A DNA stretch of 64,000 nt from Erysipelotrichaceae bacterium (GTDB lineage: Bacteria > Bacillota_I > Bacilli_A > ML615J-28 > CAG-313), in NCBI GenBank assembly GCA_015059015.1, contig SVBG01000008.1:1-64000 (forward strand). Reading direction: 5' to 3'. Positions 1 to 64,000 of the stretch are shown piece by piece (position 1 is the first letter of the stretch; the number at the start of each line of letters is the position of its first letter). Both the position numbers and the translations under genes were made by a program. The notes under the pieces are model-generated. The model was not told the origin of the DNA and ran no database searches. It saw only the letters and a program-made list of their open reading frames with translations.

Positions 1-34
1 AAGAGGTTTGTATTTTGAATACAAATCTCTTTTT
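1..34 (+). terminator. intrinsic terminator of an upstream gene
   Basis: A hairpin with arms AAGAGGTTTGTATT and AATACAAATCTCTT is followed directly by a T run. The gene it would end lies outside the window. Confidence 0.7.
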
Positions 35-36
35 CA

Positions 37-112
37 TCTCAAAAGATTTTACAAATAATCTCAAAAGAATTTATTAATTATCTCAAAATCTTAAAATCTC
101 AAAATCTCAAAA
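37..112. repeat. five short TCTCAAAA repeats
   Basis: The octamer TCTCAAAA occurs at 37, 59, 81, 97 and 105, the first three spaced exactly 22 bp apart and the last two adjacent. It lies between two terminators, so it is non-coding in practice. Function is unknown; slippage-derived low-complexity DNA is the simplest explanation. Confidence 0.6.
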
Positions 113-127
113 GATTTTATTGAACCT

Positions 128-171
128 AAAAATCCTCTTCTTATATTATTTATAAGAAGAGGATTTTTTTT
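128..171 (-). terminator. bidirectional-looking terminator downstream of the minus-strand kinase fusion
   Basis: A perfect 15-bp stem (131-145 with 151-165) and a 5-nt loop have T runs on both strands. Its position 60 bp beyond the stop of the minus-strand gene at 229-1308 fits that gene's terminator; it may also stop leftover plus-strand transcription. Confidence 0.7.
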
Positions 172-228
172 GGTATTTAAAAAAGCTATATTAATAAAAA
201 TTGCAAAAATGGTTTTTATATTTTAGAG

Positions 229-1308
229 TCAATTATTTTTTAAATTTATAATCCAATTTTTTATAATAGATTTTAACTCTGAATCGCTAGAGTATATTTT
301 TCCAATATCTTTTAATGTATCAAAAAAATTATAATTCGTTATAGATGAATGTTTAATAATTAAGCATTCTCTATGCATTGTTTGCATAATTCCAAGTTCA
401 TATGCTACATTCGGATTAAATACTTGATCATTTTCAGGTTCATCAAATAATGCAATTCCATATTTACAACATTGACTTACTGCCATAGTATTATATACGT
501 CATTGGTAATATTCCAATTTTCATCATCAGCACAAATAGCGTTAAATCCATGTTTAAATAAAGTCCATTTAATTGAATCTCTTATTGCCTCATTATTTTC
601 TCGATATTTAATCATTAGAAAAACATTTTTTTCATAATTAGTTAATTTATTTTCTATTTTATCGGCATAACCAATTAATGGTTTAATAATGGAATATTTA
701 TTCTCAATTTTATTATATTTATCAATTAATTGATTTATTAGGTTTTTAAATTCATTTTTAGAAGAATTATTAATTAAAACTTCTTTATATAAATTTACTG
801 AATGGCTTAAGTAATCCTCAAGAGGTTCTTTTGACCTTTCTATTCTATTTTGTATTTCAATTTCTGTTAAATTTTCTTTAATAAGTCTTTCTCTAATACG
901 TTCGTTATCACTATAAATAAAAATAGGAATAACATTTATATGAGAATAATCTTTAATTAATTGTGTAATAAGTTGAATATTTCTTACAATAATAAATGTA
1001 TTTTGGAAATTATTTATAGATTCATCTAAATCATTTTTATAAAATCCATACCAATGTTTTGAGTATTTATATTTAAAAAATTTATTATCTTTGTTGTTGT
1101 TAACCATTGTTTGAAATTGTTCGTTACTTATAAAATTTAGATCTAAGTAATAGGATTTATTTTGTTCGAATTTTCTTTTTTCTCTTGTACTATATTTTGC
1201 TAGACAATTAACATAAAAATCTCTACTGCTATATACTTCTTTAATGTATTCTAGAAAATCTGATTTTCCTGTTCCAGCTAATCCATCAATAATAAATAAA
1301 TTTTTCAT
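229..1308 (-). CDS. guanylate-kinase-like P-loop domain fused to a nucleoside-deoxyribosyltransferase/TIR-like domain
   Basis: The N-terminal ~200 residues resemble guanylate kinase: a Walker A motif GLAGTGKS at residues 9-16 and a KYSTREKR segment like the KYTTR element of that family. The last ~130 residues resemble the nucleotide-binding fold of nucleoside 2-deoxyribosyltransferases and TIR-like effectors, with the characteristic NPNVAYELGIMQ near residue 298. The same two-part design recurs at 5009-6106 with a different C-terminal sequence. Inference: a nucleotide-sensing or nucleotide-degrading conflict protein. The gene is divergent from its neighbours, with a 26-bp palindrome just upstream of its start. 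It ends in TGA, which is rare in this window. Confidence 0.65.
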   Translation of the reverse strand: MKNLFIIDGLAGTGKSDFLEYIKEVYSSRDFYVNCLAKYSTREKRKFEQNKSYYLDLNFISNEQFQTMVNNNKDNKFFKYKYSKHWYGFYKNDLDESINNFQNTFIIVRNIQLITQLIKDYSHINVIPIFIYSDNERIRERLIKENLTEIEIQNRIERSKEPLEDYLSHSVNLYKEVLINNSSKNEFKNLINQLIDKYNKIENKYSIIKPLIGYADKIENKLTNYEKNVFLMIKYRENNEAIRDSIKWTLFKHGFNAICADDENWNITNDVYNTMAVSQCCKYGIALFDEPENDQVFNPNVAYELGIMQTMHRECLIIKHSSITNYNFFDTLKDIGKIYSSDSELKSIIKNWIINLKNN

Positions 1309-1339
1309 AAATTTTAAAATTCCCTTAAAAATCGTTTAA

Positions 1340-1365
1340 GTACATAATGGTATACCTTTATGTAC
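1340..1365. promoter_or_regulatory. 26-bp palindrome, probable operator
   Basis: The arms GTACATAA and TTATGTAC flank a palindromic GGTATACC centre. The whole 26 bp is self-complementary except for one symmetric T/T pair. It lies 31 bp upstream of the ATG of the minus-strand gene, in the divergent region with the Nudix remnant, so it is placed like a dimeric repressor site. A further half-like ATTATGTA follows at about 1371. Confidence 0.5.
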
Positions 1366-1525
1366 CTTTTATTATGTATTTATTATAGCATAACTTATTG
1401 ACAAAAACAATTTAATTGATAAAATAAATTCCTAATTCTTAATAAATTATGCGTTTATTAATTATAAATCTTAGATTATAAACAAGTACAAAAAAATAAA
1501 CCTTTGTATACAGAAAGAGAGTTTT

Positions 1526-2479
1526 ATGCCAAAAATATTTACAAGAGAAGAATTAATTGAAATAATAAAAGAATCACAAAAATGTTTAAAGGTTGTAGAA
1601 ACTGTTATATTTGATTTACCAATAAACGATTTGAAAGATTTTTGGTTTACAAAAATTGATTCTGGAAATTACGTGTTAGAATTTATTTGTGAATCAGAAC
1701 CAACTTTAAGTTATAATGCTTTAATATCATCAAATAGGCGCATAAGTGGTGAAAGTCGTAGTTATGAATTTGGTGAATTTAAAACTATTCAAGAAGCTCC
1801 GCTAAAAAAATTAAAAGACTATCTTGAAAAACGTAATTGTCGTCACTTAGAGCCAGAAAAAGATGCAGTTAAATACTATTTAGAAGAATTAAAAATAAAT
1901 AATATTGAAGAATGGAAAAGTGAAAAGGTAAAAATAGAAACTGGAAATTTTGATTATTCTAATTTTAAGCAATGTTTCTATATTAGAACTTGTTATATTC
2001 CATTTTCTGTACCATTTATTCAAATTGATAATCGTTTTTTTATTACTTATTCATTAACAAAATTTTGTAGTGCTTTAAAATTTGAAGAAATTACAGAAAA
2101 CCATATATGGTATGATGAGTTTAAAAAATATTTTAATGTATTTTTGGAAAACCCTTTAGGAGCAAAAAAATATTCTACGGAAGAAACAAAAAAAGGAAAT
2201 AAATTAGAAGTTATACAAATGTATAATGGATTAAGACAACCATTGGGGTTGCTTCCAAGAGATTCATTTTTAGAAGGTACTAGAGTGAAAGTTGTTATTT
2301 GGGGTTTAATTTTCACGCGAGATGGAAAACTTCTTATTCATCAAAGAAGTAAAAATGCAAAAGATAATCAAGGAATGTGGGATAAATCAGTTGGTGGTCA
2401 TGTCGATATTAATGATATTGATACTGTGAAAGCAGCAGCACGTGAAATGGCTGAAGAATTATTTAAAAATGAAAACTAA
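1526..2479 (+). pseudogene. Nudix-hydrolase-like gene, first part, interrupted by an in-frame TAA
   Basis: This part holds an N-terminal region of ~245 residues without a recognised family, then a Nudix-like domain with WDKSVGGHVD and the REMAEEL part of the Nudix box. Reading stops at TAA 2477-2479 inside the Nudix fold. The same frame then stays open to 2950, so this is one gene split by a nonsense codon. A ribosome site (AAAGAGAG) precedes the ATG. Nudix enzymes hydrolyse nucleoside diphosphates linked to other groups; substrate unknown. A sequencing error at one base could also explain the stop. Confidence 0.6.
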
Positions 2480-2950
2480 GAACAAGGAGGATATGACGAT
2501 GTTGATTTTGCAATTACAAATGTTAATAAATTAATTTATTTAGGTGAATGGAATCCTGATATGCGAAATAATATACCTTTTTTAGATGTAAATAATAAAA
2601 AAGAAGAATACTATTATTTCAGAATGGACTATGAATTAAGTAAAAAGCCGATAGATTCTCCAAGATATTTAAATGATGGAAGAATACAAGATGTTAAAGT
2701 TTTTGTAGATTTATTTGTTTGTATCGCATCAGTAAACTTTAATATTGATTCATTGAAAAATTCTAAATATAAATTGTTAGAATTATATGAATTAAAAGAT
2801 TATTATAAAGATGGCTTTATAGAAATAGACGGAGAGATAGTGGATTTTAGAATTACTCCTGATCTAAAATTTATTTTAAATAATGACGAATTATGGGAGA
2901 AAGAATTAAGTTCATTTGTAAGTTATTTAAAAGCAAATGTAGTTAAATAG
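2480..2950 (+). pseudogene. Nudix-hydrolase-like gene, second part
   Basis: This is the in-frame continuation of the upstream part. After the TAA, translation gives EQGGYDDVDFAITNVNKL, the expected downstream half of a Nudix fold, followed by ~130 residues that begin again at an internal ATG (2561). No ribosome site is evident at 2561, so independent expression is doubtful. The stop at 2950 lies 11 bp before the next gene, so the two were probably an operon. Confidence 0.55.
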
Positions 2951-2961
2951 GTATAAAAAAT

Positions 2962-3609
2962 ATGCAAAGTTTTATTATAACATTGACTGGTGCTAGTGGA
3001 TGTGGTAAAACATATGTAATGGATAAAATATCTGAAGCATCAATTAAATTAGAAAAAATTGGCTTAGTTTTTAAACCAAAACGAATTAAAAAACAAACTA
3101 CACGAAATTATAGAATTGAAGAAATAATTGAGATTATTGATGGAAAGATTGATAACATTGATGTTGAGTCTGTGGTTAAACTTGATGATGATTGTGATTT
3201 AGTGTATCAGACATATGGCAAAAAATATGGTCTTAAATTGTCAGTTTTAGAAAATGCTTTAAAAAATAATGAATGTCCAGTAGTAATTATAAATGATGTA
3301 AGGGTAGTAGAAGAACTGAAAAAGAAGTTTCCAAATAGAGTTCTTTCTTTATATATTTTTAGAGAAATTCCTAATTATGATAAACTAAAAAAATTATCTT
3401 CTGGTAGAGGTGCTGTATCTAATGAGGAAGTTAGAGGAAGGTTCAATAAAGCTGTAGCAATGCATAGAACTTATATAGAAAATATAACTTTATTTGATAA
3501 AGTAATTTTAAATATAAAAAAAATAATAAGCAAAGTGGTGAATTTGACTATACAGGAATTCAAATTTTTAACATTATTAAAGCTACTTTGGAAAATAAAT
3601 ATGTTTTAG
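2962..3609 (+). pseudogene. guanylate-kinase-like protein, first part, frameshifted
   Basis: The Walker A motif GASGCGKT lies near residue 10 and KKQTTRNYR gives the guanylate-kinase TTR element. After about residue 185 the frame becomes unlike protein and ends at TAG. A shift of -1 at an 8-A run (3516-3523) restores a sensible reading that continues past 3540. This is the first of two A-run frameshifts in the same gene, which points to decay or, less likely, slippage-controlled expression. Confidence 0.6.
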
Positions 3610-4505
3610 GACTAAAAAAATCAAAAGGAAATAAATTATTTATTATATGTGGTAATGCTACCTTTGGAAAAGATCAAATTATACGTTCAATAAATGATAT
3701 GGGCTAAATGCAAGCTTTTATTTGGCCAAAATATACTATAAGAAGCCAGGATTCTGATGATGGTACCGAAATGATGTGTAAATATATTCCAAGAACTGAT
3801 ATTATGGAAAAATATAATAGTGAATATAAAAATGAATATAACTTCCTAAAATTTAAGAGTAAAATATTAATTGAAAATGATATTAAAGAATTTGTAACTG
3901 ATAATAAAAAAAATAATTTAATTGAATCAATGAAAGAGAATTATGACCTTTTAAAAAAATTGAAAACTCCAATAGAAACTTTTTGGAATGATGTAAAAAA
4001 ATTTAAAACAGAGCAATATTTTCAGTTTTGTTTAGAACAAAAAATAATTAATAGTTTCGAAAATAAAAATATTAGTTTGGAAGAATTAAACTTAATTATT
4101 GATCAGCATATATCAAAAGATGAAAAAATATTGATACTAAAAAATGAGTTTATAAAACAACTTGAGGAAAAAATGTTAAAAAATTTTTTTGAGATAAATT
4201 CAAAAAATTATATTGATATCGAAAAAATTAAAAAGGAAAATAGTAATATAATTAAACTATACACAAAAGATCAAATAAAAGGGATGACTGGCCCAGCATA
4301 TTATGTTGAGCATGCTGAAAAAGGATTGATTATGTATGAAAATAATGATACTTTATATGCCTTTATTGTTGAAGAAAGAGTTAATAATGAATTAATAAAT
4401 TTAATTAAAAATAAAATGGACACTGAGAATAAACATTGTGTTTTAGTTGCAAGCTTAATAAATATTTTTGATATATGTGAAAAAAATTTGGTAAAGATAA
4501 TGTAA
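3522..4505 (+). pseudogene. second guanylate-kinase-like domain of the same decayed gene
   Basis: Read after the -1 shift, this frame gives a second degenerate P-loop (CGNATFGKD) and a PKYTIRSQDSDDG element, so the protein carried two kinase-like domains in tandem. An in-frame TAA at 3705-3707 cuts the domain between MG and MQAF; the open frame from 3708 to 4505 lacks a ribosome site. The rest is rich in Lys, Glu and Asn with no recognised fold. A second -1 shift at a 7-A run (4480-4486) leads into the last part. Confidence 0.55.
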
Positions 4506-4753
4506 TAAAAATTTTTTCTAGTTCACAAATTATTTTAGAAGATTTTAAAACAAAAGCAAAAAATATTAATGAGGATACATTGTTGAAAAAAGCTAAACAA
4601 TTTGAGAAAGAAATAAAGAAATATTCAGAATATATTGAATATTTTGATCATGTTACAATTTTTGCAAAAGAAAGTATAGGTAATACGGGAGGAAGTCCTG
4701 AAGAAGAATTAATAGACCATATGTTTAGATTATTTAGAGCATATAATATTTAG
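4487..4753 (+). pseudogene. C-terminal remnant of the decayed tandem-kinase gene
   Basis: In the third frame the sequence reads FGKDNVIKIFSSSQ and continues for about 85 codons with protein-like composition (FKTKAKNINED, SPEEELIDHMF) to a TAG at 4751-4753. It has no start codon or ribosome site of its own and joins the upstream part only through the A-run at 4480-4486. Confidence 0.5.
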
Positions 4754-5008
4754 ATAGAAAGATTTAAAATATTATAATTTATTTATTCTAAATACTAATA
4801 TAATTAACTAAAATTATTAGTTTTTTTACGATTTAAGTTGTAAAAAAATTTTTATAATGTTACTTAATTTCTTGTTTTTTTAATGTAAAATTGGTATAAT
4901 GTAAAAAATATACTCTATGATATAAAATTATCATAATTATGCTAAATAAGTATTTGAAAAAAATATGTTTTTATATTTAATATATTTAAAATATGAAGGA
5001 GATTATTT

Positions 5009-6106
5009 ATGATTTATATTATTTTTGGTGCTTCTGGTTCGGGAAAAACTACTTTAATTAATAGTATTTTTTTAGAATTTGGTGAAAAATCTATTAATAA
5101 AAAGGGGACTACAAGAAATATTAGAACATATGATGATATTGAGATAGAATCATATCCTCAAGGACTACCAAAAGAAAAATTCGGAGGAGATAAAGCTTAT
5201 ATTTATTCTCAATATGGGTATGAATATGGGATTGAGAAAAAACAACTTGATGATGCTATATTAGGAAATTATCCACATTTTGTAATTTGTAATGATATTG
5301 AAACCATTAAGCAACTCAGAAATGATTATAAAAATAAAATTGTTGTCATATATTTAAAGTTTGATGTTCCTGCAGAAACTCTTTTATCAATTCAAAAAAG
5401 CAGAGGTATTACTGATGATGAGATTAATTTAAGAGTTTCGAAAATTGAGTATTTTAATGAATTGTTTATTCATAACAGTAGTTTTTTTGATGCTGTTATT
5501 TCAAATAGATTTGGAGATAATCCTGAAATTCAATTGTTAAAACAATTAAAGAGCATTATGTCAGCATATGAAGAGGAAAAAAGACGCGTTCCTCCTAAGG
5601 AAGTAATTTTTGAAATCATTGATTATTTACAAGATTCTATTAAAAGAGTTGAAATTGAAAAATCTAAATGTTCAGAAATAGAAAAGGACTTTATTTTTAT
5701 AGTAATGCCTTTTGAAAATGAATGCAATAGTAATGATATAAATGAGAAAATATGGTCAACTTATGCTGCTATAAACACTGCAGCATTAAGAACTGGATAT
5801 AGAGCTGAGCGTGTTGATAGGCCATCATATACAAATCAAACTGATAATAATATAATTGATAATAGAATTTATGAATACATTAAAAAAGCAGAGATAATTA
5901 TTGTAGATTTATCATATGAGCGTCAAAATTGTTATTTTGAAGTTGGATATGCACTTGCTCTTAATAAAGATATAATTTTAACAGCGCAAGAGGGAACTAA
6001 AATTCATTTTAATCTTGAACATTATGGCATTATTACTTATCAAAGAGGTAGTGAATTAAGTCAAAAACTTACTCAATTGTTATATGAAAGACGTTCGCGA
6101 AATTGA
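5009..6106 (+). CDS. guanylate-kinase-like domain fused to a VMPF-type TIR/deoxyribosyltransferase-like domain
   Basis: Residues 1-190 match the guanylate kinase layout: Walker A GASGSGKT at 7-14, a GTTRN element, and the late RGITDDEINLR segment. Residues ~228-355 form the nucleotide-binding domain often found in conflict systems: FIFIVMPF at about 229, a RVDRPSYTNQ turn, IIIVDLS and the NCYFEVGYALALNKD signature near 307. The start has an AAGGAG site. Its sister at 229-1308 shares the design but little sequence. Inference: kinase-like sensing coupled to a nucleotide-cleaving effector. It ends in TGA, one of three such stops, all in this island. Confidence 0.7.
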   Translation: MIYIIFGASGSGKTTLINSIFLEFGEKSINKKGTTRNIRTYDDIEIESYPQGLPKEKFGGDKAYIYSQYGYEYGIEKKQLDDAILGNYPHFVICNDIETIKQLRNDYKNKIVVIYLKFDVPAETLLSIQKSRGITDDEINLRVSKIEYFNELFIHNSSFFDAVISNRFGDNPEIQLLKQLKSIMSAYEEEKRRVPPKEVIFEIIDYLQDSIKRVEIEKSKCSEIEKDFIFIVMPFENECNSNDINEKIWSTYAAINTAALRTGYRAERVDRPSYTNQTDNNIIDNRIYEYIKKAEIIIVDLSYERQNCYFEVGYALALNKDIILTAQEGTKIHFNLEHYGIITYQRGSELSQKLTQLLYERRSRN

Positions 6107-6173
6107 AAACTTTGATTAATATGTTTTAATTTTAATAAACTTTAATAGTAAGTTTAGGGCTATTACTAATTTA

Positions 6174-6222
6174 AAAATTAACTAGGAGTTAATCATTCAA
6201 TGATCTCCTAGTTAATTTTAAA
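6174..6222 (+). terminator. long hairpin downstream of the kinase fusion
   Basis: A perfect 15-bp inverted repeat (6174-6188 with 6205-6219) is followed by a short AT-rich tract. It lies 68 bp beyond the gene and before the promoter of the next one. The T tract is weak, so termination is probable rather than certain. Confidence 0.5.
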
Positions 6223-6323
6223 ACTAGTTATAATAATTTTTTTAAATAGTGTTATTAATTTATTAAAATTATGAAAAAAATAATGTGCTATAATTATTAT
6301 TGTTTTAAAAAAAGGAGAAATTT

Positions 6324-9059
6324 ATGTTATATACAATTAGTTCAATCGCAGTACTAGTTTTAAGTATTATTTGCTTTACGATTTTAGTTGTTGATTTTAA
6401 TGGTCTTTTCAGTAATAAATTTTTAAAAGGTAAAACTACATTTAAAGTAATTAAACTTGTTGTTCCATTTCTATGTGTTCTAATACTTTTTTCTATTGGA
6501 GCTTTCTATTTTTATACTAATGGTAATGAACGTGAAAATATTATTGCTATAGAAATATATAATGTATTATGTTACACAATTAAGTCTTTAGTTTTTGAAA
6601 TCAAAGATACTTCAATTTCACTGTTAATAGATGATAATAAGTTCTATTATTTAGCTTGGTGTATTGCATATCCATTATGTGTTATTACAAGCTATGTAAA
6701 TATTTTAAATTTAATTTCTCATAGAATAATTAATAAAATACGTGTTAGAATAGCTTTAAGAAATAATTGTGATATTTTAATCGGAATGGATTATGCAAAA
6801 ATATATAAGAAAAAAAGCAATAATAATATAATTCTATGGGTTGATGAAGAGATTAATAAAGAAAAAGAGTTAGAATTAATTAGTTTAGGAATCCCTTACA
6901 TTAATAAACAGTTTAAACTAAAGAGTATTTTGACGATTCCAAAGTTGAGAAAATCAATTAGAAAAAGAATTAGAAACAATAAAAAAACAAATTTAAAAAA
7001 TGAATTAAAATATTATAATAAAAAAAGATTTGAGTTTATTGATTATATAATTAAAAAAATTAATGATGATATAGATTTAGTACTTGAAAAATATATTTCA
7101 AATAATGTTAAAGAACAAGAAATTGATAATTATGATCAAAATGTTATTTCTAAATTCCATAAGAATATTGTAATGATAGGTGATTTTGTTAAAAATGAAA
7201 AATTGAAACAACTAAATAATAATTTATTAAATACTAAAAAGGTTGTTGAAATTAAATTAATCTTAAATGATATCAAGGGTTGTTTAGTAGAAAAAGAGTT
7301 TTATAAAAATTTATGTAATGAAATAAATAGATTTTTTAATTCTTATTTAAGAAACAATGATTTATTTGCGAAATTTGACGAACAAATAAAAAGTGATAAA
7401 AAATATGCTATTTTAAAAGTTCTTAAAAAGAGATATCCATTTGAATGTAAAGAAGTTGATTACCATTTTATCTCATTTAAAGATGAAGAAACTAATTTAA
7501 AATATCTTTCTGAATTTAAGCAGTTTTTACAAACAAGTAAAGGTAAAATTAAAATTTATGAAACTAGAAATTATTTTTTACATATAGAGTTAACCAATAG
7601 TAATCTTATGTCGATTCAGAATAAAGTTCAAGAAGATTCTAAAAATTTATCACCTTTCTTGCTTTTCTTTAATAGATATCAATTGTCTTCAATTAAATTT
7701 AATGAAGAAAATCCAATTACAAAATATTTACCTAAGTCTTTTATAAATGAATTTGGTGCAATTGAGAATAGTAATTTTGATATTAAATATGAACTTGATT
7801 TAAATAATGATTTAAAAGTTAAAACTATTTATGAGAAGAATATAAATGTTATTTATTTGGGATTTGGTAAAGTATCAAGAGAATTACATAAACTATCAGT
7901 TATGAATAATCAACTTGTATCATATTGTACAGATGATAATGTGCCACCGATTAATCGTTATCATAATCATGTAATTAATTATTTTGCTATTGATAAAGAA
8001 ACATTAAAATCAAGTGATAAAAATAATTTATATTTTAATAATCGTTTTGATAATATTAAAGATGATTTATCGCAAAATGATTATTATGAATTTCCAGAGG
8101 ATACTTCTAAGTTTTATGCGCTTGATAGTGATATAAACAATGTTGATACATACAAATCACTTGTTAAATTATTAAAATATAGAAACGATCTTACTTATAA
8201 TAAAATTATTATTTCACTAGATAATGATTTAGAAAATATTGATTATGCGTTAAAAGTTTTAATGTTATTAAAACAAGAATGTATTACAAATTATCACATA
8301 TTTGTACGCCTTCAAAAAGAAAATAAAGGTGTAATTGAACTTTTAAAAGAAAAAAATGTTTCTTTCTTTGGATATCTTACTGATATATTTAATCATGAAA
8401 TCATTGTTAAAGATAGTTTAATGAAACTTGCTAAATTAACAAATAGTAGTTATAATAGAATTAAATTATCTAATACTAATTGGTATACTTTATCACCAAT
8501 TAAACAAAAATCTAATCTTTATGCTAGTGTAAATATTAGATTAAAATTAAACTTGTTAGGATTTGATTATAAGAGAATATCTAAAAAAGAACTTAAAAAG
8601 TTATCTAAAGAAGATTTAGTATTACATAAAATAAATATTATTGAGCTTGATGAAAAACTAAGTGAATCGTATAAAAAATATGAAGATTACCTTTTCTATA
8701 AACAAGATGAGCTTCCTAATATTTCTAATATTTTATCATTTCAAGAACACTCTAGATGGAATGCCTTTTATTTGGGGTTTGGATATATACCAATGGCAAT
8801 TAATGATGTCAAAATTGATAATAATAAAGTTAAAAAAGATGATGATAATGTAAAACAACATATTTGTTTAACTACTTATCAAGATTTGGATTTGTGGCAT
8901 CATAAATTTGCAGAAATGTTGTCTAAAATCAATAAAAAAACAAAAGAAGAAAATTTAATCTCTGAACAAACATATCAATATGATTACATGTTAGTTAGTC
9001 AGTTTGAATCATTATTTGAAGATTTAGATAAAAATTTATTATTACTAATAAAAAAATAA
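6324..9059 (+). CDS. large membrane protein with TrkA-N-like and RyR-like domains
   Basis: Hydrophobic segments near residues 3-25, 45-66 and 108-130 suggest three membrane spans, followed by a long charged cytoplasmic part. A Rossmann-type GFGKVSREL motif near residue 508 fits a TrkA-N nucleotide-binding domain. Near 808-855 the EHSRWNAFYLGFGY and HICLTTYQDL segments match the RyR-like module that closes many bacterial TrkA-N proteins. Family knowledge links TrkA-N to ligand control of potassium channels and RyR domains to signalling. Inference: a ligand-gated membrane sensor or effector. It has its own strong AAAGGAG site and a TATAAT box at 6289, with a terminator after it. Confidence 0.65.
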   Translation: MLYTISSIAVLVLSIICFTILVVDFNGLFSNKFLKGKTTFKVIKLVVPFLCVLILFSIGAFYFYTNGNERENIIAIEIYNVLCYTIKSLVFEIKDTSISLLIDDNKFYYLAWCIAYPLCVITSYVNILNLISHRIINKIRVRIALRNNCDILIGMDYAKIYKKKSNNNIILWVDEEINKEKELELISLGIPYINKQFKLKSILTIPKLRKSIRKRIRNNKKTNLKNELKYYNKKRFEFIDYIIKKINDDIDLVLEKYISNNVKEQEIDNYDQNVISKFHKNIVMIGDFVKNEKLKQLNNNLLNTKKVVEIKLILNDIKGCLVEKEFYKNLCNEINRFFNSYLRNNDLFAKFDEQIKSDKKYAILKVLKKRYPFECKEVDYHFISFKDEETNLKYLSEFKQFLQTSKGKIKIYETRNYFLHIELTNSNLMSIQNKVQEDSKNLSPFLLFFNRYQLSSIKFNEENPITKYLPKSFINEFGAIENSNFDIKYELDLNNDLKVKTIYEKNINVIYLGFGKVSRELHKLSVMNNQLVSYCTDDNVPPINRYHNHVINYFAIDKETLKSSDKNNLYFNNRFDNIKDDLSQNDYYEFPEDTSKFYALDSDINNVDTYKSLVKLLKYRNDLTYNKIIISLDNDLENIDYALKVLMLLKQECITNYHIFVRLQKENKGVIELLKEKNVSFFGYLTDIFNHEIIVKDSLMKLAKLTNSSYNRIKLSNTNWYTLSPIKQKSNLYASVNIRLKLNLLGFDYKRISKKELKKLSKEDLVLHKINIIELDEKLSESYKKYEDYLFYKQDELPNISNILSFQEHSRWNAFYLGFGYIPMAINDVKIDNNKVKKDDDNVKQHICLTTYQDLDLWHHKFAEMLSKINKKTKEENLISEQTYQYDYMLVSQFESLFEDLDKNLLLLIKK

Positions 9060-9072
9060 TATTTAAGTTAAT

Positions 9073-9117
9073 AAAACCAACTATAGTTAATTCTTAACAA
9101 AAGTTGGTTTTTTATTT
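9073..9117 (+). terminator. intrinsic terminator after the first TrkA-N/RyR gene
   Basis: The AAAACCAACT arm (9073-9082) pairs with AGTTGGTTTT (9102-9111), followed by a T-rich tract. It separates the first TrkA-N/RyR gene from the second, which has its own promoter. Confidence 0.7.
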
Positions 9118-9184
9118 ATTGTAAAAAATATTTATTTGAAAATAGTACTTGTTTGGCGAATATTTAGATATTTTATGTGATTTT

Positions 9185-9213
9185 TTGAAAAAAAATGATA
9201 TTAATGGTATAAT
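9185..9213 (+). promoter_or_regulatory. sigma-A-type promoter of the second TrkA-N/RyR gene
   Basis: TTGAAA (9185-9190), a 17-bp spacer and TATAAT (9208-9213) with an extended TGG before it. The start codon lies 33 bp downstream after a TAGGAGAAG ribosome site. Confidence 0.7.
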
Positions 9214-9245
9214 AAGATAAAAGTATTAGATAGGAGAAGTTTTGA

Positions 9246-11768
9246 ATGAATTGGATAGTACATAATTATTGGGTAGGGATAGAACTATTAATAATATCAA
9301 TAATAGTGTTTTCATTTACTATAGTTATTTTATTAATTGGGAAAAATAAACAAAATAACTCTCGTACTGTAATAGCATTAAATATAGGAATCTTTCTTTC
9401 CTTATTCATAATAAATTGTTCGAAATTTATAATATTAAATGTAGATGAATATGCAATTGATTATAATTTTGCAGAAATTTTATTAATGTTAGTTAATAAT
9501 ATGTTGTTAACTATTCAGTATTTTTTCGCAAGCGTTGATTATAGAGAATTATTTATAAGTAGTGTATACTTTAAACAAGAATTTTTCTATTATCTTTTTA
9601 ATACTTCTATTTTGGTATATTCGATTGCTGCAATAATTGGTGGCGCATCGGTGTTGTTTAATTTTATAAAAGATTTCTTTCCCAAATTTTTTCTACAGTT
9701 TAATTCTAAGAAAAAGAGATATTTATTTTCTGCTTTAAACAATTCGTCACTTGAAATTGCAAAAAAAATTAGCTTAAAATCTGATGAAAGTAGATTCATT
9801 GTTTTCTTCAATTGTAAAGATGTGGATTCTAATTTATTATATAAGGCAAAGAAAATTGGAGCAATTTGTTTATTTGATGATATAAATAATGTAACTTTAA
9901 ATTGTAATAAAAATTTTATAAAATTTAGTATATTCATTAAAAAATTTTTTTGCAAAAAAGTTATTGATTCTTCATTAGAAACAGTTTATTGGTTAATTGA
10001 TTATGATGAGAATATTAATAATAAGGATGCAATTAATTTAATTTGTAATCTAAAACAGAAAAAGTTATTTGTAAAAATGGATAAAATAAATATATTTATT
10101 TATTGTACATCAAAAATTAATGAAGTTGAAATCTGTCAATATTATAATAATAGAATAGAATTAAGTAAGAATGAAAATGATACTTCGATTTCACAAGAAG
10201 AAAAAATGATTTTAAAGAAAATTAGTTTTACAGCTACAAATGATATTAGAAATCTAATTTATAATTTAATGTTTGATGATTCAACAGCTTTATATAATTA
10301 TATAGATAAGAAAAAAGATGACAAAGGTCATATTATAAATAGTAAATTATCTGTATTAATCCTTGGTAGTGGTTTAATAGGTAAAGAATTTTTTAAAGCA
10401 GCTTGTTGGTGCGGGCAAATTGGAGATTATATATATAATAAAGAGTTAAATAAAGATAAATTTAAAATGATTGATCTAAAAATAAGTGTTGTATCAAATG
10501 AAAAAGAACCAACTGCTTCTGATAAGTTTAAAAGTGAAATGTTTGGTTTATTTAATGAAAAATATGGTAAAAAGCTTGTTAATGTAGATTTTGAAACTTT
10601 AGATTTTGGTACTTTAGAGTATGATAATAAGATAAATGAAATTATATTGAAAGATAAACCAAAATATATTGTTGTTGCTTTTGGTAATGATGAATTAAAT
10701 TACAAAGCTGCAACGCATCTTGGAAAGTCTTTTTTACAAAATAATCTATCTAATGAAAATGTTCTAATTAATTATTTTATTGAAGATACTGAATATTATA
10801 ATATAATTAATACTTTAAATAAAAATGAATCTATCAAAGAATTAAAACATTCTAATATTAAGTTAAACTGTATTAGTAATATGGAATCTGCAGAAAAAAA
10901 TTATTGTTTTGAAGAAGATCACTCATTTTTCTTTGACAAACAATTACTAGAATTAGCATATAGCATTCATTTAGCATATGAAAAATCTGATATAAATCAT
11001 AGAGGTGATTTTTCAACAAAAGCGGAGTTTTTAGCTTCCCCTAGTAGTTTGTATTCTTCAATTGCATCAGTGATTCATGCAAAATATAAAATGTTTGCGT
11101 TAGGTAAACATGAAGAATTTGATGAGTTTTATTATAATTATGAAAATAAGAATATAAAATATGATTTTCAAAAATCAGTAAATAATAATATTCGTGAATG
11201 GATATTAATGGAACACAATAAGTGGAGTGCTTTTAATTATTGTGAAGGTCTAGTTACTGCTAAAAATTACCATATTATTAATTATATTATGAAAATGGAA
11301 ACAAATAATAATGAGCGCCCATCTAAATATAAAGAAGCAGGGATTCATATGAATTTAGTAGAAAATAAACTTGATTCTATTAATTTATATAATATCATAA
11401 AATGTATAAATGATGTTTTTGTATTTCATAATCAAAATACTATGGATATTACGAAAAAATTAAATTATTTGATTAATGAAAAACCAGATATGTTGTTTTG
11501 TGAATGGGTTAATGAAGTATTAACAAATGATGGTTTCACATTTATAGTAAATGAAGATTTGACTATAGAAGAATGTATAGAAAAACATGTTATTTCTATT
11601 AATTTAATTAATAGTTTAGATGATTTAGATAAAACTAATATTGTTTATGAATATCTATATGGATGTTTTGATTTTAATGCGATAACTAAAATTAAAGAAA
11701 AGGATAAAGATTTTGCGGTTATAGGAGAGTATGAAAATGGAAAAAAATTACAAACCGAATCCAATTGA
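9246..11768 (+). CDS. second large membrane protein with TrkA-N-like and RyR-like domains
   Basis: About three or four hydrophobic segments fall in the first 140 residues (7-31, 42-60 and 117-140 are clearest). A first Rossmann-like stretch follows near 155-175 (KKRYLFSALNNSSLEIAKK), then a clear GSGLIGKEFF nucleotide-binding turn near 370. The C-terminal EHNKWSAFNYCEG near 656 and GIHMNL match the RyR-like tail. The layout copies its neighbour at 6324-9059 but the sequences are well diverged, suggesting an old paired system, perhaps two subunits. Its 3' end overlaps the RyR gene by 38 bp in another frame. It ends in TGA. Confidence 0.65.
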   Translation: MNWIVHNYWVGIELLIISIIVFSFTIVILLIGKNKQNNSRTVIALNIGIFLSLFIINCSKFIILNVDEYAIDYNFAEILLMLVNNMLLTIQYFFASVDYRELFISSVYFKQEFFYYLFNTSILVYSIAAIIGGASVLFNFIKDFFPKFFLQFNSKKKRYLFSALNNSSLEIAKKISLKSDESRFIVFFNCKDVDSNLLYKAKKIGAICLFDDINNVTLNCNKNFIKFSIFIKKFFCKKVIDSSLETVYWLIDYDENINNKDAINLICNLKQKKLFVKMDKINIFIYCTSKINEVEICQYYNNRIELSKNENDTSISQEEKMILKKISFTATNDIRNLIYNLMFDDSTALYNYIDKKKDDKGHIINSKLSVLILGSGLIGKEFFKAACWCGQIGDYIYNKELNKDKFKMIDLKISVVSNEKEPTASDKFKSEMFGLFNEKYGKKLVNVDFETLDFGTLEYDNKINEIILKDKPKYIVVAFGNDELNYKAATHLGKSFLQNNLSNENVLINYFIEDTEYYNIINTLNKNESIKELKHSNIKLNCISNMESAEKNYCFEEDHSFFFDKQLLELAYSIHLAYEKSDINHRGDFSTKAEFLASPSSLYSSIASVIHAKYKMFALGKHEEFDEFYYNYENKNIKYDFQKSVNNNIREWILMEHNKWSAFNYCEGLVTAKNYHIINYIMKMETNNNERPSKYKEAGIHMNLVENKLDSINLYNIIKCINDVFVFHNQNTMDITKKLNYLINEKPDMLFCEWVNEVLTNDGFTFIVNEDLTIEECIEKHVISINLINSLDDLDKTNIVYEYLYGCFDFNAITKIKEKDKDFAVIGEYENGKKLQTESN

Positions 11769-12030
11769 TACAACAAATGTTGTATTAGATGAGAATATTT
11801 TAGAACTTGCTGAAATGCTTGCTAAAAATACTCATGAAGTATGGGCAGTGGGAAAATTAAAAGAAGGTTGGACATATGGTCCAAAAACAGATCCTGATTT
11901 AAAACAACATCCTTCATTAATACCTTATGAAGAATTATCTGAAGATCAAAAAGATTATGATCGTAATACTTCAATTGAAACATTGAAGGTTTTAATTGCA
12001 TTGGGATTTGAAATTATTAAGAAAAAATAA
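11731..12030 (+). CDS. stand-alone RyR-domain protein
   Basis: Nearly the whole 99-residue protein is one RyR domain (ryanodine-receptor repeat family): YKPNPIDTTNV, THEVWAVGKLKEGWTYGP, KQHPSLIPYEELSEDQKDYD and RNTSIETLKVLIALG are its classic elements. ATG at 11731 or 11737 could start it; a GGAGAG site lies inside the upstream gene, so the overlap implies translational coupling. A paralogue about three-quarters identical sits at 19774-20061. Bacterial RyR domains are thought to bind ligands in signalling or conflict settings; the ligand here is unknown. Confidence 0.85.
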   Translation: MKMEKNYKPNPIDTTNVVLDENILELAEMLAKNTHEVWAVGKLKEGWTYGPKTDPDLKQHPSLIPYEELSEDQKDYDRNTSIETLKVLIALGFEIIKKK

Positions 12031-12042
12031 CAAACAAATACG

Positions 12043-12078
12043 AAAAAAAACCATAGTTTTGAACTATGGTTTTTTTTG
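12043..12078 (+). terminator. intrinsic terminator after the RyR gene
   Basis: An AAAACCATAGTT arm and AACTATGGTTTT arm with a very short loop are flanked by A8 and T8, making a strong and possibly bidirectional terminator. It separates the TrkA-N/RyR operon from the TIR operon. Confidence 0.85.
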
Positions 12079-12111
12079 CAGTCATAAAAGTTTAAAATTT
12101 AATATAATTAT

Positions 12112-12140
12112 TTGAAATAAATGTTGATAAATGATATAAT
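12112..12140 (+). promoter_or_regulatory. promoter of the six-gene TIR operon
   Basis: TTGAAA (12112-12117), a 17-bp spacer and TATAAT (12135-12140). The first start codon of the operon is 33 bp downstream. No operator-like palindrome is evident around it. Confidence 0.65.
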
Positions 12141-12172
12141 AAATTATAAATGTGTATTTAATGGAGGAATTT

Positions 12173-13906
12173 ATGTTTAATTTGAATAGTAAAGATGAAT
12201 TGTTTTTAATGGTTAGTTCTGCTGATAAAGATATAGTACTTGAATTACAAAAGAAATTTAAAAAGAATCATGTTAAAGTTTGGTCTATGTATACAGATGA
12301 TGGAGGATTTACTACTCCTTCTGGAAAGAATCATTTAGAATATGCTTACAAGGCAATTCTTAGATCTACAATGGCTATTATTTTAGTAACAGAAAACTCT
12401 ATAAAAGATGAGCATGGGTATATCGAAGCTGAACTTCGTAAGTATTGTGAAGTAAGTCAAAAATATGCTGGAATTTTAGATATGCGACTAGTCCCTGTTT
12501 ATGTTGGAAAGAAGATGAATTTAACAGAATCTTGGACTAGAGTAATTGCTGATGCTGATATTTATAAGATATTACAGACTACTTATGAAGGGAAGCCTAA
12601 ACAAGATTCATTAGAAGATATAGTTAATGAGTTAAGTTTTGATTATTTCGAAATAAAATTAAAGAATAAAGATATGCTTACAAAAGATAGTCATTTGTTC
12701 CATGAAATGGCTGTTGATTGTGTTGAAGATGATTCTACAAGTGTTAAAACAATTAGTGAAGATATTAGAGAAAGTTTAGAAAATGATATTGATTCAATGT
12801 ACCTTGAAGAAATGCATATTTTATCTGATGAAATTTTAGAATATGATATGGATCCATATTCATTAATTATTATTACTTCAAATATTTTGGGAAAAGTGGA
12901 TAATGAGAGGTATAATCCTAAAGAAAGAGGTATTAAATACTATTATTATTGTGAAGAAAGTTATTGTAATAGTGTTGAACAAAAATATCGTACTGCATTA
13001 AAGAACTATATTCAACGAAATGAAGTTGCTAAAAAAGAAATTGTTGAATGTACTAGAAGGCATTTAGTAAATAGAGAAAATTTAATTAAGTATTTTTCAA
13101 GCAGACCTTTCAATGACACAATTGATAATTTTATGGTATTTTATGGTATTCATGATAGAGTTGCATTGGAAGAATTACTTAATACTGAATGTCAAGATTT
13201 TCTTACTTCAGATGCTACGGAATTTGATGAAATAGATATAGTAAGTATTCCGCGAGAGGTTTATGTATGGCTAACGGGTGTTTCTATAAATAAAATGAAT
13301 CTTATTGGTAAGTTTTATATATTTATTGAGAGAATTCTTAAACTTGCAGATCCTAGCAACGTCAATTATGCAAGACTCTTTAAAGTTAATAAGTTATTAC
13401 AAGCTTTAAAAATATTCTCTAAAAATTTATATTTAGATAATGAATATGAAAAAGATGTAGAAGTTGTACAAAGAAATAATAAAATTTTGGATACCCTTAT
13501 TGGAAAAAAATGTACTAATTTAATTAAAAATTGGTTTAGTAAAAATTTAGTAGAAAATAATATTAATGAATGTTTAAGTGACGCCTTAGAAAATATAGTA
13601 TTTATCCCAATTAAAAAAGCAGAATATTTTAGAATAGCAAATAGTTTTGCGTTATTCGTTCATCGTGATACAAATACTAAAGTTATTAAGAAAAGCGGAG
13701 CTTGGTATTCAATATCGCATAATAACGTACAAAGAGATAATCAATTTGAAGGTAGTGAACAAGAACTATTAATAAATATCTATAATGGTAATGAAGCATT
13801 CGCTAAGAGGATTATAGAAGCATTAAATAAATTATTTGAATATAAAATAGCAGATAAATCAAGAGTTTCTAATTCTTTAATTTTTGGAAATAAGGTGGAT
13901 AAGTAA
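12173..13906 (+). CDS. TIR/SEFIR-type protein with a large unknown C-terminal region
   Basis: The ATG at 12173 is chosen because ATGGAGGAA lies 8 bp before it; an earlier in-frame ATG has no such site. Residues ~5-150 look like a TIR/SEFIR domain: DELFLMVSSADKDIV, a CLVPVYVG-like strand (DMRLVPVYVG), and GYIEAELRKY near 82 with a glutamate at the usual catalytic place. TIR domains commonly cleave NAD+ or make cyclic ADP-ribose-type signals in immunity. The remaining ~430 residues are helical and unrecognised. It is the first gene of a tight operon and overlaps the next gene by 1 nt (TAATG), so the two products are probably made together. Confidence 0.7.
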   Translation: MFNLNSKDELFLMVSSADKDIVLELQKKFKKNHVKVWSMYTDDGGFTTPSGKNHLEYAYKAILRSTMAIILVTENSIKDEHGYIEAELRKYCEVSQKYAGILDMRLVPVYVGKKMNLTESWTRVIADADIYKILQTTYEGKPKQDSLEDIVNELSFDYFEIKLKNKDMLTKDSHLFHEMAVDCVEDDSTSVKTISEDIRESLENDIDSMYLEEMHILSDEILEYDMDPYSLIIITSNILGKVDNERYNPKERGIKYYYYCEESYCNSVEQKYRTALKNYIQRNEVAKKEIVECTRRHLVNRENLIKYFSSRPFNDTIDNFMVFYGIHDRVALEELLNTECQDFLTSDATEFDEIDIVSIPREVYVWLTGVSINKMNLIGKFYIFIERILKLADPSNVNYARLFKVNKLLQALKIFSKNLYLDNEYEKDVEVVQRNNKILDTLIGKKCTNLIKNWFSKNLVENNINECLSDALENIVFIPIKKAEYFRIANSFALFVHRDTNTKVIKKSGAWYSISHNNVQRDNQFEGSEQELLINIYNGNEAFAKRIIEALNKLFEYKIADKSRVSNSLIFGNKVDK

Positions 13907-14961
13907 TGTCAAAAATAAATAATTTTGTAGAAAATGGGTATAAATTAATCAGCGAATTTGAAACTACTGACACATTAGTTTTATGGCCATGTAGAAAAGA
14001 TGTATGGGTAAATCCTGAAAAGATACAAGAACTACATATATCTTATATAAAACAAATCGCTAATTATCAACATGTTTTTTTAGGTGTGCCTAAGAGCGAA
14101 TTATATAAGTTTGAAGGTGTTAAATTTGATAATGTTGATATTATCGAATTACCTCAAAATGATGCATGGATAAGAGATACTGGTCCTTTGTTTGTTAAGA
14201 AGGAAAACAGTTTTTACGCTGTTAAGAATGGATTTAATGCTTGGGGTGGATTATATTTTCCATTTGATGATGATTTAAAAATTGTACCAACATTATCGGA
14301 ATATTTAAACTATGATTATTTAGAAAACAAATTAATTATGGAAGGTGGAAATATATCATCTGATGGTAATGGTACTGCTATTTTAGTAGAAGATTGTATT
14401 GTAAATAAAAATAGAAACGATTATTCTAAAGTTGAGATTGAAAAAGAGTTAAAAAAAGTATTTGGTTTATCTAAAATTATATGGATTTCTAAAGGCTTTG
14501 TCGAAGATGAAACAGGTGGACATGTAGATAATATTGCACAATTTACTAATAAAGGTGAAATTATTATTGCTTGGACTGAGGATGAAAATCATCCGATGTA
14601 TGAAAGATGTAGAAAAATAGAAAATGAAATAAAATTACAAGTACCAGAAAGAGTTATTCATAAAATAACACTAGCTCAACCAACTTATCGTTCTGGTGAT
14701 GAATCTATTAAAGTCTATAAAAATAGTAAGAAAAGATTATCTGGTGATTTATTAACAAATTCGTATGTGAATTTTTATGTTGCTGGAAAAGCTATTTTCG
14801 TTCCTCAATTTTTATGTGAAGAGGACGAACTTGCTGCATCAAAATTTAAAGAGATTTTTCCTGATTATGACATTGTATTTATTCCTGCTCGAGATTATAT
14901 TTTAGGTGGAGGATGTTTACACTGTTTAACATTAGGCATTTTAGTTAAGGAGGATCAATAA
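13906..14961 (+). CDS. agmatine deiminase / peptidylarginine-deiminase-family enzyme
   Basis: The 351-residue length fits agmatine deiminase, which converts agmatine to N-carbamoylputrescine and ammonia. The guanidino-modifying active site is complete: NDAWIRDTGP near 85, EGGNISSDG near 147, the histidine of GGHVDN near 206 and the nucleophilic cysteine of GGGCLHC near 339. What is unusual is the setting: it sits between a TIR gene and an ATPase in an operon that also holds an AdoMet-decarboxylase-like gene, with no aguB or speA nearby. Inference: it makes or modifies a polyamine or guanidino signal, or modifies protein arginines, for this system rather than for general metabolism. Confidence 0.85.
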   Translation: MSKINNFVENGYKLISEFETTDTLVLWPCRKDVWVNPEKIQELHISYIKQIANYQHVFLGVPKSELYKFEGVKFDNVDIIELPQNDAWIRDTGPLFVKKENSFYAVKNGFNAWGGLYFPFDDDLKIVPTLSEYLNYDYLENKLIMEGGNISSDGNGTAILVEDCIVNKNRNDYSKVEIEKELKKVFGLSKIIWISKGFVEDETGGHVDNIAQFTNKGEIIIAWTEDENHPMYERCRKIENEIKLQVPERVIHKITLAQPTYRSGDESIKVYKNSKKRLSGDLLTNSYVNFYVAGKAIFVPQFLCEEDELAASKFKEIFPDYDIVFIPARDYILGGGCLHCLTLGILVKEDQ

Positions 14962-14962
14962 T

Positions 14963-17248
14963 ATGATTGAAACAAAAAGTAATATAAGAGAATGGTTATT
15001 AAAAGATGAGAAGAAAGGTTCATTCTATTTATTTAAAGAAAAACCTTTTTTTGGAAATAAATTTCTAGAAGCTTTAATGACTAAACGTAACAAAACATTT
15101 TATTTAGATGATAACTTTAAATTAGAAGGTTTTGTTGCACAAATATATGGTGTATATGAAGTTTTATCATTAAGTAAAAACTTTTTAAAGGCTCAATTAG
15201 ATGAGAATAATAAGCAAGTTAAAGTATTAAAAAAATTCCCTGTTGATTCTCAAAAAGCACTAGCAAATGATATTAGAGATATTTATTTGCACATTAAAGA
15301 ATATGGATATGATTTTGAACCAGTAATTTCTAATAAAACTAATGAAGATTTCTTAAGATTAAAAGATGATTCTGGAAAACAAAAATATCCTTATTACGGA
15401 TGTATGACATGGATTTTATCGTTATCTACACTTTTATGGAAAATTTACTTTGTAGATTACGATATTGAAAATGATTCTTTTGAAAATGTTAAACCAGTAA
15501 ATGCTAATGATGAAATTATTTCTGATCCAGAGTGTGTAAAAATCATTTATAGCGTTAGAAAAGAAATCATGGATTCTATCAAAGACATATGTCATGAATT
15601 TGTTAATAATTATATTTCTGAATCTAAAAATGAAGAAGGTATTAAAAAAGGTTGGGGTTACACTCGTGATTGTACTCAACCATCATTATACTTTACATAT
15701 TCTGTTTTAGAATCGTATAATGACTTAGATAGCAATATTTTTATTGGTGGAGATGATGATTTTTATTTTAGACCATCTAGTATGTCTATAGAAGATCAAA
15801 AATTATGTGAAGCTAATGGAATACAGGATACTAAACCAGTTGATTCATATGATGTAAATGCAAGAAGAGTTGAAAATATCATAGATTATATAAACCAAGG
15901 TATTACTAATGAAGATGAAAGAATTGAAGTAAGATTTAGAAAACAAGCAACTGAAGTTTCATATTATTTATTTAAAAAATATAAAAATTCAATAATGACT
16001 TCGTTTTATAATGATAATGGGTTAATTATAACTAAAGAACAAATTTATATTTCATCATTAACGTCTGCATTATTCTATCCTTTATACTTATTATCATCAT
16101 TCCTATACGGTGAGGTTAATAATTATATTAATACTAAAACTGCAAGAACACAGTTCTTAATGTTAAAATCCCCTCTTGAAAGGAAGTCATATATTGATTC
16201 ATGGTATGAACTTGACTTAAAAGATGAAAATTATTTAACTGCAAAAACTAATGATGAGTTAGAGGATTTAGTTTCTATTTATTTAAAAGAGTATAAAGAC
16301 CTTGAAAACTGTTTTATTGAAGGTTTAAATAATGTTCAAAAAGTTTATGATTATATGATTGAAAAAAATGCAGAGGGTGTAGTGGATAGACATTATTTAA
16401 CATTTGATCAACAAGTTATTAGTGAACCTATTTTTGCTAAAATATTTGTTAGAGAAAATATAATGGTTGGTTCAATATTACCATTATTAATTAACGTAAC
16501 TAACCTTTATGTTTCATGGGTTACAAAATATCCAGAAAAACAATTAGCTAAATATGCAATGGATATTTTCGAAAAAATGTGTAATAGAAATGAAAAAGGT
16601 GAATTAGAATGGTTATTTGAACAAAATCGTTATGATTTACATATTTCTATTCGTTATATGGATGCTATTGCAAATTTCTTAAATTATTATGATGAATATG
16701 AACGTGATAAAGCAAAAGCAAAAGATCTTAAAGAGTTATTAAGAAATGAGTTAAAGATTCAATTTGATGGGAAGTTACAACAAAAATTAGATGACTTTGA
16801 AAAAGAACGTAAAGAGTTATTAAGAGAAAAAAATGAAATTGAAGAAAAATATAAACAACAAATGGAAGAAAAACAAAATGAAAATGATTTGAGGTTCAAT
16901 TTCAATAATGTTGTTATGAAAGAATTATCAGAAATATTTAGTTCATACCTTGAATCAAATGGTTCTAATTCAGAGTATAAAGAATACATTGATAGTTTTG
17001 TTGAAACATTATTTAAAGTATTAATCTTAAAATTATCAGGCGATATTGAAGATGTTGAAGATTTTGAACAAGGTATTAAATATATTTTTGATAAGAAACA
17101 TCAATTAAATAAAGATAAAGTTTCTAAAGTTTATATTCAAGCTGTATTTGCAAATTTATTTAATAATAATAATTTTGTTGATCCTAAAAAACCAATGAAT
17201 CATAGTTCCTTATCATTTGATTCTACAAAAAATAATAAAGGAGAGTAA
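14963..17248 (+). CDS. 761-residue protein of unknown family with a C-terminal coiled coil
   Basis: No family is recognised. Seen in the sequence: a predominantly helical N-terminal half with WGYTRDCTQPSLYFTYSV near 229-247, a motif reminiscent of the aromatic repeats of alpha/alpha-toroid proteins (prenyltransferase or terpene-cyclase folds), though no catalytic aspartate motif of those enzymes is clear. A highly charged coiled coil spans about residues 585-650 (KLDDFEKERKELLREK). It starts 1 bp after the deiminase stop with GGAGGATC before the ATG and ends 2 bp before the ATPase. Inference: scaffold or sensor of the operon's complex. Confidence 0.6.
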   Translation: MIETKSNIREWLLKDEKKGSFYLFKEKPFFGNKFLEALMTKRNKTFYLDDNFKLEGFVAQIYGVYEVLSLSKNFLKAQLDENNKQVKVLKKFPVDSQKALANDIRDIYLHIKEYGYDFEPVISNKTNEDFLRLKDDSGKQKYPYYGCMTWILSLSTLLWKIYFVDYDIENDSFENVKPVNANDEIISDPECVKIIYSVRKEIMDSIKDICHEFVNNYISESKNEEGIKKGWGYTRDCTQPSLYFTYSVLESYNDLDSNIFIGGDDDFYFRPSSMSIEDQKLCEANGIQDTKPVDSYDVNARRVENIIDYINQGITNEDERIEVRFRKQATEVSYYLFKKYKNSIMTSFYNDNGLIITKEQIYISSLTSALFYPLYLLSSFLYGEVNNYINTKTARTQFLMLKSPLERKSYIDSWYELDLKDENYLTAKTNDELEDLVSIYLKEYKDLENCFIEGLNNVQKVYDYMIEKNAEGVVDRHYLTFDQQVISEPIFAKIFVRENIMVGSILPLLINVTNLYVSWVTKYPEKQLAKYAMDIFEKMCNRNEKGELEWLFEQNRYDLHISIRYMDAIANFLNYYDEYERDKAKAKDLKELLRNELKIQFDGKLQQKLDDFEKERKELLREKNEIEEKYKQQMEEKQNENDLRFNFNNVVMKELSEIFSSYLESNGSNSEYKEYIDSFVETLFKVLILKLSGDIEDVEDFEQGIKYIFDKKHQLNKDKVSKVYIQAVFANLFNNNNFVDPKKPMNHSSLSFDSTKNNKGE

Positions 17249-17250
17249 AA

Positions 17251-18216
17251 ATGAAGCAAATTACTTTTTTCTCATATAAAGGTGGTTCAGGTAGAACAAC
17301 AACTTTGTTTAATACATTACCCTTCCTAGCAAAAGAATGTAATGCTACAAAAGATCATCCTTTAATTATTTTTGATATGGATTATCGTAGTGCTGGTATA
17401 ACAATTTTATTTGGTGAACAAGATAAATATTTAGCAAAAGATGTTGAAGATTTTGAAAATGGAAAAAAACGTAGTGTTCAATATATTTTATTTGACAAAG
17501 AAAGAGATTTTTTTGTGGAAGATTTTGAAGATTTAAAGAAGCATTTTGCAGTAGCTGTAGGTAATCGTGCTGGTGTTGAAGATAATGATTCCATACTTTT
17601 AATTGGAGCAAATATTCACTTGGAAGCTAATGAGGTTTCATCTAAAGAAAACAATTATCGTTTAGGTGAAATGGTTGAACAATTAGAAGAACTGGGTGCT
17701 TCATGTATCGTGTATGATTCTCCTGCAGGAACACAAATTTCTGCAAATAGTTCTGTTGATAATTCTGATGTAATTGTTTGTTGTATGAGACCAAGTTATC
17801 AATTTAGAGAAACAACTTTTGATTATTTAGGTAATTATGTTCATAATAATGCAGCAAATGTTAATAAAAGAAGTTTCATTTTATTGCCAACAGCTGTACC
17901 AATTAAGGACTTTTTAATAAATGGTGAATATCAGGTTAATAATGCTTTTAATGATATAACAACTAGAATAAATGATTTAAATTTATATGCTTTTAGACTT
18001 AATAATTTGCGCGGTGAAGATAATTTATTTATTGATGCAAGTATGATTACTGAAGGTAATATTGGTATTCCTGAAATTGAAAGATTTAAATGGAATGAAA
18101 AATATAATTTGTATTCGTTAAATAATTTTAATGAAAACGAACTAACAGAATTAGAATTATATGCAATGAATAGATACAATAATTTAGCTAAGTTAATTAT
18201 GTTTAGAACTAAGTAA
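17251..18216 (+). CDS. ParA/MinD-type ATPase
   Basis: It opens with the deviant Walker A of the ParA/MinD group, YKGGSGRTTT at residues 9-18, where GRT replaces the more usual GKT. FDMDYRSAG near 43 is the Walker A' strand and VYDSPAGT near 154 is the switch region. At 321 residues it is a typical length. Such GRT-type ATPases often sit in accessory operons rather than beside parB; no parB or parS is seen here. A GGAGAG site precedes the ATG. Inference: an ATP-dependent switch or positioning factor for the neighbouring proteins. Confidence 0.8.
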   Translation: MKQITFFSYKGGSGRTTTLFNTLPFLAKECNATKDHPLIIFDMDYRSAGITILFGEQDKYLAKDVEDFENGKKRSVQYILFDKERDFFVEDFEDLKKHFAVAVGNRAGVEDNDSILLIGANIHLEANEVSSKENNYRLGEMVEQLEELGASCIVYDSPAGTQISANSSVDNSDVIVCCMRPSYQFRETTFDYLGNYVHNNAANVNKRSFILLPTAVPIKDFLINGEYQVNNAFNDITTRINDLNLYAFRLNNLRGEDNLFIDASMITEGNIGIPEIERFKWNEKYNLYSLNNFNENELTELELYAMNRYNNLAKLIMFRTK

Positions 18217-18226
18217 GAGGCTAATT

Positions 18227-18823
18227 ATGAATATACATAATCAATTTAAATATGATGAAATCAAAGGATATATTTTCGGTGTAACGCCAAATTATGAAAG
18301 TGAATTTAAATTAGAAAAATATATTGAAAGAATCTTAAAATTTTCTGCCGTGTTTGCTCTTATGTATTTTAAGAAAAATAGTAAAAATGAAAATGATGCT
18401 TCAAAGTTTTTTAAAAAAATTATAAATAGAGGATATTTAACAAATGATAGTATAATTTCAATATTATCTTATATTCAAAAAAATAACAAATTACTAGAAG
18501 AAATTGGATTAGAAAATTTGAAAATACTTGATACTGATAATACTGTTGAAAATATTAATATTTATGAATTAAAGCAAATAATAAATGACTTAGATGGTGC
18601 TTATATTAGTTTGGATAATTGCCAAATTGCGTTAAATAAACTTGTATCACAACTAACTTTTATTACAGAACTTAATATTAAAATTGATGAAAAAAGTGTA
18701 TTCTTTCTTTATAAAGGTGAAGAATACTTTGCTGAAGATTTATTAATATTTGAGAAACGATTCTTTAAAATTAAAACATTAAAAGAAATTGTTCCCGAAA
18801 TTTTAGATTATGAAAGAATTTAG
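18227..18823 (+). CDS. small operon protein of unknown function
   Basis: A 198-residue, Lys/Asn/Ile-rich, mostly helical protein without a signal peptide, membrane span or recognised motif. It lies 10 bp after the ATPase and directly before the AdoMet-decarboxylase-like gene, whose ribosome site overlaps its TAG stop. Operon membership is the only clue to its role. Confidence 0.6.
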   Translation: MNIHNQFKYDEIKGYIFGVTPNYESEFKLEKYIERILKFSAVFALMYFKKNSKNENDASKFFKKIINRGYLTNDSIISILSYIQKNNKLLEEIGLENLKILDTDNTVENINIYELKQIINDLDGAYISLDNCQIALNKLVSQLTFITELNIKIDEKSVFFLYKGEEYFAEDLLIFEKRFFKIKTLKEIVPEILDYERI

Positions 18824-18832
18824 GTGATTTTT

Positions 18833-19708
18833 ATGTTACATAAAATGATAGATATTTATAAATGTCATAATCCTAAATTCAATAATATGATGGGAATAAA
18901 TAATTTAATCAATGATATTTGTATAAAATTAGAATTAGAACCTATTGCACCACCAACGATTATTCCCTTTTACTATGGTAAAGTTGTAGAAGATGATGGC
19001 ATAAGTGCATTTGTGCTATTAAAAGGTGGACATTTTACAATTCATACATTTTATAAAAGACGTTGTGCATTTATTGATTTAGTTTTTGAAGATTTTGAAG
19101 GTGTTGTTTTAGAAAAATTATTAAATTATCACGGATATTTTAAAGACAAAAAAATAAAAATTAATGCGCGTGAAGTGGATAGAAATTGTAAACATTCTCT
19201 AATAAATATTAATAAGATGAGCAAATTTGATGATGATATTGAAAATAATTTTGCTGGTTTTGGACCTCATTATATGGTAACTGCAACTGTAAAAGAAAAT
19301 CTAACATTTGAACAAATTTATAATATATTAGATAAAATGCCTTATCTTGCCGAAATGACACCAATTACTAGACCATTTATTATCAAAAACAAAATTGTTA
19401 ATGAAACTTTCATAAGTGGAATAATAATTATTGCAGAAAGTCATATTGCAATTCATTTTGATAAAGTAAATAAAAAATTATACTTTGATTTATTTACTTG
19501 CAGACCTTTACCTGCAGATAAAATTAAGTATGCATTTTTTGAACAATTTGAAAAATTAATTGATTATAAGCAACTAGTTTTAGATGTTTTAATTGAAAGA
19601 GGTCAAGATCATGTTTATACAATTAATAAGAAAAAAACGTCAAAATGTAGAAACAATTGGAAAAAAGGTACATGGATTGAGAATATTGGTTTGCCAATAA
19701 AAAAATAA
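18833..19708 (+). CDS. two-domain S-adenosylmethionine-decarboxylase-like protein
   Basis: The start at ATG 18833 is preceded by AGGTG; a GTG 9 bp earlier is part of that site. The C-terminal half carries the SpeD hallmark: IIIIAESHIAIHFD near 196-209, with the Glu-Ser pair where the proenzyme cuts itself to create a pyruvoyl group, then a strand ending in LFTCRPLP. The N-terminal half has a matching segment (FVLLKGGHFTIHTF near 59) in which ESH is replaced by GGH, so it looks like a duplicated, catalytically dead copy. SpeD makes decarboxylated AdoMet for spermidine synthesis. No spermidine synthase is nearby. With the agmatine deiminase in the same operon, a polyamine-related product is the natural inference. 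Confidence 0.7.
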   Translation: MLHKMIDIYKCHNPKFNNMMGINNLINDICIKLELEPIAPPTIIPFYYGKVVEDDGISAFVLLKGGHFTIHTFYKRRCAFIDLVFEDFEGVVLEKLLNYHGYFKDKKIKINAREVDRNCKHSLININKMSKFDDDIENNFAGFGPHYMVTATVKENLTFEQIYNILDKMPYLAEMTPITRPFIIKNKIVNETFISGIIIIAESHIAIHFDKVNKKLYFDLFTCRPLPADKIKYAFFEQFEKLIDYKQLVLDVLIERGQDHVYTINKKKTSKCRNNWKKGTWIENIGLPIKK

Positions 19709-19739
19709 AGGGATTGACAAAATCATGTCATCCCTTTTT
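19707..19739 (+). terminator. terminator of the TIR operon
   Basis: AAAGGGAT(T)GACA pairs with TGTCATCCCTTT (one bulged T), followed by a T run. It overlaps the stop codon of the AdoMet-decarboxylase-like gene and closes the six-gene operon. Confidence 0.75.
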
Positions 19740-19773
19740 ATAACTTGAAATATAAAATATATTAGGAGGTAAA

Positions 19774-20061
19774 ATGATTAAAAAATATTATCCCGATCCA
19801 ATTAATACATCAAATATTCAGTTAGATAAAAATATTTTGGAAATTGCTGAAATACTTGCAAAAAATACTCACGAAGTTTGGTCATTAGGAAAAATTAAAG
19901 AAGGATGGACTTATGGTCCAAAAATTGATTCTAATTTAAAACAACATCCATCTTTAATTGAATATGAAGAATTATCTGAAGAACAAAAGGATTATGATCG
20001 CAATACTTCAATTGAAACGTTAAAAGTATTAATTTCATTAGGTTTTAAAATTACTAAATAA
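19774..20061 (+). CDS. second stand-alone RyR-domain protein
   Basis: A 95-residue single RyR domain, clearly a paralogue of the protein at 11731-12030: THEVWSLGKIKEGWTYGP, KQHPSLIEYEELSEEQKDYD and RNTSIETLKVLISLG are almost unchanged. A strong AGGAGGT site precedes the ATG. The two copies bracket the TIR operon, which suggests either a duplicated ligand-binding subunit or two versions with different ligand choice. Most changes lie in the N-terminal third. Confidence 0.85.
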   Translation: MIKKYYPDPINTSNIQLDKNILEIAEILAKNTHEVWSLGKIKEGWTYGPKIDSNLKQHPSLIEYEELSEEQKDYDRNTSIETLKVLISLGFKITK

Positions 20062-20180
20062 TAAAATGGTTTTATTGTGCTTATTATTAATCTAATTTTT
20101 AATATTAAAAGTTTAAAATTTATTGACTAATAATTTCAAAAATAGATTTATATTATTATATGTTGAAAAAGGAGAATTTT

Positions 20181-21278
20181 ATGGCAGGGATTGTAAAGAA
20201 AAAATTTGAAAATGAATTGACTCTTATAAAAAAAGAGATGTATAGAGAAATAAAACGCATGGTTATTGTTTTACCTAAAAGTTTTATTCTTGACGATGTT
20301 TTGTCTAATTATAAAAAATATTATCCATTTAAGTATTCTTGGTGGGAAGATATGAATTCTACATATATTAGAAGAAATAAAATTCTTGTTAATGTAAATA
20401 AAAAACCTCGTTATAAAGAATATTCTTCCTTCCATGATTTTTTGTTAGACATTCCTGGAGTTAGATCACTTTTAAACAAATCTAGAAAAGGTGAAATTTT
20501 ATGTGGGACAGAGGAAGAAATCAATAAATACAAGGATAGAAGATTTGTTGCAATAAAAAATCAGAGATCTATAATTGAAAACTATAAGCGTTCTTTATGC
20601 AATGGAAATGAGCCAACCGATATAGATCCATTATGTTTAGAACAATTGATATTAATGTATAAAAAATGTGATGATATAGAAAAAATGCAAATAGTGTATT
20701 TTTTAATGAAATATTTTGGAAGTAGAACTATATTATTGTTACAAGAAATATATGAAAAAGAGAAAAATCCTTACATAAAAGAAGTAATTTTTTCTCACTT
20801 ACAAAAGTTAAATTGCTATATAAAATTAGGAATTACACAAAAAAATAACTTAGAATATGAAGATTATAATCCAGAAGAAGAATCATTTGAAGATCTTTAT
20901 TTTTATATTAATAAATCAAATTCTTTTGAAAGAAAAAAACAATTTCATTTCTTTATTTCACATAATATAAATGATAGTGAAGTTGCTGATGAAATAAGAA
21001 AGTTAATTAGTGAAAAAGGTTACGACTGTTATTATTGCTGGATTAGTGATGATAAGAAAGGAATTGGTAAACATCTTGGTGAAATTCTAGATGTACGAAT
21101 AAAACAATCAAGAGCTGTAATAAAAGTAGATAGTGATTATTTTAGAAGTTCGAAATGGTGTCAATATGAAATTGAAAAATCAATTAATAATAAAAAACAA
21201 ATTTATACATATAAAGTTGGTGATGATATAAATAAGTTTGTAGAAGAAACTATAAAATATTTTAATAAGGTAAGGTAA
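20181..21278 (+). CDS. C-terminal TIR-domain protein
   Basis: The ATG at 20181 follows AAAAAGGAGAATTTT and is preferred over an upstream ATG. Residues 1-240 are unrecognised; about 145-205 look like short helical repeats (FLMKYFGSRTILLLQEIYEKEKNPYIKEVI), HEAT-like. Residues ~253-365 form a TIR domain: FHFFISHNINDSEVADEI, a CYYCWISDD turn, and SKWCQYEIE near 325 with the catalytic glutamate. TIR enzymes hydrolyse NAD+ or produce nucleotide signals. Its position at the end of the island, after the second RyR gene, suggests it is the effector or a second signal-maker. Confidence 0.75.
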   Translation: MAGIVKKKFENELTLIKKEMYREIKRMVIVLPKSFILDDVLSNYKKYYPFKYSWWEDMNSTYIRRNKILVNVNKKPRYKEYSSFHDFLLDIPGVRSLLNKSRKGEILCGTEEEINKYKDRRFVAIKNQRSIIENYKRSLCNGNEPTDIDPLCLEQLILMYKKCDDIEKMQIVYFLMKYFGSRTILLLQEIYEKEKNPYIKEVIFSHLQKLNCYIKLGITQKNNLEYEDYNPEEESFEDLYFYINKSNSFERKKQFHFFISHNINDSEVADEIRKLISEKGYDCYYCWISDDKKGIGKHLGEILDVRIKQSRAVIKVDSDYFRSSKWCQYEIEKSINNKKQIYTYKVGDDINKFVEETIKYFNKVR

Positions 21279-21342
21279 GTCAAAGTTTGATTTAAAATGA
21301 CTTAAAATTTTATAAATTAAAAATATTTTTAGATATAATGGA

Positions 21343-21570
21343 TTATTTTTGAATAGTTGTTTCGAACGAAGAATATCTAGCAATTTTATACAGTTCTTGT
21401 AGCAATAAATATGCTTATTCAAATTCTCTGTCTTTGTTTACACAATATTTAATAACTGTTTAAAATGTAGTAAAACCTTGTTTATTAGCGTATACAGGTT
21501 GATCAAAATACCAATCTTCTTTAGTATATTTATTAGGAATTATATAAGGTAAAAGAAAAAGGAACTATTG
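21343..21570 (-). pseudogene. decayed gene fragment on the minus strand
   Basis: Reverse-strand translation gives a protein-like stretch (PYIIPNKYTKEDWYFDQPVY, then TVIKYCVNKDREFE, then AYLLLQELYKIARYSS) broken by two in-frame TAA codons at about 21463 and 21418, ending at TAA 21343-21345. No start codon or ribosome site is evident. The family is not recognised. It marks the right-hand edge of the accessory island and is the only visible content of the 420-bp gap between the TIR gene and the Cys-rich lipoprotein. Confidence 0.4.
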
Positions 21571-21699
21571 TGTTTTTTTATAATATTTTAAAATGTGATA
21601 ATAAATTTATTTAAAAATATTAAACTTAAATATAATAGTTTTATTATTGTAATTCATTGATATAAATGATATAATTAATTGAGAAAAGTAAATGATATA

Positions 21700-22257
21700 A
21701 TGAAAAAAATAATTGTTGTAATTATAATGTTAATTTGCATCGTTACATTAGTTGGTTGTAAAAATTCTGATAATAGTTCAAATGCATGTAATGGAGGAAA
21801 TTGTAATTCATCGATTTTTGGAAACTCATATGAATGTAAACATTGTAAAGATACTGAAAAAATTATTTGTCAATCGTGCAATGGAAAAACGACATCCAAA
21901 TGTTCATTATGTAATGGTATTGGAAAATCTACATGTAGTGGTTGTTCTGGTGTAGGGAGATATGCTTGTAGATCTTGTAATGGAAAAGGTTCTTCAACAA
22001 TAACAACATATATGTCATGTACAATATGTTATGGTTCAGGAAGAACAGGAGGATTCATGTGCTATGGATGTGGAGGAACTGGGACAAAACCAACAACAAC
22101 AATGATGACTTGTTCTATTTGTGTTGGTTCAGGGATAGCAAATTGCTATTTGTGTTATGGATTAGGATCGACAAATTGTTATTCATGTTCGGGCACTGGA
22201 AGAAATACTTGTAATGTTTGTAGTGGGGCTGGAAAACATAATTGCCCATATTGTTAG
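21700..22257 (+). CDS. lipoprotein made of DnaJ-type CxxCxGxG zinc-finger repeats
   Basis: ATG 21700 gives a lipoprotein signal ending LVTLVGC-type (IVTLVGCKN), so the protein is probably anchored outside the membrane. The mature part is a series of twelve CxxC motifs in about 140 residues (CKHC, CQSC, CSLC, CSGC, CRSC, CTIC, CYGC, CSIC, CYLC, CYSC, CNVC, CPYC), many followed by xGxG as in the zinc-binding domain of DnaJ. There is no J domain. Such repeats normally bind zinc in the cytoplasm, so a surface location is unusual. An upstream in-frame TTG (21679) is a weaker start. No strong ribosome site is seen. Confidence 0.7.
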   Translation: MKKIIVVIIMLICIVTLVGCKNSDNSSNACNGGNCNSSIFGNSYECKHCKDTEKIICQSCNGKTTSKCSLCNGIGKSTCSGCSGVGRYACRSCNGKGSSTITTYMSCTICYGSGRTGGFMCYGCGGTGTKPTTTMMTCSICVGSGIANCYLCYGLGSTNCYSCSGTGRNTCNVCSGAGKHNCPYC

Positions 22258-22592
22258 AAAAAATGAGAGAATGATAATTAAAATAGTATTATAAATAGGT
22301 TACATAAAAATAATGGAATGATATCTATTTTATAGAGTCTTTTCCTAACAAACATTATTCTTCAAAATTTATATAATTGATCATATAATATTAATTAATG
22401 TTTGAGATATAGTAAAATATTATTTGTTAGTGTATATTTGTTAACAAAAAGATGATTGTCTTAATTTTTAAAAATTAAGTATGATAGAAGTTTATTTTGA
22501 TAATTGATCTGTTTTATTATATAATATTATAATTTTTTTTTGAAGTAGTGTATAATATATAATATACAACAATCAATTTTAAGGAGCATTAT
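22258..22592 (+). other. AT-rich intergenic region with the acyltransferase promoter
   Basis: No open frame with coding character is seen. A TATAAT box at 22551-22556 and an AAGGAGC ribosome site at about 22582 serve the next gene. The rest is A/T-rich without clear hairpins. Confidence 0.5.
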
Positions 22593-23417
22593 ATGTACTA
22601 TCGTCATAATTTAGATTATGTTTATCCAGAACGTAGTGATGAACATATGATTACAGTTAAACATAAAAGAGATACTAATTTCGATGAAAATCATCGTTAT
22701 TATAATAAAACATTTGGATATCGTTTTTTAAGAGGTGTATTAAAAGTAGGATTATATTTAGTTGGATTTCCACTTGTTACTATTGTACATGGGCTTAAAA
22801 TTCATGGTAGACGTGAATTTAGGAAGAAAAAGAAATTATTTAAAAATGGTGCAATCACAATATGTAATCATGTTCTTATGTGGGATTATATTTGTATCTT
22901 AAAAGCAATAAGACCTAATCTTGAATATCATGCTGGATGGAAGACTAATTTTGAAGGACCAAATGGACCGTTTATTCGTTGGGTTGGCGGTATTCCTATT
23001 CCTACTGGAAATCTTCGTGCAATGGGTAAATTTCAAAGTGCTATTGGTGATGTATTAAAAGATGGGAAATGGTTACACTTTTTCCCAGAAGGATCTATGT
23101 GGTTTTATTATCCAGATATTAGACCATTTAAAAAAGCAATCTTTAAATATGCTGTAAGATATGATAAACCTGTAATTCCATTATCTATTTCATTTAGACC
23201 AAGAACTGGTTTATGGAAATTACTTGGTAAAAAACCACTTGCAGATTTACATATAGGAAGTCCAATATTTCCGGATAAGTCTTTATCAATGAGTGAAGCT
23301 ATAGATAAACTTCATAAAGAAGCATATCATGCAGTACAAGTATTAAATGGGATTAATCCAGGTGATCCTACTTATAATGTAGATCAAAATATAGATAATT
23401 ATAAGAAAACTATGTAA
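22593..23417 (+). CDS. plsC: 1-acyl-sn-glycerol-3-phosphate acyltransferase family protein
   Basis: PlsC-type acyltransferase of 274 residues. The catalytic HX4D motif appears as NHVLMWD near 92 and the substrate-binding FPEGSMW near 163; a GGIPIP segment lies between them. A hydrophobic stretch near residues 52-68 (GLYLVGFPLVTIVHGL) probably anchors it in the membrane. The reaction adds the second acyl chain to lysophosphatidic acid during phospholipid synthesis; the exact acceptor cannot be told from sequence. It stands alone between its own promoter and a terminator. Confidence 0.8.
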   Translation: MYYRHNLDYVYPERSDEHMITVKHKRDTNFDENHRYYNKTFGYRFLRGVLKVGLYLVGFPLVTIVHGLKIHGRREFRKKKKLFKNGAITICNHVLMWDYICILKAIRPNLEYHAGWKTNFEGPNGPFIRWVGGIPIPTGNLRAMGKFQSAIGDVLKDGKWLHFFPEGSMWFYYPDIRPFKKAIFKYAVRYDKPVIPLSISFRPRTGLWKLLGKKPLADLHIGSPIFPDKSLSMSEAIDKLHKEAYHAVQVLNGINPGDPTYNVDQNIDNYKKTM

Positions 23418-23432
23418 TATGAGAATTTAAAT

Positions 23433-23463
23433 AAAAATAAAGGCATTGGCCTTTATTTTTATT
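23433..23463 (+). terminator. intrinsic terminator after the acyltransferase
   Basis: A 12-bp perfect stem (AAAAATAAAGGC with GCCTTTATTTTT) around a 4-nt loop ends in a T tract. Confidence 0.85.
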
Positions 23464-23534
23464 ATATAAAGTATTGAAATATGATATTATTTGTTATATA
23501 ATAATATTAGGATGATGGATGTATGAGGTGAAAA

Positions 23535-24407
23535 ATGATACTTTTAATTATTATTTTAAATTTATCTTTATTAGTTTTTTTATTATTGAGAAATAAAAAT
23601 AGTAGTATATTTAATCGTCATACAATATTAAGGTTTTTATTACTTATTCTTTTTGGTGGTATTGCTTGTGTTATATCTTTAATAATTGAATATTTTTCAA
23701 CTTTTCTGTTGATAAGTTTTTTCTCTGATGGTTATAGTATTGTAAATAATAAAGTATATTGGGATAATTCATTTAATGAAATTTTATATAATTTTATATT
23801 TTGTTTTATCATTGTAGGTATAATAGAGGAATTGACAAAAATTTTACCTGTATTTTTTTATAATAAAAGATGTCTATTTTATCATAATGATTTGAAGAAA
23901 TTTGATTTTATTATTCCATTTTTAATAGTTGGAATGACTTTTTCTATTATAGAAGATGTAGAGTATATTATGAACGGTGATGAATGGACAGGATTTGCAA
24001 GATTAATAACTGAATTTTGTGGACATACACTATATGCGTTGTTAATTGGTGTAGGATATTATAAGTCTTCAGTAAAAGCTAAAGCTACTAGTCTTAGTTT
24101 TTCATTAAGAATGAAGAAGGTACCTGATATAAAATTTATTTCAGGTATGAAGAGTAAAAATATATTTGCTGTTAGTTGTATTATTATTATTTTTATTCAT
24201 GGATTATATGATTTTTTGGTTTATACGTTTATTGATTTAGCTTTTATATTTATAGCTTTAAGTTTAATTTATTTTATAGTATTTCTTATAATGTTAAGAA
24301 ATACAAACTTTAAAGATGATTATATAAAGAGATTTCTTAAAGATAATAAACATTTAACTAAAGAAGAAGTTGAATGTTTAATAGATGAACATGAAATTAA
24401 AATATAA
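23535..24407 (+). CDS. PrsW-family intramembrane protease-like protein
   Basis: A polytopic membrane protein of 290 residues with about eight hydrophobic segments. The PrsW signature is visible: EELTK near 97, FSIIEDVEY near 136, GHTLYALL near 161 and HGLYDF near 223. PrsW-family glutamic-type proteases cut membrane anti-sigma factors or related proteins; the substrate here is unknown. A GAGGTG site precedes the ATG, and a terminator follows, so it appears monocistronic. Confidence 0.7.
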   Translation: MILLIIILNLSLLVFLLLRNKNSSIFNRHTILRFLLLILFGGIACVISLIIEYFSTFLLISFFSDGYSIVNNKVYWDNSFNEILYNFIFCFIIVGIIEELTKILPVFFYNKRCLFYHNDLKKFDFIIPFLIVGMTFSIIEDVEYIMNGDEWTGFARLITEFCGHTLYALLIGVGYYKSSVKAKATSLSFSLRMKKVPDIKFISGMKSKNIFAVSCIIIIFIHGLYDFLVYTFIDLAFIFIALSLIYFIVFLIMLRNTNFKDDYIKRFLKDNKHLTKEEVECLIDEHEIKI

Positions 24408-24439
24408 TTATTATTATATTAATTAAATATGGATATTAT

Positions 24440-24470
24440 AAAGAAACTATTATTAGTTTCTTTTTCTTTT
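24440..24470 (+). terminator. intrinsic terminator after the PrsW-like gene
   Basis: AAAGAAACTA pairs with TAGTTTCTTT around a 4-nt loop, followed by a T-rich tract. Confidence 0.8.
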
Positions 24471-24542
24471 ATATATAAAATCGTTGAGAATTTTTTATAT
24501 ATTTGGTATAATATATATGAAAATAATAATTAGGAGTTATAA

Positions 24543-25067
24543 ATGAAAAAGCTTAGATTTATTTTATATCTTTTATGTATACTTTGTTTTATGAGTTTAA
24601 CTTCATGTAATAAAGTATCTAAATTAAATAATAATAATTATGGTAAAATTAAGTATTATGTTGCGGGGCTATATATTCAAGTTAATGAATATGATGAGTA
24701 TAGTATAGATGATGCTAACCCTAAGATTTACTTTGATTTTTCTAATTCATCTAGATTTGGTGCATTATCTACTAAAGGCGGTAATTTAACTTCTGCTGTT
24801 AATATTACTGATATTGCAAAAGATAATAGAGTTGAAGATGATATTAATAAGTATTATATGATGGCAAATATTAAATTTGTTAATTCAGATGTTAAAAAAA
24901 TTAGATTATATTTAATTTATATTGATAATAATGGTGAATTTTCAGTTAATGAAGATGTAAGTGAAAAAGTGGATGTATCTAAATCTACTACATATGAGTT
25001 TATAACTGATTTTACTAATAATAAAATTAAGTATCAAATTCAAATGAAATTAAATTTTAAGAAATAA
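24543..25067 (+). CDS. small lipoprotein of unknown function
   Basis: A 174-residue protein with a lipoprotein signal: charged start, hydrophobic core and the lipobox LTSC near residue 22. The mature region is rich in Asn, Asp and Lys and beta-strand-like; no domain is recognised. A TTAGGAG ribosome site precedes the ATG and a TATAAT box is at about 24509. It lies 16 bp before nagA and may share its transcript. Confidence 0.6.
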   Translation: MKKLRFILYLLCILCFMSLTSCNKVSKLNNNNYGKIKYYVAGLYIQVNEYDEYSIDDANPKIYFDFSNSSRFGALSTKGGNLTSAVNITDIAKDNRVEDDINKYYMMANIKFVNSDVKKIRLYLIYIDNNGEFSVNEDVSEKVDVSKSTTYEFITDFTNNKIKYQIQMKLNFKK

Positions 25068-25083
25068 GAAAAGAGGAAGAAAA

Positions 25084-26235
25084 ATGGAACAAATAAAAGG
25101 ATTTAAAAATAGTTGGATTTTAACAGAAAAAGGACTTGTTAAAACTAATTTATTAATTGAAAATGGTAAAATTGCTAAAATTGGCGATTTTGAATGTGAT
25201 GGTTTAGTAGAACTAGATAGTGATAGAATTGTTATTCCAGGGTTTATTGATCAACATATTCATGGTGCTGCTGGTAGTGATGCAATGGATGGAACTGTTG
25301 AAGATTTAAGTAAGATTGCATGTGCACTTGCTAAAGAAGGTACAACTGCATTTTTAGCAACTACAATGACTCAAAGCCCTGAAAATATTGATAAAGCTTT
25401 AACCGCTGTTAAAGAGTATATTGAATGTAGTCCTGAATCTGGTGCTGAAATTCTAGGAGTTCACTTAGAAGGACCATTTATTTCTAAAGACTTTATTGGT
25501 GCTCAACCTTTAGAATATGTAGCTGAACCAAATGTTGATGTATTTAAACATTATGAAGAAGTTAGCGGTAATAATATCAAGCTTGTTTCTATGGCTGTAG
25601 AAGTAGAAGGTGCAGAAAGTTTAGTTAGTTATTTAGCATCTAAAGGTATTGTTGCATCAATTGGACATTCAAATGCTAAATATGCTGATGTAGAAAAAGC
25701 AATTAAAGCTGGTGCATCAAATGTAACTCATACATATAATGCACAAAAACCTATTCATCACCGTGAAGTTGGAACAGTTGGATCTGCAATGTTATTTGAT
25801 AGCCTTGCTTGTGAAGCTATTTGTGATGGTATTCATTTATCAGGTCCTGCTATTAAGTTATTATGGAAAAATAAACCAGCTGATAAGTTTATTTTAATAA
25901 CTGATGCAATGCGTGCAAAACATATGCCTGATGGAGTTTCAGAACTTGGTGGTCAAGTAGTAATTGTTAAAAATGGAGAAGCTAGACTTGAAAATGGTAC
26001 ACTTGCAGGAAGTGTACTTAGAATGAATAATGCTGTTAAGAATGTTATGAACTTTTTAGATACTGATCTTGAAACTACTGTAAAATATGCTTCTGTTAAC
26101 CCTGCTAAAAACCTAGGTGTATTTGATAAAATGGGTAGTATTGCGGAAGGTAAACTTGCTAATTTAGTAGTTGTTGATAAAGATGTAAATGTATATCAAA
26201 CTATTAGATGTGGTAAGGTTGTATTTGAAAAATAA
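25084..26235 (+). CDS. nagA: N-acetylglucosamine-6-phosphate deacetylase
   Basis: NagA removes acetate from GlcNAc-6-phosphate, feeding amino sugars into glycolysis or wall recycling. The amidohydrolase signatures are all present at normal length (383 residues): FIDQHIHGAAGSDAMDG with the HxH metal site near 61, GVHLEGPFIS near 127 with the metal-binding Glu, GHSNAKY near 196, THTYNAQKPIHHRE near 217 and ITDAM near 273. No nagB follows here. An AAGAGGAAG site precedes the ATG. Confidence 0.93.
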   Translation: MEQIKGFKNSWILTEKGLVKTNLLIENGKIAKIGDFECDGLVELDSDRIVIPGFIDQHIHGAAGSDAMDGTVEDLSKIACALAKEGTTAFLATTMTQSPENIDKALTAVKEYIECSPESGAEILGVHLEGPFISKDFIGAQPLEYVAEPNVDVFKHYEEVSGNNIKLVSMAVEVEGAESLVSYLASKGIVASIGHSNAKYADVEKAIKAGASNVTHTYNAQKPIHHREVGTVGSAMLFDSLACEAICDGIHLSGPAIKLLWKNKPADKFILITDAMRAKHMPDGVSELGGQVVIVKNGEARLENGTLAGSVLRMNNAVKNVMNFLDTDLETTVKYASVNPAKNLGVFDKMGSIAEGKLANLVVVDKDVNVYQTIRCGKVVFEK

Positions 26236-26303
26236 TTAAATTTCATTTCATACTGCAGATTCATTGAAATATTTAAAATTTATAGGCTATGAGGAGTTTT
26301 GTG

Positions 26304-26537
26304 ATGAGTGAACGTAGCTTTGAAATTTTATTGTATGATATAACTGCTAGAACTGTTTTATGCATTATGGAAGTGAATAATTGGACAAAAAATTATGCTT
26401 TTGAAAAATTTACACACTCAGTTGTGTATTCTTATTTAGAAAGAGAAGAAACAAAAGTATGGCATTATAGTTCTTTAATGTTAACTCAATTATTTAATGA
26501 TGAATGTGAAGGAAAACTGGTTTTCCCTGAGGTGTAA
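26304..26537 (+). CDS. small protein, first of a two-gene DUF3791-type module
   Basis: Start chosen at ATG 26304 (or GTG 26301) after a GAGGAG site; the track-length version beginning 15 bp earlier would include that site. The 77-residue product has HSVVYSYLEREETKVWHYSS and LFNDECEGKLVFPE, features common to the small partner encoded before DUF3791 proteins. The stop is 1 bp before the next ATG, so they are co-translated. Such pairs are suspected toxin-antitoxin-like units, but this is not established. Confidence 0.5.
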   Translation: MSERSFEILLYDITARTVLCIMEVNNWTKNYAFEKFTHSVVYSYLEREETKVWHYSSLMLTQLFNDECEGKLVFPEV

Positions 26538-26538
26538 T

Positions 26539-26763
26539 ATGAATGATATTTTATATTTTAAAGTCTTTTGCTTTGAAGCATACAAAAGTGAAAAGAAAAT
26601 GACTGGTAAAGAAACTATGAACATATTTATAAAATATAATGTATTATATTATTTAGAAACTTGTTTTGATGTACTTCATACTATGGGAAGAAATGCACTT
26701 ATTGAAGATATTGATATGTTTATTGCTGCAAAAAATGTAAAATATGATGATATTTTTAAATAA
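26539..26763 (+). CDS. DUF3791-type small protein
   Basis: ATG 26539 follows GAGGTG; an earlier in-frame ATG lies inside the upstream gene. The 74-residue product shows the DUF3791 pattern: FCFEAYKSEKKMTGKETMNIF, then LETCFDVLHTMGR and EDIDMFI. Function is unknown; the tight pairing with the preceding gene is typical of the family. Confidence 0.6.
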   Translation: MNDILYFKVFCFEAYKSEKKMTGKETMNIFIKYNVLYYLETCFDVLHTMGRNALIEDIDMFIAAKNVKYDDIFK

Positions 26764-26780
26764 TAGTGAGTAAAGTCTTA

Positions 26781-26811
26781 AGTGACTCAGTTTAAATTTA
26801 GTCACTTTTTA
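26781..26811 (+). terminator. terminator after the DUF3791 pair
   Basis: AGTGACT (26781-26787) pairs with AGTCACT (26800-26806), followed by T5. Confidence 0.65.
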
Positions 26812-26901
26812 CAAACTATATTTTTATTTATTTAATTAATAAAAGTAGCTAAATTAAGTTTATATATGTTTAATATAATAATAATTAATTATTAAAAAAA
26901 T

Positions 26902-26941
26902 AATTTATGGTGAAAAAAATGTCAGACACTGTCTAACAAAT
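26902..26941. repeat. palindromic intergenic repeat, copy 1
   Basis: TTATGGTGAAAAAAATGTCAG..., with a central GTCAGACACTGTCTAAC palindrome (one mismatch). It matches the left arm and core of the 26999-27053 element but its right arm has diverged. Confidence 0.6.
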
Positions 26942-26998
26942 TTTACACTATAAAATGAAGGATCAAAGAAGAAAGGTAAATGGGAAGTAGTAAAAAAT

Positions 26999-27053
26999 AA
27001 ATTATGGTGAAAAATATTCCAGACATTGTCTGGAATTTTTTTCACCATAATTT
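26999..27053. repeat. palindromic intergenic repeat, copy 2 (near-perfect 27-bp inverted repeat)
   Basis: The left arm (26999-27025) and right arm (27027-27053) are complementary at all but one position, with almost no loop. The core is CCAGACATTGTCTGG, flanked by A-run/T-run and GGTGA/TCACC. The hairpin would have A and T tracts on either side, so it could act as a two-way terminator; the three-copy family looks more like a small mobile or REP-like element. It lies in the 640-bp gene-free gap 26764-27402, otherwise AT-rich and featureless. Confidence 0.75.
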
Positions 27054-27151
27054 AAAAGTCAAAGAAAAGGGTAATTGAAATATATTATAATAATTTGAGG
27101 GGTTAAATACAATATGTGTTATATTTTAAATTGAAATTAATAAAAAGAATT

Positions 27152-27190
27152 AAAGGTGAAAAAATGCCAGACAATGTCTAGCAAATCTGA
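27152..27190. repeat. palindromic intergenic repeat, copy 3
   Basis: AAAGGTGAAAAAATGCCAG with core GCCAGACAATGTCTAGC. It shares GGTGAAAAA and the CAGACA..TGTCT core with copies 1 and 2, but lacks the outer right arm. Confidence 0.6.
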
Positions 27191-27346
27191 AAGTTTAAAT
27201 ATAAATTTTATAAGAATTTATTTGTTTTAAAATGATAAATAATATTTATTATATTGATTTTTAATTGAATTATATAAAAAAGTATAAATTAAAAAAATTA
27301 AATATAATTATATTTTATTAAAGAACAAAAGAACAATTTAAAGAAC

Positions 27347-27375
27347 TTTAAAAAATAATGATTTTAGTGTATAAT
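27347..27375 (+). promoter_or_regulatory. likely promoter of the XRE/LRR gene
   Basis: TTTAAA (27347-27352), a 17-bp spacer and TATAAT (27370-27375). Because the -10 box lies inside the longest open frame, translation must begin downstream of it, supporting ATG 27403. Confidence 0.5.
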
Positions 27376-27402
27376 GGTAGTGATGAAAGGAAAAGTGGCA
27401 TC

Positions 27403-29634
27403 ATGGAATTTAAAGATCGACTTAAGAGCTTAAGAAGTAAAAAAAATATTTCTCAACAACAGCTTGCAGATGAACTGCATATTTCTAGAAGTGTTATTGC
27501 GAAATGGGAAACAGGTATTGCACTCCCAAATGATGAGTATTTATGTGAACTTGCTAAATATTTTGATATAAAAAAAGAAGAATTAATTGATAATTATAAA
27601 ACAGAAACTGTTATTGTTAATAAAAGTAAATCAATTAGCAATTTAAAGAAAATTATTATTTGTTTAAGTAGTGTGTTTGTTGTTATAATTGTTTGTATTG
27701 TTGCTTGTATTATTTTAGCTAATAAAGATAAGACTTATAATTTAAGTGATGATATTAATAATATTGGTAAAAATTATGATATTATTATTCTTGATAATGA
27801 TGATGACTATTTATTCTCTTTTGATAAAGATGTATTGAATGATATACACAAACGTATTATTGATGATTTATTTAGTATTAAATATCATGATAAAGCAAGT
27901 AAGTGTTTTGATAAGAATTATTCTATTTGTTTAAGAGGAATAAATGAAATTATTATTAATGAATCATATATTAGTGTTAATAATACAATATATTATATTG
28001 ATAATAGTAAAGACTCTAAAATTATTAAAGAATTAATTGATTTATTAAATCTAAATAATCAATATGAATTTATATATGATAAAAGTGAAGATGCATATAG
28101 TATTAAATCAATTAATGATAAGAATGTTGAAGAAGTTGTAATACCTAGTGAATTAAATTGTAAACAAGTAAAGAAAATTTTACATTCAGCATTTAAAGGA
28201 TTAAATAATGTTAAAAAGATAAAAGTACCTAGTTCGATTGAAATAATAGAAGATTATGCGTTTAGCGATTGTATAGTTTTAGAAGAGTTATATTTACCAT
28301 CAAGTATAAGACGTATTGGACTTGGAATCATTAGTAATTGTAATCGAATAAGAACTTTAGAGATACCATTTGTTGGTGAAGCATTATGGAATGATCAAGT
28401 TTTTTGTTTTGGATATTTATTTAGTACAGGTGGAGTATTATCAAATGAACTTGTACCTAAGAGTTTAAAAAGTGTTAGTATTTTAAATGAAGACAAAATT
28501 GAGGATAATCAGTTTAAAGGATGTAAATATATTGAAACATTTACTATTGGTAGTAGAACTGCAGATATTGGGAGAAATGCTTTTGAAGGTTGTATAGGGT
28601 TAAAAACTTTAAAGATTTTACCTAATTCAATTTTATCTTGCATTGATGAAAATGCCTTTTTAAATACAGATATTGATGATTTATATTATGCACCTGGAGT
28701 AGAGAGATGGTTAAATATAACTTTTATGGGAGCATTTAGTAATCCTTTTGATTATGATATTGAAGACAAAGGTGTAGATGATTTTTTAAGGAATGATTAT
28801 AATCGATTTTTAGCTTTAGAAGATGGAGAGTATTATGAAGTTAGAAATATTGTAATACCTGATAGAATTTATGAAATAAAAGATTATCAATTTATTGGTT
28901 TTACTGGCCTTGAAAGTATCGAATTTAAAAACACAATAACTTTTAGAAGAATCGGCGCAAAAGCTTTTGCGAATACTTCATTAAGTACTTTATATCTTCC
29001 TGAATCACTTACATTTATTGAACCTTATGCATTCTATAATTGTAATAGATTATCGACAATTGATTTACCATATAATTTAAATATTATAGAATCTTATGCG
29101 TTTGCAGAATGTGGTGGTTTAGTAGATGTTGAATTTAATGAAAATATTGAAGCAATTTATCCATATGCATTTTCTGGATGTTATAATTTAAGAGAATTTA
29201 TAGTTCCTGATTCTTGTATATCAATTGGTGAAGGGGTATTAAAAGGATGTTCTTGCATTGAAAGACTTGTTATTCCATTTTTGGTAGGTAGAACTAATAA
29301 TGTTAATGGTGATTACATAAATGATAAATTTGCATCAGCAATTTTTGGAGGAACATCATCAAATTCAAATTCAACTATGATGCCTAAAAGTTTAAAAGAA
29401 TTTATTTTAACAAATGAAACAGATATTCCTGATTATGCTTTTAAGAATTGTAGTTATTTAGAAAAAGTATTTATTCCACTAAGTGTTGAAAAGATGGGAT
29501 ATCATGTATTTGAAAAATGTCCTAATTTAATATTATATTATGAGGGGGATAGTTATCCTTCTGGTTGGAGTGATGAATGGGATTTATGGCATTGTGTATG
29601 TTTAAATTATAATAGATGGTGGGAAAGGTTTTAA
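27403..29634 (+). CDS. XRE-type HTH, transmembrane, leucine-rich-repeat (BspA-like) protein
   Basis: Residues 3-62 are a Cro/CI-type helix-turn-helix (RLKSLRSKKNISQQQLADEL, then SRSVIAKWETG). A single hydrophobic span lies near residues 83-105. The large C-terminal part (from ~230) holds LRR_5/BspA repeats: repeated YAFxxCxxLxxI units such as EDYAFSDCIVLEELYLPSS and ESYAFAECGGLVDVEF. Thus the DNA-binding domain is inside and the repeats outside the membrane. The layout suggests signal transfer from a surface ligand to transcription, a domain combination seen in other gut Bacillota. A lipoprotein gene follows 13 bp later. Confidence 0.75.
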   Translation: MEFKDRLKSLRSKKNISQQQLADELHISRSVIAKWETGIALPNDEYLCELAKYFDIKKEELIDNYKTETVIVNKSKSISNLKKIIICLSSVFVVIIVCIVACIILANKDKTYNLSDDINNIGKNYDIIILDNDDDYLFSFDKDVLNDIHKRIIDDLFSIKYHDKASKCFDKNYSICLRGINEIIINESYISVNNTIYYIDNSKDSKIIKELIDLLNLNNQYEFIYDKSEDAYSIKSINDKNVEEVVIPSELNCKQVKKILHSAFKGLNNVKKIKVPSSIEIIEDYAFSDCIVLEELYLPSSIRRIGLGIISNCNRIRTLEIPFVGEALWNDQVFCFGYLFSTGGVLSNELVPKSLKSVSILNEDKIEDNQFKGCKYIETFTIGSRTADIGRNAFEGCIGLKTLKILPNSILSCIDENAFLNTDIDDLYYAPGVERWLNITFMGAFSNPFDYDIEDKGVDDFLRNDYNRFLALEDGEYYEVRNIVIPDRIYEIKDYQFIGFTGLESIEFKNTITFRRIGAKAFANTSLSTLYLPESLTFIEPYAFYNCNRLSTIDLPYNLNIIESYAFAECGGLVDVEFNENIEAIYPYAFSGCYNLREFIVPDSCISIGEGVLKGCSCIERLVIPFLVGRTNNVNGDYINDKFASAIFGGTSSNSNSTMMPKSLKEFILTNETDIPDYAFKNCSYLEKVFIPLSVEKMGYHVFEKCPNLILYYEGDSYPSGWSDEWDLWHCVCLNYNRWWERF

Positions 29635-29647
29635 AGAGGAGGAAAAA

Positions 29648-31075
29648 GTGAAAAAAGTATTTTTAATTATATTTTTATTAATGTTTTCTATATTAAGTGG
29701 GTGTATTCATATAGGTGATAATAATGAACCAGACGATGATAAACAAGAAGAAACATATGAAGATGGAAAACTATTTTATGATGGACTTGCTGCTCTTAAT
29801 AATAAATATATTAACAAAAATTATGAAGTTGCAATTGATGATAATTTTTATTCTTGTCAGTCATTTTATAAAAATAAAGCAATTGTATTAAAAGATTATA
29901 ATGAGTATTATATAATTGACAATACTGGTAATTATTTAAAAGGTCCATATGATTATATTAGAGTATTTAAACAATTAGATTTATATGTATGTTCTTTAAA
30001 TGGGAGTTGGACTGTACTAAACATAGAATGTAAAGAGATTTGTGATTATGAATTTGAAAGTGTTTCATTTACAGATGTAAATGAATCAAAACTTGATTTG
30101 GAAGGTCTTTTATATGTTAAATATGATGGTTTGTATGGTGCAATCAATAAATTTGGTAATTGGGTAATAGAACCTAAATACACTGATGTGTTTATATTTA
30201 GAGATGGTCTTGCTGATGTTGAAACTGTTGATGGAAGAGCACTTGTTATTGATAAAAAAGATAATATAATTATGGAACTTAAAAAAGAACATAATACTGA
30301 TACAATTGTTTCTTTATCAAGTAATGTATTTATTAAAACAATTAATTATAATAGAACTTATGTAAATAGAATGGGAAATAAGATTCTTTTAGATAACTAT
30401 AGTAATCCAAAGTATTATAGTGATAAGTTTATTCATGTATGGTGCAATAATACGAATGCATCAAATATCTTTATAGATTACGATGGTAAGCAAGTTATTG
30501 ATAAGATTTTTGATAATGTAAGTGAAATTGATCAGTTCCTTATTTGTAGATTTGATTATGAACATTATATTTATGATTTTAATGGTAACCTAGTTATTAA
30601 TAGACCATTTCATTCAATTACAGTAAATAAAGATTATAAGTATATTGAATGTACAAATTATAAAGATTTTATTGATTATAAAGTTGTTGAGAATTTATTT
30701 TATGATTATGATGGAAATTTAATATATGAAAATACTGATTTAAATCCACTAGTAAATAAACAGTTATTTAGATGTAGATATACAAATAAATGTTATTTAA
30801 AATGTGAATATTATGATAATGGGTATAAATATTATATTGAAGAAATAATAGATAAAAAAGTTGTAAGATTAAATGTAGATTCAACAACTATAGTATATAA
30901 TGGTATATTTATTTATCAAGATTACATATCAGATAAATATACAATTAAGGATATTAATAATAATGTCTTATATAATATTTCATCTGGTGGCAGTATAAGA
31001 TTCTATAGTGATGGATATTTTACTTTTAGAGAATCAATTATCTTTGATTTAAATGGCATTAAAGTTTTTGAATAA
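29648..31075 (+). CDS. lipoprotein with WG-type repeats
   Basis: GTG start after an excellent AGAGGAGG site. The signal ends in the lipobox ILSGC. The mature 450 residues contain repeated strands of the WG-repeat kind (YDGLYGAINKFGNWVIEPKY, NGSWTVLNIE, YDGKQVIDKIFDNVSE), a beta-propeller-like module typical of secreted proteins. Function unknown; probably surface exposed. It likely shares a transcript with the upstream HTH/LRR gene. Confidence 0.65.
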   Translation: MKKVFLIIFLLMFSILSGCIHIGDNNEPDDDKQEETYEDGKLFYDGLAALNNKYINKNYEVAIDDNFYSCQSFYKNKAIVLKDYNEYYIIDNTGNYLKGPYDYIRVFKQLDLYVCSLNGSWTVLNIECKEICDYEFESVSFTDVNESKLDLEGLLYVKYDGLYGAINKFGNWVIEPKYTDVFIFRDGLADVETVDGRALVIDKKDNIIMELKKEHNTDTIVSLSSNVFIKTINYNRTYVNRMGNKILLDNYSNPKYYSDKFIHVWCNNTNASNIFIDYDGKQVIDKIFDNVSEIDQFLICRFDYEHYIYDFNGNLVINRPFHSITVNKDYKYIECTNYKDFIDYKVVENLFYDYDGNLIYENTDLNPLVNKQLFRCRYTNKCYLKCEYYDNGYKYYIEEIIDKKVVRLNVDSTTIVYNGIFIYQDYISDKYTIKDINNNVLYNISSGGSIRFYSDGYFTFRESIIFDLNGIKVFE

Positions 31076-31113
31076 AAATTTATACTATTAAGAATTATTT
31101 ATGGGAGAGAAAA

Positions 31114-31983
31114 ATGAAAAAATTTATTTTATTAGTTTTAATGGTTGTTGGAGTATTGATTATGGCATCATGTGATAATAATAAATCATTTAAACCAAAA
31201 ATTATTACAGAAGGTAATGTTGAGTATTTATATATGGGTTCATTACCTAATTCTTTAGTAGAAGATGCAAATTTAATATCTAAATTAGATAAAATTAATG
31301 AAGAAAATGAATTAGGATACATAGAATATAATAAAGAACAATATAAGAAATTAGTAATTGAAACAAGAGAAAATGTACAAATAGATTTTTATACTACTTT
31401 ATATGTTGGAGAAACTTATTATTTTAAGGTAGAACCAATTAAATGGAAAGTTATAAGTAAAACAGACGATTCCTATTTTGTTTTAAGTGATGGATTAATT
31501 GGATATGGTTGGTACTATGATCATGTTTGGGAAAATCAATTTAATATGCATTATAGAGATATTGAAGGGAAAAGAATAGCTCCTAATAATTATGAGTATT
31601 CTACAGTTCGTGCTTGGCTTAATAGTTATGATGGAACTAGTTATGAAGTAGAAAATTATCAAGATAAGGGATTTTATAGTTTTGCGTTTACTGATGAGGA
31701 AAGAAAGTATATAAGTTTATCTAAAATTGATAATTTAGAAGATTACTTTTATTTATTAAGTAAAGAAGAAGTGTTAAATATTGGACTTGAAACACTTAAA
31801 GATGATTTAAAAGCAAGTGATTACTTTTTAGCTTTAGGTGCAGCTGATGATAAGTTTTTCTTACGTACCGCAACTCATGAAGGTAACTATTGTGATACAG
31901 TATATTGGCATGCATCATATGTTGATTCTAGTAATATAGCATATTGTGAATATAAAGCTGTGATGAAAATAAAGTTAAAATAG
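31114..31983 (+). CDS. lipoprotein with a DUF6273-like domain
   Basis: Signal peptide with lipobox IMASC. The mature part has the DUF6273-like arrangement: IKWKVISKTDDSYFVLSDG, YEYSTVRAWLNSYDG, FYSFAFTDEER and FFLRTATHEG. Such domains occur in secreted proteins of low-GC gut bacteria; role unknown. Ribosome site GGGAGAG. Confidence 0.6.
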   Translation: MKKFILLVLMVVGVLIMASCDNNKSFKPKIITEGNVEYLYMGSLPNSLVEDANLISKLDKINEENELGYIEYNKEQYKKLVIETRENVQIDFYTTLYVGETYYFKVEPIKWKVISKTDDSYFVLSDGLIGYGWYYDHVWENQFNMHYRDIEGKRIAPNNYEYSTVRAWLNSYDGTSYEVENYQDKGFYSFAFTDEERKYISLSKIDNLEDYFYLLSKEEVLNIGLETLKDDLKASDYFLALGAADDKFFLRTATHEGNYCDTVYWHASYVDSSNIAYCEYKAVMKIKLK

Positions 31984-31994
31984 AAAGAGAGTTG

Positions 31995-32795
31995 ATGATG
32001 ATGAGAAGATATAGTTTAATATTGATTATTACATTAGTATTATTAATTATTACAAGTTGTGATTTAAATAGTAATAAGAATTTAGTTCTTCCTAAAACAG
32101 TTGAAGAAGTAGAAGTTTTAATAAAAGAGGTACCTAATTGTTATTATGAAATAGAAGAAATAGATAGTGATGAATACGGTGAAAATATTCCAGAAGGTGT
32201 TCAAATGTCATTAATTGGAACAACTATAGATGATTTCTTTGTAGGAATAAGATTTCTTGATGAAGTATCACTTAATAATGGCTATGATAAAATAGTAGAA
32301 GAAATAGAAGAAGCTCTTTATTATGAATTTGAACAAGAGAAAGGTTCAGTTAAGATATATACTAATGATTTATGGATATATGCTGGATCTAAAGATTTTG
32401 TTTCATATTTCGAAGGTGAAAGCGATACATTATTAACAAAAGTAGAATTAGAAGTCCCTCTTGATACAATTGAAAATCGTTTAAAGAGTAATGGTTATGA
32501 TGTAACTATTAATGATGTAAGTGAACATGATGATGAATATATAGAATATGGTTGTCGTAAACTGATTATCGCAACTAATTCTTCATCTAAAGATATTATT
32601 ACAGTTTATCAAATGGAATCTTATAAAAATTGTATAGATTATAGAAATGAACTTATGGATATTCTTGGGGATGAATATTTTGATGAAGTATGCAGTGATT
32701 TAGGCTGGGAGATAAGTACTGCTGGTTGTTGGACATATGCCAATTATGTTTATTTTGGAACAAGAAATGCTGCTAACATTCTAAAAGGTGAATAA
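31995..32795 (+). CDS. lipoprotein of unknown function
   Basis: Three successive ATG codons (31995, 31998, 32001) follow AAAGAGAG; any could start. The signal ends in the lipobox IITSC. The mature part is acidic (many Glu/Asp) with no recognised domain; CSDLGWEISTAGCWTYAN near the end includes two cysteines. It lies 11 bp after the preceding lipoprotein gene. Confidence 0.6.
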   Translation: MMMRRYSLILIITLVLLIITSCDLNSNKNLVLPKTVEEVEVLIKEVPNCYYEIEEIDSDEYGENIPEGVQMSLIGTTIDDFFVGIRFLDEVSLNNGYDKIVEEIEEALYYEFEQEKGSVKIYTNDLWIYAGSKDFVSYFEGESDTLLTKVELEVPLDTIENRLKSNGYDVTINDVSEHDDEYIEYGCRKLIIATNSSSKDIITVYQMESYKNCIDYRNELMDILGDEYFDEVCSDLGWEISTAGCWTYANYVYFGTRNAANILKGE

Positions 32796-32904
32796 AATAA
32801 TAACATTAAAGTTGCATAAAAAGGTTGTTTGTAATATAATAATTTAAAATATTTGTCACTTTTTTGTGAAAAAATTGTTTTATATATGAGGAGGATGTAA
32901 TAAT

Positions 32905-34236
32905 ATGAAGAAAATATTTATTATTTGTTTTATGTTTGTTTTAATGTTTATTACTGGATGTACTGAAGAAACTCCACTTGCACTTATGAAAATGCGTGAA
33001 TTTGATAAAGCAAATTCTTCTGAATTTATTTTAAGTTTAGGTATGGGTAGCGGTGAAATAGAACTATTTAAGTATGGATATAAAGAAAATGAATTTATAT
33101 ATTTAGAAGTTTTACAAGATATTAATATTTGTTATATTACTAATCTTGAAAATAATTATAAATATTATGATGGTTTTATGTGGGATGGAAAAGTTAAATT
33201 ATCTGAAACAGAAGTTAAAGAAGTTAAATTTTTAGATTATATGACTGATTTAACATATTCAGAATATGATACAAGATCATTTATTGATGCTAATTTTGAT
33301 TTAATTAACTTCTTGGAATTATTTGATGTTAATCTTGATGATTATGCAGCAATAGATAAAGAATTATATTCTTCTGCAACATGTAAAGTTATAGTTGAAG
33401 AAGATAAAGTTCTTTCTATTACTATTAAAGTAGAAGATGATTCAATTATTATTGATTCCATTAATTATAATGAAGATGTAACATTTACTCCTGATTTTGA
33501 TAAAGAATATGAAGAAGTATCAACATATGAAGAATATCAATCAAAGTTAAGTGAAGATTTATTAAATATCTTTGGCGGTTCTAAACCAGTTGATACACCT
33601 AAAGGATTAAAAATTCTTAAAAGCTTTGAAAATGCAAACGCACTTGAATTTAATGTTAATTTTGGTTGGGAAAATTCAACAATGACACTTCTAAAATATG
33701 CGTATAAAGAAAATGAATTTGTATATTTAGAAATGTTAGAAATATTTAATTATACAACAATCTATGATTTAGCAAATGGTTATGAATACTACAATGGAAC
33801 TACATGGTCAGGTAGAGTTAAAAATGAATATGATGATCAGTTAAATATTAATATATCTAATTATTTATATAATAACTTATATACTACAGAAGGAAATAAT
33901 ATTTGGATTGATGGAAATATTGATTTATTAAAATTACTAGAAGATATTGGATTTAATCCTACTGATTTTCCATCAGATATGAATGAATTATATCAAAAAG
34001 CGTATTGTCAAGTTTCAATATATAATGATTCAGTTACATCTATTGTTATAAAAATTGAAGATGATATAATTATTATTGATTCAATTAAATATAATAATAA
34101 ATCTACTTTTAAACCTAATTATGATAAGCTTTATGAAAATGTAGAAACTTATGAAGAATTTCAAAATAAAAAATCTGAAGATTTATCAGGCAGTTTTGAT
34201 ACAGATATTTTAATGAAAGATGTAACAAATGATTAA
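32905..34236 (+). CDS. lipoprotein with two tandem homologous halves
   Basis: Lipobox ITGC. The mature protein is an internal duplication of about 200 residues. Paired segments include KYGYKENEFIYLEVLQ and KYAYKENEFVYLEMLE, NYKYYDGFMWDGKVK and GYEYYNGTTWSGRVK, and IIIDSINYNEDVTF and IIIDSIKYNNKSTF. No known domain is recognised. A GAGGAGGAT site precedes the ATG; a terminator follows. Confidence 0.65.
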   Translation: MKKIFIICFMFVLMFITGCTEETPLALMKMREFDKANSSEFILSLGMGSGEIELFKYGYKENEFIYLEVLQDINICYITNLENNYKYYDGFMWDGKVKLSETEVKEVKFLDYMTDLTYSEYDTRSFIDANFDLINFLELFDVNLDDYAAIDKELYSSATCKVIVEEDKVLSITIKVEDDSIIIDSINYNEDVTFTPDFDKEYEEVSTYEEYQSKLSEDLLNIFGGSKPVDTPKGLKILKSFENANALEFNVNFGWENSTMTLLKYAYKENEFVYLEMLEIFNYTTIYDLANGYEYYNGTTWSGRVKNEYDDQLNINISNYLYNNLYTTEGNNIWIDGNIDLLKLLEDIGFNPTDFPSDMNELYQKAYCQVSIYNDSVTSIVIKIEDDIIIIDSIKYNNKSTFKPNYDKLYENVETYEEFQNKKSEDLSGSFDTDILMKDVTND

Positions 34237-34251
34237 GGAATGAAAATGTTA

Positions 34252-34290
34252 AAAGATCCTCCATTTACTAATGGAGGATTTTAATTTTTT
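34252..34290 (+). terminator. intrinsic terminator after the duplicated lipoprotein gene
   Basis: ATCCTCCATT pairs with AATGGAGGAT around a 4-nt loop, followed by a T-rich stretch. Confidence 0.8.
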
Positions 34291-34493
34291 GATTAATAAT
34301 TTTGTCAGTCTTAAGTCAAAGAAATTTAGCATTGTGCATTTTTCAGTTTTATGAAATTACTTATAAATAAATATGCAATAATAAATTTATAAAAAAATAA
34401 TTGCTATAAAAAAATAATAATATTTTTTCAAACTCTTTTAATTTTTATAATAATGTGGTATACTATAGATAACTAGAAATGGAGGATTAGTAA

Positions 34494-35174
34494 ATGAAAA
34501 AATTTTTAACTAGTAAATATTTTTTAGTAATTAGTATTGTTATTATTTTAGTTTTTAATGCTGTATTATTTTTAAGTGTTGCTACTTGGAAAGAAGAACT
34601 TTTTGAACTTGCTTCATTCTGGGCACTTTATGCAAGTGTTATGGTTATGTTTGTTGCATTATTGTTATTAGGTGTATTTACAAATAAGAATATTAAAGGA
34701 CAAAATTTATTTTCAACACTTGTATTACCTGTTTCTTTATTAGGCATTTTACTTGGAATTATTTTATTTTTCTTTGTTGCAAAATTAAAACTTGCACTTG
34801 TATTAATTCCATATATTATTTTTGTTGGAATTATAGTTGTTGGATTTATTACTGGATTTGTTTATCAAAATCATTTAGATAATCTTGAAGTAAAAGTAAC
34901 TAAAGTTATTGATATGAATGGATTAATTGAGTTTTTAATTGATTTACAAAATAAATCAAGAGATGCTAATGTTAAAAATGTTTTAAGTAAATTAATTGAA
35001 AAAGCATCATTTCAAGTAAAAGATGAAGAAAATGTTGAACTAAAAAATATAGAAAAACGTATTTTTGAATATGTTTTATTTATTGAAAAAGATATTAATA
35101 ATAATGCATTTAATAACTTTTTAATGAATGCAGAAAAGTTAGAAAAATTATTAGACAAACGAGGAAATTATTAA
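34494..35174 (+). CDS. membrane protein at the head of an ABC transporter operon
   Basis: A 226-residue protein with four hydrophobic spans in the first ~135 residues (about 8-28, 42-64, 76-98, 101-124), then a soluble helical tail. No family is recognised. ATGGAGGATT precedes the start. It ends 2 bp before the ATPase gene, so it probably belongs to the same transporter unit. Confidence 0.65.
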   Translation: MKKFLTSKYFLVISIVIILVFNAVLFLSVATWKEELFELASFWALYASVMVMFVALLLLGVFTNKNIKGQNLFSTLVLPVSLLGILLGIILFFFVAKLKLALVLIPYIIFVGIIVVGFITGFVYQNHLDNLEVKVTKVIDMNGLIEFLIDLQNKSRDANVKNVLSKLIEKASFQVKDEENVELKNIEKRIFEYVLFIEKDINNNAFNNFLMNAEKLEKLLDKRGNY

Positions 35175-35176
35175 TT

Positions 35177-35890
35177 ATGTTAAAGATTACTAATTACACT
35201 AAAAAATATGATGAAAGAAAGATTGCAGTAAACAATCTTTCTTTAACTGTTGAAAAAGGAGATTTATTTGCTTTTATTGGACATAATGGTGCTGGTAAAT
35301 CAACAACTATTAAATCAATAGCAGGAATTCTTCCTTTTGATGAAGGCGAAATATTAATTGATGGAGTATCAATCGTTAAAGATCCTGTTAAATGTAAAAA
35401 AATGATTGCATATATTCCTGATAATCCAGACCTTTATGAATCACTTACAGGGATTGATTATTTAAATTTTATTAGTGATATTTATGATGTAAGTGTAGAT
35501 AAAAGAAAAACTATTATAGAAAAATATGCAACACTTTTTGGTATTAAAGATGTTCTTAATAACTATATTGGCACATATTCACATGGTATGAGACAAAAAC
35601 TTGCAATTGTAAGTGCTTTAGTACATGAACCTAAACTTTTAATACTTGATGAACCATTTGTAGGGCTAGATCCTCTCGCAGCATATTCTGTTAAAGAAAT
35701 GATGCGTGAGTTTTGTGCAAATGGTGGTGCCATTTTCTTTTCAACACATGTATTAGAAGTAGCAGAAAAGTTATGTAATAAGATTGCAATAATTAAAGAA
35801 GGAAAATTAATTGTAAGTGGTTCAATGGATGAAGTCACTAAAAATGCTAGTTTAGAAGATGTTTTCTTGGAGCTTGCAAATCATGAATAA
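35177..35890 (+). CDS. ABC transporter ATP-binding protein
   Basis: A 237-residue ATPase with Walker A GHNGAGKST near 36, signature YSHGMRQKLAIV near 136 and Walker B LLILDEPFVGLDP near 155, of the ABC-2 exporter group. It powers the permease encoded next, whose ATG overlaps its last codons. Substrate unknown. Confidence 0.9.
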   Translation: MLKITNYTKKYDERKIAVNNLSLTVEKGDLFAFIGHNGAGKSTTIKSIAGILPFDEGEILIDGVSIVKDPVKCKKMIAYIPDNPDLYESLTGIDYLNFISDIYDVSVDKRKTIIEKYATLFGIKDVLNNYIGTYSHGMRQKLAIVSALVHEPKLLILDEPFVGLDPLAAYSVKEMMREFCANGGAIFFSTHVLEVAEKLCNKIAIIKEGKLIVSGSMDEVTKNASLEDVFLELANHE

Positions 35891-37460
35891 ACTACTTTTA
35901 TTACTTAAAACATATGGTAAGATTTATTTAGGATCTATCGCAAGAAGAGGTAATAAAAAAGAAACAATTTCAGGTGGAACTATTGTTTTAGTTATTGGTT
36001 TAGTATTTATGGTAATGTTTACATCAATGTCAATAACTACGATAGAACAATTTTTAGAACTTGATCCACCAGAACCTATTTATGCATTATATGTTCTTAC
36101 ATCAACTGGAATAATCTTTATGTTATTAATTGTTGTATTAAAAGGAACAAATTTTAAAAAATCAAATGACCATGATTTATTATTATCACTTCCTCTTAGT
36201 AAAACAACAATTGTTTTATCTAAAATATTAAAAGATTATTTATTTGATTTAATAGCTTTATTATTAATAATGATGCCTGGTTATGTGTGTTATTATTATT
36301 TAGTAGAAGAAGCAACATTTTTAGTTGTTATTAATGGTTTAATTGTTATTATTTTATTAACCTTTTTATCTAATGCTGTCGCAATTCTTATGAATTTTAT
36401 AATTGCAAAATTTACTAGAAAATTAAAAAATGCAGAAATAATTCAAACACTTGTATCAGTATTTATTACTTTAATATTTATTGTGTTTTATTTTATATTT
36501 AATGTATCACTTACAAATAGTCCTGATTTTGTAGATATATTTGTTAATCTTTATCCAATACAATTAGTTGTAGATGTTATAGCAAATACTGATATATTAA
36601 GTTATTTAATTTTATTTGCAATATGTTTAGTTCCATTTGGTTTAGCAGTCCTATTAGAAGTGTATGATTTTAATCATCAAAACAAAAGTCATACAAATAA
36701 CAATAAAGAATTAGTATTTAAAAATAAAAATGTATTTTTCAGTTTATTTAAGAATGAATCATCTAGATATTTTAGATCAACAATTTATGTGTTAAATACA
36801 ATTATTGGATCATTCTTTATTTTACTTACTGCAGGTCTTTTAGTTGGCTTTGGTAAAGAAAGACTTGAAAGTATGATTATTACATTTATGCCTAATGCTG
36901 ATACATTTATTGAAAATTTAAATGTTATTATAGTACTTGCATTAATGTTGGTATCAGGAACTGTTATTACAACAAGTGCAAGTATTTCAATTGAAGGAAA
37001 ACATTTATGGATATTAAAGGTTCATCCTGTGGATGAAAAGACAGTATTTGCATCTAAAATATTTTTAAATATGTTACTTGGTGGTATTCCATCTATTATT
37101 GCATCTATAATTGTGAGTTTTTCTATTGGTTTTAGTTATTTACCATTCTTATTAATTTTAACACTTACAAATTGTTTATATGCATCAATAATTGGTTTAA
37201 TTTGTAATTTAAAACATTATAAACTTGATTGGAAAGATGAACAAGAGATTGTTAAACAAGGTATGGCAGTGCTTATTGCAATGGGGTTAGCTGTTGTACC
37301 AGGAGTAATTTTAGTGATTGCTTATTTTGCAGGACTAATGAATATTTTAAATCCATTAATTTATTTAAGTATAGCTTGTATTGTAATGATAATTATTGAT
37401 GTATTACTAATAAAATATCTTTTAACTAAAGGTGTAAAGAGATTTAAAGAAATAAATTAA
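35883..37460 (+). CDS. ABC-2-type permease
   Basis: ATG 35883 overlaps the ATPase stop by 8 nt, so translation is coupled; earlier in-frame starts lie within the ATPase. About twelve hydrophobic segments over 525 residues arranged as two halves. The cytosolic start KTYGKIYLGSIARRGNKK and LLSLPLSKTTIVLSKILKDY are typical of large ABC-2 permeases. Substrate cannot be inferred. Confidence 0.75.
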   Translation: MNKLLLLLKTYGKIYLGSIARRGNKKETISGGTIVLVIGLVFMVMFTSMSITTIEQFLELDPPEPIYALYVLTSTGIIFMLLIVVLKGTNFKKSNDHDLLLSLPLSKTTIVLSKILKDYLFDLIALLLIMMPGYVCYYYLVEEATFLVVINGLIVIILLTFLSNAVAILMNFIIAKFTRKLKNAEIIQTLVSVFITLIFIVFYFIFNVSLTNSPDFVDIFVNLYPIQLVVDVIANTDILSYLILFAICLVPFGLAVLLEVYDFNHQNKSHTNNNKELVFKNKNVFFSLFKNESSRYFRSTIYVLNTIIGSFFILLTAGLLVGFGKERLESMIITFMPNADTFIENLNVIIVLALMLVSGTVITTSASISIEGKHLWILKVHPVDEKTVFASKIFLNMLLGGIPSIIASIIVSFSIGFSYLPFLLILTLTNCLYASIIGLICNLKHYKLDWKDEQEIVKQGMAVLIAMGLAVVPGVILVIAYFAGLMNILNPLIYLSIACIVMIIIDVLLIKYLLTKGVKRFKEIN

Positions 37461-37486
37461 CCAGTTTTATTAACTGGTTAATTTCT
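37457..37486 (+). terminator. terminator after the ABC operon
   Basis: TTAACCAGTT pairs with AACTGGTTAA just after the stop codon; the T tract is short. Confidence 0.55.
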
Positions 37487-37516
37487 CATTATATATAAGT
37501 ATTTATATTAATATGT

Positions 37517-37634
37517 AAAAATGTGCAGTTAATTTAAAAAAACATACCAAAATGTGCAATTAATTAACAAAAAAACATACCAAAATGTGCAATTAATTAA
37601 TAAAAAAACATACCAAAATGTGCAATTAATTAAT
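37517..37634. repeat. about 3.6 tandem copies of a 33-bp repeat
   Basis: Units begin at 37517 (32 bp), 37549, 37582 and 37615 (partial). Each starts AAAATGTGCAATTAATTAA and ends AAACATACC; units 2 and 3 differ at one base. They lie 55 bp upstream of the ATPase gene. Because there is no variable spacer they are not CRISPR. The regularity suggests a multi-site binding region or simple tandem expansion. Confidence 0.85.
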
Positions 37635-37688
37635 CGTTTTAGTTGTAAATCATTTTATAAAGGTATATAATATATATGGTGATATAAA

Positions 37689-39044
37689 ATGGAAAGAAAG
37701 GCTTTAGAAAAACTTTTAAAATGGTTGAATAATTCTAGAAGAAAACCATTAATTGTATGGGGAGCAAGACAAGTAGGAAAAACTTATTTAATTAAGAATA
37801 TTTTTGCAGAAAGATATTTTAAAAATAATTACGTTTATATAGATTTTAGAATAGAGAAGAAAATTAAAGATTATTGTGATGTGGAAGTTGATCCTAAAAA
37901 AATTATTGAATTTATTTCAATAACAAAAAATGTGAGGATTAATGAAGATACGTTAATAATATTTGATGAAATTCAAGAATGTTTAGGAGTTATAACTTCT
38001 TTAAAGTATTTTTGCCAGGATTATCGAAAACAACCTGTTATAGCAACAGGTTCTATGGTTAGAATAAAAATAAATAGAACAACTCATAAACGTGGTGTTA
38101 ATAAAAACGAAAAATTTTTATTCCCTGTTGGTAAAATTAATCAATTCACGATGTATCCTATGTCATTTGAAGAATTCTTAATAAATTATAATATAAATTT
38201 ATATAATAAAATTTGTGAAAATTATAAAAATAAATGTCCATTAGAAAATGAATTTCATGATTTAGCAATGGAAGTTTTATATAAATATCTTTTAGTTGGA
38301 GGTATGCCTGAAGCAGTTGATGCTTTTTTAGAAAACGAAAGTTATTATGATTCAAGAGAAGTTTTAAAAGAATTATATGATAATTATTTATCTGATATGC
38401 AACTATATCAAGCTAGTCCTGAATCTATAATTAGAACTAAAAGTATTTTCCGAAATATTTATGCTGAATTAAACAAAGAAAATAAAAATTTTAAAGCATC
38501 TTTAATTGAAAAAGGTACAAAGAATCGAGATATGAAAACTCCAATTGATTGGTTGACGACATCTTTACTTGTTCATAAATCATATCTTGTTAATGAAAGA
38601 GTAACGATTCCTTTAATTCAAGATGAAAATGCTAATTATAGGCTTTATTTAGGTGATATAGGAATGTTTTCATATCAAAGTGGTATAAATGCATCATCAT
38701 TTTTAGATAAAGATGCTCATAATACATTGGCAGGAGTTTTTTTTGAAAATTATGTTGCTTTAGAATTAGTTGCTCATGAATTTAAACTTTGTTATTGGAA
38801 AGGTAAAAATGATGCGGAGTTAGAATTTTTAATTGAAGTAAATGGTAACATATATCCAGTTGACGTTAAAAAAAGTAAAGGCACATTAAATTCTATAGAA
38901 AAATTCAGAAATCATAATCCATTAAACTATGTTATTAAGATTTCTAAAAATAATTATGGGATAGATGAAACTAATAAAATTGTTACTATTCCTTTGTATG
39001 AAGTATTTTTATTATTGAATGAATTAAAATTGCAAATTAATTAA
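37689..39044 (+). CDS. AAA ATPase with C-terminal DUF4143 domain
   Basis: Residues 18-35 contain IVWGARQVGKTYLIKNIF (Walker A), followed by IIFDEIQE (Walker B) near 97 and an ATGSM sensor near 120. The C-terminal YWKGKNDAELEFLIEVNG and YPVDVKKSKG form the DUF4143 restriction-nuclease-like core. Such proteins are widespread accessory ATPases of unsettled function. A TATAAT-like box lies just upstream, after the 33-bp repeats. Confidence 0.85.
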   Translation: MERKALEKLLKWLNNSRRKPLIVWGARQVGKTYLIKNIFAERYFKNNYVYIDFRIEKKIKDYCDVEVDPKKIIEFISITKNVRINEDTLIIFDEIQECLGVITSLKYFCQDYRKQPVIATGSMVRIKINRTTHKRGVNKNEKFLFPVGKINQFTMYPMSFEEFLINYNINLYNKICENYKNKCPLENEFHDLAMEVLYKYLLVGGMPEAVDAFLENESYYDSREVLKELYDNYLSDMQLYQASPESIIRTKSIFRNIYAELNKENKNFKASLIEKGTKNRDMKTPIDWLTTSLLVHKSYLVNERVTIPLIQDENANYRLYLGDIGMFSYQSGINASSFLDKDAHNTLAGVFFENYVALELVAHEFKLCYWKGKNDAELEFLIEVNGNIYPVDVKKSKGTLNSIEKFRNHNPLNYVIKISKNNYGIDETNKIVTIPLYEVFLLLNELKLQIN

Positions 39045-39088
39045 CTTAAAAAATTACACAAAATAACGTATATAGACAGGTGATTTAT

Positions 39089-41215
39089 ATGAAGACTTTA
39101 GTATTAACAGAAAAGCCAAGTGTAGCACGTGAGATAGCTAGAGTACTTGGGTGTACAACAAATAAAAATGGTGGAATTATTGGACCTAAATATATTGTTA
39201 CATGGGCACTTGGTCATTTAGTGACACTTGCTATGCCTGAGGAGTTAAAACCTGAATGGAAAACATGGGATGAGTCAACCCTTCCGATGATTCCTAAGAA
39301 GTTTGAAACAAGAGTAATTGCTAGCACTAGTAAACAATTTAACTGTGTAAAGAGTTTTTTAAAGAGTGATGAAATAAGTGACTTAGTTATTGCAACAGAT
39401 GCTGGTCGTGAAGGGGAACTTGTCGCAAGATGGATTATTGATAAAGTTGGTTTTAAGAAACCTATGAAAAGACTTTGGATATCGTCTATGACGGATAAAG
39501 CAATTAAAGAAGGGTTCAAAACACTTGTTGATGCAAAAAATTATAATCGTTTATATGATGCTGCAGTGGCACGTGCTTGTGCTGACTGGTTAGTAGGGTT
39601 AAATGTTTCACGTGCTTTAACTGTAAAATATAATGCATCACTTTCTGCTGGTCGTGTTCAAACACCTACACTTGGATTAATAGTTGATAGAGAAAAAGAA
39701 ATTAAGAGTTTTGTTCCTAAAAAGTATTATCAAGTTCATTTAAAAGCATTTGAAAATGATTTTGTGCTTTATAAAAATGGTAATCCTTATTCTATTTATG
39801 ATAAAGAAGAGGTTGTAAAACTTGTTAATAAATTAAAGAGTGAAAAGTTTATTTGTAAAAATGTTGTATCTAATCTTAAACATGAAGCACCACCACTTTT
39901 GTATGATTTAACTACTCTTCAACAAGATGCGAATAAGTTATATGCATTTACCGCAAAAGATACTTTAAACATTGTTCAAAAATTATATGAAAACTATAAA
40001 TATTTAACATATCCTAGAACTGATTCTAAATATTTAACAACTGATATGTACCCTACCATTAAAGAACGTTTGATTAATGCATCATATGGTGAATATGCTA
40101 AGTATGCTAGGATGATAATTGATAATGGTATTACTAATAGCAAAAGAATATTTAATAATCAACTTGTTAGTGATCATCATGCGATAATACCTACTGAAGA
40201 AAAGTGTATTATTGGGATGTTAGATAGTGATGAGGCACGTGTTTATAATTTAGTTCTTAAACGTTTCTTAGCAGTATTTATGAAAGATTATGAATATATT
40301 ACATATTCTATTGTTATTGGAAACGATGAGTTTGAATTTAGAACAAGTGTTAGTGAAGTTAAAGATTTAGGGTGGAAAGTATTATATGATGCAAATGTTA
40401 GTAGTGTTCATAAAAATAATTTTACAAAAGGAGTTGAAATAAATGGAGAACTTTCTTTTGTAGAATCAATTACAAAACCAGCTGAAAGGTATACTGAAGC
40501 AACTTTACTTTATGCTATGGAACATGCGGGAAAGTTTACAAATGATTTAAAAGAAAAAGAAGCATTAGCAGAATCATCAGGAATTGGTACTCCTGCAACT
40601 CGTGCAGAAATAATTGACCGTATCTTTAGTGCGGGATATGTAAAACTAGTTGGAAGAAGTATTCATCCCACAGAAAAGGGGATCCAGTTAATAGATCTTG
40701 TACCTAGTGACTTAAGAAGTGTATCTTTAACCGCTAAACAAGAATTATCGCTTGATAAAATAAGTAAAGGAAAACTTAATTATCATAACTTTATAGATGA
40801 AATGGTTGTTTTTACAAAAGAACTTACAAAGTGTGTTCTTTTATCTAATTCAAAATATCATCATGACAATGCAACAACTCATAAATGTCCACAATGTGGT
40901 AAGTTACTACTTGATGTTACTAATAATTTTGGTAAGAGTTTAGTATGTCGTGACAAAGAATGTGGGTATAAAAAACATGTTTATAAGATATCTAATCTTA
41001 GATGTCCTACTTGTCATAAAAAGCTTAAACAAATAGGAGATAAAGAAAATGGGTTCTTCCAATGTGAATGTGGTTTTAAAGAAAAATGTTCATCTTTCTT
41101 TAATCATTTACAGGAAAGTAAACAAGGAATGAATAAAAAAGAAGTTCGAAAATTCTTGGATAAACAAGAAAAAGAAATTCCAAAGAATAATCCTTTCGCA
41201 GACTTCTTTAAATAG
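39089..41215 (+). CDS. topB: DNA topoisomerase III
   Basis: ATG 39089 follows AGGTG; a GTG 9 bp earlier belongs to that site. Type IA topoisomerase: TOPRIM start KTLVLTEKPSVAREIARVLG, TDAGREGELVARWI near 116, catalytic tyrosine in YLTYPRTDSKYL near 310 and SSGIGTPATRAEII near 505. The C-terminus has two zinc-ribbon-like parts (CPQCGKLLLDV...C...C and CPTCHKKL...CECG). It relaxes or decatenates DNA. At 708 residues it is normal for Bacillota TopB. Confidence 0.92.
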   Translation: MKTLVLTEKPSVAREIARVLGCTTNKNGGIIGPKYIVTWALGHLVTLAMPEELKPEWKTWDESTLPMIPKKFETRVIASTSKQFNCVKSFLKSDEISDLVIATDAGREGELVARWIIDKVGFKKPMKRLWISSMTDKAIKEGFKTLVDAKNYNRLYDAAVARACADWLVGLNVSRALTVKYNASLSAGRVQTPTLGLIVDREKEIKSFVPKKYYQVHLKAFENDFVLYKNGNPYSIYDKEEVVKLVNKLKSEKFICKNVVSNLKHEAPPLLYDLTTLQQDANKLYAFTAKDTLNIVQKLYENYKYLTYPRTDSKYLTTDMYPTIKERLINASYGEYAKYARMIIDNGITNSKRIFNNQLVSDHHAIIPTEEKCIIGMLDSDEARVYNLVLKRFLAVFMKDYEYITYSIVIGNDEFEFRTSVSEVKDLGWKVLYDANVSSVHKNNFTKGVEINGELSFVESITKPAERYTEATLLYAMEHAGKFTNDLKEKEALAESSGIGTPATRAEIIDRIFSAGYVKLVGRSIHPTEKGIQLIDLVPSDLRSVSLTAKQELSLDKISKGKLNYHNFIDEMVVFTKELTKCVLLSNSKYHHDNATTHKCPQCGKLLLDVTNNFGKSLVCRDKECGYKKHVYKISNLRCPTCHKKLKQIGDKENGFFQCECGFKEKCSSFFNHLQESKQGMNKKEVRKFLDKQEKEIPKNNPFADFFK

Positions 41216-41227
41216 AAAAAATTTTTC

Positions 41228-41270
41228 AAGAAATTGCTAAAAAAAAAGAGCAATTTCTTAATTTTTTTTA
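41228..41270 (+). terminator. intrinsic terminator after topB
   Basis: AAGAAATTGCT (41228-41238) pairs with AGCAATTTCTT (41249-41259), followed by T8. Confidence 0.85.
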
Positions 41271-41299
41271 ATTATATAAGTGAAAGGAAGGTAAACGGT

Positions 41300-41950
41300 A
41301 TGTTTAAAAAATGTTTTTTATGTTTAATTACGCTATGTTCATTAACAACTGTATTAAAAGTACATGCAGCATCTAGTACTAAAAATACAGGGCATTCTGA
41401 CATTATTGAACTTGGTTTTTATGATTATCATTTAGGTTATAAATTACTAAGTGAAATGTCAAATGATGAAATTAATAGTGCGTATAAAAAAGTTAAGTCA
41501 AAAGCTTTTGGCTGGAGTGTAAAAGAGATTAATAATAATGTAGATGCATGGTATATTTCTAAAATTATTTTTAGTAAAAGTAATAGAAGTGAACAAGTAT
41601 ATACTTTTACTTATACAAATAAACATACATCAAAAAAAGAAGTAGAACTTAGCGCAAGTGGTTCTATTGCAACAAAAGTTTCAGGTAAAATTAAATCAAT
41701 AACTTTATCAGGAAGTCTTAATGGTGAAGGGGAAATTAAGAAAACTACAGAAGAATATTTTGAAGAAAAAGCTAATTTTTCGGTTGATTTAATGCCATAT
41801 ACTAAACTTACTTTAATGGTTAGAGGGGATTGTATTGTATCTAATGGTGTAGGTAAATATTATATGTTTGGGATTCCATTTTCTAAAGGAACTTGGGAGT
41901 ATATTGATTTTGTAACAGAATATTATGAATTTTTTGAAGAAAAACTATAA
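41300..41950 (+). CDS. secreted protein of unknown function, first gene of an ABC export cluster
   Basis: ATG 41300 after GAAAGGAAGG; the longer open frame begins inside the topB terminator. Residues 1-24 form a signal peptide ending VHAASS, giving a ~190-residue exported protein with alternating strands (TFTYTNKHTSKKEVELSASGS). No cysteine lipobox. The next gene overlaps its end by 26 bp. Inference: the secreted product or partner of the downstream transporter. Confidence 0.6.
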   Translation: MFKKCFLCLITLCSLTTVLKVHAASSTKNTGHSDIIELGFYDYHLGYKLLSEMSNDEINSAYKKVKSKAFGWSVKEINNNVDAWYISKIIFSKSNRSEQVYTFTYTNKHTSKKEVELSASGSIATKVSGKIKSITLSGSLNGEGEIKKTTEEYFEEKANFSVDLMPYTKLTLMVRGDCIVSNGVGKYYMFGIPFSKGTWEYIDFVTEYYEFFEEKL

Positions 41951-42842
41951 AATAATTATATTTATTGGTCTAATAATTTTATTTATTGTTGGAGGATGTC
42001 TAATTATGTTTAATAAGAAATCTGAAGAATGTGAAATTATTACATTTAAGAATGATTATTATGTTGTAAATGCAAATAATAATAATTATATTAATGTACC
42101 TCTATATGTAAGTGTAAAAGATTCTATTTTAATAGATAAAGCTGAAATAAGTAATATTTGTTTAGTTAATGATGTAGAATCAGAAATTATTCCACTTTCC
42201 ATAGTAGAATTGGAGTTTTTAAATGAAGTAAATTATGATAATAAAACGTTTTTTCAATACGATTTAAAACTAGAGATAGATTTTATAATAAATAATTTAA
42301 CAGTATTGGATGATGTATATTTGAAAATATCATACCATTCAATGGAAGCTGTTAAAATATTAATTGGTAATATTAGTATGTATAATTATAGTTTAAATGA
42401 TCAAGTGTATTATACTAGTTTAAAAGGTATAACTAATAATTATGATGACACTGAAATGTTAGTAGGTGTTTTAGTTAAGTTAGAAACCGTTAATGATATA
42501 AATATTATTGGTATAGAATCTATGAATAGTTCTGTTGAAATTGATTTAGAAAAATCTTATGTAGTAGAAGAAGAAGTAGCCTCAAATTTAAATGATTTAA
42601 TTGATGAAAATTATAATGTAATAGGTAGTGGAAATTGTAACAATGATATTGTTATTAAGTCTGGAGATTATTTGTTTCTATTACTAAAATACAAAGATTA
42701 TACGCAAGTACCAATCCAAGGTTTTGTTATAAAATATTTATTTAATGATTCAATTAATGAAAAAGTGCTTACACCGTTTATGTTTTACAAGACAAATAAT
42801 GTAAAAAGAGAAATGGTAAAAATAGTTTATGAAATCAATTAA
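41925..42842 (+). CDS. membrane-anchored extracellular protein
   Basis: A single N-terminal hydrophobic span (residues 9-29, containing VGGCLIM) anchors ~275 extracytoplasmic residues rich in acidic and Asn residues, probably beta-rich. No family recognised. Starts inside the upstream gene and overlaps the ATPase gene by 14 bp, so the four genes 41300-44107 are translated as one unit. Confidence 0.6.
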   Translation: MNFLKKNYKIIIFIGLIILFIVGGCLIMFNKKSEECEIITFKNDYYVVNANNNNYINVPLYVSVKDSILIDKAEISNICLVNDVESEIIPLSIVELEFLNEVNYDNKTFFQYDLKLEIDFIINNLTVLDDVYLKISYHSMEAVKILIGNISMYNYSLNDQVYYTSLKGITNNYDDTEMLVGVLVKLETVNDINIIGIESMNSSVEIDLEKSYVVEEEVASNLNDLIDENYNVIGSGNCNNDIVIKSGDYLFLLLKYKDYTQVPIQGFVIKYLFNDSINEKVLTPFMFYKTNNVKREMVKIVYEIN

Positions 42843-43422
42843 GGTAGTTAATTTATGTAAATCATATGGGAAAAATATAGTTTTAAATGATGTAAATTTA
42901 GAATTAAACAGTGCTTTTGTATATTTTTTGACTTCAGCAAATGGAAGTGGAAAGACAACGCTTTTTAAATGTTTATTAAGAGAAACCAACTTTAAAGGAG
43001 CAATAGAAGATAAAAATATTATTTATTCTTATTTACCAGACAAAGTGAAAATACCATCATATGTAACAGTGTTAGAGTTTTTAATTATGTATTTAAGAAT
43101 AGATTATAAAGACGTAGATATTAACATAATTAATGAATATTTAAGTTTATTTGATATTTTAAAATATAAATATCGGTTTATGTATGAACTATCAAAGGGA
43201 ACGAGGCAAAAAGTATTTATCATAAAAACATTATTATCAAATGCTGATGTATATTTACTTGATGAACCATTAGCAGGTTTAGATTATAAAAGTAGAATAA
43301 CCTTTATGATGAGGTTGAAAGATCTTCAGGAAAAAGGAAATATTATTGTTATTGCAACTCATTATTATAATGATTATTCTTTTGATAATAAAAAAGTGAT
43401 AGAAATTGATGCAAATAGTTAA
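42829..43422 (+). CDS. ABC transporter ATP-binding protein (short)
   Basis: A 197-residue ATPase: Walker A SANGSGKTT near 39, a modified signature LSKGTRQKVFII near 122 in place of LSGGQ, and Walker B VYLLDEPLAGLD near 140. It resembles small exporter ATPases of bacteriocin-immunity or peptide-export type. Overlaps both neighbours. Confidence 0.85.
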   Translation: MKSIKVVNLCKSYGKNIVLNDVNLELNSAFVYFLTSANGSGKTTLFKCLLRETNFKGAIEDKNIIYSYLPDKVKIPSYVTVLEFLIMYLRIDYKDVDINIINEYLSLFDILKYKYRFMYELSKGTRQKVFIIKTLLSNADVYLLDEPLAGLDYKSRITFMMRLKDLQEKGNIIVIATHYYNDYSFDNKKVIEIDANS

Positions 43423-44107
43423 AATACATAGGAAATATTTAATTAACAAAGTTAATGTCTTGTTGTTCATATTTATTGTTTTTGTGGAGATTTTGATATG
43501 TTTTTTAAGTATAAAACACTTAAAGTTAGAATATAATTGGTTTGAAGGTAAAATTGCTTTTACCTCATATTTAGAAACTAATTTGATGTATTATAAGTTA
43601 GTTGTAATCAATTTGATATGTTTTATATGGGGAAATTCATTTACTAAAAATGCAAATAGTTACCATTTATTAGTAACTGGTTATCAAGGAATAAAACTTA
43701 AATATATTTTATCTAAGTTATTAATGTTAATTATAATTACTATTTCTTTAATATTTATAAGTTTTTACTTAATGACTTTAATTGGTGTATTATGTTGTAA
43801 TTTTGTAAGCATTAATAAAATAATTTTTGAACTATTTATAAATGTGCTGTTAATTTGTATAATTTATGGTTTATTGTCGTCTGTTTTTACCATTTTAATT
43901 AATAATCAATATGCGTGTTTTTTATCTAGTGGAATTTTTGTTTTGTGTGAGTTAATTAGTGATAGTTTTAATGATATAAAGCTTTTCTATGTATTCTTTC
44001 CCGGACTTTCATTAAATTATGATTTATGTTTTGGGATAATTCATTTATTATTTATTTCTATAATTTATGTTTTTTTGGTTGTTTTAGTTTATTTATATAA
44101 AAAATAA
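43409..44107 (+). CDS. ABC transporter permease (predicted)
   Basis: ATG 43409 overlaps the ATPase end by 14 nt. A 232-residue protein with about six hydrophobic spans (e.g. NVLLFIFIVFVEILICFLSI and ILSKLLMLIIITISLIFISF). Family assignment rests on its place after the ATPase. Confidence 0.65.
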   Translation: MQIVKIHRKYLINKVNVLLFIFIVFVEILICFLSIKHLKLEYNWFEGKIAFTSYLETNLMYYKLVVINLICFIWGNSFTKNANSYHLLVTGYQGIKLKYILSKLLMLIIITISLIFISFYLMTLIGVLCCNFVSINKIIFELFINVLLICIIYGLLSSVFTILINNQYACFLSSGIFVLCELISDSFNDIKLFYVFFPGLSLNYDLCFGIIHLLFISIIYVFLVVLVYLYKK

Positions 44108-44118
44108 GGGTATATTAT

Positions 44119-44147
44119 TTGCGAGAAGTAGAAAATTATGGTATAAT
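44119..44147 (+). promoter_or_regulatory. promoter of infC-rpmI-rplT
   Basis: TTGCGA (44119-44124), 17-bp spacer and TATAAT (44142-44147) with an extended TGG. It starts a ~175-nt leader before infC. Confidence 0.8.
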
Positions 44148-44152
44148 ATCTA

Positions 44153-44329
44153 CGAATTAAATAGTGTTTATGAAAAGTAGAAGTCCCACTTCTCACCTGA
44201 CCAAATATTTTGGTGGGTAAAAGAGTCATTATTCCTAATATATTGGAACAACTGAGGTGGGCATATTATGCTCACTTTTTATTCTTTTCAAAATACAATT
44301 TATTTCAAAAATTTTTGGAGGTGGACAGT
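44153..44329 (+). promoter_or_regulatory. regulatory leader of the infC operon (L20-leader-like) with terminator
   Basis: The leader contains complementary segments around CACCTGACC and GGTGGG and a clear intrinsic terminator: GTGGGCAT (44257-44264) pairs with ATGCTCAC (44268-44275), followed by T5. In Bacillota, ribosomal protein L20 binds such a leader and promotes early termination. Here the alternative pairing is not worked out, so the L20 link rests on position and the terminator. The longer open frame through it (from GTG 44210) is not coding. Confidence 0.6.
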
Positions 44330-44869
44330 ATTAAGCCAACAGATAAAAAAGGTGAAAACCTAATCAATGAACAAATTGAAGCTAGTTATGTATTAGTTAT
44401 TGATGAAAGCGGAAATCAACTTGGTAAATTACCAATTGAAGAGGCATTAAGTATTGCAGATGACAAGGGATTAGATCTTGTTTGTGTAGCACCTAATGCG
44501 GAAGTGCCTGTTTGTAAATTAATGGATTATTCTAAATACCGTTATGAACAAAACAAGCGTGCTAAAGAAGCAAAGAAAAATCAAAAAATTATTAGCGTTA
44601 AAGAAGTAAGACTTAGTCCTACTATTGATGTGGGCGACTATGAAACTAAAGCTCGCGCTGCGCGCAAATTTATTGAGGGTGGCGATAAAGTTAAGGTTAG
44701 TTGTCGTTTCCGTGGTCGTATGATTGAGCAAGCTAATAATACAAAAGATTTATTCTTAAAATTTGCGGAAAAGCTATCTGATATTGCGCAAGTAGATCAA
44801 CAACCAACACTTGATGGACGTAATATGTTCATGGTATTGAGTCCAAAAATGCAAAAAAAGAAAAAATAA
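44330..44869 (+). CDS. infC: translation initiation factor IF-3
   Basis: IF-3 binds the 30S subunit and checks start codons. The start is ATT (44330), 6 bp after GGAGGTG and giving the normal N-terminus ending in GENLINEQI; ATT/AUU starts are a known autoregulatory feature of infC, since IF-3 itself rejects them. ASYVLVIDESGNQLG, CKLMDYSKYRYEQNKRAKEAKK and EVRLSPTIDVGDYETK are clear IF-3 motifs; length 179 is typical. First gene of infC-rpmI-rplT. Confidence 0.95.
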   Translation: MKPTDKKGENLINEQIEASYVLVIDESGNQLGKLPIEEALSIADDKGLDLVCVAPNAEVPVCKLMDYSKYRYEQNKRAKEAKKNQKIISVKEVRLSPTIDVGDYETKARAARKFIEGGDKVKVSCRFRGRMIEQANNTKDLFLKFAEKLSDIAQVDQQPTLDGRNMFMVLSPKMQKKKK

Positions 44870-44886
44870 TAAAGGAGAAAAGAATC

Positions 44887-45087
44887 ATGCCAAAAATGAA
44901 AACTCATGCAGGAACAAAGAAACGTATTAAAGTTACTGGTTCTGGCAAATTCAAACGTAGTCGTGCAGGTAATCAACATCTTGCACCAGGAAAAACACAA
45001 AAACAAACAAGACAATTGAGAAAATTCTCTCTAGTTACTACTAGTGATGTTAAGAGAATTAGACAACAATTGGATCAAATTAAGTAA
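44887..45087 (+). CDS. rpmI: 50S ribosomal protein L35
   Basis: 66 residues, very basic, starting PKMKTHAGTKKRIKVTGSGK as in other L35 proteins. Encoded 17 bp after infC with AAAGGAG before the ATG. Confidence 0.95.
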   Translation: MPKMKTHAGTKKRIKVTGSGKFKRSRAGNQHLAPGKTQKQTRQLRKFSLVTTSDVKRIRQQLDQIK

Positions 45088-45103
45088 GGAGGACTAAGAG
45101 AAT

Positions 45104-45463
45104 ATGCCACGTACTAAAGGCGGAGTAGTCGCAAGAAGAAGACGTAATCGAGTTCTAAAAGCAGCTAAAGGTTTCTGGGGTTCAAAACATTGTTTATTTA
45201 AAGTTGCTAATCAACAAGTAATGAAAGGTCGTCAATATGCATTTAGAGACCGTAAAAACAATAAACGTAACTTCCGTAAATTATGGATTGTTCGTATCAA
45301 TGCTGCTGCACGTATGCAAGGATTAACATATAGTGTATTAATGCACGGTTTAAAAGTTGCTAATATTGATATTAATAGAAAGATGTTAGCTGACTTAGCT
45401 GTAAACGATATTGCTATGTTTAATAGTCTTTGTGATGCTGCTAAAAAAGCTCTTGCAAAATAA
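45104..45463 (+). CDS. rplT: 50S ribosomal protein L20
   Basis: 119 residues; [49 protein letters not shown] and the [10 protein letters not shown] segment define L20. It helps assemble 23S rRNA and in Bacillota represses its own operon through the leader. Strong AAGGAGG site; strong terminator after. Confidence 0.96.
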
Positions 45464-45472
45464 TTAAAATAA

Positions 45473-45510
45473 AAATACTATTGAGAAAAATTCCCAATAG
45501 TATTTTTTTT
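45473..45510 (+). terminator. convergent bidirectional terminator between rplT and the metallophosphoesterase gene
   Basis: AAATACTATTG (45473-45483) pairs with CAATAGTATTT (45495-45505) with T run on one side and A run on the other, so it can serve both strands. Confidence 0.85.
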
Positions 45511-48301
45511 ATTTTTTCTTTTTAAGAACTACATATGTAAGTGCAATAGAGGACATTAAATTGATTACTAATAATGCATTTTTCTTGCCACATTTTTTCT
45601 TAGTAGCTGCTTGATTTTCTGCAATAACATCGCTATTCCATTTTGCAAACAATTTCATATCACCTTTTGCATCAATTGAAATCTCAGTAATAGGATTACC
45701 ACTTAATTCTTTATTATCATACCAACCTACAAATGTATCATTTTCACGTGTAGGTGTGGGAAGAGTCAATGATTCACCTTCTATATATGAAGTTACTGCT
45801 CCTTCACTTAATTTGCCACCTCTAGTATCATAAGTGATTTTAGATATTTTTGCCCACTTAGCATATAGATTTAAATCACCTTTAGTGTCTTTTGTAATAG
45901 ATTCAATAGTGTCTCCAGTAAATTCGGAATTTAGATACCATCCCTTGAATTCGTAATTGCTACGAGTTGGTATTGGAAGAGTAAATTCATCACCTTCAAT
46001 GTATGAATTAATCTTTGATTCTAGAGTTCCTTCTGATGTATTATAATCAATAGAGAATTCTTGCGCCCATTTAGCATATAAATCAAGATTACCTTGAGTA
46101 TTCTCTGTAATAGATTCAATCTTTTCGCTAGTAAACTCAGGATTTAAATACCAACCCATAAATTGATAACCATCACGAGTAGGTGAAGGTAGTGAGTAAG
46201 TGTATCCTTCAAAGTATGTTGAAGGTTCTTGATTTGTAAGTTCTCCACCTAATATATTATAGGAAATAGTGAATTTTTGTCTCCATTTAGCGTATAAAAC
46301 AAGATCTCCTTTTGTAGTTCCTGTTACAGAGTCAATTGGTTCACCAGTATATTCAGGGTTATCATACCATCCTAAGAACATGTCTTCATTTCTATATGGA
46401 GTTTGTAATGAGAATGAATCTCCTTCTAAATATGAAGTCTGTGCAGAAGAATTTATTTCTCCACCAAGTGTATTATAAGTTATTGAATATTCTTTTGCCC
46501 ATTTAGCGTAATATGTTTTATCACCTGATACATCACTTTTAATTTTAGTAACAGCAGTTCCTTCAAATAACTCGTTTTCAAACCAACCTTCAAATACATG
46601 TCCATCTTTAATTGGAGTAGGAAGTTTAGTTACTTTTCCTGACATGTAAGTCACCCATTCTTCAGGTGACGTAAGTATTCCACCATCAAGTTCGAGATTT
46701 AAATTATATGGAACTAAATTTGTTATATCAAATTCTTGTTCAATTGTTGAACCATCATATTTAATAAGAGTTACTTTAATTTTATAGTTGCGATCATTAA
46801 AAATAGGTCCAATATTTTGTGAAAGTAATTTTTCTGATGCTATAAAAGTTGAATATTCAGTAGTATTATCATTAGCTGTACGTTCAATTTTTACTGTTTT
46901 TACGTTTCCGTAATAAACTTTTGTCCAGGAAATTGTAGCATCTTCATTTTCTTTATCATAGTTTAGTTTTAAACCTTTAAGTAGAGTAGAATCTTTTTGT
47001 GTAGTAACTGTTGCGCTACGTTTTGGTAATAGGTCAAAAGTTAAAAGTTCACCAGAATTGTATTTAGTTGCTTTTTCACCTGCTTCATTATAAACAGTTA
47101 AAGTTAATTTTGAATTTGTTACAGAGATTGTGTTAATTTTATAATTTGTATTTTCATAATCATCAACATCATCTTTGTAGTCTTCTGATATACCATATTG
47201 TTTGTGTTGAGTTGCAGGACTAACATAATATGTTACACCTAAATCCGCATTTTTTTCATTATTATATAAGGTATCTTTACGTATATATAGGTGTTCATGT
47301 CCGCCAATAACTAAATCTACTTGGTATTCTTCGAATAATTTACCAAAATTATTCATCATCCATTTTGAATCAGATTGGTAACTTCCTCCTGTAATCGCAT
47401 TTGCATGTGTACCAACAATAATCCATTGTGAAGGATTAGTTTCAATAACATTTTTAACCCATTCTTTATGTTCAGTTACATTCTTTTTATCAATTACGTC
47501 TAACATAATAAATAAAATATTACCATAATTAAAATAGTATGAAGAGTTTATTTTAGATTCTGGTCCATTTTGTGGATTGTTATGAAATTGATTGTAGTAT
47601 AATGGGGATACATATGCACTATCAAGCGAGTGATAATATTCATGGTTACCTGGAATTGATGCAACCATAATATCTTTATAAACTTGCATTCCTGAATAAT
47701 ATGATTCCCAATGAGCTTCATATCCACCACGGTCAACTTGGTCACCTGTTAAAACTAATAAATTTAAGTTTCTGACATTTGATCTTACATTATTAATCAT
47801 CGTATTTGCTCTAGTTGGAGTATAACTACCACCTGCAGCATGTATATCTGTTCCAAATAAGAAGTTAATATTTGTAGATGATGCAGATGCAGTTTTAAAT
47901 TTATATACTGTAGAAATAGCTGTACCTGCGTATACACGATAGTAATACTGAGTATTTTCAGAAAGATTAGTTAAATTAACTTTGCAAACATATCTTTCTG
48001 CAAATCCAGTGTTATCATCTGTACCAACTTTATCAGAACTCCATAGAGTTGATGTTGCAGCTTGTGTAAGTGTTGTTTCTTGAGTGAAATTAGAAGTAGT
48101 ACTATATTGAACATATGATTCTGCAGTAGAACTATGATAATTAATACCGATACTAGTTTCGTTCTCACCTACACAAGTAGTAATATAGGATATTGAATCA
48201 GTGTTAGCTGAAAGTTTTTGTGAATAAAAACCCATTGCTAAAATAAAAAGCGTTAGTCCGAATGAGACTATTAAAAATGATTTTATAATAATTTTTTTCA
48301 T
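45509..48301 (-). CDS. secreted purple-acid-phosphatase-like metallophosphoesterase with InlB_B repeats
   Basis: A signal peptide (residues ~1-30, ending LSANTD) is followed by a fibronectin-like N-domain (ITTCVGENETSIGINYHS), then a calcineurin-like phosphoesterase core: FGTDIHAAGG, LTGDQVDRGGYEAHW, SIPGNHEYYHS, GTHANA and IGGHEHLYIR supply the two-metal ligands. From ~540 come five InlB_B/Listeria-Bacteroides repeats (e.g. GWYDNPEYTGEPI, YAKWAQEFSIDYNT). The end is a hydrophobic span followed by KKKK, a membrane anchor without LPXTG. It hydrolyses extracellular phosphoesters; substrate unknown. AAGGAGGAC precedes the ATG. Confidence 0.85.
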   Translation of the reverse strand: MKKIIIKSFLIVSFGLTLFILAMGFYSQKLSANTDSISYITTCVGENETSIGINYHSSTAESYVQYSTTSNFTQETTLTQAATSTLWSSDKVGTDDNTGFAERYVCKVNLTNLSENTQYYYRVYAGTAISTVYKFKTASASSTNINFLFGTDIHAAGGSYTPTRANTMINNVRSNVRNLNLLVLTGDQVDRGGYEAHWESYYSGMQVYKDIMVASIPGNHEYYHSLDSAYVSPLYYNQFHNNPQNGPESKINSSYYFNYGNILFIMLDVIDKKNVTEHKEWVKNVIETNPSQWIIVGTHANAITGGSYQSDSKWMMNNFGKLFEEYQVDLVIGGHEHLYIRKDTLYNNEKNADLGVTYYVSPATQHKQYGISEDYKDDVDDYENTNYKINTISVTNSKLTLTVYNEAGEKATKYNSGELLTFDLLPKRSATVTTQKDSTLLKGLKLNYDKENEDATISWTKVYYGNVKTVKIERTANDNTTEYSTFIASEKLLSQNIGPIFNDRNYKIKVTLIKYDGSTIEQEFDITNLVPYNLNLELDGGILTSPEEWVTYMSGKVTKLPTPIKDGHVFEGWFENELFEGTAVTKIKSDVSGDKTYYAKWAKEYSITYNTLGGEINSSAQTSYLEGDSFSLQTPYRNEDMFLGWYDNPEYTGEPIDSVTGTTKGDLVLYAKWRQKFTISYNILGGELTNQEPSTYFEGYTYSLPSPTRDGYQFMGWYLNPEFTSEKIESITENTQGNLDLYAKWAQEFSIDYNTSEGTLESKINSYIEGDEFTLPIPTRSNYEFKGWYLNSEFTGDTIESITKDTKGDLNLYAKWAKISKITYDTRGGKLSEGAVTSYIEGESLTLPTPTRENDTFVGWYDNKELSGNPITEISIDAKGDMKLFAKWNSDVIAENQAATKKKCGKKNALLVINLMSSIALTYVVLKKKK

Positions 48302-48433
48302 TTAGTCCTCCTTGTTTCGTATTTATTATAACATAACTTTAAAAAAATATCTTAAAATTAATATTCAATTAATCAAAAAACTTTATAATATGGTCATAAT
48401 GTGTTATAATATATAACAAGAAAGAGGTTAACT

Positions 48434-49447
48434 ATGTATCAAAAATTTAAAAATTGTATTTTAAAACCACGCAATATTGCGGATTATATTAAAGAACCTA
48501 AAAAGCAAACTGTTTCATATATGATTGTTTTATTAGTGATTTATATAATTCCGTTTGTTTTAATTTCTTTACTTTCTAATTCTAATGTTACAACTATTTC
48601 ATCAAGTGTATCTGAAGATTTTATTAGTGCTGATGAAATTAATTATGTAATAGAAGATGGAAAATTAAAATCAACAACTGATAATGCTGTTCCTCAATAT
48701 ATAAAAACAGATTTAATTGTTGAAACTTATAAATTTAATGCATTATATGTTTTTGATTTAACTGGTGATAGTTTTGAATCTGTATTAGATGTTGAAAACG
48801 GTTTATACATTTTGTTTTTATTAACTGAAAATGAATTTAAAATTTGTAGTGTTGAAATAACTAAAAATAATAATCAAGAAAATAATAATGGTTCTGGTGT
48901 TGTCGTTAGTTTTATGACTAGTGAAAATAATAGTAACATAACTAAATATATTAGTTTATCTTATGAAGAACTTGAAATAACAAATATAAATTTTGCAGGT
49001 AACAAAGATACTAATACTATTAATTTTAGAAATGATATCGCAACAGTTGTATCTGCAATTTATAATAATATTAAGATAAAATTATTACCTATAATTATCA
49101 TTGTTATAATTATTCTTGCAGTAGGATCGTATTTCTTCTCAGTATTATTTATAACATTATTAACTAAAATATTATATCGTTATTTACAAGTTGATTTTGG
49201 AATTGTGTTTAAAACTGTTATTTTATCTTCAACTCCATATGTTATATGTAGTTTATTAGGGTTACTTATTGGAATAAGTTTATTAGAAATCGTTGGTCAA
49301 TTTATCATGATTGCTTATACTACAAAAGCACTTATGACTTACAAAATTAAATATGATGGTGGCATACCACTACCAAGATATATGCAAAATATGATGAATG
49401 ATAAAAAAGATGATGAGGAGAAAGGAAGTGGAGATGATGAGTTATAA
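48434..49447 (+). CDS. DUF1189-family membrane protein
   Basis: 337 residues with the DUF1189 pattern: basic start with a hydrophobic span near 34-54 ([20 protein letters not shown]), a large extracellular domain, and four C-terminal spans, plus the usual [27 protein letters not shown]. Function of the family is unknown. It overlaps leuS by 14 bp and likely shares its transcript. Confidence 0.75.
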
Positions 49448-51830
49448 TCATCAAGAAATAGAAAAAAAATGGCAAAAGTATTGGGAAGAAAATAATACAT
49501 TTAAAACTGATGTTTGGGATTTTTCTAAACCTAAATTTTATGCGTTAGATATGTTCCCTTATCCATCTGGTGTAGGACTTCATGCAGGACATCCAGAAGG
49601 TTATACAGCAACTGATATTGTTTCAAGAATGAAGAGAATGCAAGGATTTAATGTTTTACATCCGATGGGATATGATTCATTTGGTTTACCTGCTGAACAA
49701 TATGCTATTTCTACAGGTAACCATCCTGATGGATTTACACAAAAAAATATTCAAACATTTTCTAAACAATTAAAAGAATTAGGATTTGATTATGACTGGA
49801 ATAAAGTAATTGCTACATCTGATGCGTCTTTTTATAAGTGGACACAATGGATTTTTAAGAATCTTTATTTAGATGGATATGCAAAATATGTTGATATGCC
49901 AGTTAACTGGTGTGAAGAACTAGGAACAGTACTTTCTAATGATGAAGTAATTGATGGTAAATCAGAACGTGGTGGATATCCTGTTATTAGAAAAAACATG
50001 AAACAATGGGTTATCGATCAAGCTGCATTTGGGGACTTATTATTAGAAGGATTAGATAGGATTGATTGGCCTGAATCTACTAAAGAAATGCAAAGAAACT
50101 GGATCGGTAGAAGTGAAGGTGCGTTAATTGATTTTAATGTTTCAGGTACAGATTATAAATTCACTGTCTTTACTACAAGAGCTGATACTTTATTTGGTGC
50201 AACATATTGCGTGCTTTCTCCGGAACATGAATTAATTAAGAATATTACAACATCTGAGCAAAAAGAATCTATTGATAAATATGTAGAAGAAGCTAGTAAA
50301 AAGTCCGAACTTGAAAGAACTTCTTTAAATAAAGATAAAACAGGATGCTTTACAGGTAGTTATGCAGTAAACCCTGCTAATGGTAAATTAATACCGATTT
50401 ACATTTCTGATTATGTACTATCAACTTATGGTACTGGTGCTATTATGGCTGTTCCTGCTCATGACACAAGAGACTATGAATTTGCTAAAAAATTTGGTAT
50501 TGAAATAATTCCTGTATTAGAAGGTGGAAATATTTTAGAAGAAGCTTATACTGAAGATGGTATTCATATTAATTCAGGATTCTTAGATGGTCTTAATAAA
50601 GAAGATGCAATTAATAAAATGATTGCTTATTTAGAAGAAAAGAATATTGGTAAAAAGAAAGTTAATTTTAAATTTAGAGAATGGATTTTTGCACGTCAAA
50701 GATATTGGGGTGAACCAGTTCCAGTAGTTCATTTAGAAGATGGTAAAATCTATGTGCTTGCAGATGAAGAGTTACCTTTAGTATTACCAGTACTAACTGA
50801 TTATAAATCTAAAAATGGTAAAGCTCCACTTGAAAATGCAGAAGAATGGAAACAATATAATCATAATGGTGTTGTTGGTAAACGTGAAACTTCAACAATG
50901 CCAGGTTCAGCAGGTTCTAGTTGGTATTTTATGAGATATATTGATCCGAATAATGATGAAGTATTTGCTGATAAAAGACTTCTTGATCACTGGTTACCAG
51001 TTGACTTATATATCGGTGGACCTGAACATACTGTAGGACACTTAATGTATTCAAGAATTTGGACAAAGTATTTATATCAAAAAGGTTATGTAAGCGTTGA
51101 TGAACCATTTAAAAAGTTAGTTCATCAAGGAATGATTCTTGGCTCTAATGGAATTAAAATGGGTAAGAGATTCCCTGAATTTGTTGTAAATCCTAGTGAT
51201 ATTGTAAGAGATTTTGGTGCAGATACACTTAGACTTTATGAAATGTTTATGGGACCACTTGAACAATCAAAGCCATGGTCTAATCAAGGTGTTGAAGGTG
51301 CTTATAAATTTATTAATCGAGTGTATAGAATTATTGTAGAAGCTGGTATTATTTGTGATGAAGAAGTAAAAGAACTTGAAAAAGTATATCATCAAACAGT
51401 TAAGAAAGTTACGACTGACTATGAAAACTTAGCATTTAATACTGCTATTTCACAAATGATGATCTTTATTAATGAAGTATATAAAGTTAATAAATTACCT
51501 AAGTCTTATGCAGAAGGATTTGTTAAGATGATTAGTTGTATTACACCACATTTAGGTGAAGAATTATGGAGTTTACTTGGTCATACAAATACAATTGCTT
51601 ATGAACCTTGGCCTACATTTGATGAAGCTAAATGTGTTGAAAATGTAATAACTATTGTTATTCAAGTAAATGGTAAAATTAGAGATAAAGTAGAAGTAGA
51701 TGCTGCGATCTCTAAAGAAGAACTAGAAAGATTAGCACTTTCAACTGATAAGATTAAAGAATTATTAAATGGTAATACTCCTAAGAAGGTAATTGTTGTT
51801 CCTAAAAAATTAGTAAGTATTGTATTATAA
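49434..51830 (+). CDS. leuS: leucyl-tRNA synthetase
   Basis: Charges tRNA-Leu. Start at ATG 49434 (or 49437), after AAGGAAG. The class I motif reads HAGHPEGY near 42 (HIGH variant) and the second motif KMGKRFPEF near 578, where the family normally has KMSKS: the first and fourth lysines remain, but Ser-Ser became Gly-Arg. The CP1 editing domain is present ([35 protein letters not shown]). About 798 residues, normal length. All ~20 tryptophans are TGG. Confidence 0.94.
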
Positions 51831-51843
51831 AAGTGATTTAATT

Positions 51844-51872
51844 AGGAAACACTTATTTTAGTGTTTCCTTTT
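51844..51872 (+). terminator. terminator after leuS
   Basis: AGGAAACACT pairs with AGTGTTTCCT, followed by T4. Confidence 0.8.
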
Positions 51873-51908
51873 AATATTGAGTTAATAATAAGATATTAAA
51901 ATATTGTT

Positions 51909-52175
51909 ATGATGAATATGATAAATAAAATAATGAAGTTTATTGGATTAGATAATACTACGAAGTGTAGTTTTAATTCATTTATAATTGGAAAAAAAAG
52001 TTATATATTACTCGAATTCATTGATGATGAAAGTATTATATTTAGTAAAATAATTAATACATTAGTTAATAATAATATTTATTTTTATTGGTTTAGAAGT
52101 TATAATGAATTTGAAAATAATATGGATTATTTAGAATTTATTGATGATAGATATTTTTTTATCATTATTGGATAA
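51909..52175 (+). CDS. small hypothetical protein
   Basis: 88 residues, no recognised domain and no good ribosome site; ATG at 51909 or 51912. Composition is acidic-aromatic (LLEFIDDESIIFSKI, YLEFIDDRYFFIIIG) with no membrane span, and codon use resembles its neighbours. It could be non-coding; the LEFIDD segment occurs twice, suggesting a small internal repeat. Confidence 0.4.
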   Translation: MMNMINKIMKFIGLDNTTKCSFNSFIIGKKSYILLEFIDDESIIFSKIINTLVNNNIYFYWFRSYNEFENNMDYLEFIDDRYFFIIIG

Positions 52176-52267
52176 AAAAATTAAATAATTACTTTACAAG
52201 TTTTTTTTTATATGGTAAAATATATATGTAAGAATAATACTATTTTTCTTACAGAAGGAGGCTTTCT

Positions 52268-52813
52268 ATGAGAATTAATATTAGAACTAAAGGCTCTGTT
52301 AAAATGAGTGATAATGTAAAAGAGCACATCACTAAACAGGTCATGGAACTTGACAAACTATTTAATGAAAGCGAGCATATAAACGTTAATGTTTTATGTG
52401 CGGAAAAGGGTGGAAAAAATTCAACCGAAATCACAATTGTTTTGAAACAAGTGATCTTACGTTCTGAATGTAAAGGTGATACTTTATATGCTGCAATTAA
52501 TCAAGCAGTGGATAAAATTGAACAACAACTTATCCGTTATAAGAAAAAAGTTAATGCCTTTATTAAAAAACGTGAAGGTATTTCTGAATATTTCCAAGAA
52601 AAACTTGAAGAAAAAGATCAACTTGAAGAAAAACAAGAAACTGTTCGTGTTAAGAAAGTTGACTTAACACTTATGAGTGTTGATGAAGCTATTACACAAA
52701 TGGAATTATTAGATCATAAATTCTATTTATTCAAGAATGAAGAAAATAATAATGTCGCGGTTGTTTATAAACGTGATAATGGAGGCTATGGTCTTTTAGA
52801 ATCATTAGAATAA
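52268..52813 (+). CDS. hpf: long-form ribosome hibernation promoting factor
   Basis: Residues 1-100 form the S30AE/YfiA-like domain (MRINIRTKGSVKMSDNVKEH, LYAAINQAVDKIEQQL); residues ~125-181 are the C-terminal dimerisation domain (VRVKKVDLTLMSVDEA, DHKFYLFKNEENNN, YKRDNGGYGLLE). Long HPF pairs 70S ribosomes into inactive 100S dimers in slow growth. AGGAGG site, own promoter region. Confidence 0.92.
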   Translation: MRINIRTKGSVKMSDNVKEHITKQVMELDKLFNESEHINVNVLCAEKGGKNSTEITIVLKQVILRSECKGDTLYAAINQAVDKIEQQLIRYKKKVNAFIKKREGISEYFQEKLEEKDQLEEKQETVRVKKVDLTLMSVDEAITQMELLDHKFYLFKNEENNNVAVVYKRDNGGYGLLESLE

Positions 52814-52821
52814 AATTATTT

Positions 52822-52855
52822 GAACCAGTTCTTTAAAGAATTGGTTCTTTTTTCT
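52822..52855 (+). terminator. terminator after hpf
   Basis: GAACCAGTTCTT pairs with AAGAATTGGTTC (one G-T pair), followed by T6. Confidence 0.8.
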
Positions 52856-52929
52856 TTTAATTATATTGTAAAAAAATTTTGAATATGTTAAAATATATTT
52901 AAGAAAAAAATATTAATGAGGTGAAAATT

Positions 52930-53631
52930 ATGAAATTACCTAAAATTATAATATTTGATGTTGGTGGTACATTAATAAAAGGAACTTGGCAAGATAGTAT
53001 TTTAGGATATACATATTTATATGATGAAGTATTAGATGTAAAAGAATCACTTTATGATTATTTAGATTTTGTTAAGGGAATGTTTTATATAATTAAAAAA
53101 CGTGATACTTGTGACTTAGAATTTAATTTTAAATCTTTTTTTAATTATTTAAAAGATTTATATGGGCTAAAAACAAATAAATCTTTTGAAGAAATTGAAT
53201 ATACTTTTGCGAGAAAATTTTATAGTCCAATGTTAAATGACAATGTGATTGAACTTCTTGAATATTTAAATAATAAAAAAATCTCGCTTTATGTACTTAG
53301 TAATAGTATGTATTCCACTAATTGTGTTGAAAAAGAATTAGAAGAAGTTGGCATTAGAAAATATTTTTTACAAGTAATTTCATCTGGTGATCACTTAGTT
53401 AGAAAACCAAGTCCTGAACTATTTAAACTATATTTAAAAAAGTTTGATATGATGGGGTATAAAGTAACTGACGTTTGTTATATTGGTAATGATGCATATT
53501 TTGATATTACGACTCCTGTAAAACTAGGAATGAAGGCAGTTCATATTAGTAATAAAGATGTTAAGCATGATGGATATTTAGAGATAAGTAATTATTTAAA
53601 ATTAATAGAAGAGTTTGATAAAGATGAATAA
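52930..53631 (+). CDS. HAD-superfamily hydrolase
   Basis: ATG 52930 after AGGTG; a GTG 9 bp upstream belongs to the ribosome site. Motif I is IIFDVGGTLIKG (Asp nucleophile present, but the usual second Asp at DxD is Gly), motif II LYVLSNS near 117, motif III lysine in RKPSPELF near 155 and motif IV CYIGNDAYFDITTP near 180. The missing general-acid Asp (DVG rather than DxD) makes phosphatase activity uncertain. Overlaps queH. Confidence 0.75.
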   Translation: MKLPKIIIFDVGGTLIKGTWQDSILGYTYLYDEVLDVKESLYDYLDFVKGMFYIIKKRDTCDLEFNFKSFFNYLKDLYGLKTNKSFEEIEYTFARKFYSPMLNDNVIELLEYLNNKKISLYVLSNSMYSTNCVEKELEEVGIRKYFLQVISSGDHLVRKPSPELFKLYLKKFDMMGYKVTDVCYIGNDAYFDITTPVKLGMKAVHISNKDVKHDGYLEISNYLKLIEEFDKDE

Positions 53632-54250
53632 TGAATATTTAGAGTTTAAAACGTTATTAGAGAGCATTAAACAAAGTGGTAAAAAACCTACTTTATTACT
53701 TCATTCTTGTTGTGGACCATGTTCTAGTTATGTCCTTAACATGTTAAAAGAGTATTTTAAGATTACAATTTTTTATTATAATCCTAATATTTATCCACAT
53801 GAAGAATTTATAAAAAGATATAATGTTCAAGTTGATTTAATTAAAAAAATGAATCTTAACATTGATGTTATCATGATTGATGAAGATTATAGTGTGTATT
53901 TAGATGCAGTAAAGGGATTTACTAACTTAAAAGAAGGTAGTATGAGATGCTACAAATGTTATGAATTTAGAATTAAAAAATTAAGTGAATATGCATCAAT
54001 TAATGGATTCGAATATTATTCTACAGTTATGAGTGTTAGTCCATATAAGAATAGTAAATGGATTAATGAATTAGGAATTATTTATCAAGATAAAGCATTG
54101 TTTTTATATTCTAATTATAAAAAAGAAAATGGATATCAAGAATCTATTAAATTATCTAAACTATATGATTTATATAGACAAGACTGGTGTGGATGTGAAT
54201 TTTCATTAAAAGAGCACGAAGAAAGAATAAATAATAAAATAAGCGAATAA
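53624..54250 (+). CDS. queH: epoxyqueuosine reductase QueH
   Basis: ATG 53624 overlaps the HAD stop by 8 nt. 208 residues with the QueH cysteine pattern: LLLHSCCGPCSSYV, a YYNPNIYPHEEFIKR segment, MRCYKCYEFRIKKL and DWCGCEFSL, which hold an Fe-S cluster and metal. It reduces epoxyqueuosine to queuosine in tRNA anticodons. Other queuosine genes are not in the window. Confidence 0.88.
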   Translation: MNNEYLEFKTLLESIKQSGKKPTLLLHSCCGPCSSYVLNMLKEYFKITIFYYNPNIYPHEEFIKRYNVQVDLIKKMNLNIDVIMIDEDYSVYLDAVKGFTNLKEGSMRCYKCYEFRIKKLSEYASINGFEYYSTVMSVSPYKNSKWINELGIIYQDKALFLYSNYKKENGYQESIKLSKLYDLYRQDWCGCEFSLKEHEERINNKISE

Positions 54251-54266
54251 AAATCGCTTATTTTTT
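54239..54266 (+). terminator. terminator after queH
   Basis: AAGCGA pairs with TCGCTT followed by T6; the left arm overlaps the stop codon. Confidence 0.7.
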
Positions 54267-54273
54267 AAATATA

Positions 54274-54342
54274 ACCGCAAATCTTTTTAATAAAATACCA
54301 CAAATCCTTTTAATAAAGCACCACAAAATACTTAAATAAAAT
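54274..54342. repeat. three tandem copies of a 23-bp repeat upstream of secA
   Basis: Units start at 54274, 54297 and 54320 with consensus ACCACAAATCNTTTTAATAAA; the third is degenerate. They lie between the queH terminator and the secA promoter region. Confidence 0.65.
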
Positions 54343-54426
54343 CAAAATGGTTTATTTAAACATTATTACTTGAAAAATAAGTTAATTTATGGTAAAATAA
54401 ATAAAGATAAAAAATGAGGTGACTTT

Positions 54427-57099
54427 ATGTTTAAAGGATTAAAAAAATTATTTGACCCATCATATAAAGAATTAACAAGATGTGAAAAGATTGCTGATAA
54501 CGTTATTGCTCTTGCTGATACTTATAAAGCAATGAGTGAAGAAGAACTTAAAAATCAGACTAATATTTTTAAAGAACGTCTTGCAAATGGTGCATCTTTA
54601 GATGATATTATGGTTGAAGCGTTTGCTACTGCAAGAGAAGCATCTACAAGAGTACTTGGGATGACTCCTTTTAGAGTGCAAATCATTGGTGCTGCTGCAA
54701 TGCATTTTGGTAATATTGCAGAAATGAAAACAGGTGAAGGTAAAACACTTACTTCTGTTATGGTTGCATATTTAAATGCATTAACTGGTCGTGGTGTTCA
54801 CATTGTTACAGTTAATGAATACTTAGCAACACGTGATGCTACTGAAATGGGTGAAGTTCATAAATATTTAGGACTTACAGTAGGCTTAAACTTAAGAGAA
54901 TATAGTAGTGAAGAAAAACGTGCTCAATATGCATGTGATATTACTTATTCTACAAATAATGAACTTGGATTTGACTATTTAAGAGACCATATGGTAGTTT
55001 ATAAAGAAGATATGGTTCAACGTCCTGAATTATTCTTTGCTATTGTCGATGAAGTTGACTCAATCTTAGTCGATGAAGCAAGAACACCATTAATTATTTC
55101 TGGTGGTGCTAAACAAGGATATAATTTATATGAACAAGCTAATACATTCTGTAAAAGACTGACTGAAGATGTTGATTTTGAAATTGATGAAAAGTCAAAA
55201 CATGCATCTCTTACTCCTGAAGGGATTGTTAAAGCTGAAGAATATTTCCATTTAGATAACTTATATGATATTAGTAATGTAGAATTATTACATCGTATTA
55301 ATAATGCATTAAGAGCTAATTTCATTATGAAAAATCAAGTAGACTATGTTGTTCAAGATGGTCAAATTATAATTGTTGACCCATTTACTGGTCGTTTAAT
55401 GCATGGTCGTCAATGGAGTGAAGGTCTTCATCAAGCTATTGAAGCAAAAGAAGGCGTTGAAATTAAGAAAGAAACTAGAACTCTTGCTACTATTACATTC
55501 CAAAATTATTTTAGAATGTATGCTAAACTTGCTGGTATGACAGGTACTGCTAAAACTGAAGAAGAAGAATTTAGAGATATTTATAATATGTTAGTTGTAG
55601 AAATTCCTACAAATGTTCCTGTTATTAGAGTTGATGATCCTGATTTAATTTATTTTTCTGAAAAGGCTAAATATGAAGCAATTTCTGAAGAAATTAAACG
55701 TCGTCATGAACTTGGTCAACCAATTCTAGTTGGTACTATTTCAATTGAAACATCTGAATTGTTATCTTCTATTTTAAAGAGAAAAGGTATTCCTCATAAT
55801 GTTTTAAATGCTAAACAACATGCTAGAGAAGCAGATATTATTTCTCACGCAGGTGAAAAAGGTGCTGTTACTATCGCAACAAATATGGCAGGGCGTGGTA
55901 CGGATATTAAACTTGGTGAAGGTGTTCGTGAACTTGGTGGTCTTGCAGTGCTTGGTACAGAACGTCATGAATCACGTCGTATTGATAATCAGTTAAGAGG
56001 TCGTTCTGGTCGTCAAGGTGACCCAGGATATAGTAGATTCTATTTATCAACAAAAGATGAATTATTAATTCGTTTTGGTGGAGATAGACTTGAAAGAATG
56101 TTATTAATGATCACTGATAAAGATGCATCTGGTGAAATGGCTCCAATTGAATATAAACCATTCTCTGGTGTAGTTGAAAGTGCTCAAAAGAAAATTGAAG
56201 GCCAAAACTATGATAGACGTAAGAGTGTTGTTGAATATGATGAAGTTTTAAGAAAACAACGTGAAGTTATTTATGGTCAAAGAAAAGATATTTTATTCTT
56301 AGATGATATTGAACCAACAATTTATAAAATGATTGAAAATGTTGCTTATCGTGAAGTTGCAAAATATGCAGACTTAAACGATCCATCAAAAATTGATGCA
56401 ATTCGTTTTATGAAAGAGTTTGTTATTAGATATTTTGATCAAGGTTATATTATGGTTCCATGTCCAAAATGTCAAAAAGTTCAACGAGTTCATGATGGTA
56501 TTCCATCTCGTTGTACAAATCCTGAGTGTCGTTTAGAATTTACAGTAACAAGACGTAGAGATACTGATGCACAAAAAGCAATTAAAAATACTATTTCAAT
56601 TGAAGAAATTGAAGGAAAGACTTTAGTAGAGGTTCAAGAGTACATTTATAATGTATTAAAAACAAATCTTGATTCTAAAAAAGCTGATGCAGATCCTAAT
56701 AATTACAAAGAATTCTTAAAACGTAATTTATTAAGTGTTGTAGATAAACATTGGATGGATCATATTGATCAAATGAGTACACTTCGTCAAAGCGTTTCTC
56801 TTCAATCATATGGTCAAGTAAATCCACTTCGTGAATATCAAGAAATTGGTTTTGAAATGTTTAGTAAGATGATTGAATCAATTGAATCTGAAACTGTTGC
56901 ACTTATTAACTGTAGATTTATTCCTGTTACAATGGGTGAACGTGAAAGAGTTGCTAAAATTGTAGGTACATCTGGTGGATCTAGTGATGATGATGGTAAG
57001 AGAAAGCCAGTTGTTAATAAAACTAAAAAAATAGGTCCTAATGAACCTTGTCCATGTGGTTCAGGTCGTAAATATAAGCATTGTTGTGGACGTAAATAA
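54427..57099 (+). CDS. secA: preprotein translocase ATPase SecA, with an extra internal zinc ribbon
   Basis: The motor of Sec export. MKTGEGKTLTSVM (Walker A) near 102, IVDEVDSILVDEARTPLIISG near 207, TNMAGRGTDIKLGEG near 491 and HESRRIDNQLRGRSGRQGDPG define it. The C-terminal zinc motif is CPCGSGRKYKHCC. Unusual: around residues 679-702, in the helical scaffold/wing part, lies a four-cysteine stretch CPKCQ...CTNPEC, an extra zinc-ribbon insert that B. subtilis and E. coli SecA lack. At 890 residues it is slightly long for a Bacillota SecA. Confidence 0.95.
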   Translation: MFKGLKKLFDPSYKELTRCEKIADNVIALADTYKAMSEEELKNQTNIFKERLANGASLDDIMVEAFATAREASTRVLGMTPFRVQIIGAAAMHFGNIAEMKTGEGKTLTSVMVAYLNALTGRGVHIVTVNEYLATRDATEMGEVHKYLGLTVGLNLREYSSEEKRAQYACDITYSTNNELGFDYLRDHMVVYKEDMVQRPELFFAIVDEVDSILVDEARTPLIISGGAKQGYNLYEQANTFCKRLTEDVDFEIDEKSKHASLTPEGIVKAEEYFHLDNLYDISNVELLHRINNALRANFIMKNQVDYVVQDGQIIIVDPFTGRLMHGRQWSEGLHQAIEAKEGVEIKKETRTLATITFQNYFRMYAKLAGMTGTAKTEEEEFRDIYNMLVVEIPTNVPVIRVDDPDLIYFSEKAKYEAISEEIKRRHELGQPILVGTISIETSELLSSILKRKGIPHNVLNAKQHAREADIISHAGEKGAVTIATNMAGRGTDIKLGEGVRELGGLAVLGTERHESRRIDNQLRGRSGRQGDPGYSRFYLSTKDELLIRFGGDRLERMLLMITDKDASGEMAPIEYKPFSGVVESAQKKIEGQNYDRRKSVVEYDEVLRKQREVIYGQRKDILFLDDIEPTIYKMIENVAYREVAKYADLNDPSKIDAIRFMKEFVIRYFDQGYIMVPCPKCQKVQRVHDGIPSRCTNPECRLEFTVTRRRDTDAQKAIKNTISIEEIEGKTLVEVQEYIYNVLKTNLDSKKADADPNNYKEFLKRNLLSVVDKHWMDHIDQMSTLRQSVSLQSYGQVNPLREYQEIGFEMFSKMIESIESETVALINCRFIPVTMGERERVAKIVGTSGGSSDDDGKRKPVVNKTKKIGPNEPCPCGSGRKYKHCCGRK

Positions 57100-57107
57100 T
57101 AAAAATA

Positions 57108-57137
57108 AAACAAGCTTAAGGAAACTTAAGCTTGTTT
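57108..57137. terminator. 13-bp hairpin with GAAA loop between secA and prfB
   Basis: AAACAAGCTTAAG pairs perfectly with CTTAAGCTTGTTT around a GAAA tetraloop. There is no proper T tract, so it may be a weak terminator, an mRNA-stability element or a secA-prfB boundary; the secA-prfB order itself is common in Bacillota. Confidence 0.6.
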
Positions 57138-57167
57138 AAATTATACTTTAATAAAAGAGGTTTTGAT

Positions 57168-58271
57168 ATGGAAAAATTTGAAATTGTTAAAGCAAAAGAT
57201 GATTTTACTAAAAGACTAAACGCGATAAAAAAAGTAATTGACTATGATAATTTAAAGTTAAAAATTAAAGAATTAGAAGGTAAAATGCTTGCTGATGATT
57301 TCTGAAGTGATCAAGCGAATGCTTCTAAAATTATTAATGAGTGTAATGAATTAAAAGAGAATTTAAATACTTATGAAAAATTAGTTAATAATTTAGAAGA
57401 AATAGCTTTAGTTTTAGATTTTGATGATGAAGAATTATATTTATTAGTTGAAGAAAATATTAATAATTTAGAAAAAGCTTTAAAAACTTTTGAAAATGAG
57501 CTATTATTAGATGGTGAATTTGATAAGAAAAATGCTATTATTGAACTTCATCCTGGTGCTGGAGGGACAGAGAGTCAGGACTGGGCTTTGATGCTGTATC
57601 GCATGTATAAACGATATGCTGAACGTCATAATTTTAAGTTTGAATTAATTGATTATCAAGAAGGTAATGAAGCAGGTATTAAGAGTGTTACTTTTAGTAT
57701 GAATGGTCGTCATGCGTATGGAATGTTAAAAGGTGAAGGTGGAGTACATAGATTGGTTAGGATTTCTCCATTTGATTCTGCGTCACGTCGACATACATCG
57801 TTTGTTTCTTGTACTGTTATTCCAGATATTGATGAAGATATTGAAATTGACATTAAAGATGAAGATTTAAGAATTGATACTTATCGTGCAAGTGGTGCTG
57901 GTGGACAACACATTAATAAAACTGATTCCGCAGTTCGTATTACACATTTACCTACTGGTATTGTTGTTTGTTCTCAAAGTCAAAGAAGTCAAATTCAAAA
58001 CCGTGAAAAGGCTATGCAAGTATTAAAATCTAGACTTTATCAAAAAGAACATGAAACGCTTGAACAAAAGAAAAAAGAAGCTGCTGGTGAAATGATGGAA
58101 AATGGTTGGGGTAGTCAAATTAGAAGCTATATTTTACATCCGTACTCATTAGTAAAAGATCATAGAACAAATGTTGAAAGTAATCAACCACAAGTAGTAT
58201 TAGATGGTGATTTAGATGAGTTTTTAATTACTTATTTACAATGGCTAAAAAAAGGTGATGAAAATGTTTAA
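57168..58271 (+). CDS. prfB: peptide chain release factor 2 with an in-frame UGA at a conserved Trp codon
   Basis: RF2 ends translation at UAA and UGA. The full gene starts at ATG 57168 (AGAGG site 7 bp upstream). Codon 46 is TGA (57303-57305), reading MLADDF-UGA-SDQANASK; homologues have Trp there (EFWND in B. subtilis, DVWNE in E. coli). The frame continues unchanged to 58271, so no frameshift is needed. The usual +1 site (CTTTGAC near codon 25) is gone: GTAATTGACTAT stays in frame. The rest is normal: RISPFDSASRRH with the SPF specificity triplet, and GAGGQHINKTDS with the catalytic GGQ. Without readthrough, translation could restart only near 57588, removing the N-terminal domain. Options: UGA readthrough control, recoding or a base error. 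Confidence 0.88.
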
Positions 58272-59187
58272 GAAGATGAATAAAAAACTTAAAAATTTCA
58301 TTTTTATAAATATTGGAGTAATGGGACTTGCACTATCATTTAGTTTCTTTTTATCACCATTTGGTCTTGTTACCGGTGGTATAGGTGGTATTGCAATAAA
58401 CGTAATTAATATTTTAGAAAAATTTAATATTGAAATTAATTCATCTTATCATACAATAATAGAATCAGTTATTATGATGGTAATTAATATTGTATTACTT
58501 ATACTAGCTTTATTATTAATAGGAAAAGAATTTTTCTTTAAAACACTTTATTGTTCTATTGCATATCCTATTTATACATTTTTGTTTGGTGAACTTGCAA
58601 CGCTTGTTAAGTTTACTGAATTATTACCCATTAATTCATCTGATATAGGTGGAATGCTAATAATAGTCTTATTTTCAGCACTTCTTAGTGGTGTAAGTAT
58701 TGGTATTGCAATTAAATATGGTGCTTCAACTGGTGGTATTGATATAATTGAGAAAATTATGTTAAAGTATTTCAATATTCCATATTCTGTAACTTTATTT
58801 GTATGCGATGGAATTACTATTGTTGCTGCAAGTATACTATCAACTAATTTATTACCTATATGTTATGGTGCTATTTACATGTGGCTAATGGGTAAATTAA
58901 TTGATTCTGTGGTATTTGGAGGATTTAGAAGTTATAGTGTATCTATTATCACATCTAAACCAGATATAATTAAAACTTTTATTTTAGAAAATGTAAATCG
59001 TGGTTTAACTATAGTTGAAGCAGAAGGTGGTTATACTGGTAAAGATTTAAAAATGATTATTTGTGTTATGACAAGTAGTGAAGTAAGTTTAGTTAGAGGT
59101 AATATTAAAAATCTTGATGATAATGCTTTTATGTATATATCACAAACTTCAGAAGTAAGTGGGATCGGTTTTACTAAAGAAAGGTAG
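58264..59187 (+). CDS. YitT-family membrane protein
   Basis: ATG 58264 after AGGTG overlaps the prfB stop by 8 nt; two earlier starts lie within that ribosome site. Six hydrophobic spans (first 180 residues; DUF161-like, SFFLSPFGLVTGGIGGIA) and a C-terminal DUF2179 domain (SIITSKPDIIKTFILEN, GLTIVEAEGGYTGKD). Likely transporter or scaffold; substrate unknown. Confidence 0.85.
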   Translation: MFKKMNKKLKNFIFINIGVMGLALSFSFFLSPFGLVTGGIGGIAINVINILEKFNIEINSSYHTIIESVIMMVINIVLLILALLLIGKEFFFKTLYCSIAYPIYTFLFGELATLVKFTELLPINSSDIGGMLIIVLFSALLSGVSIGIAIKYGASTGGIDIIEKIMLKYFNIPYSVTLFVCDGITIVAASILSTNLLPICYGAIYMWLMGKLIDSVVFGGFRSYSVSIITSKPDIIKTFILENVNRGLTIVEAEGGYTGKDLKMIICVMTSSEVSLVRGNIKNLDDNAFMYISQTSEVSGIGFTKER

Positions 59188-59192
59188 ATATA

Positions 59193-59969
59193 GTGGAAAA
59201 AAGTGAAAAATTAGTTTGGATAAAAAAGGTTGTTGCAAAGGGTAAAAAGTATTTAGTATATATTAATGATGAAGAAGAAGCTATTACTTTTACTGAAGAT
59301 CAACTTGTTAATAATCGTATAATAAAAGGGATATCTTTTTATGAAAAAGATTGGAAAAAGATTATTAAGTCGTTAGATGAAGGATTGTTATTAGATAAAG
59401 CACTAAAGTATATTGATTATAAACCAAGAACTGAAAAAGAAGTAATTGATTATTTAGAAGAACATAACGCAACACCAACAAATATTAAAAATATTATAAA
59501 AAAATTAAAAGAGATTAATTTTATTGATGATGATAGATATGCTCGTATATTTATTGAAGAAGAAATTCGTCACGAGAAAGGTCCTAATGCGATCAAACAT
59601 GTGTTATTAACTAAAGGCATTGATGAAGATATAATTATTAAATATTTAAGTGAATATAGTGATGAACTATTATTTGATAATGCTCTTGATATGGGAAGAA
59701 AAACACTTAAAACAGTTGTTGGATTACCTGTTAGTAAACAAAAAGAATCTGTATATACAAGGCTTTATAGAATGGGATATGATTATAGTATCATAAATCA
59801 AGTCTTAAGTATGTTAGAATATTCAAGTCTTGACTTTAAAAAGTTAGAAAAAGATTATTTAAAACTTAAAGAAAAAGAAATTGATAGTAATAAAATTATT
59901 CAAAAATTGCTTGCTAAAGGATATAATTATAGTGATATTAAAAAGGTAATTAGTGATTTAGAATCATAA
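59193..59969 (+). CDS. recX: regulatory protein RecX
   Basis: GTG start, AAAGG site. 258 residues; three-helix repeats typical of RecX: LDKALKYIDYKPRTEKEVIDYL, INFIDDDRYARIFIEEEIR, and KGPNAIKHVLLTKGIDEDII, then two more degenerate repeats. RecX binds RecA filaments and limits recombination. recA is not in the window. Confidence 0.85.
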   Translation: MEKSEKLVWIKKVVAKGKKYLVYINDEEEAITFTEDQLVNNRIIKGISFYEKDWKKIIKSLDEGLLLDKALKYIDYKPRTEKEVIDYLEEHNATPTNIKNIIKKLKEINFIDDDRYARIFIEEEIRHEKGPNAIKHVLLTKGIDEDIIIKYLSEYSDELLFDNALDMGRKTLKTVVGLPVSKQKESVYTRLYRMGYDYSIINQVLSMLEYSSLDFKKLEKDYLKLKEKEIDSNKIIQKLLAKGYNYSDIKKVISDLES

Positions 59970-59982
59970 ATTACCTTTTTTT
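59941..59982 (+). terminator. terminator overlapping the recX 3' end
   Basis: AAGGTAATT and AATTACCTT arms enclose a second stem (GATT/AATC); T7 follows. The left arm lies inside the recX coding end. Confidence 0.7.
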
Positions 59983-60009
59983 CTCATATTCTTTTGTGGG
60001 AGTGATAAA

Positions 60010-60135
60010 TTGAAACCAAAAAGGAAACCACAAGGTTTAAGAGACAGTTCTTTAATAGTTAATGAAAGGAATATTGAACAAAATATTAAAAATGAAATTG
60101 CAAAAGAAATAAAACCAACGAAACCAAAAAAATAA
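60010..60135 (+). CDS. small basic protein of 41 residues
   Basis: A TTG start at 60010 follows GGGAGTG by 6 bp and opens a Lys/Pro-rich frame (KPKRKPQGLRDSS, NEIAKEIKPTKPKK) closed by TAA. The ribosome site and a proline-lysine-rich composition unlike random AT-rich DNA favour coding. No family recognised. Confidence 0.45.
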   Translation: MKPKRKPQGLRDSSLIVNERNIEQNIKNEIAKEIKPTKPKK

Positions 60136-60143
60136 ACCATATG

Positions 60144-60173
60144 TTGGTATTTTTTAATGTATTAGTGTATAAT
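60144..60173 (+). promoter_or_regulatory. promoter of the FMN-riboswitch operon
   Basis: TTGGTA (60144-60149), 18-bp spacer and TATAAT (60168-60173), just before the riboswitch. Confidence 0.65.
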
Positions 60174-60181
60174 AATAATGT

Positions 60182-60289
60182 ATCTTCAAGGCAGGGTGAA
60201 ATTCCCGACCGGTGGTGATAGTCCACAAGCTTAAATAGCATGATTTGGTGAAATTCCAAAACCGATGGTAAAGTCTAGATGAAAGAAGT
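60182..60289 (+). promoter_or_regulatory. FMN riboswitch (RFN element)
   Basis: Conserved RFN landmarks in order: TTCAAGGCAGGGTGAAATTC, CCGACCGGTGGT, AGTCCACAAGC, TTTGGTGAAATTCC, ACCGATGGT and AGTCTAGATGAAAGAAG. It binds FMN and turns off the downstream riboflavin transporter when flavin is plentiful, here via the terminator that follows. Confidence 0.96.
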
Positions 60290-60314
60290 AAAAGTATTTG
60301 CTTTTAGATTTTTT

Positions 60315-60345
60315 AGTCGCCTAAAGATATAGGTGACTTTTTTAT
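60315..60345 (+). terminator. riboswitch-controlled terminator
   Basis: AGTCGCCTA (60315-60323) pairs with TAGGTGACT (60330-60338), followed by T7. It ends just before the GGAGG of the fusion gene, so FMN likely controls by transcription termination. Confidence 0.85.
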
Positions 60346-60357
60346 ATTGGAGGACGT

Positions 60358-62076
60358 ATGAAAAATAAAAAATTAATTGATTATATTTCAAAAGTTGCAA
60401 TCTTTTCTGCACTTAGCTTTATTTTGTATTTATTTCCAAAGTTTCCACTTCCTTTTTTTCCATCCTTTTTAGAAATTCAATTTTCTAATCTTCCAGCAAT
60501 CTTAGGTGGATTTGTACTTGGACCTCTTGGTGGATGTTTAATTGTAGTAGTTAGATTTGTCTTAAAATTAGTGTTTGGCTTGTCTTCTACAGCAGGAGTT
60601 GGTGAAACTGCAGATTTATTACTTGGTATTTGTGTTGTATTATCTTCTAGTTTGATATATAAATATAATAAAAATAAACGTGGTGGAATCCTTGCGTTAA
60701 TATGTTCTGTTATAGTTTGGGTAATATCTAGTGTATTTGTTAATTACTATATTAATGTCCCTTTCTTTGTAAAAGCTTATTGTGGTGGAGATATTAATGG
60801 GCTTGTTGTGATATGTAAACCAGTAATTAAAGGAATTAATAGTGAAAACTTTTTAGAGTATTATACAAAATTTGCAGTAATTCCATTTAATTTACTTTTA
60901 TCTGTTATTGTAGGAATTATTACTTTCTTTGTGTATAAAAGAATTTCAAATATCTTTAAAAAAGATTTCTTTGCAGCTGGCAAAAAACGTATTCTAGTTA
61001 TTTGTGATTCATTTAAAGGAACACTTTCTTCAAAAGAAGTTGGAGAAATCGTAGTAAATAATGTTAATAAAAATAAGTATATTGCAGAATACTTACCAAT
61101 TAGTGATGGTGGTGAAGGATTCTTAGATGCATTATTAATGTGGAATAAAAATTTAAAAGAATATTATGTTATGAGTTGTGATGCATTTAGAAGAGTTAAT
61201 TCATCTAAATATCTATTTGATAAAGAAACTAAAACATTATATTTTGAACTTGCAGAATGTGTAGGTATTAAAGATTTATCTAAAGAAGAACTAAATCCAT
61301 ATCTTGCATCTACTTATGGGCTAGGTATTGCAATTAAAGAAGCGATTATTAAACATCATCCTTCTAAGATTATTGTAGGTATTGGTGGATCTGCATCTAA
61401 TGATGGTGGTGTAGGTATGCTTGAAGCAATGGGGGTTAAGTTCTGTGATAAAGAAGGTAATGTAATATACGGAATGTGTAATGGCAAGTTAAAAGATATT
61501 TACGCAATCGGAACTGAATCTTTTAATAAACTTATAGGTAATATTGAATTTGAAGTTTTAACAGACGTATCTAATCCATTACTTGGTGAAAAAGGTGCAA
61601 CATATGTCTTCTCACCACAAAAAGGTGCTAAAAAAGAAGATTTACCTATTTTAGAAGCTAATATGTGTAAATATAATGAGATTGTTAAAAATCACTTCAA
61701 TAATGATTTCAATATTGTACCTGGTACAGGTGCTGCAGGTGGAGTTGGATTTGCTTTTGTAGCATTTATGAACGCAAAACTTTCTCTTGGTATTGACGTT
61801 TTATTAAAGAGTTATCATTTCGATGAACTGGTAGAAAAATATGATATTGTTCTTACTGGTGAAGGAAGACTTGATGAACAAAGTTTAAATGGAAAAGTTA
61901 TTTCTGGTATTATGAGTTATAACCCTAAACAATTAGAATTTGTTGTAGGATCTTGTGCAATAGAAGATGTTGTATATACTGTTCATGCGATAGTACCTAC
62001 TGTTGCAACACTTGATGATGCTATTAATAAACCTAAAGAAAGTTTAACTAAATTAATAAAAAAAGATTTTAATTAA
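60358..62076 (+). CDS. fusion of a RibU-type riboflavin ECF transporter subunit and a glycerate kinase
   Basis: Residues 1-~200 are an ECF S component for riboflavin: five or six spans, FPKFPLPFFPSFLEIQFSNL, FVLGPLGGCLIVVVRFVLK and VPFFVKAYCG, matching RibU. Residues ~209-572 are a complete glycerate kinase of the GlxK type (glycerate + ATP to phosphoglycerate): ICDSFKGTLSSKEV, LPISDGGEGFLDAL, GIGGSASNDGGVGMLEAMG and GTGAAGGVGFAF. No stop, ATG or ribosome site lies at the junction (near 60975). Such a fusion is unusual, since the two activities are unrelated. The FMN riboswitch would thus also control glycerate kinase. The last 168 bp recur at 62991-63158. Confidence 0.9.
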   Translation: MKNKKLIDYISKVAIFSALSFILYLFPKFPLPFFPSFLEIQFSNLPAILGGFVLGPLGGCLIVVVRFVLKLVFGLSSTAGVGETADLLLGICVVLSSSLIYKYNKNKRGGILALICSVIVWVISSVFVNYYINVPFFVKAYCGGDINGLVVICKPVIKGINSENFLEYYTKFAVIPFNLLLSVIVGIITFFVYKRISNIFKKDFFAAGKKRILVICDSFKGTLSSKEVGEIVVNNVNKNKYIAEYLPISDGGEGFLDALLMWNKNLKEYYVMSCDAFRRVNSSKYLFDKETKTLYFELAECVGIKDLSKEELNPYLASTYGLGIAIKEAIIKHHPSKIIVGIGGSASNDGGVGMLEAMGVKFCDKEGNVIYGMCNGKLKDIYAIGTESFNKLIGNIEFEVLTDVSNPLLGEKGATYVFSPQKGAKKEDLPILEANMCKYNEIVKNHFNNDFNIVPGTGAAGGVGFAFVAFMNAKLSLGIDVLLKSYHFDELVEKYDIVLTGEGRLDEQSLNGKVISGIMSYNPKQLEFVVGSCAIEDVVYTVHAIVPTVATLDDAINKPKESLTKLIKKDFN

Positions 62077-62078
62077 AT
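61911..62078 (+). repeat. 168-bp direct repeat, copy A (3' end of the fusion gene)
   Basis: It is identical to 62991-63158 except at five positions, with a period of exactly 1080 bp. Three of the five changes are silent, one is Ile/Leu and one Val/Ala, so the two copies diverged while both were under coding constraint. Confidence 0.95.
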
Positions 62079-62186
62079 TAATGTATTTAAATTGTACTAT
62101 TATATTAGTACCCTAACTATTTTACTTTTAACACGAATATTAAGTTTTTACTTTTAGATAATTATCAAAGGAGGAAAGTTGTTAAA

Positions 62187-62960
62187 TTGAAAAAAATTTT
62201 AATAATTTTAATGGTTTCTTGTTCATTATTAATGTTAGAAGGTTGTTTATTATATGGAGAACGAGGGGAAATTACAGTTGGAGATTTAGTGTATAAACAT
62301 ATAAAAACAAATTCTGATGAATATTATTGTGTTGTTGGTTTAAGTGAAGAAGGAAAACAAAAAAGTGTTATTACTATTCCGAATATTGTTAATGAATTAA
62401 AAGTTAAAAAAATTGGTTTTCTTCGTTCTAAAACTCCTGTAGGATGCATTTCTAGCAATAATTTAGAAATAATTTATATAGAGAAATATTTAGAATTTGC
62501 ACACACATATTTTTTTAAAGATTGCCCTAAACTTAAAAAAATTATATGTTTAGAATTTGAAGATAAAGTAAATGAATGTTATGATTATAATCCTCAGTAT
62601 ATAATAAATAATCATAACAAAAATAATGAAGAGAGAAAACGATTGCCAGTATATGTTTTTCCATCAAAAGATTATATAGAGGATGAACAAAATATTCTTT
62701 ATAGCTATGCAAATATTATATATTATATTGATATAGAAACTGTTTACTATATTGATTTTACTGATAATGGTAAAATTGAAAACTTTCCTAAAAATCCAAT
62801 TCGAGAAGGTTATAAATTTATAGGATGGTATAAAGAAATCGAGTGTGTTAATAAATGGAATAATGAAATCGATAATTTAAATGAAATTACTTATTCTAAT
62901 GATAAGAAAACTTTAAAATTTTATATAAATAAATTGTATGCAAAATGGGAAAATATTTAA
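62187..62960 (+). CDS. lipoprotein with a C-terminal InlB_B-type repeat
   Basis: TTG start 12 bp after AAAGGAGG. Lipobox LEGC. The N-terminal half looks like one to two LRR_5-type strands (VITIPNIVNELKVKKIGF, FFKDCPKLKKIICLEF); the end has an InlB_B-like module (IDFTDNGKIENFPKNPIREG, GYKFIGWYKE, LYAKW). Probably surface-exposed adhesion or binding protein. It lies exactly between the two copies of the 168-bp repeat. Confidence 0.65.
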   Translation: MKKILIILMVSCSLLMLEGCLLYGERGEITVGDLVYKHIKTNSDEYYCVVGLSEEGKQKSVITIPNIVNELKVKKIGFLRSKTPVGCISSNNLEIIYIEKYLEFAHTYFFKDCPKLKKIICLEFEDKVNECYDYNPQYIINNHNKNNEERKRLPVYVFPSKDYIEDEQNILYSYANIIYYIDIETVYYIDFTDNGKIENFPKNPIREGYKFIGWYKEIECVNKWNNEIDNLNEITYSNDKKTLKFYINKLYAKWENI

Positions 62961-62991
62961 GAGTTAAAAAGAAAATCTAATCTTTGGTTTT

Positions 62992-63156
62992 ATGAGTTAT
63001 AACCCTAAACAATTAGAATTTGTTGTAGGATCTTGTGCATTAGAAGATGTTGCATATACAGTTCATGCAATAGTACCTACTGTTGCAACACTTGATGATG
63101 CTATTAACAAACCTAAAGAAAGTTTAACTAAATTAATAAAAAAAGATTTTAATTAA
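62992..63156 (+). pseudogene. truncated glycerate-kinase 3' end (repeat copy B)
   Basis: An intact 54-codon frame (MSYNPKQLEFVVGSCALEDV to IKKDFN) identical to the fusion's tail apart from two residues. No ribosome site and none of the catalytic part, so a gene remnant. It could be the relic of a second, complete kinase gene that once stood here. Confidence 0.8.
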
Positions 63157-63184
63157 ATATTATAATATGTTTTCTAAAACATAA

Positions 63185-63218
63185 AAAGAACAGTTCATAG
63201 GAATATGAGCTGTTCTTT
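63185..63218. terminator. hairpin between the remnant and the next lipoprotein gene
   Basis: AAAGAACAG...CTGTTCTTT with an inner TCATA/TATGA stem and GGAA loop. A runs rather than T runs follow on the plus strand, so it may work mainly as a structured spacer or minus-strand terminator. A second inverted repeat, GTAAACTTTTATGAC / GTCATAAAGGTTTAC, lies at 63253-63267 and 63347-63361. Confidence 0.5.
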
Positions 63219-63422
63219 AAAAATTAGCATTTTATTTTAAAAGTTTAGATATGTAAACTTTTATGACATTTAATATTTTAACTGAATTTTAGCATAAATT
63301 TAAGATATTTTCAACATTTTAATCTTAAAAGTGGTATTTATAAAAAGTCATAAAGGTTTACTTTTATAACCTTTTTTATTTAAAAATTTTTTTTAAAAGA
63401 AGCAGAAAGTGAGGTTGTTTAT

Positions 63423-64000
63423 ATGAAAAAAATAATTAAATATAATCTAATATTATTATTATTAATGTTTATTTTAGGCTTAGTTTCATGTGATAAAGAG
63501 TATACGATAACTTGTTTAAATGAAGATGGAAGTGTTTATACAACAGTTGTTGTACAACATAAACAAGGGTTCACTAAGCCTGTTGATCCTATTAAAGAAG
63601 GGTATACGTTTATAGGATGGTTTAATGGTGAGGAAAAATGGAACTATGTTAATTATGAAGTTTGTGCAGATATGACAGTCGTTGCTAAATTTGAAATTAA
63701 TAAATATACTATTACTTTTGAAACTGGTGGAGGTAGTATTGTTTCATCTATTACAAAAGAATATAATAGTTTGATTGATAGTCCATCTAATCCTGTTCGT
63801 GAAGGGTATGAATTTGTTGGTTGGGATAAAGAAATTCCTTCAACTATGCCTGCACAAGATTTAACAATTACTGCAATATGGAAAAAAGATAACATTAAAA
63901 TAGTTGCAATAAGTCCTTTAAGTAGTTATCTTAGTATGTATGGTCAAGCTGTTAAAAATGGTATAGAACTTGCTGTTGAAGAAATTAATGCAAATGGTGG
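63423..64000 (+). CDS. lipoprotein with two InlB_B repeats fused to a type 1 periplasmic-binding-like domain (partial, runs off the window)
   Basis: ATG 63423 after GTGAGG; open to the window end. Signal peptide with lipobox GLVSC. Residues ~27-82 and ~83-155 are InlB_B repeats (PVDPIKEGYTFIGWFNG, NPVREGYEFVGWDKE). From ~160 the sequence IKIVAISPLSSYLSMYG and NGIELAVEEINANGG matches the start of branched-chain amino-acid-type (Leu/Ile/Val) binding proteins. The rest is outside the window, so ligand is unknown. Surface repeats in front of a binding protein are an unusual pairing. Confidence 0.75.
   Translation, partial: MKKIIKYNLILLLLMFILGLVSCDKEYTITCLNEDGSVYTTVVVQHKQGFTKPVDPIKEGYTFIGWFNGEEKWNYVNYEVCADMTVVAKFEINKYTITFETGGGSIVSSITKEYNSLIDSPSNPVREGYEFVGWDKEIPSTMPAQDLTITAIWKKDNIKIVAISPLSSYLSMYGQAVKNGIELAVEEINANG

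Follow-up and report, generated by a model that had tools for sequence, protein, structure and literature searches.

An in-frame UGA at a conserved tryptophan codon of prfB points to probable release factor 2 feedback by readthrough in a genus of gut and rumen Bacilli

The window, that is, the whole stretch of 64,000 nucleotides that was analysed, comes from the genome of an Erysipelotrichaceae bacterium (G000) and carries on its forward strand prfB, the gene for peptide chain release factor 2 (RF2), at positions 57168-58271. It is adjoined upstream by secA (54427-57099, forward strand), whose SecA features were recognised by eye. When codon 46 is read through, prfB encodes 367 amino acids, with SPF at residue 200 and GGQ at residue 245, and ends with a TAA codon. 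The best matches of this read-through protein among solved structures were RF2 chains (E 2e-125). Elsewhere in the window, a 572-aa ORF at positions 60358-62076 seems, by eye only, to be a fusion of an ECF-transporter S-component-like membrane domain and a glycerate kinase domain.

Codon 46 of prfB is UGA (57303-57305, forward strand), followed by an A and embedded in the context GAT GAT TTC TGA AGT GAT CAA; it is the single in-frame TGA in the gene. The matched solved RF2 chains have tryptophan at this site, reading FWNDQ where the sequence translated here would read FWSDQ. A sequence-only reading of this DNA had claimed that UGA replaces a tryptophan of the homologues with the frame unchanged, and the full-length RF2 translation bears this out. 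Upstream of the UGA lies a leader of 45 zero-frame codons (57168-57302, forward strand), expected to be the product whenever RF2 is plentiful. Downstream, codons 47-141 (57306-57590, forward strand; TTG at codon 141) form a zero-frame coding segment predicted to be reached only by translating the UGA. Past the UGA the -1 frame closes within 2 codons and the +1 frame within 9-16 codons, so frameshifting at codon 46 would not help. The position of the classic RF2 frameshift, codons 23-26 (57234-57245, forward strand), reads GTA ATT GAC TAT fully in frame and lacks the slippery CTTTGAC, just as the sequence-only reading had described.

The same reading had proposed a comparison of codon 46 in related genomes, and this confirmed its observation. 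Four species of the genus yielded prfB (this genome, G003, G001 and G002), and each of them has TGA at this codon; in whole-genome searches it was the one TGA inside the gene in every case. A fifth member, with an assembly 71% complete, yielded no prfB. The counterparts come from separate gut or rumen metagenome assemblies (RGIG1779 from goat cecum, RUG293 and SRR873608_bin.193). Their RF2 proteins are 98% (G003), 68% (G001) and 66% (G002) identical to that of this genome, and synonymous divergence is about 1 across the deep split of the genus (dS ~0.9). All four genes have Phe before codon 46 and continue with A[G/C]T GAT CAA. The distance of 45 codons from the ATG to codon 46 is shared by the four genus members and by the other family members.

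Among the genomes compared, the UGA is specific to this genus. Among 112 prfB loci compared, several of them redundant, codon 46 encoded Trp in 99 and Tyr in 5, was a stop in 7 and appeared misaligned in 1, and all 7 stop-bearing loci come from this genus. The other family members have TGG (10/10), and the sister family has either TGG or TAT. In about half of the examined sister-family genomes (e.g. L019, L020, L026, L030) Tyr (TAT) replaces Trp at this codon, which suggests that the position is more relaxed in this order than elsewhere. A maximum-likelihood tree built from 44 RF2 proteins placed the four UGA genes together in a single clade inside the family (support 100/99). The four UGA genomes represent a single evolutionary origin and roughly three independent lineages. 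Wider searches of the class returned no further genuine UGA case among the matches listed, and a second class query listed 46 genomes, none with an internal TGA in prfB. Two genomes flagged in these searches were set aside: G214 carries its internal stop at a classic frameshift site, and G137 has its stop close to the alignment's C-terminal end with none in 5-362, in both cases away from codon 46.

The history of the frameshift site was traced in the same relatives. CTTTGAC was absent from prfB in all 30 other order members examined (the ten family members and the sister family), in which the zero frame is open, and its combination with a Shine-Dalgarno-like stimulator was found in none of the genus or order members examined; the relatives with TGG at codon 46 among them have no intact frameshift site. 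Some other families of the class do carry the classic CTTTGAC. The sequence-only reading had spoken of a frameshift site that was lost: its absence stands, but it was not lost along with the gain of the UGA, being missing throughout the examined order. This distribution indicates that the genus gained its internal UGA on a background already devoid of the frameshift site, so that an internal UGA would have been re-acquired later.

The codons beyond the UGA behave as coding sequence. In this genome no ATG or GTG start lies between the UGA and codon 142, and codons 47-141 would therefore be made only through the UGA. Compared with G003, this segment shows 9 synonymous changes and 2 that are non-synonymous; the chance of so few non-synonymous changes is about 2e-5 (hand binomial, with ~80% of sites taken as non-synonymous). 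Over the sequence after the TGA, dN/dS was 0.05 for G000-G003, 0.16 for G001-G002 and 0.25-0.26 for pairs on opposite sides of the deep split; the dS of the pairs compared ranged from 0.13 to 0.96. These substitution patterns indicate that purifying selection acts on the codons predicted to be reachable through the UGA alone. Zero-frame coding selection acts on both sides of the UGA, a codon that elsewhere in the genome serves as a stop. Each genome has a single RF2-like gene, and no second one turned up. Full-length RF2 would very probably require reading through the codon-46 UGA. Considering the conserved position and the tRNA described below, Trp is likely the residue inserted; the predicted tryptic peptides that would span codon 46 with W are MLADDFWSDQANASK in this genome, MGEDGFWSDQR in G001 and MSEDDFWTDQR in G002.

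The use of UGA was surveyed in 864 kb, or 43% of the G000 genome. TGA ends 40 of 584 long ORFs (6.8%), against 10.5% for G002 and 3.5-9.7% for those family members whose prfB has TGG. Requiring coding-like sequence on both sides, no nearby start codon and no shadowing ORF, we found prfB to be the only internal TGA in these 864 kb. A scan of 240 kb of G002 returned prfB and one further internal TGA, on C4 (L170, ~2085, minus strand). It separates two open stretches, one of 957 codons and one of 429, and belongs to a long, repetitive protein that looks surface-like (LYAKWIEN*TASD). This is not obviously a Trp position, and the site may represent a disrupted gene or adjacent genes. A tRNA-Trp(UCA) suppressor was not found, there being no UCA anticodon among 28 tRNAs. 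Selenocysteine insertion was considered and rejected: no tRNA-Sec scored above the curated cut-off, and only ordinary tRNAs appeared below it. The RF1 gene, prfA, is absent together with its flanks from the 98%-complete G000 assembly; since it is intact in three congeners, its absence is taken as an assembly gap.

The sole tRNA-Trp of this genome has the anticodon CCA (G000:C7:207427-207500; L167:1427-1500). In all four UGA genomes tRNA-Trp(CCA) has C9 and a U11-A24 pair, and the top pair of the anticodon stem is an unpaired C27·U43 in G000 and G003 and G27·U43 in G001 and G002. Three substitutions in the tRNA-Trp of E. coli, A9C, G24A (Hirsh) and G43U, are reported to make readthrough of UGA possible (PMC13092985). 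C9, A24 and C27·U43 also occur together in family members with a TGG prfB (G006, G007, G012), so these features are not a specific co-adaptation to the UGA. A9 is found in the tRNA-Trp of G008, G009 and the sister family, and some sister-family members have G24. Judging from this pattern, the permissive tRNA-Trp probably preceded the UGA in prfB. All four genus members have A directly after the UGA (+4), a context reported to favour misreading of UGA by tRNA-Trp in E. coli (PMC5289835). Since A also follows ordinary TGA stops here more often than any other base does (20/44), this context is not distinctive and carries little weight. A hairpin around the UGA of this genome (z -2.2) was rejected as a conserved stimulatory RNA structure, as it is not present in G001 or G002 and the alignment showed no covariation.

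RF2 is the only release factor that terminates at UGA. In the mechanism that we propose, the near-cognate tRNA-Trp(CCA) would read the codon-46 UGA as Trp, giving full-length RF2. When RF2 is plentiful, translation would end after 45 codons; when it is scarce, tRNA-Trp would win at the UGA and more RF2 would be made. Because RF2 alone terminates at UGA and competes there with tRNA-Trp, it would limit its own synthesis. Readthrough by tRNA-Trp as RF2 feedback had already been suggested by the sequence-only reading, and it emerges as the best-supported interpretation, given the conserved UGA, selection on both of its sides, the use of UGA as a stop otherwise, the specificity of RF2 for UGA and the features of tRNA-Trp; from these we infer the dependence of readthrough on RF2 and its regulatory role. 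The best explanation, which we consider very likely, is that these gut and rumen Bacilli control RF2 by feedback through readthrough of UGA as Trp.

The main rival is readthrough without regulation, in which a UGA-prone tRNA-Trp allowed the change from TGG to TGA to be tolerated; RF2 would have been lowered by a roughly fixed factor, and the change would have drifted to fixation with no feedback role. The tRNA-Trp with C9, A24 and C27·U43 is indeed older than the TGA in the family, UGA stop usage, and hence RF2 demand, is low across the family (about 3.5-10%), and nothing resembling a special readthrough context or structure was found around the UGA. Yet the sole internal UGA in 864 kb sits in the very gene whose product reads UGA, and the TGA has been kept while synonymous divergence rose to about 1, even though TGG is a single transition away. 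Where RF2 and the tRNA compete for UGA, moreover, feedback should follow even if the change arose by drift. For these reasons we regard unregulated tolerance as unlikely.

A second possibility is an early change of the genetic code, with UGA turning into Trp in the genus, prfB being just one of the genes concerned, and RF2 decaying as in Mycoplasma. An in-frame UGA at a Trp codon in AT-rich genomes would fit this, and lineages with UGA as Trp are apparently found in the same GTDB class, in several families with genomes of ~0.7-1.2 Mb that gave no strong RF2 match. Against it, the share of long ORFs ending in UGA in this genome and in G002 is not below that of relatives, the 864 kb contain no other internal TGA, tRNA-Trp(UCA) is absent, and RF2 is under strong purifying selection. 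An early code change is thus already largely excluded, and we consider it very improbable.

Fainter still is the prospect that prfB is a pseudogene, or that a shorter RF2 is made from an internal start past the UGA. An in-frame ATG does occur at codon 84 in G001 and G002, but G000 and G003 offer no ATG or GTG before codon 142, which lies inside the region homologous to the catalytic part; the zero-frame purifying selection extends over both codons 47-141 and the leader, and a second RF2 gene was not found. A sequencing or assembly error of TGG has a negligible probability: all the genomes are metagenome assemblies, but the identical base occurs in four species assembled separately. Judged from these comparisons, the TGA is therefore neither a sequencing error nor the mark of a pseudogene.

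The +1 programmed frameshift of RF2 is a textbook autoregulatory recoding event, and feedback by readthrough would share much with it: a UGA near the start and in frame in the very gene whose product reads UGA, a full-length RF2 that needs escape from termination, and the same feedback logic. The two differ in that prfB of this genus has no CTTTGAC or spaced Shine-Dalgarno-like stimulator, that its second ORF stays in the zero frame instead of the +1 frame, that the UGA is at codon 46 and not at about codon 26, and that decoding by a near-cognate tRNA would take the place of the frame change.

The nearest precedent is found in Mimivirus R726 and Megavirus mg280 (PMC3521657), where a class-I release factor gene also has UGA readthrough, with proposed Trp insertion by a Hirsh-like tRNA-Trp and proposed autoregulation. 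Those genes are viral, encode a factor of the eukaryote/archaea type unrelated to RF2, and involve a separate frameshift in addition. The Mycoplasma-type code 4, together with tRNA-Trp(CCA) having a 4-bp anticodon stem (PMC13092985), resembles the present case in the use of UGA as Trp, in A24 and in the unpaired 27·43 seen here in two species. In contrast to code 4, UGA remains a genome-wide stop here, RF2 is kept, and in the 864 kb surveyed the internal UGA is confined to prfB.

Autoregulation of RF2 by readthrough was envisaged before the gene was sequenced, as recounted in the 2016 review by Atkins, which stated that such an in-frame UGA occurs in none of the RF2 genes sequenced and that the frameshift had not been swapped for readthrough in any known organism (PMC5009743). 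A 2025 survey of prfB in 12,753 genomes took each premature stop for a frameshift site and made no mention of readthrough (PMC12421855). In the open-access journal literature, we found no later report of RF2 autoregulation by readthrough. There is a good probability that the gene described here is the first natural bacterial RF2 gene with feedback by UGA readthrough, evolved anew after loss of the frameshift and favoured by an ancestral UGA-prone tRNA-Trp.

Automatic annotation may label such prfB genes as pseudogenes. If our interpretation is true, this genus would supply the missing case, in which a single transition at a Trp codon brought back RF2 feedback that had been lost, and this regain would be linked to a tRNA-Trp prone to reading UGA.
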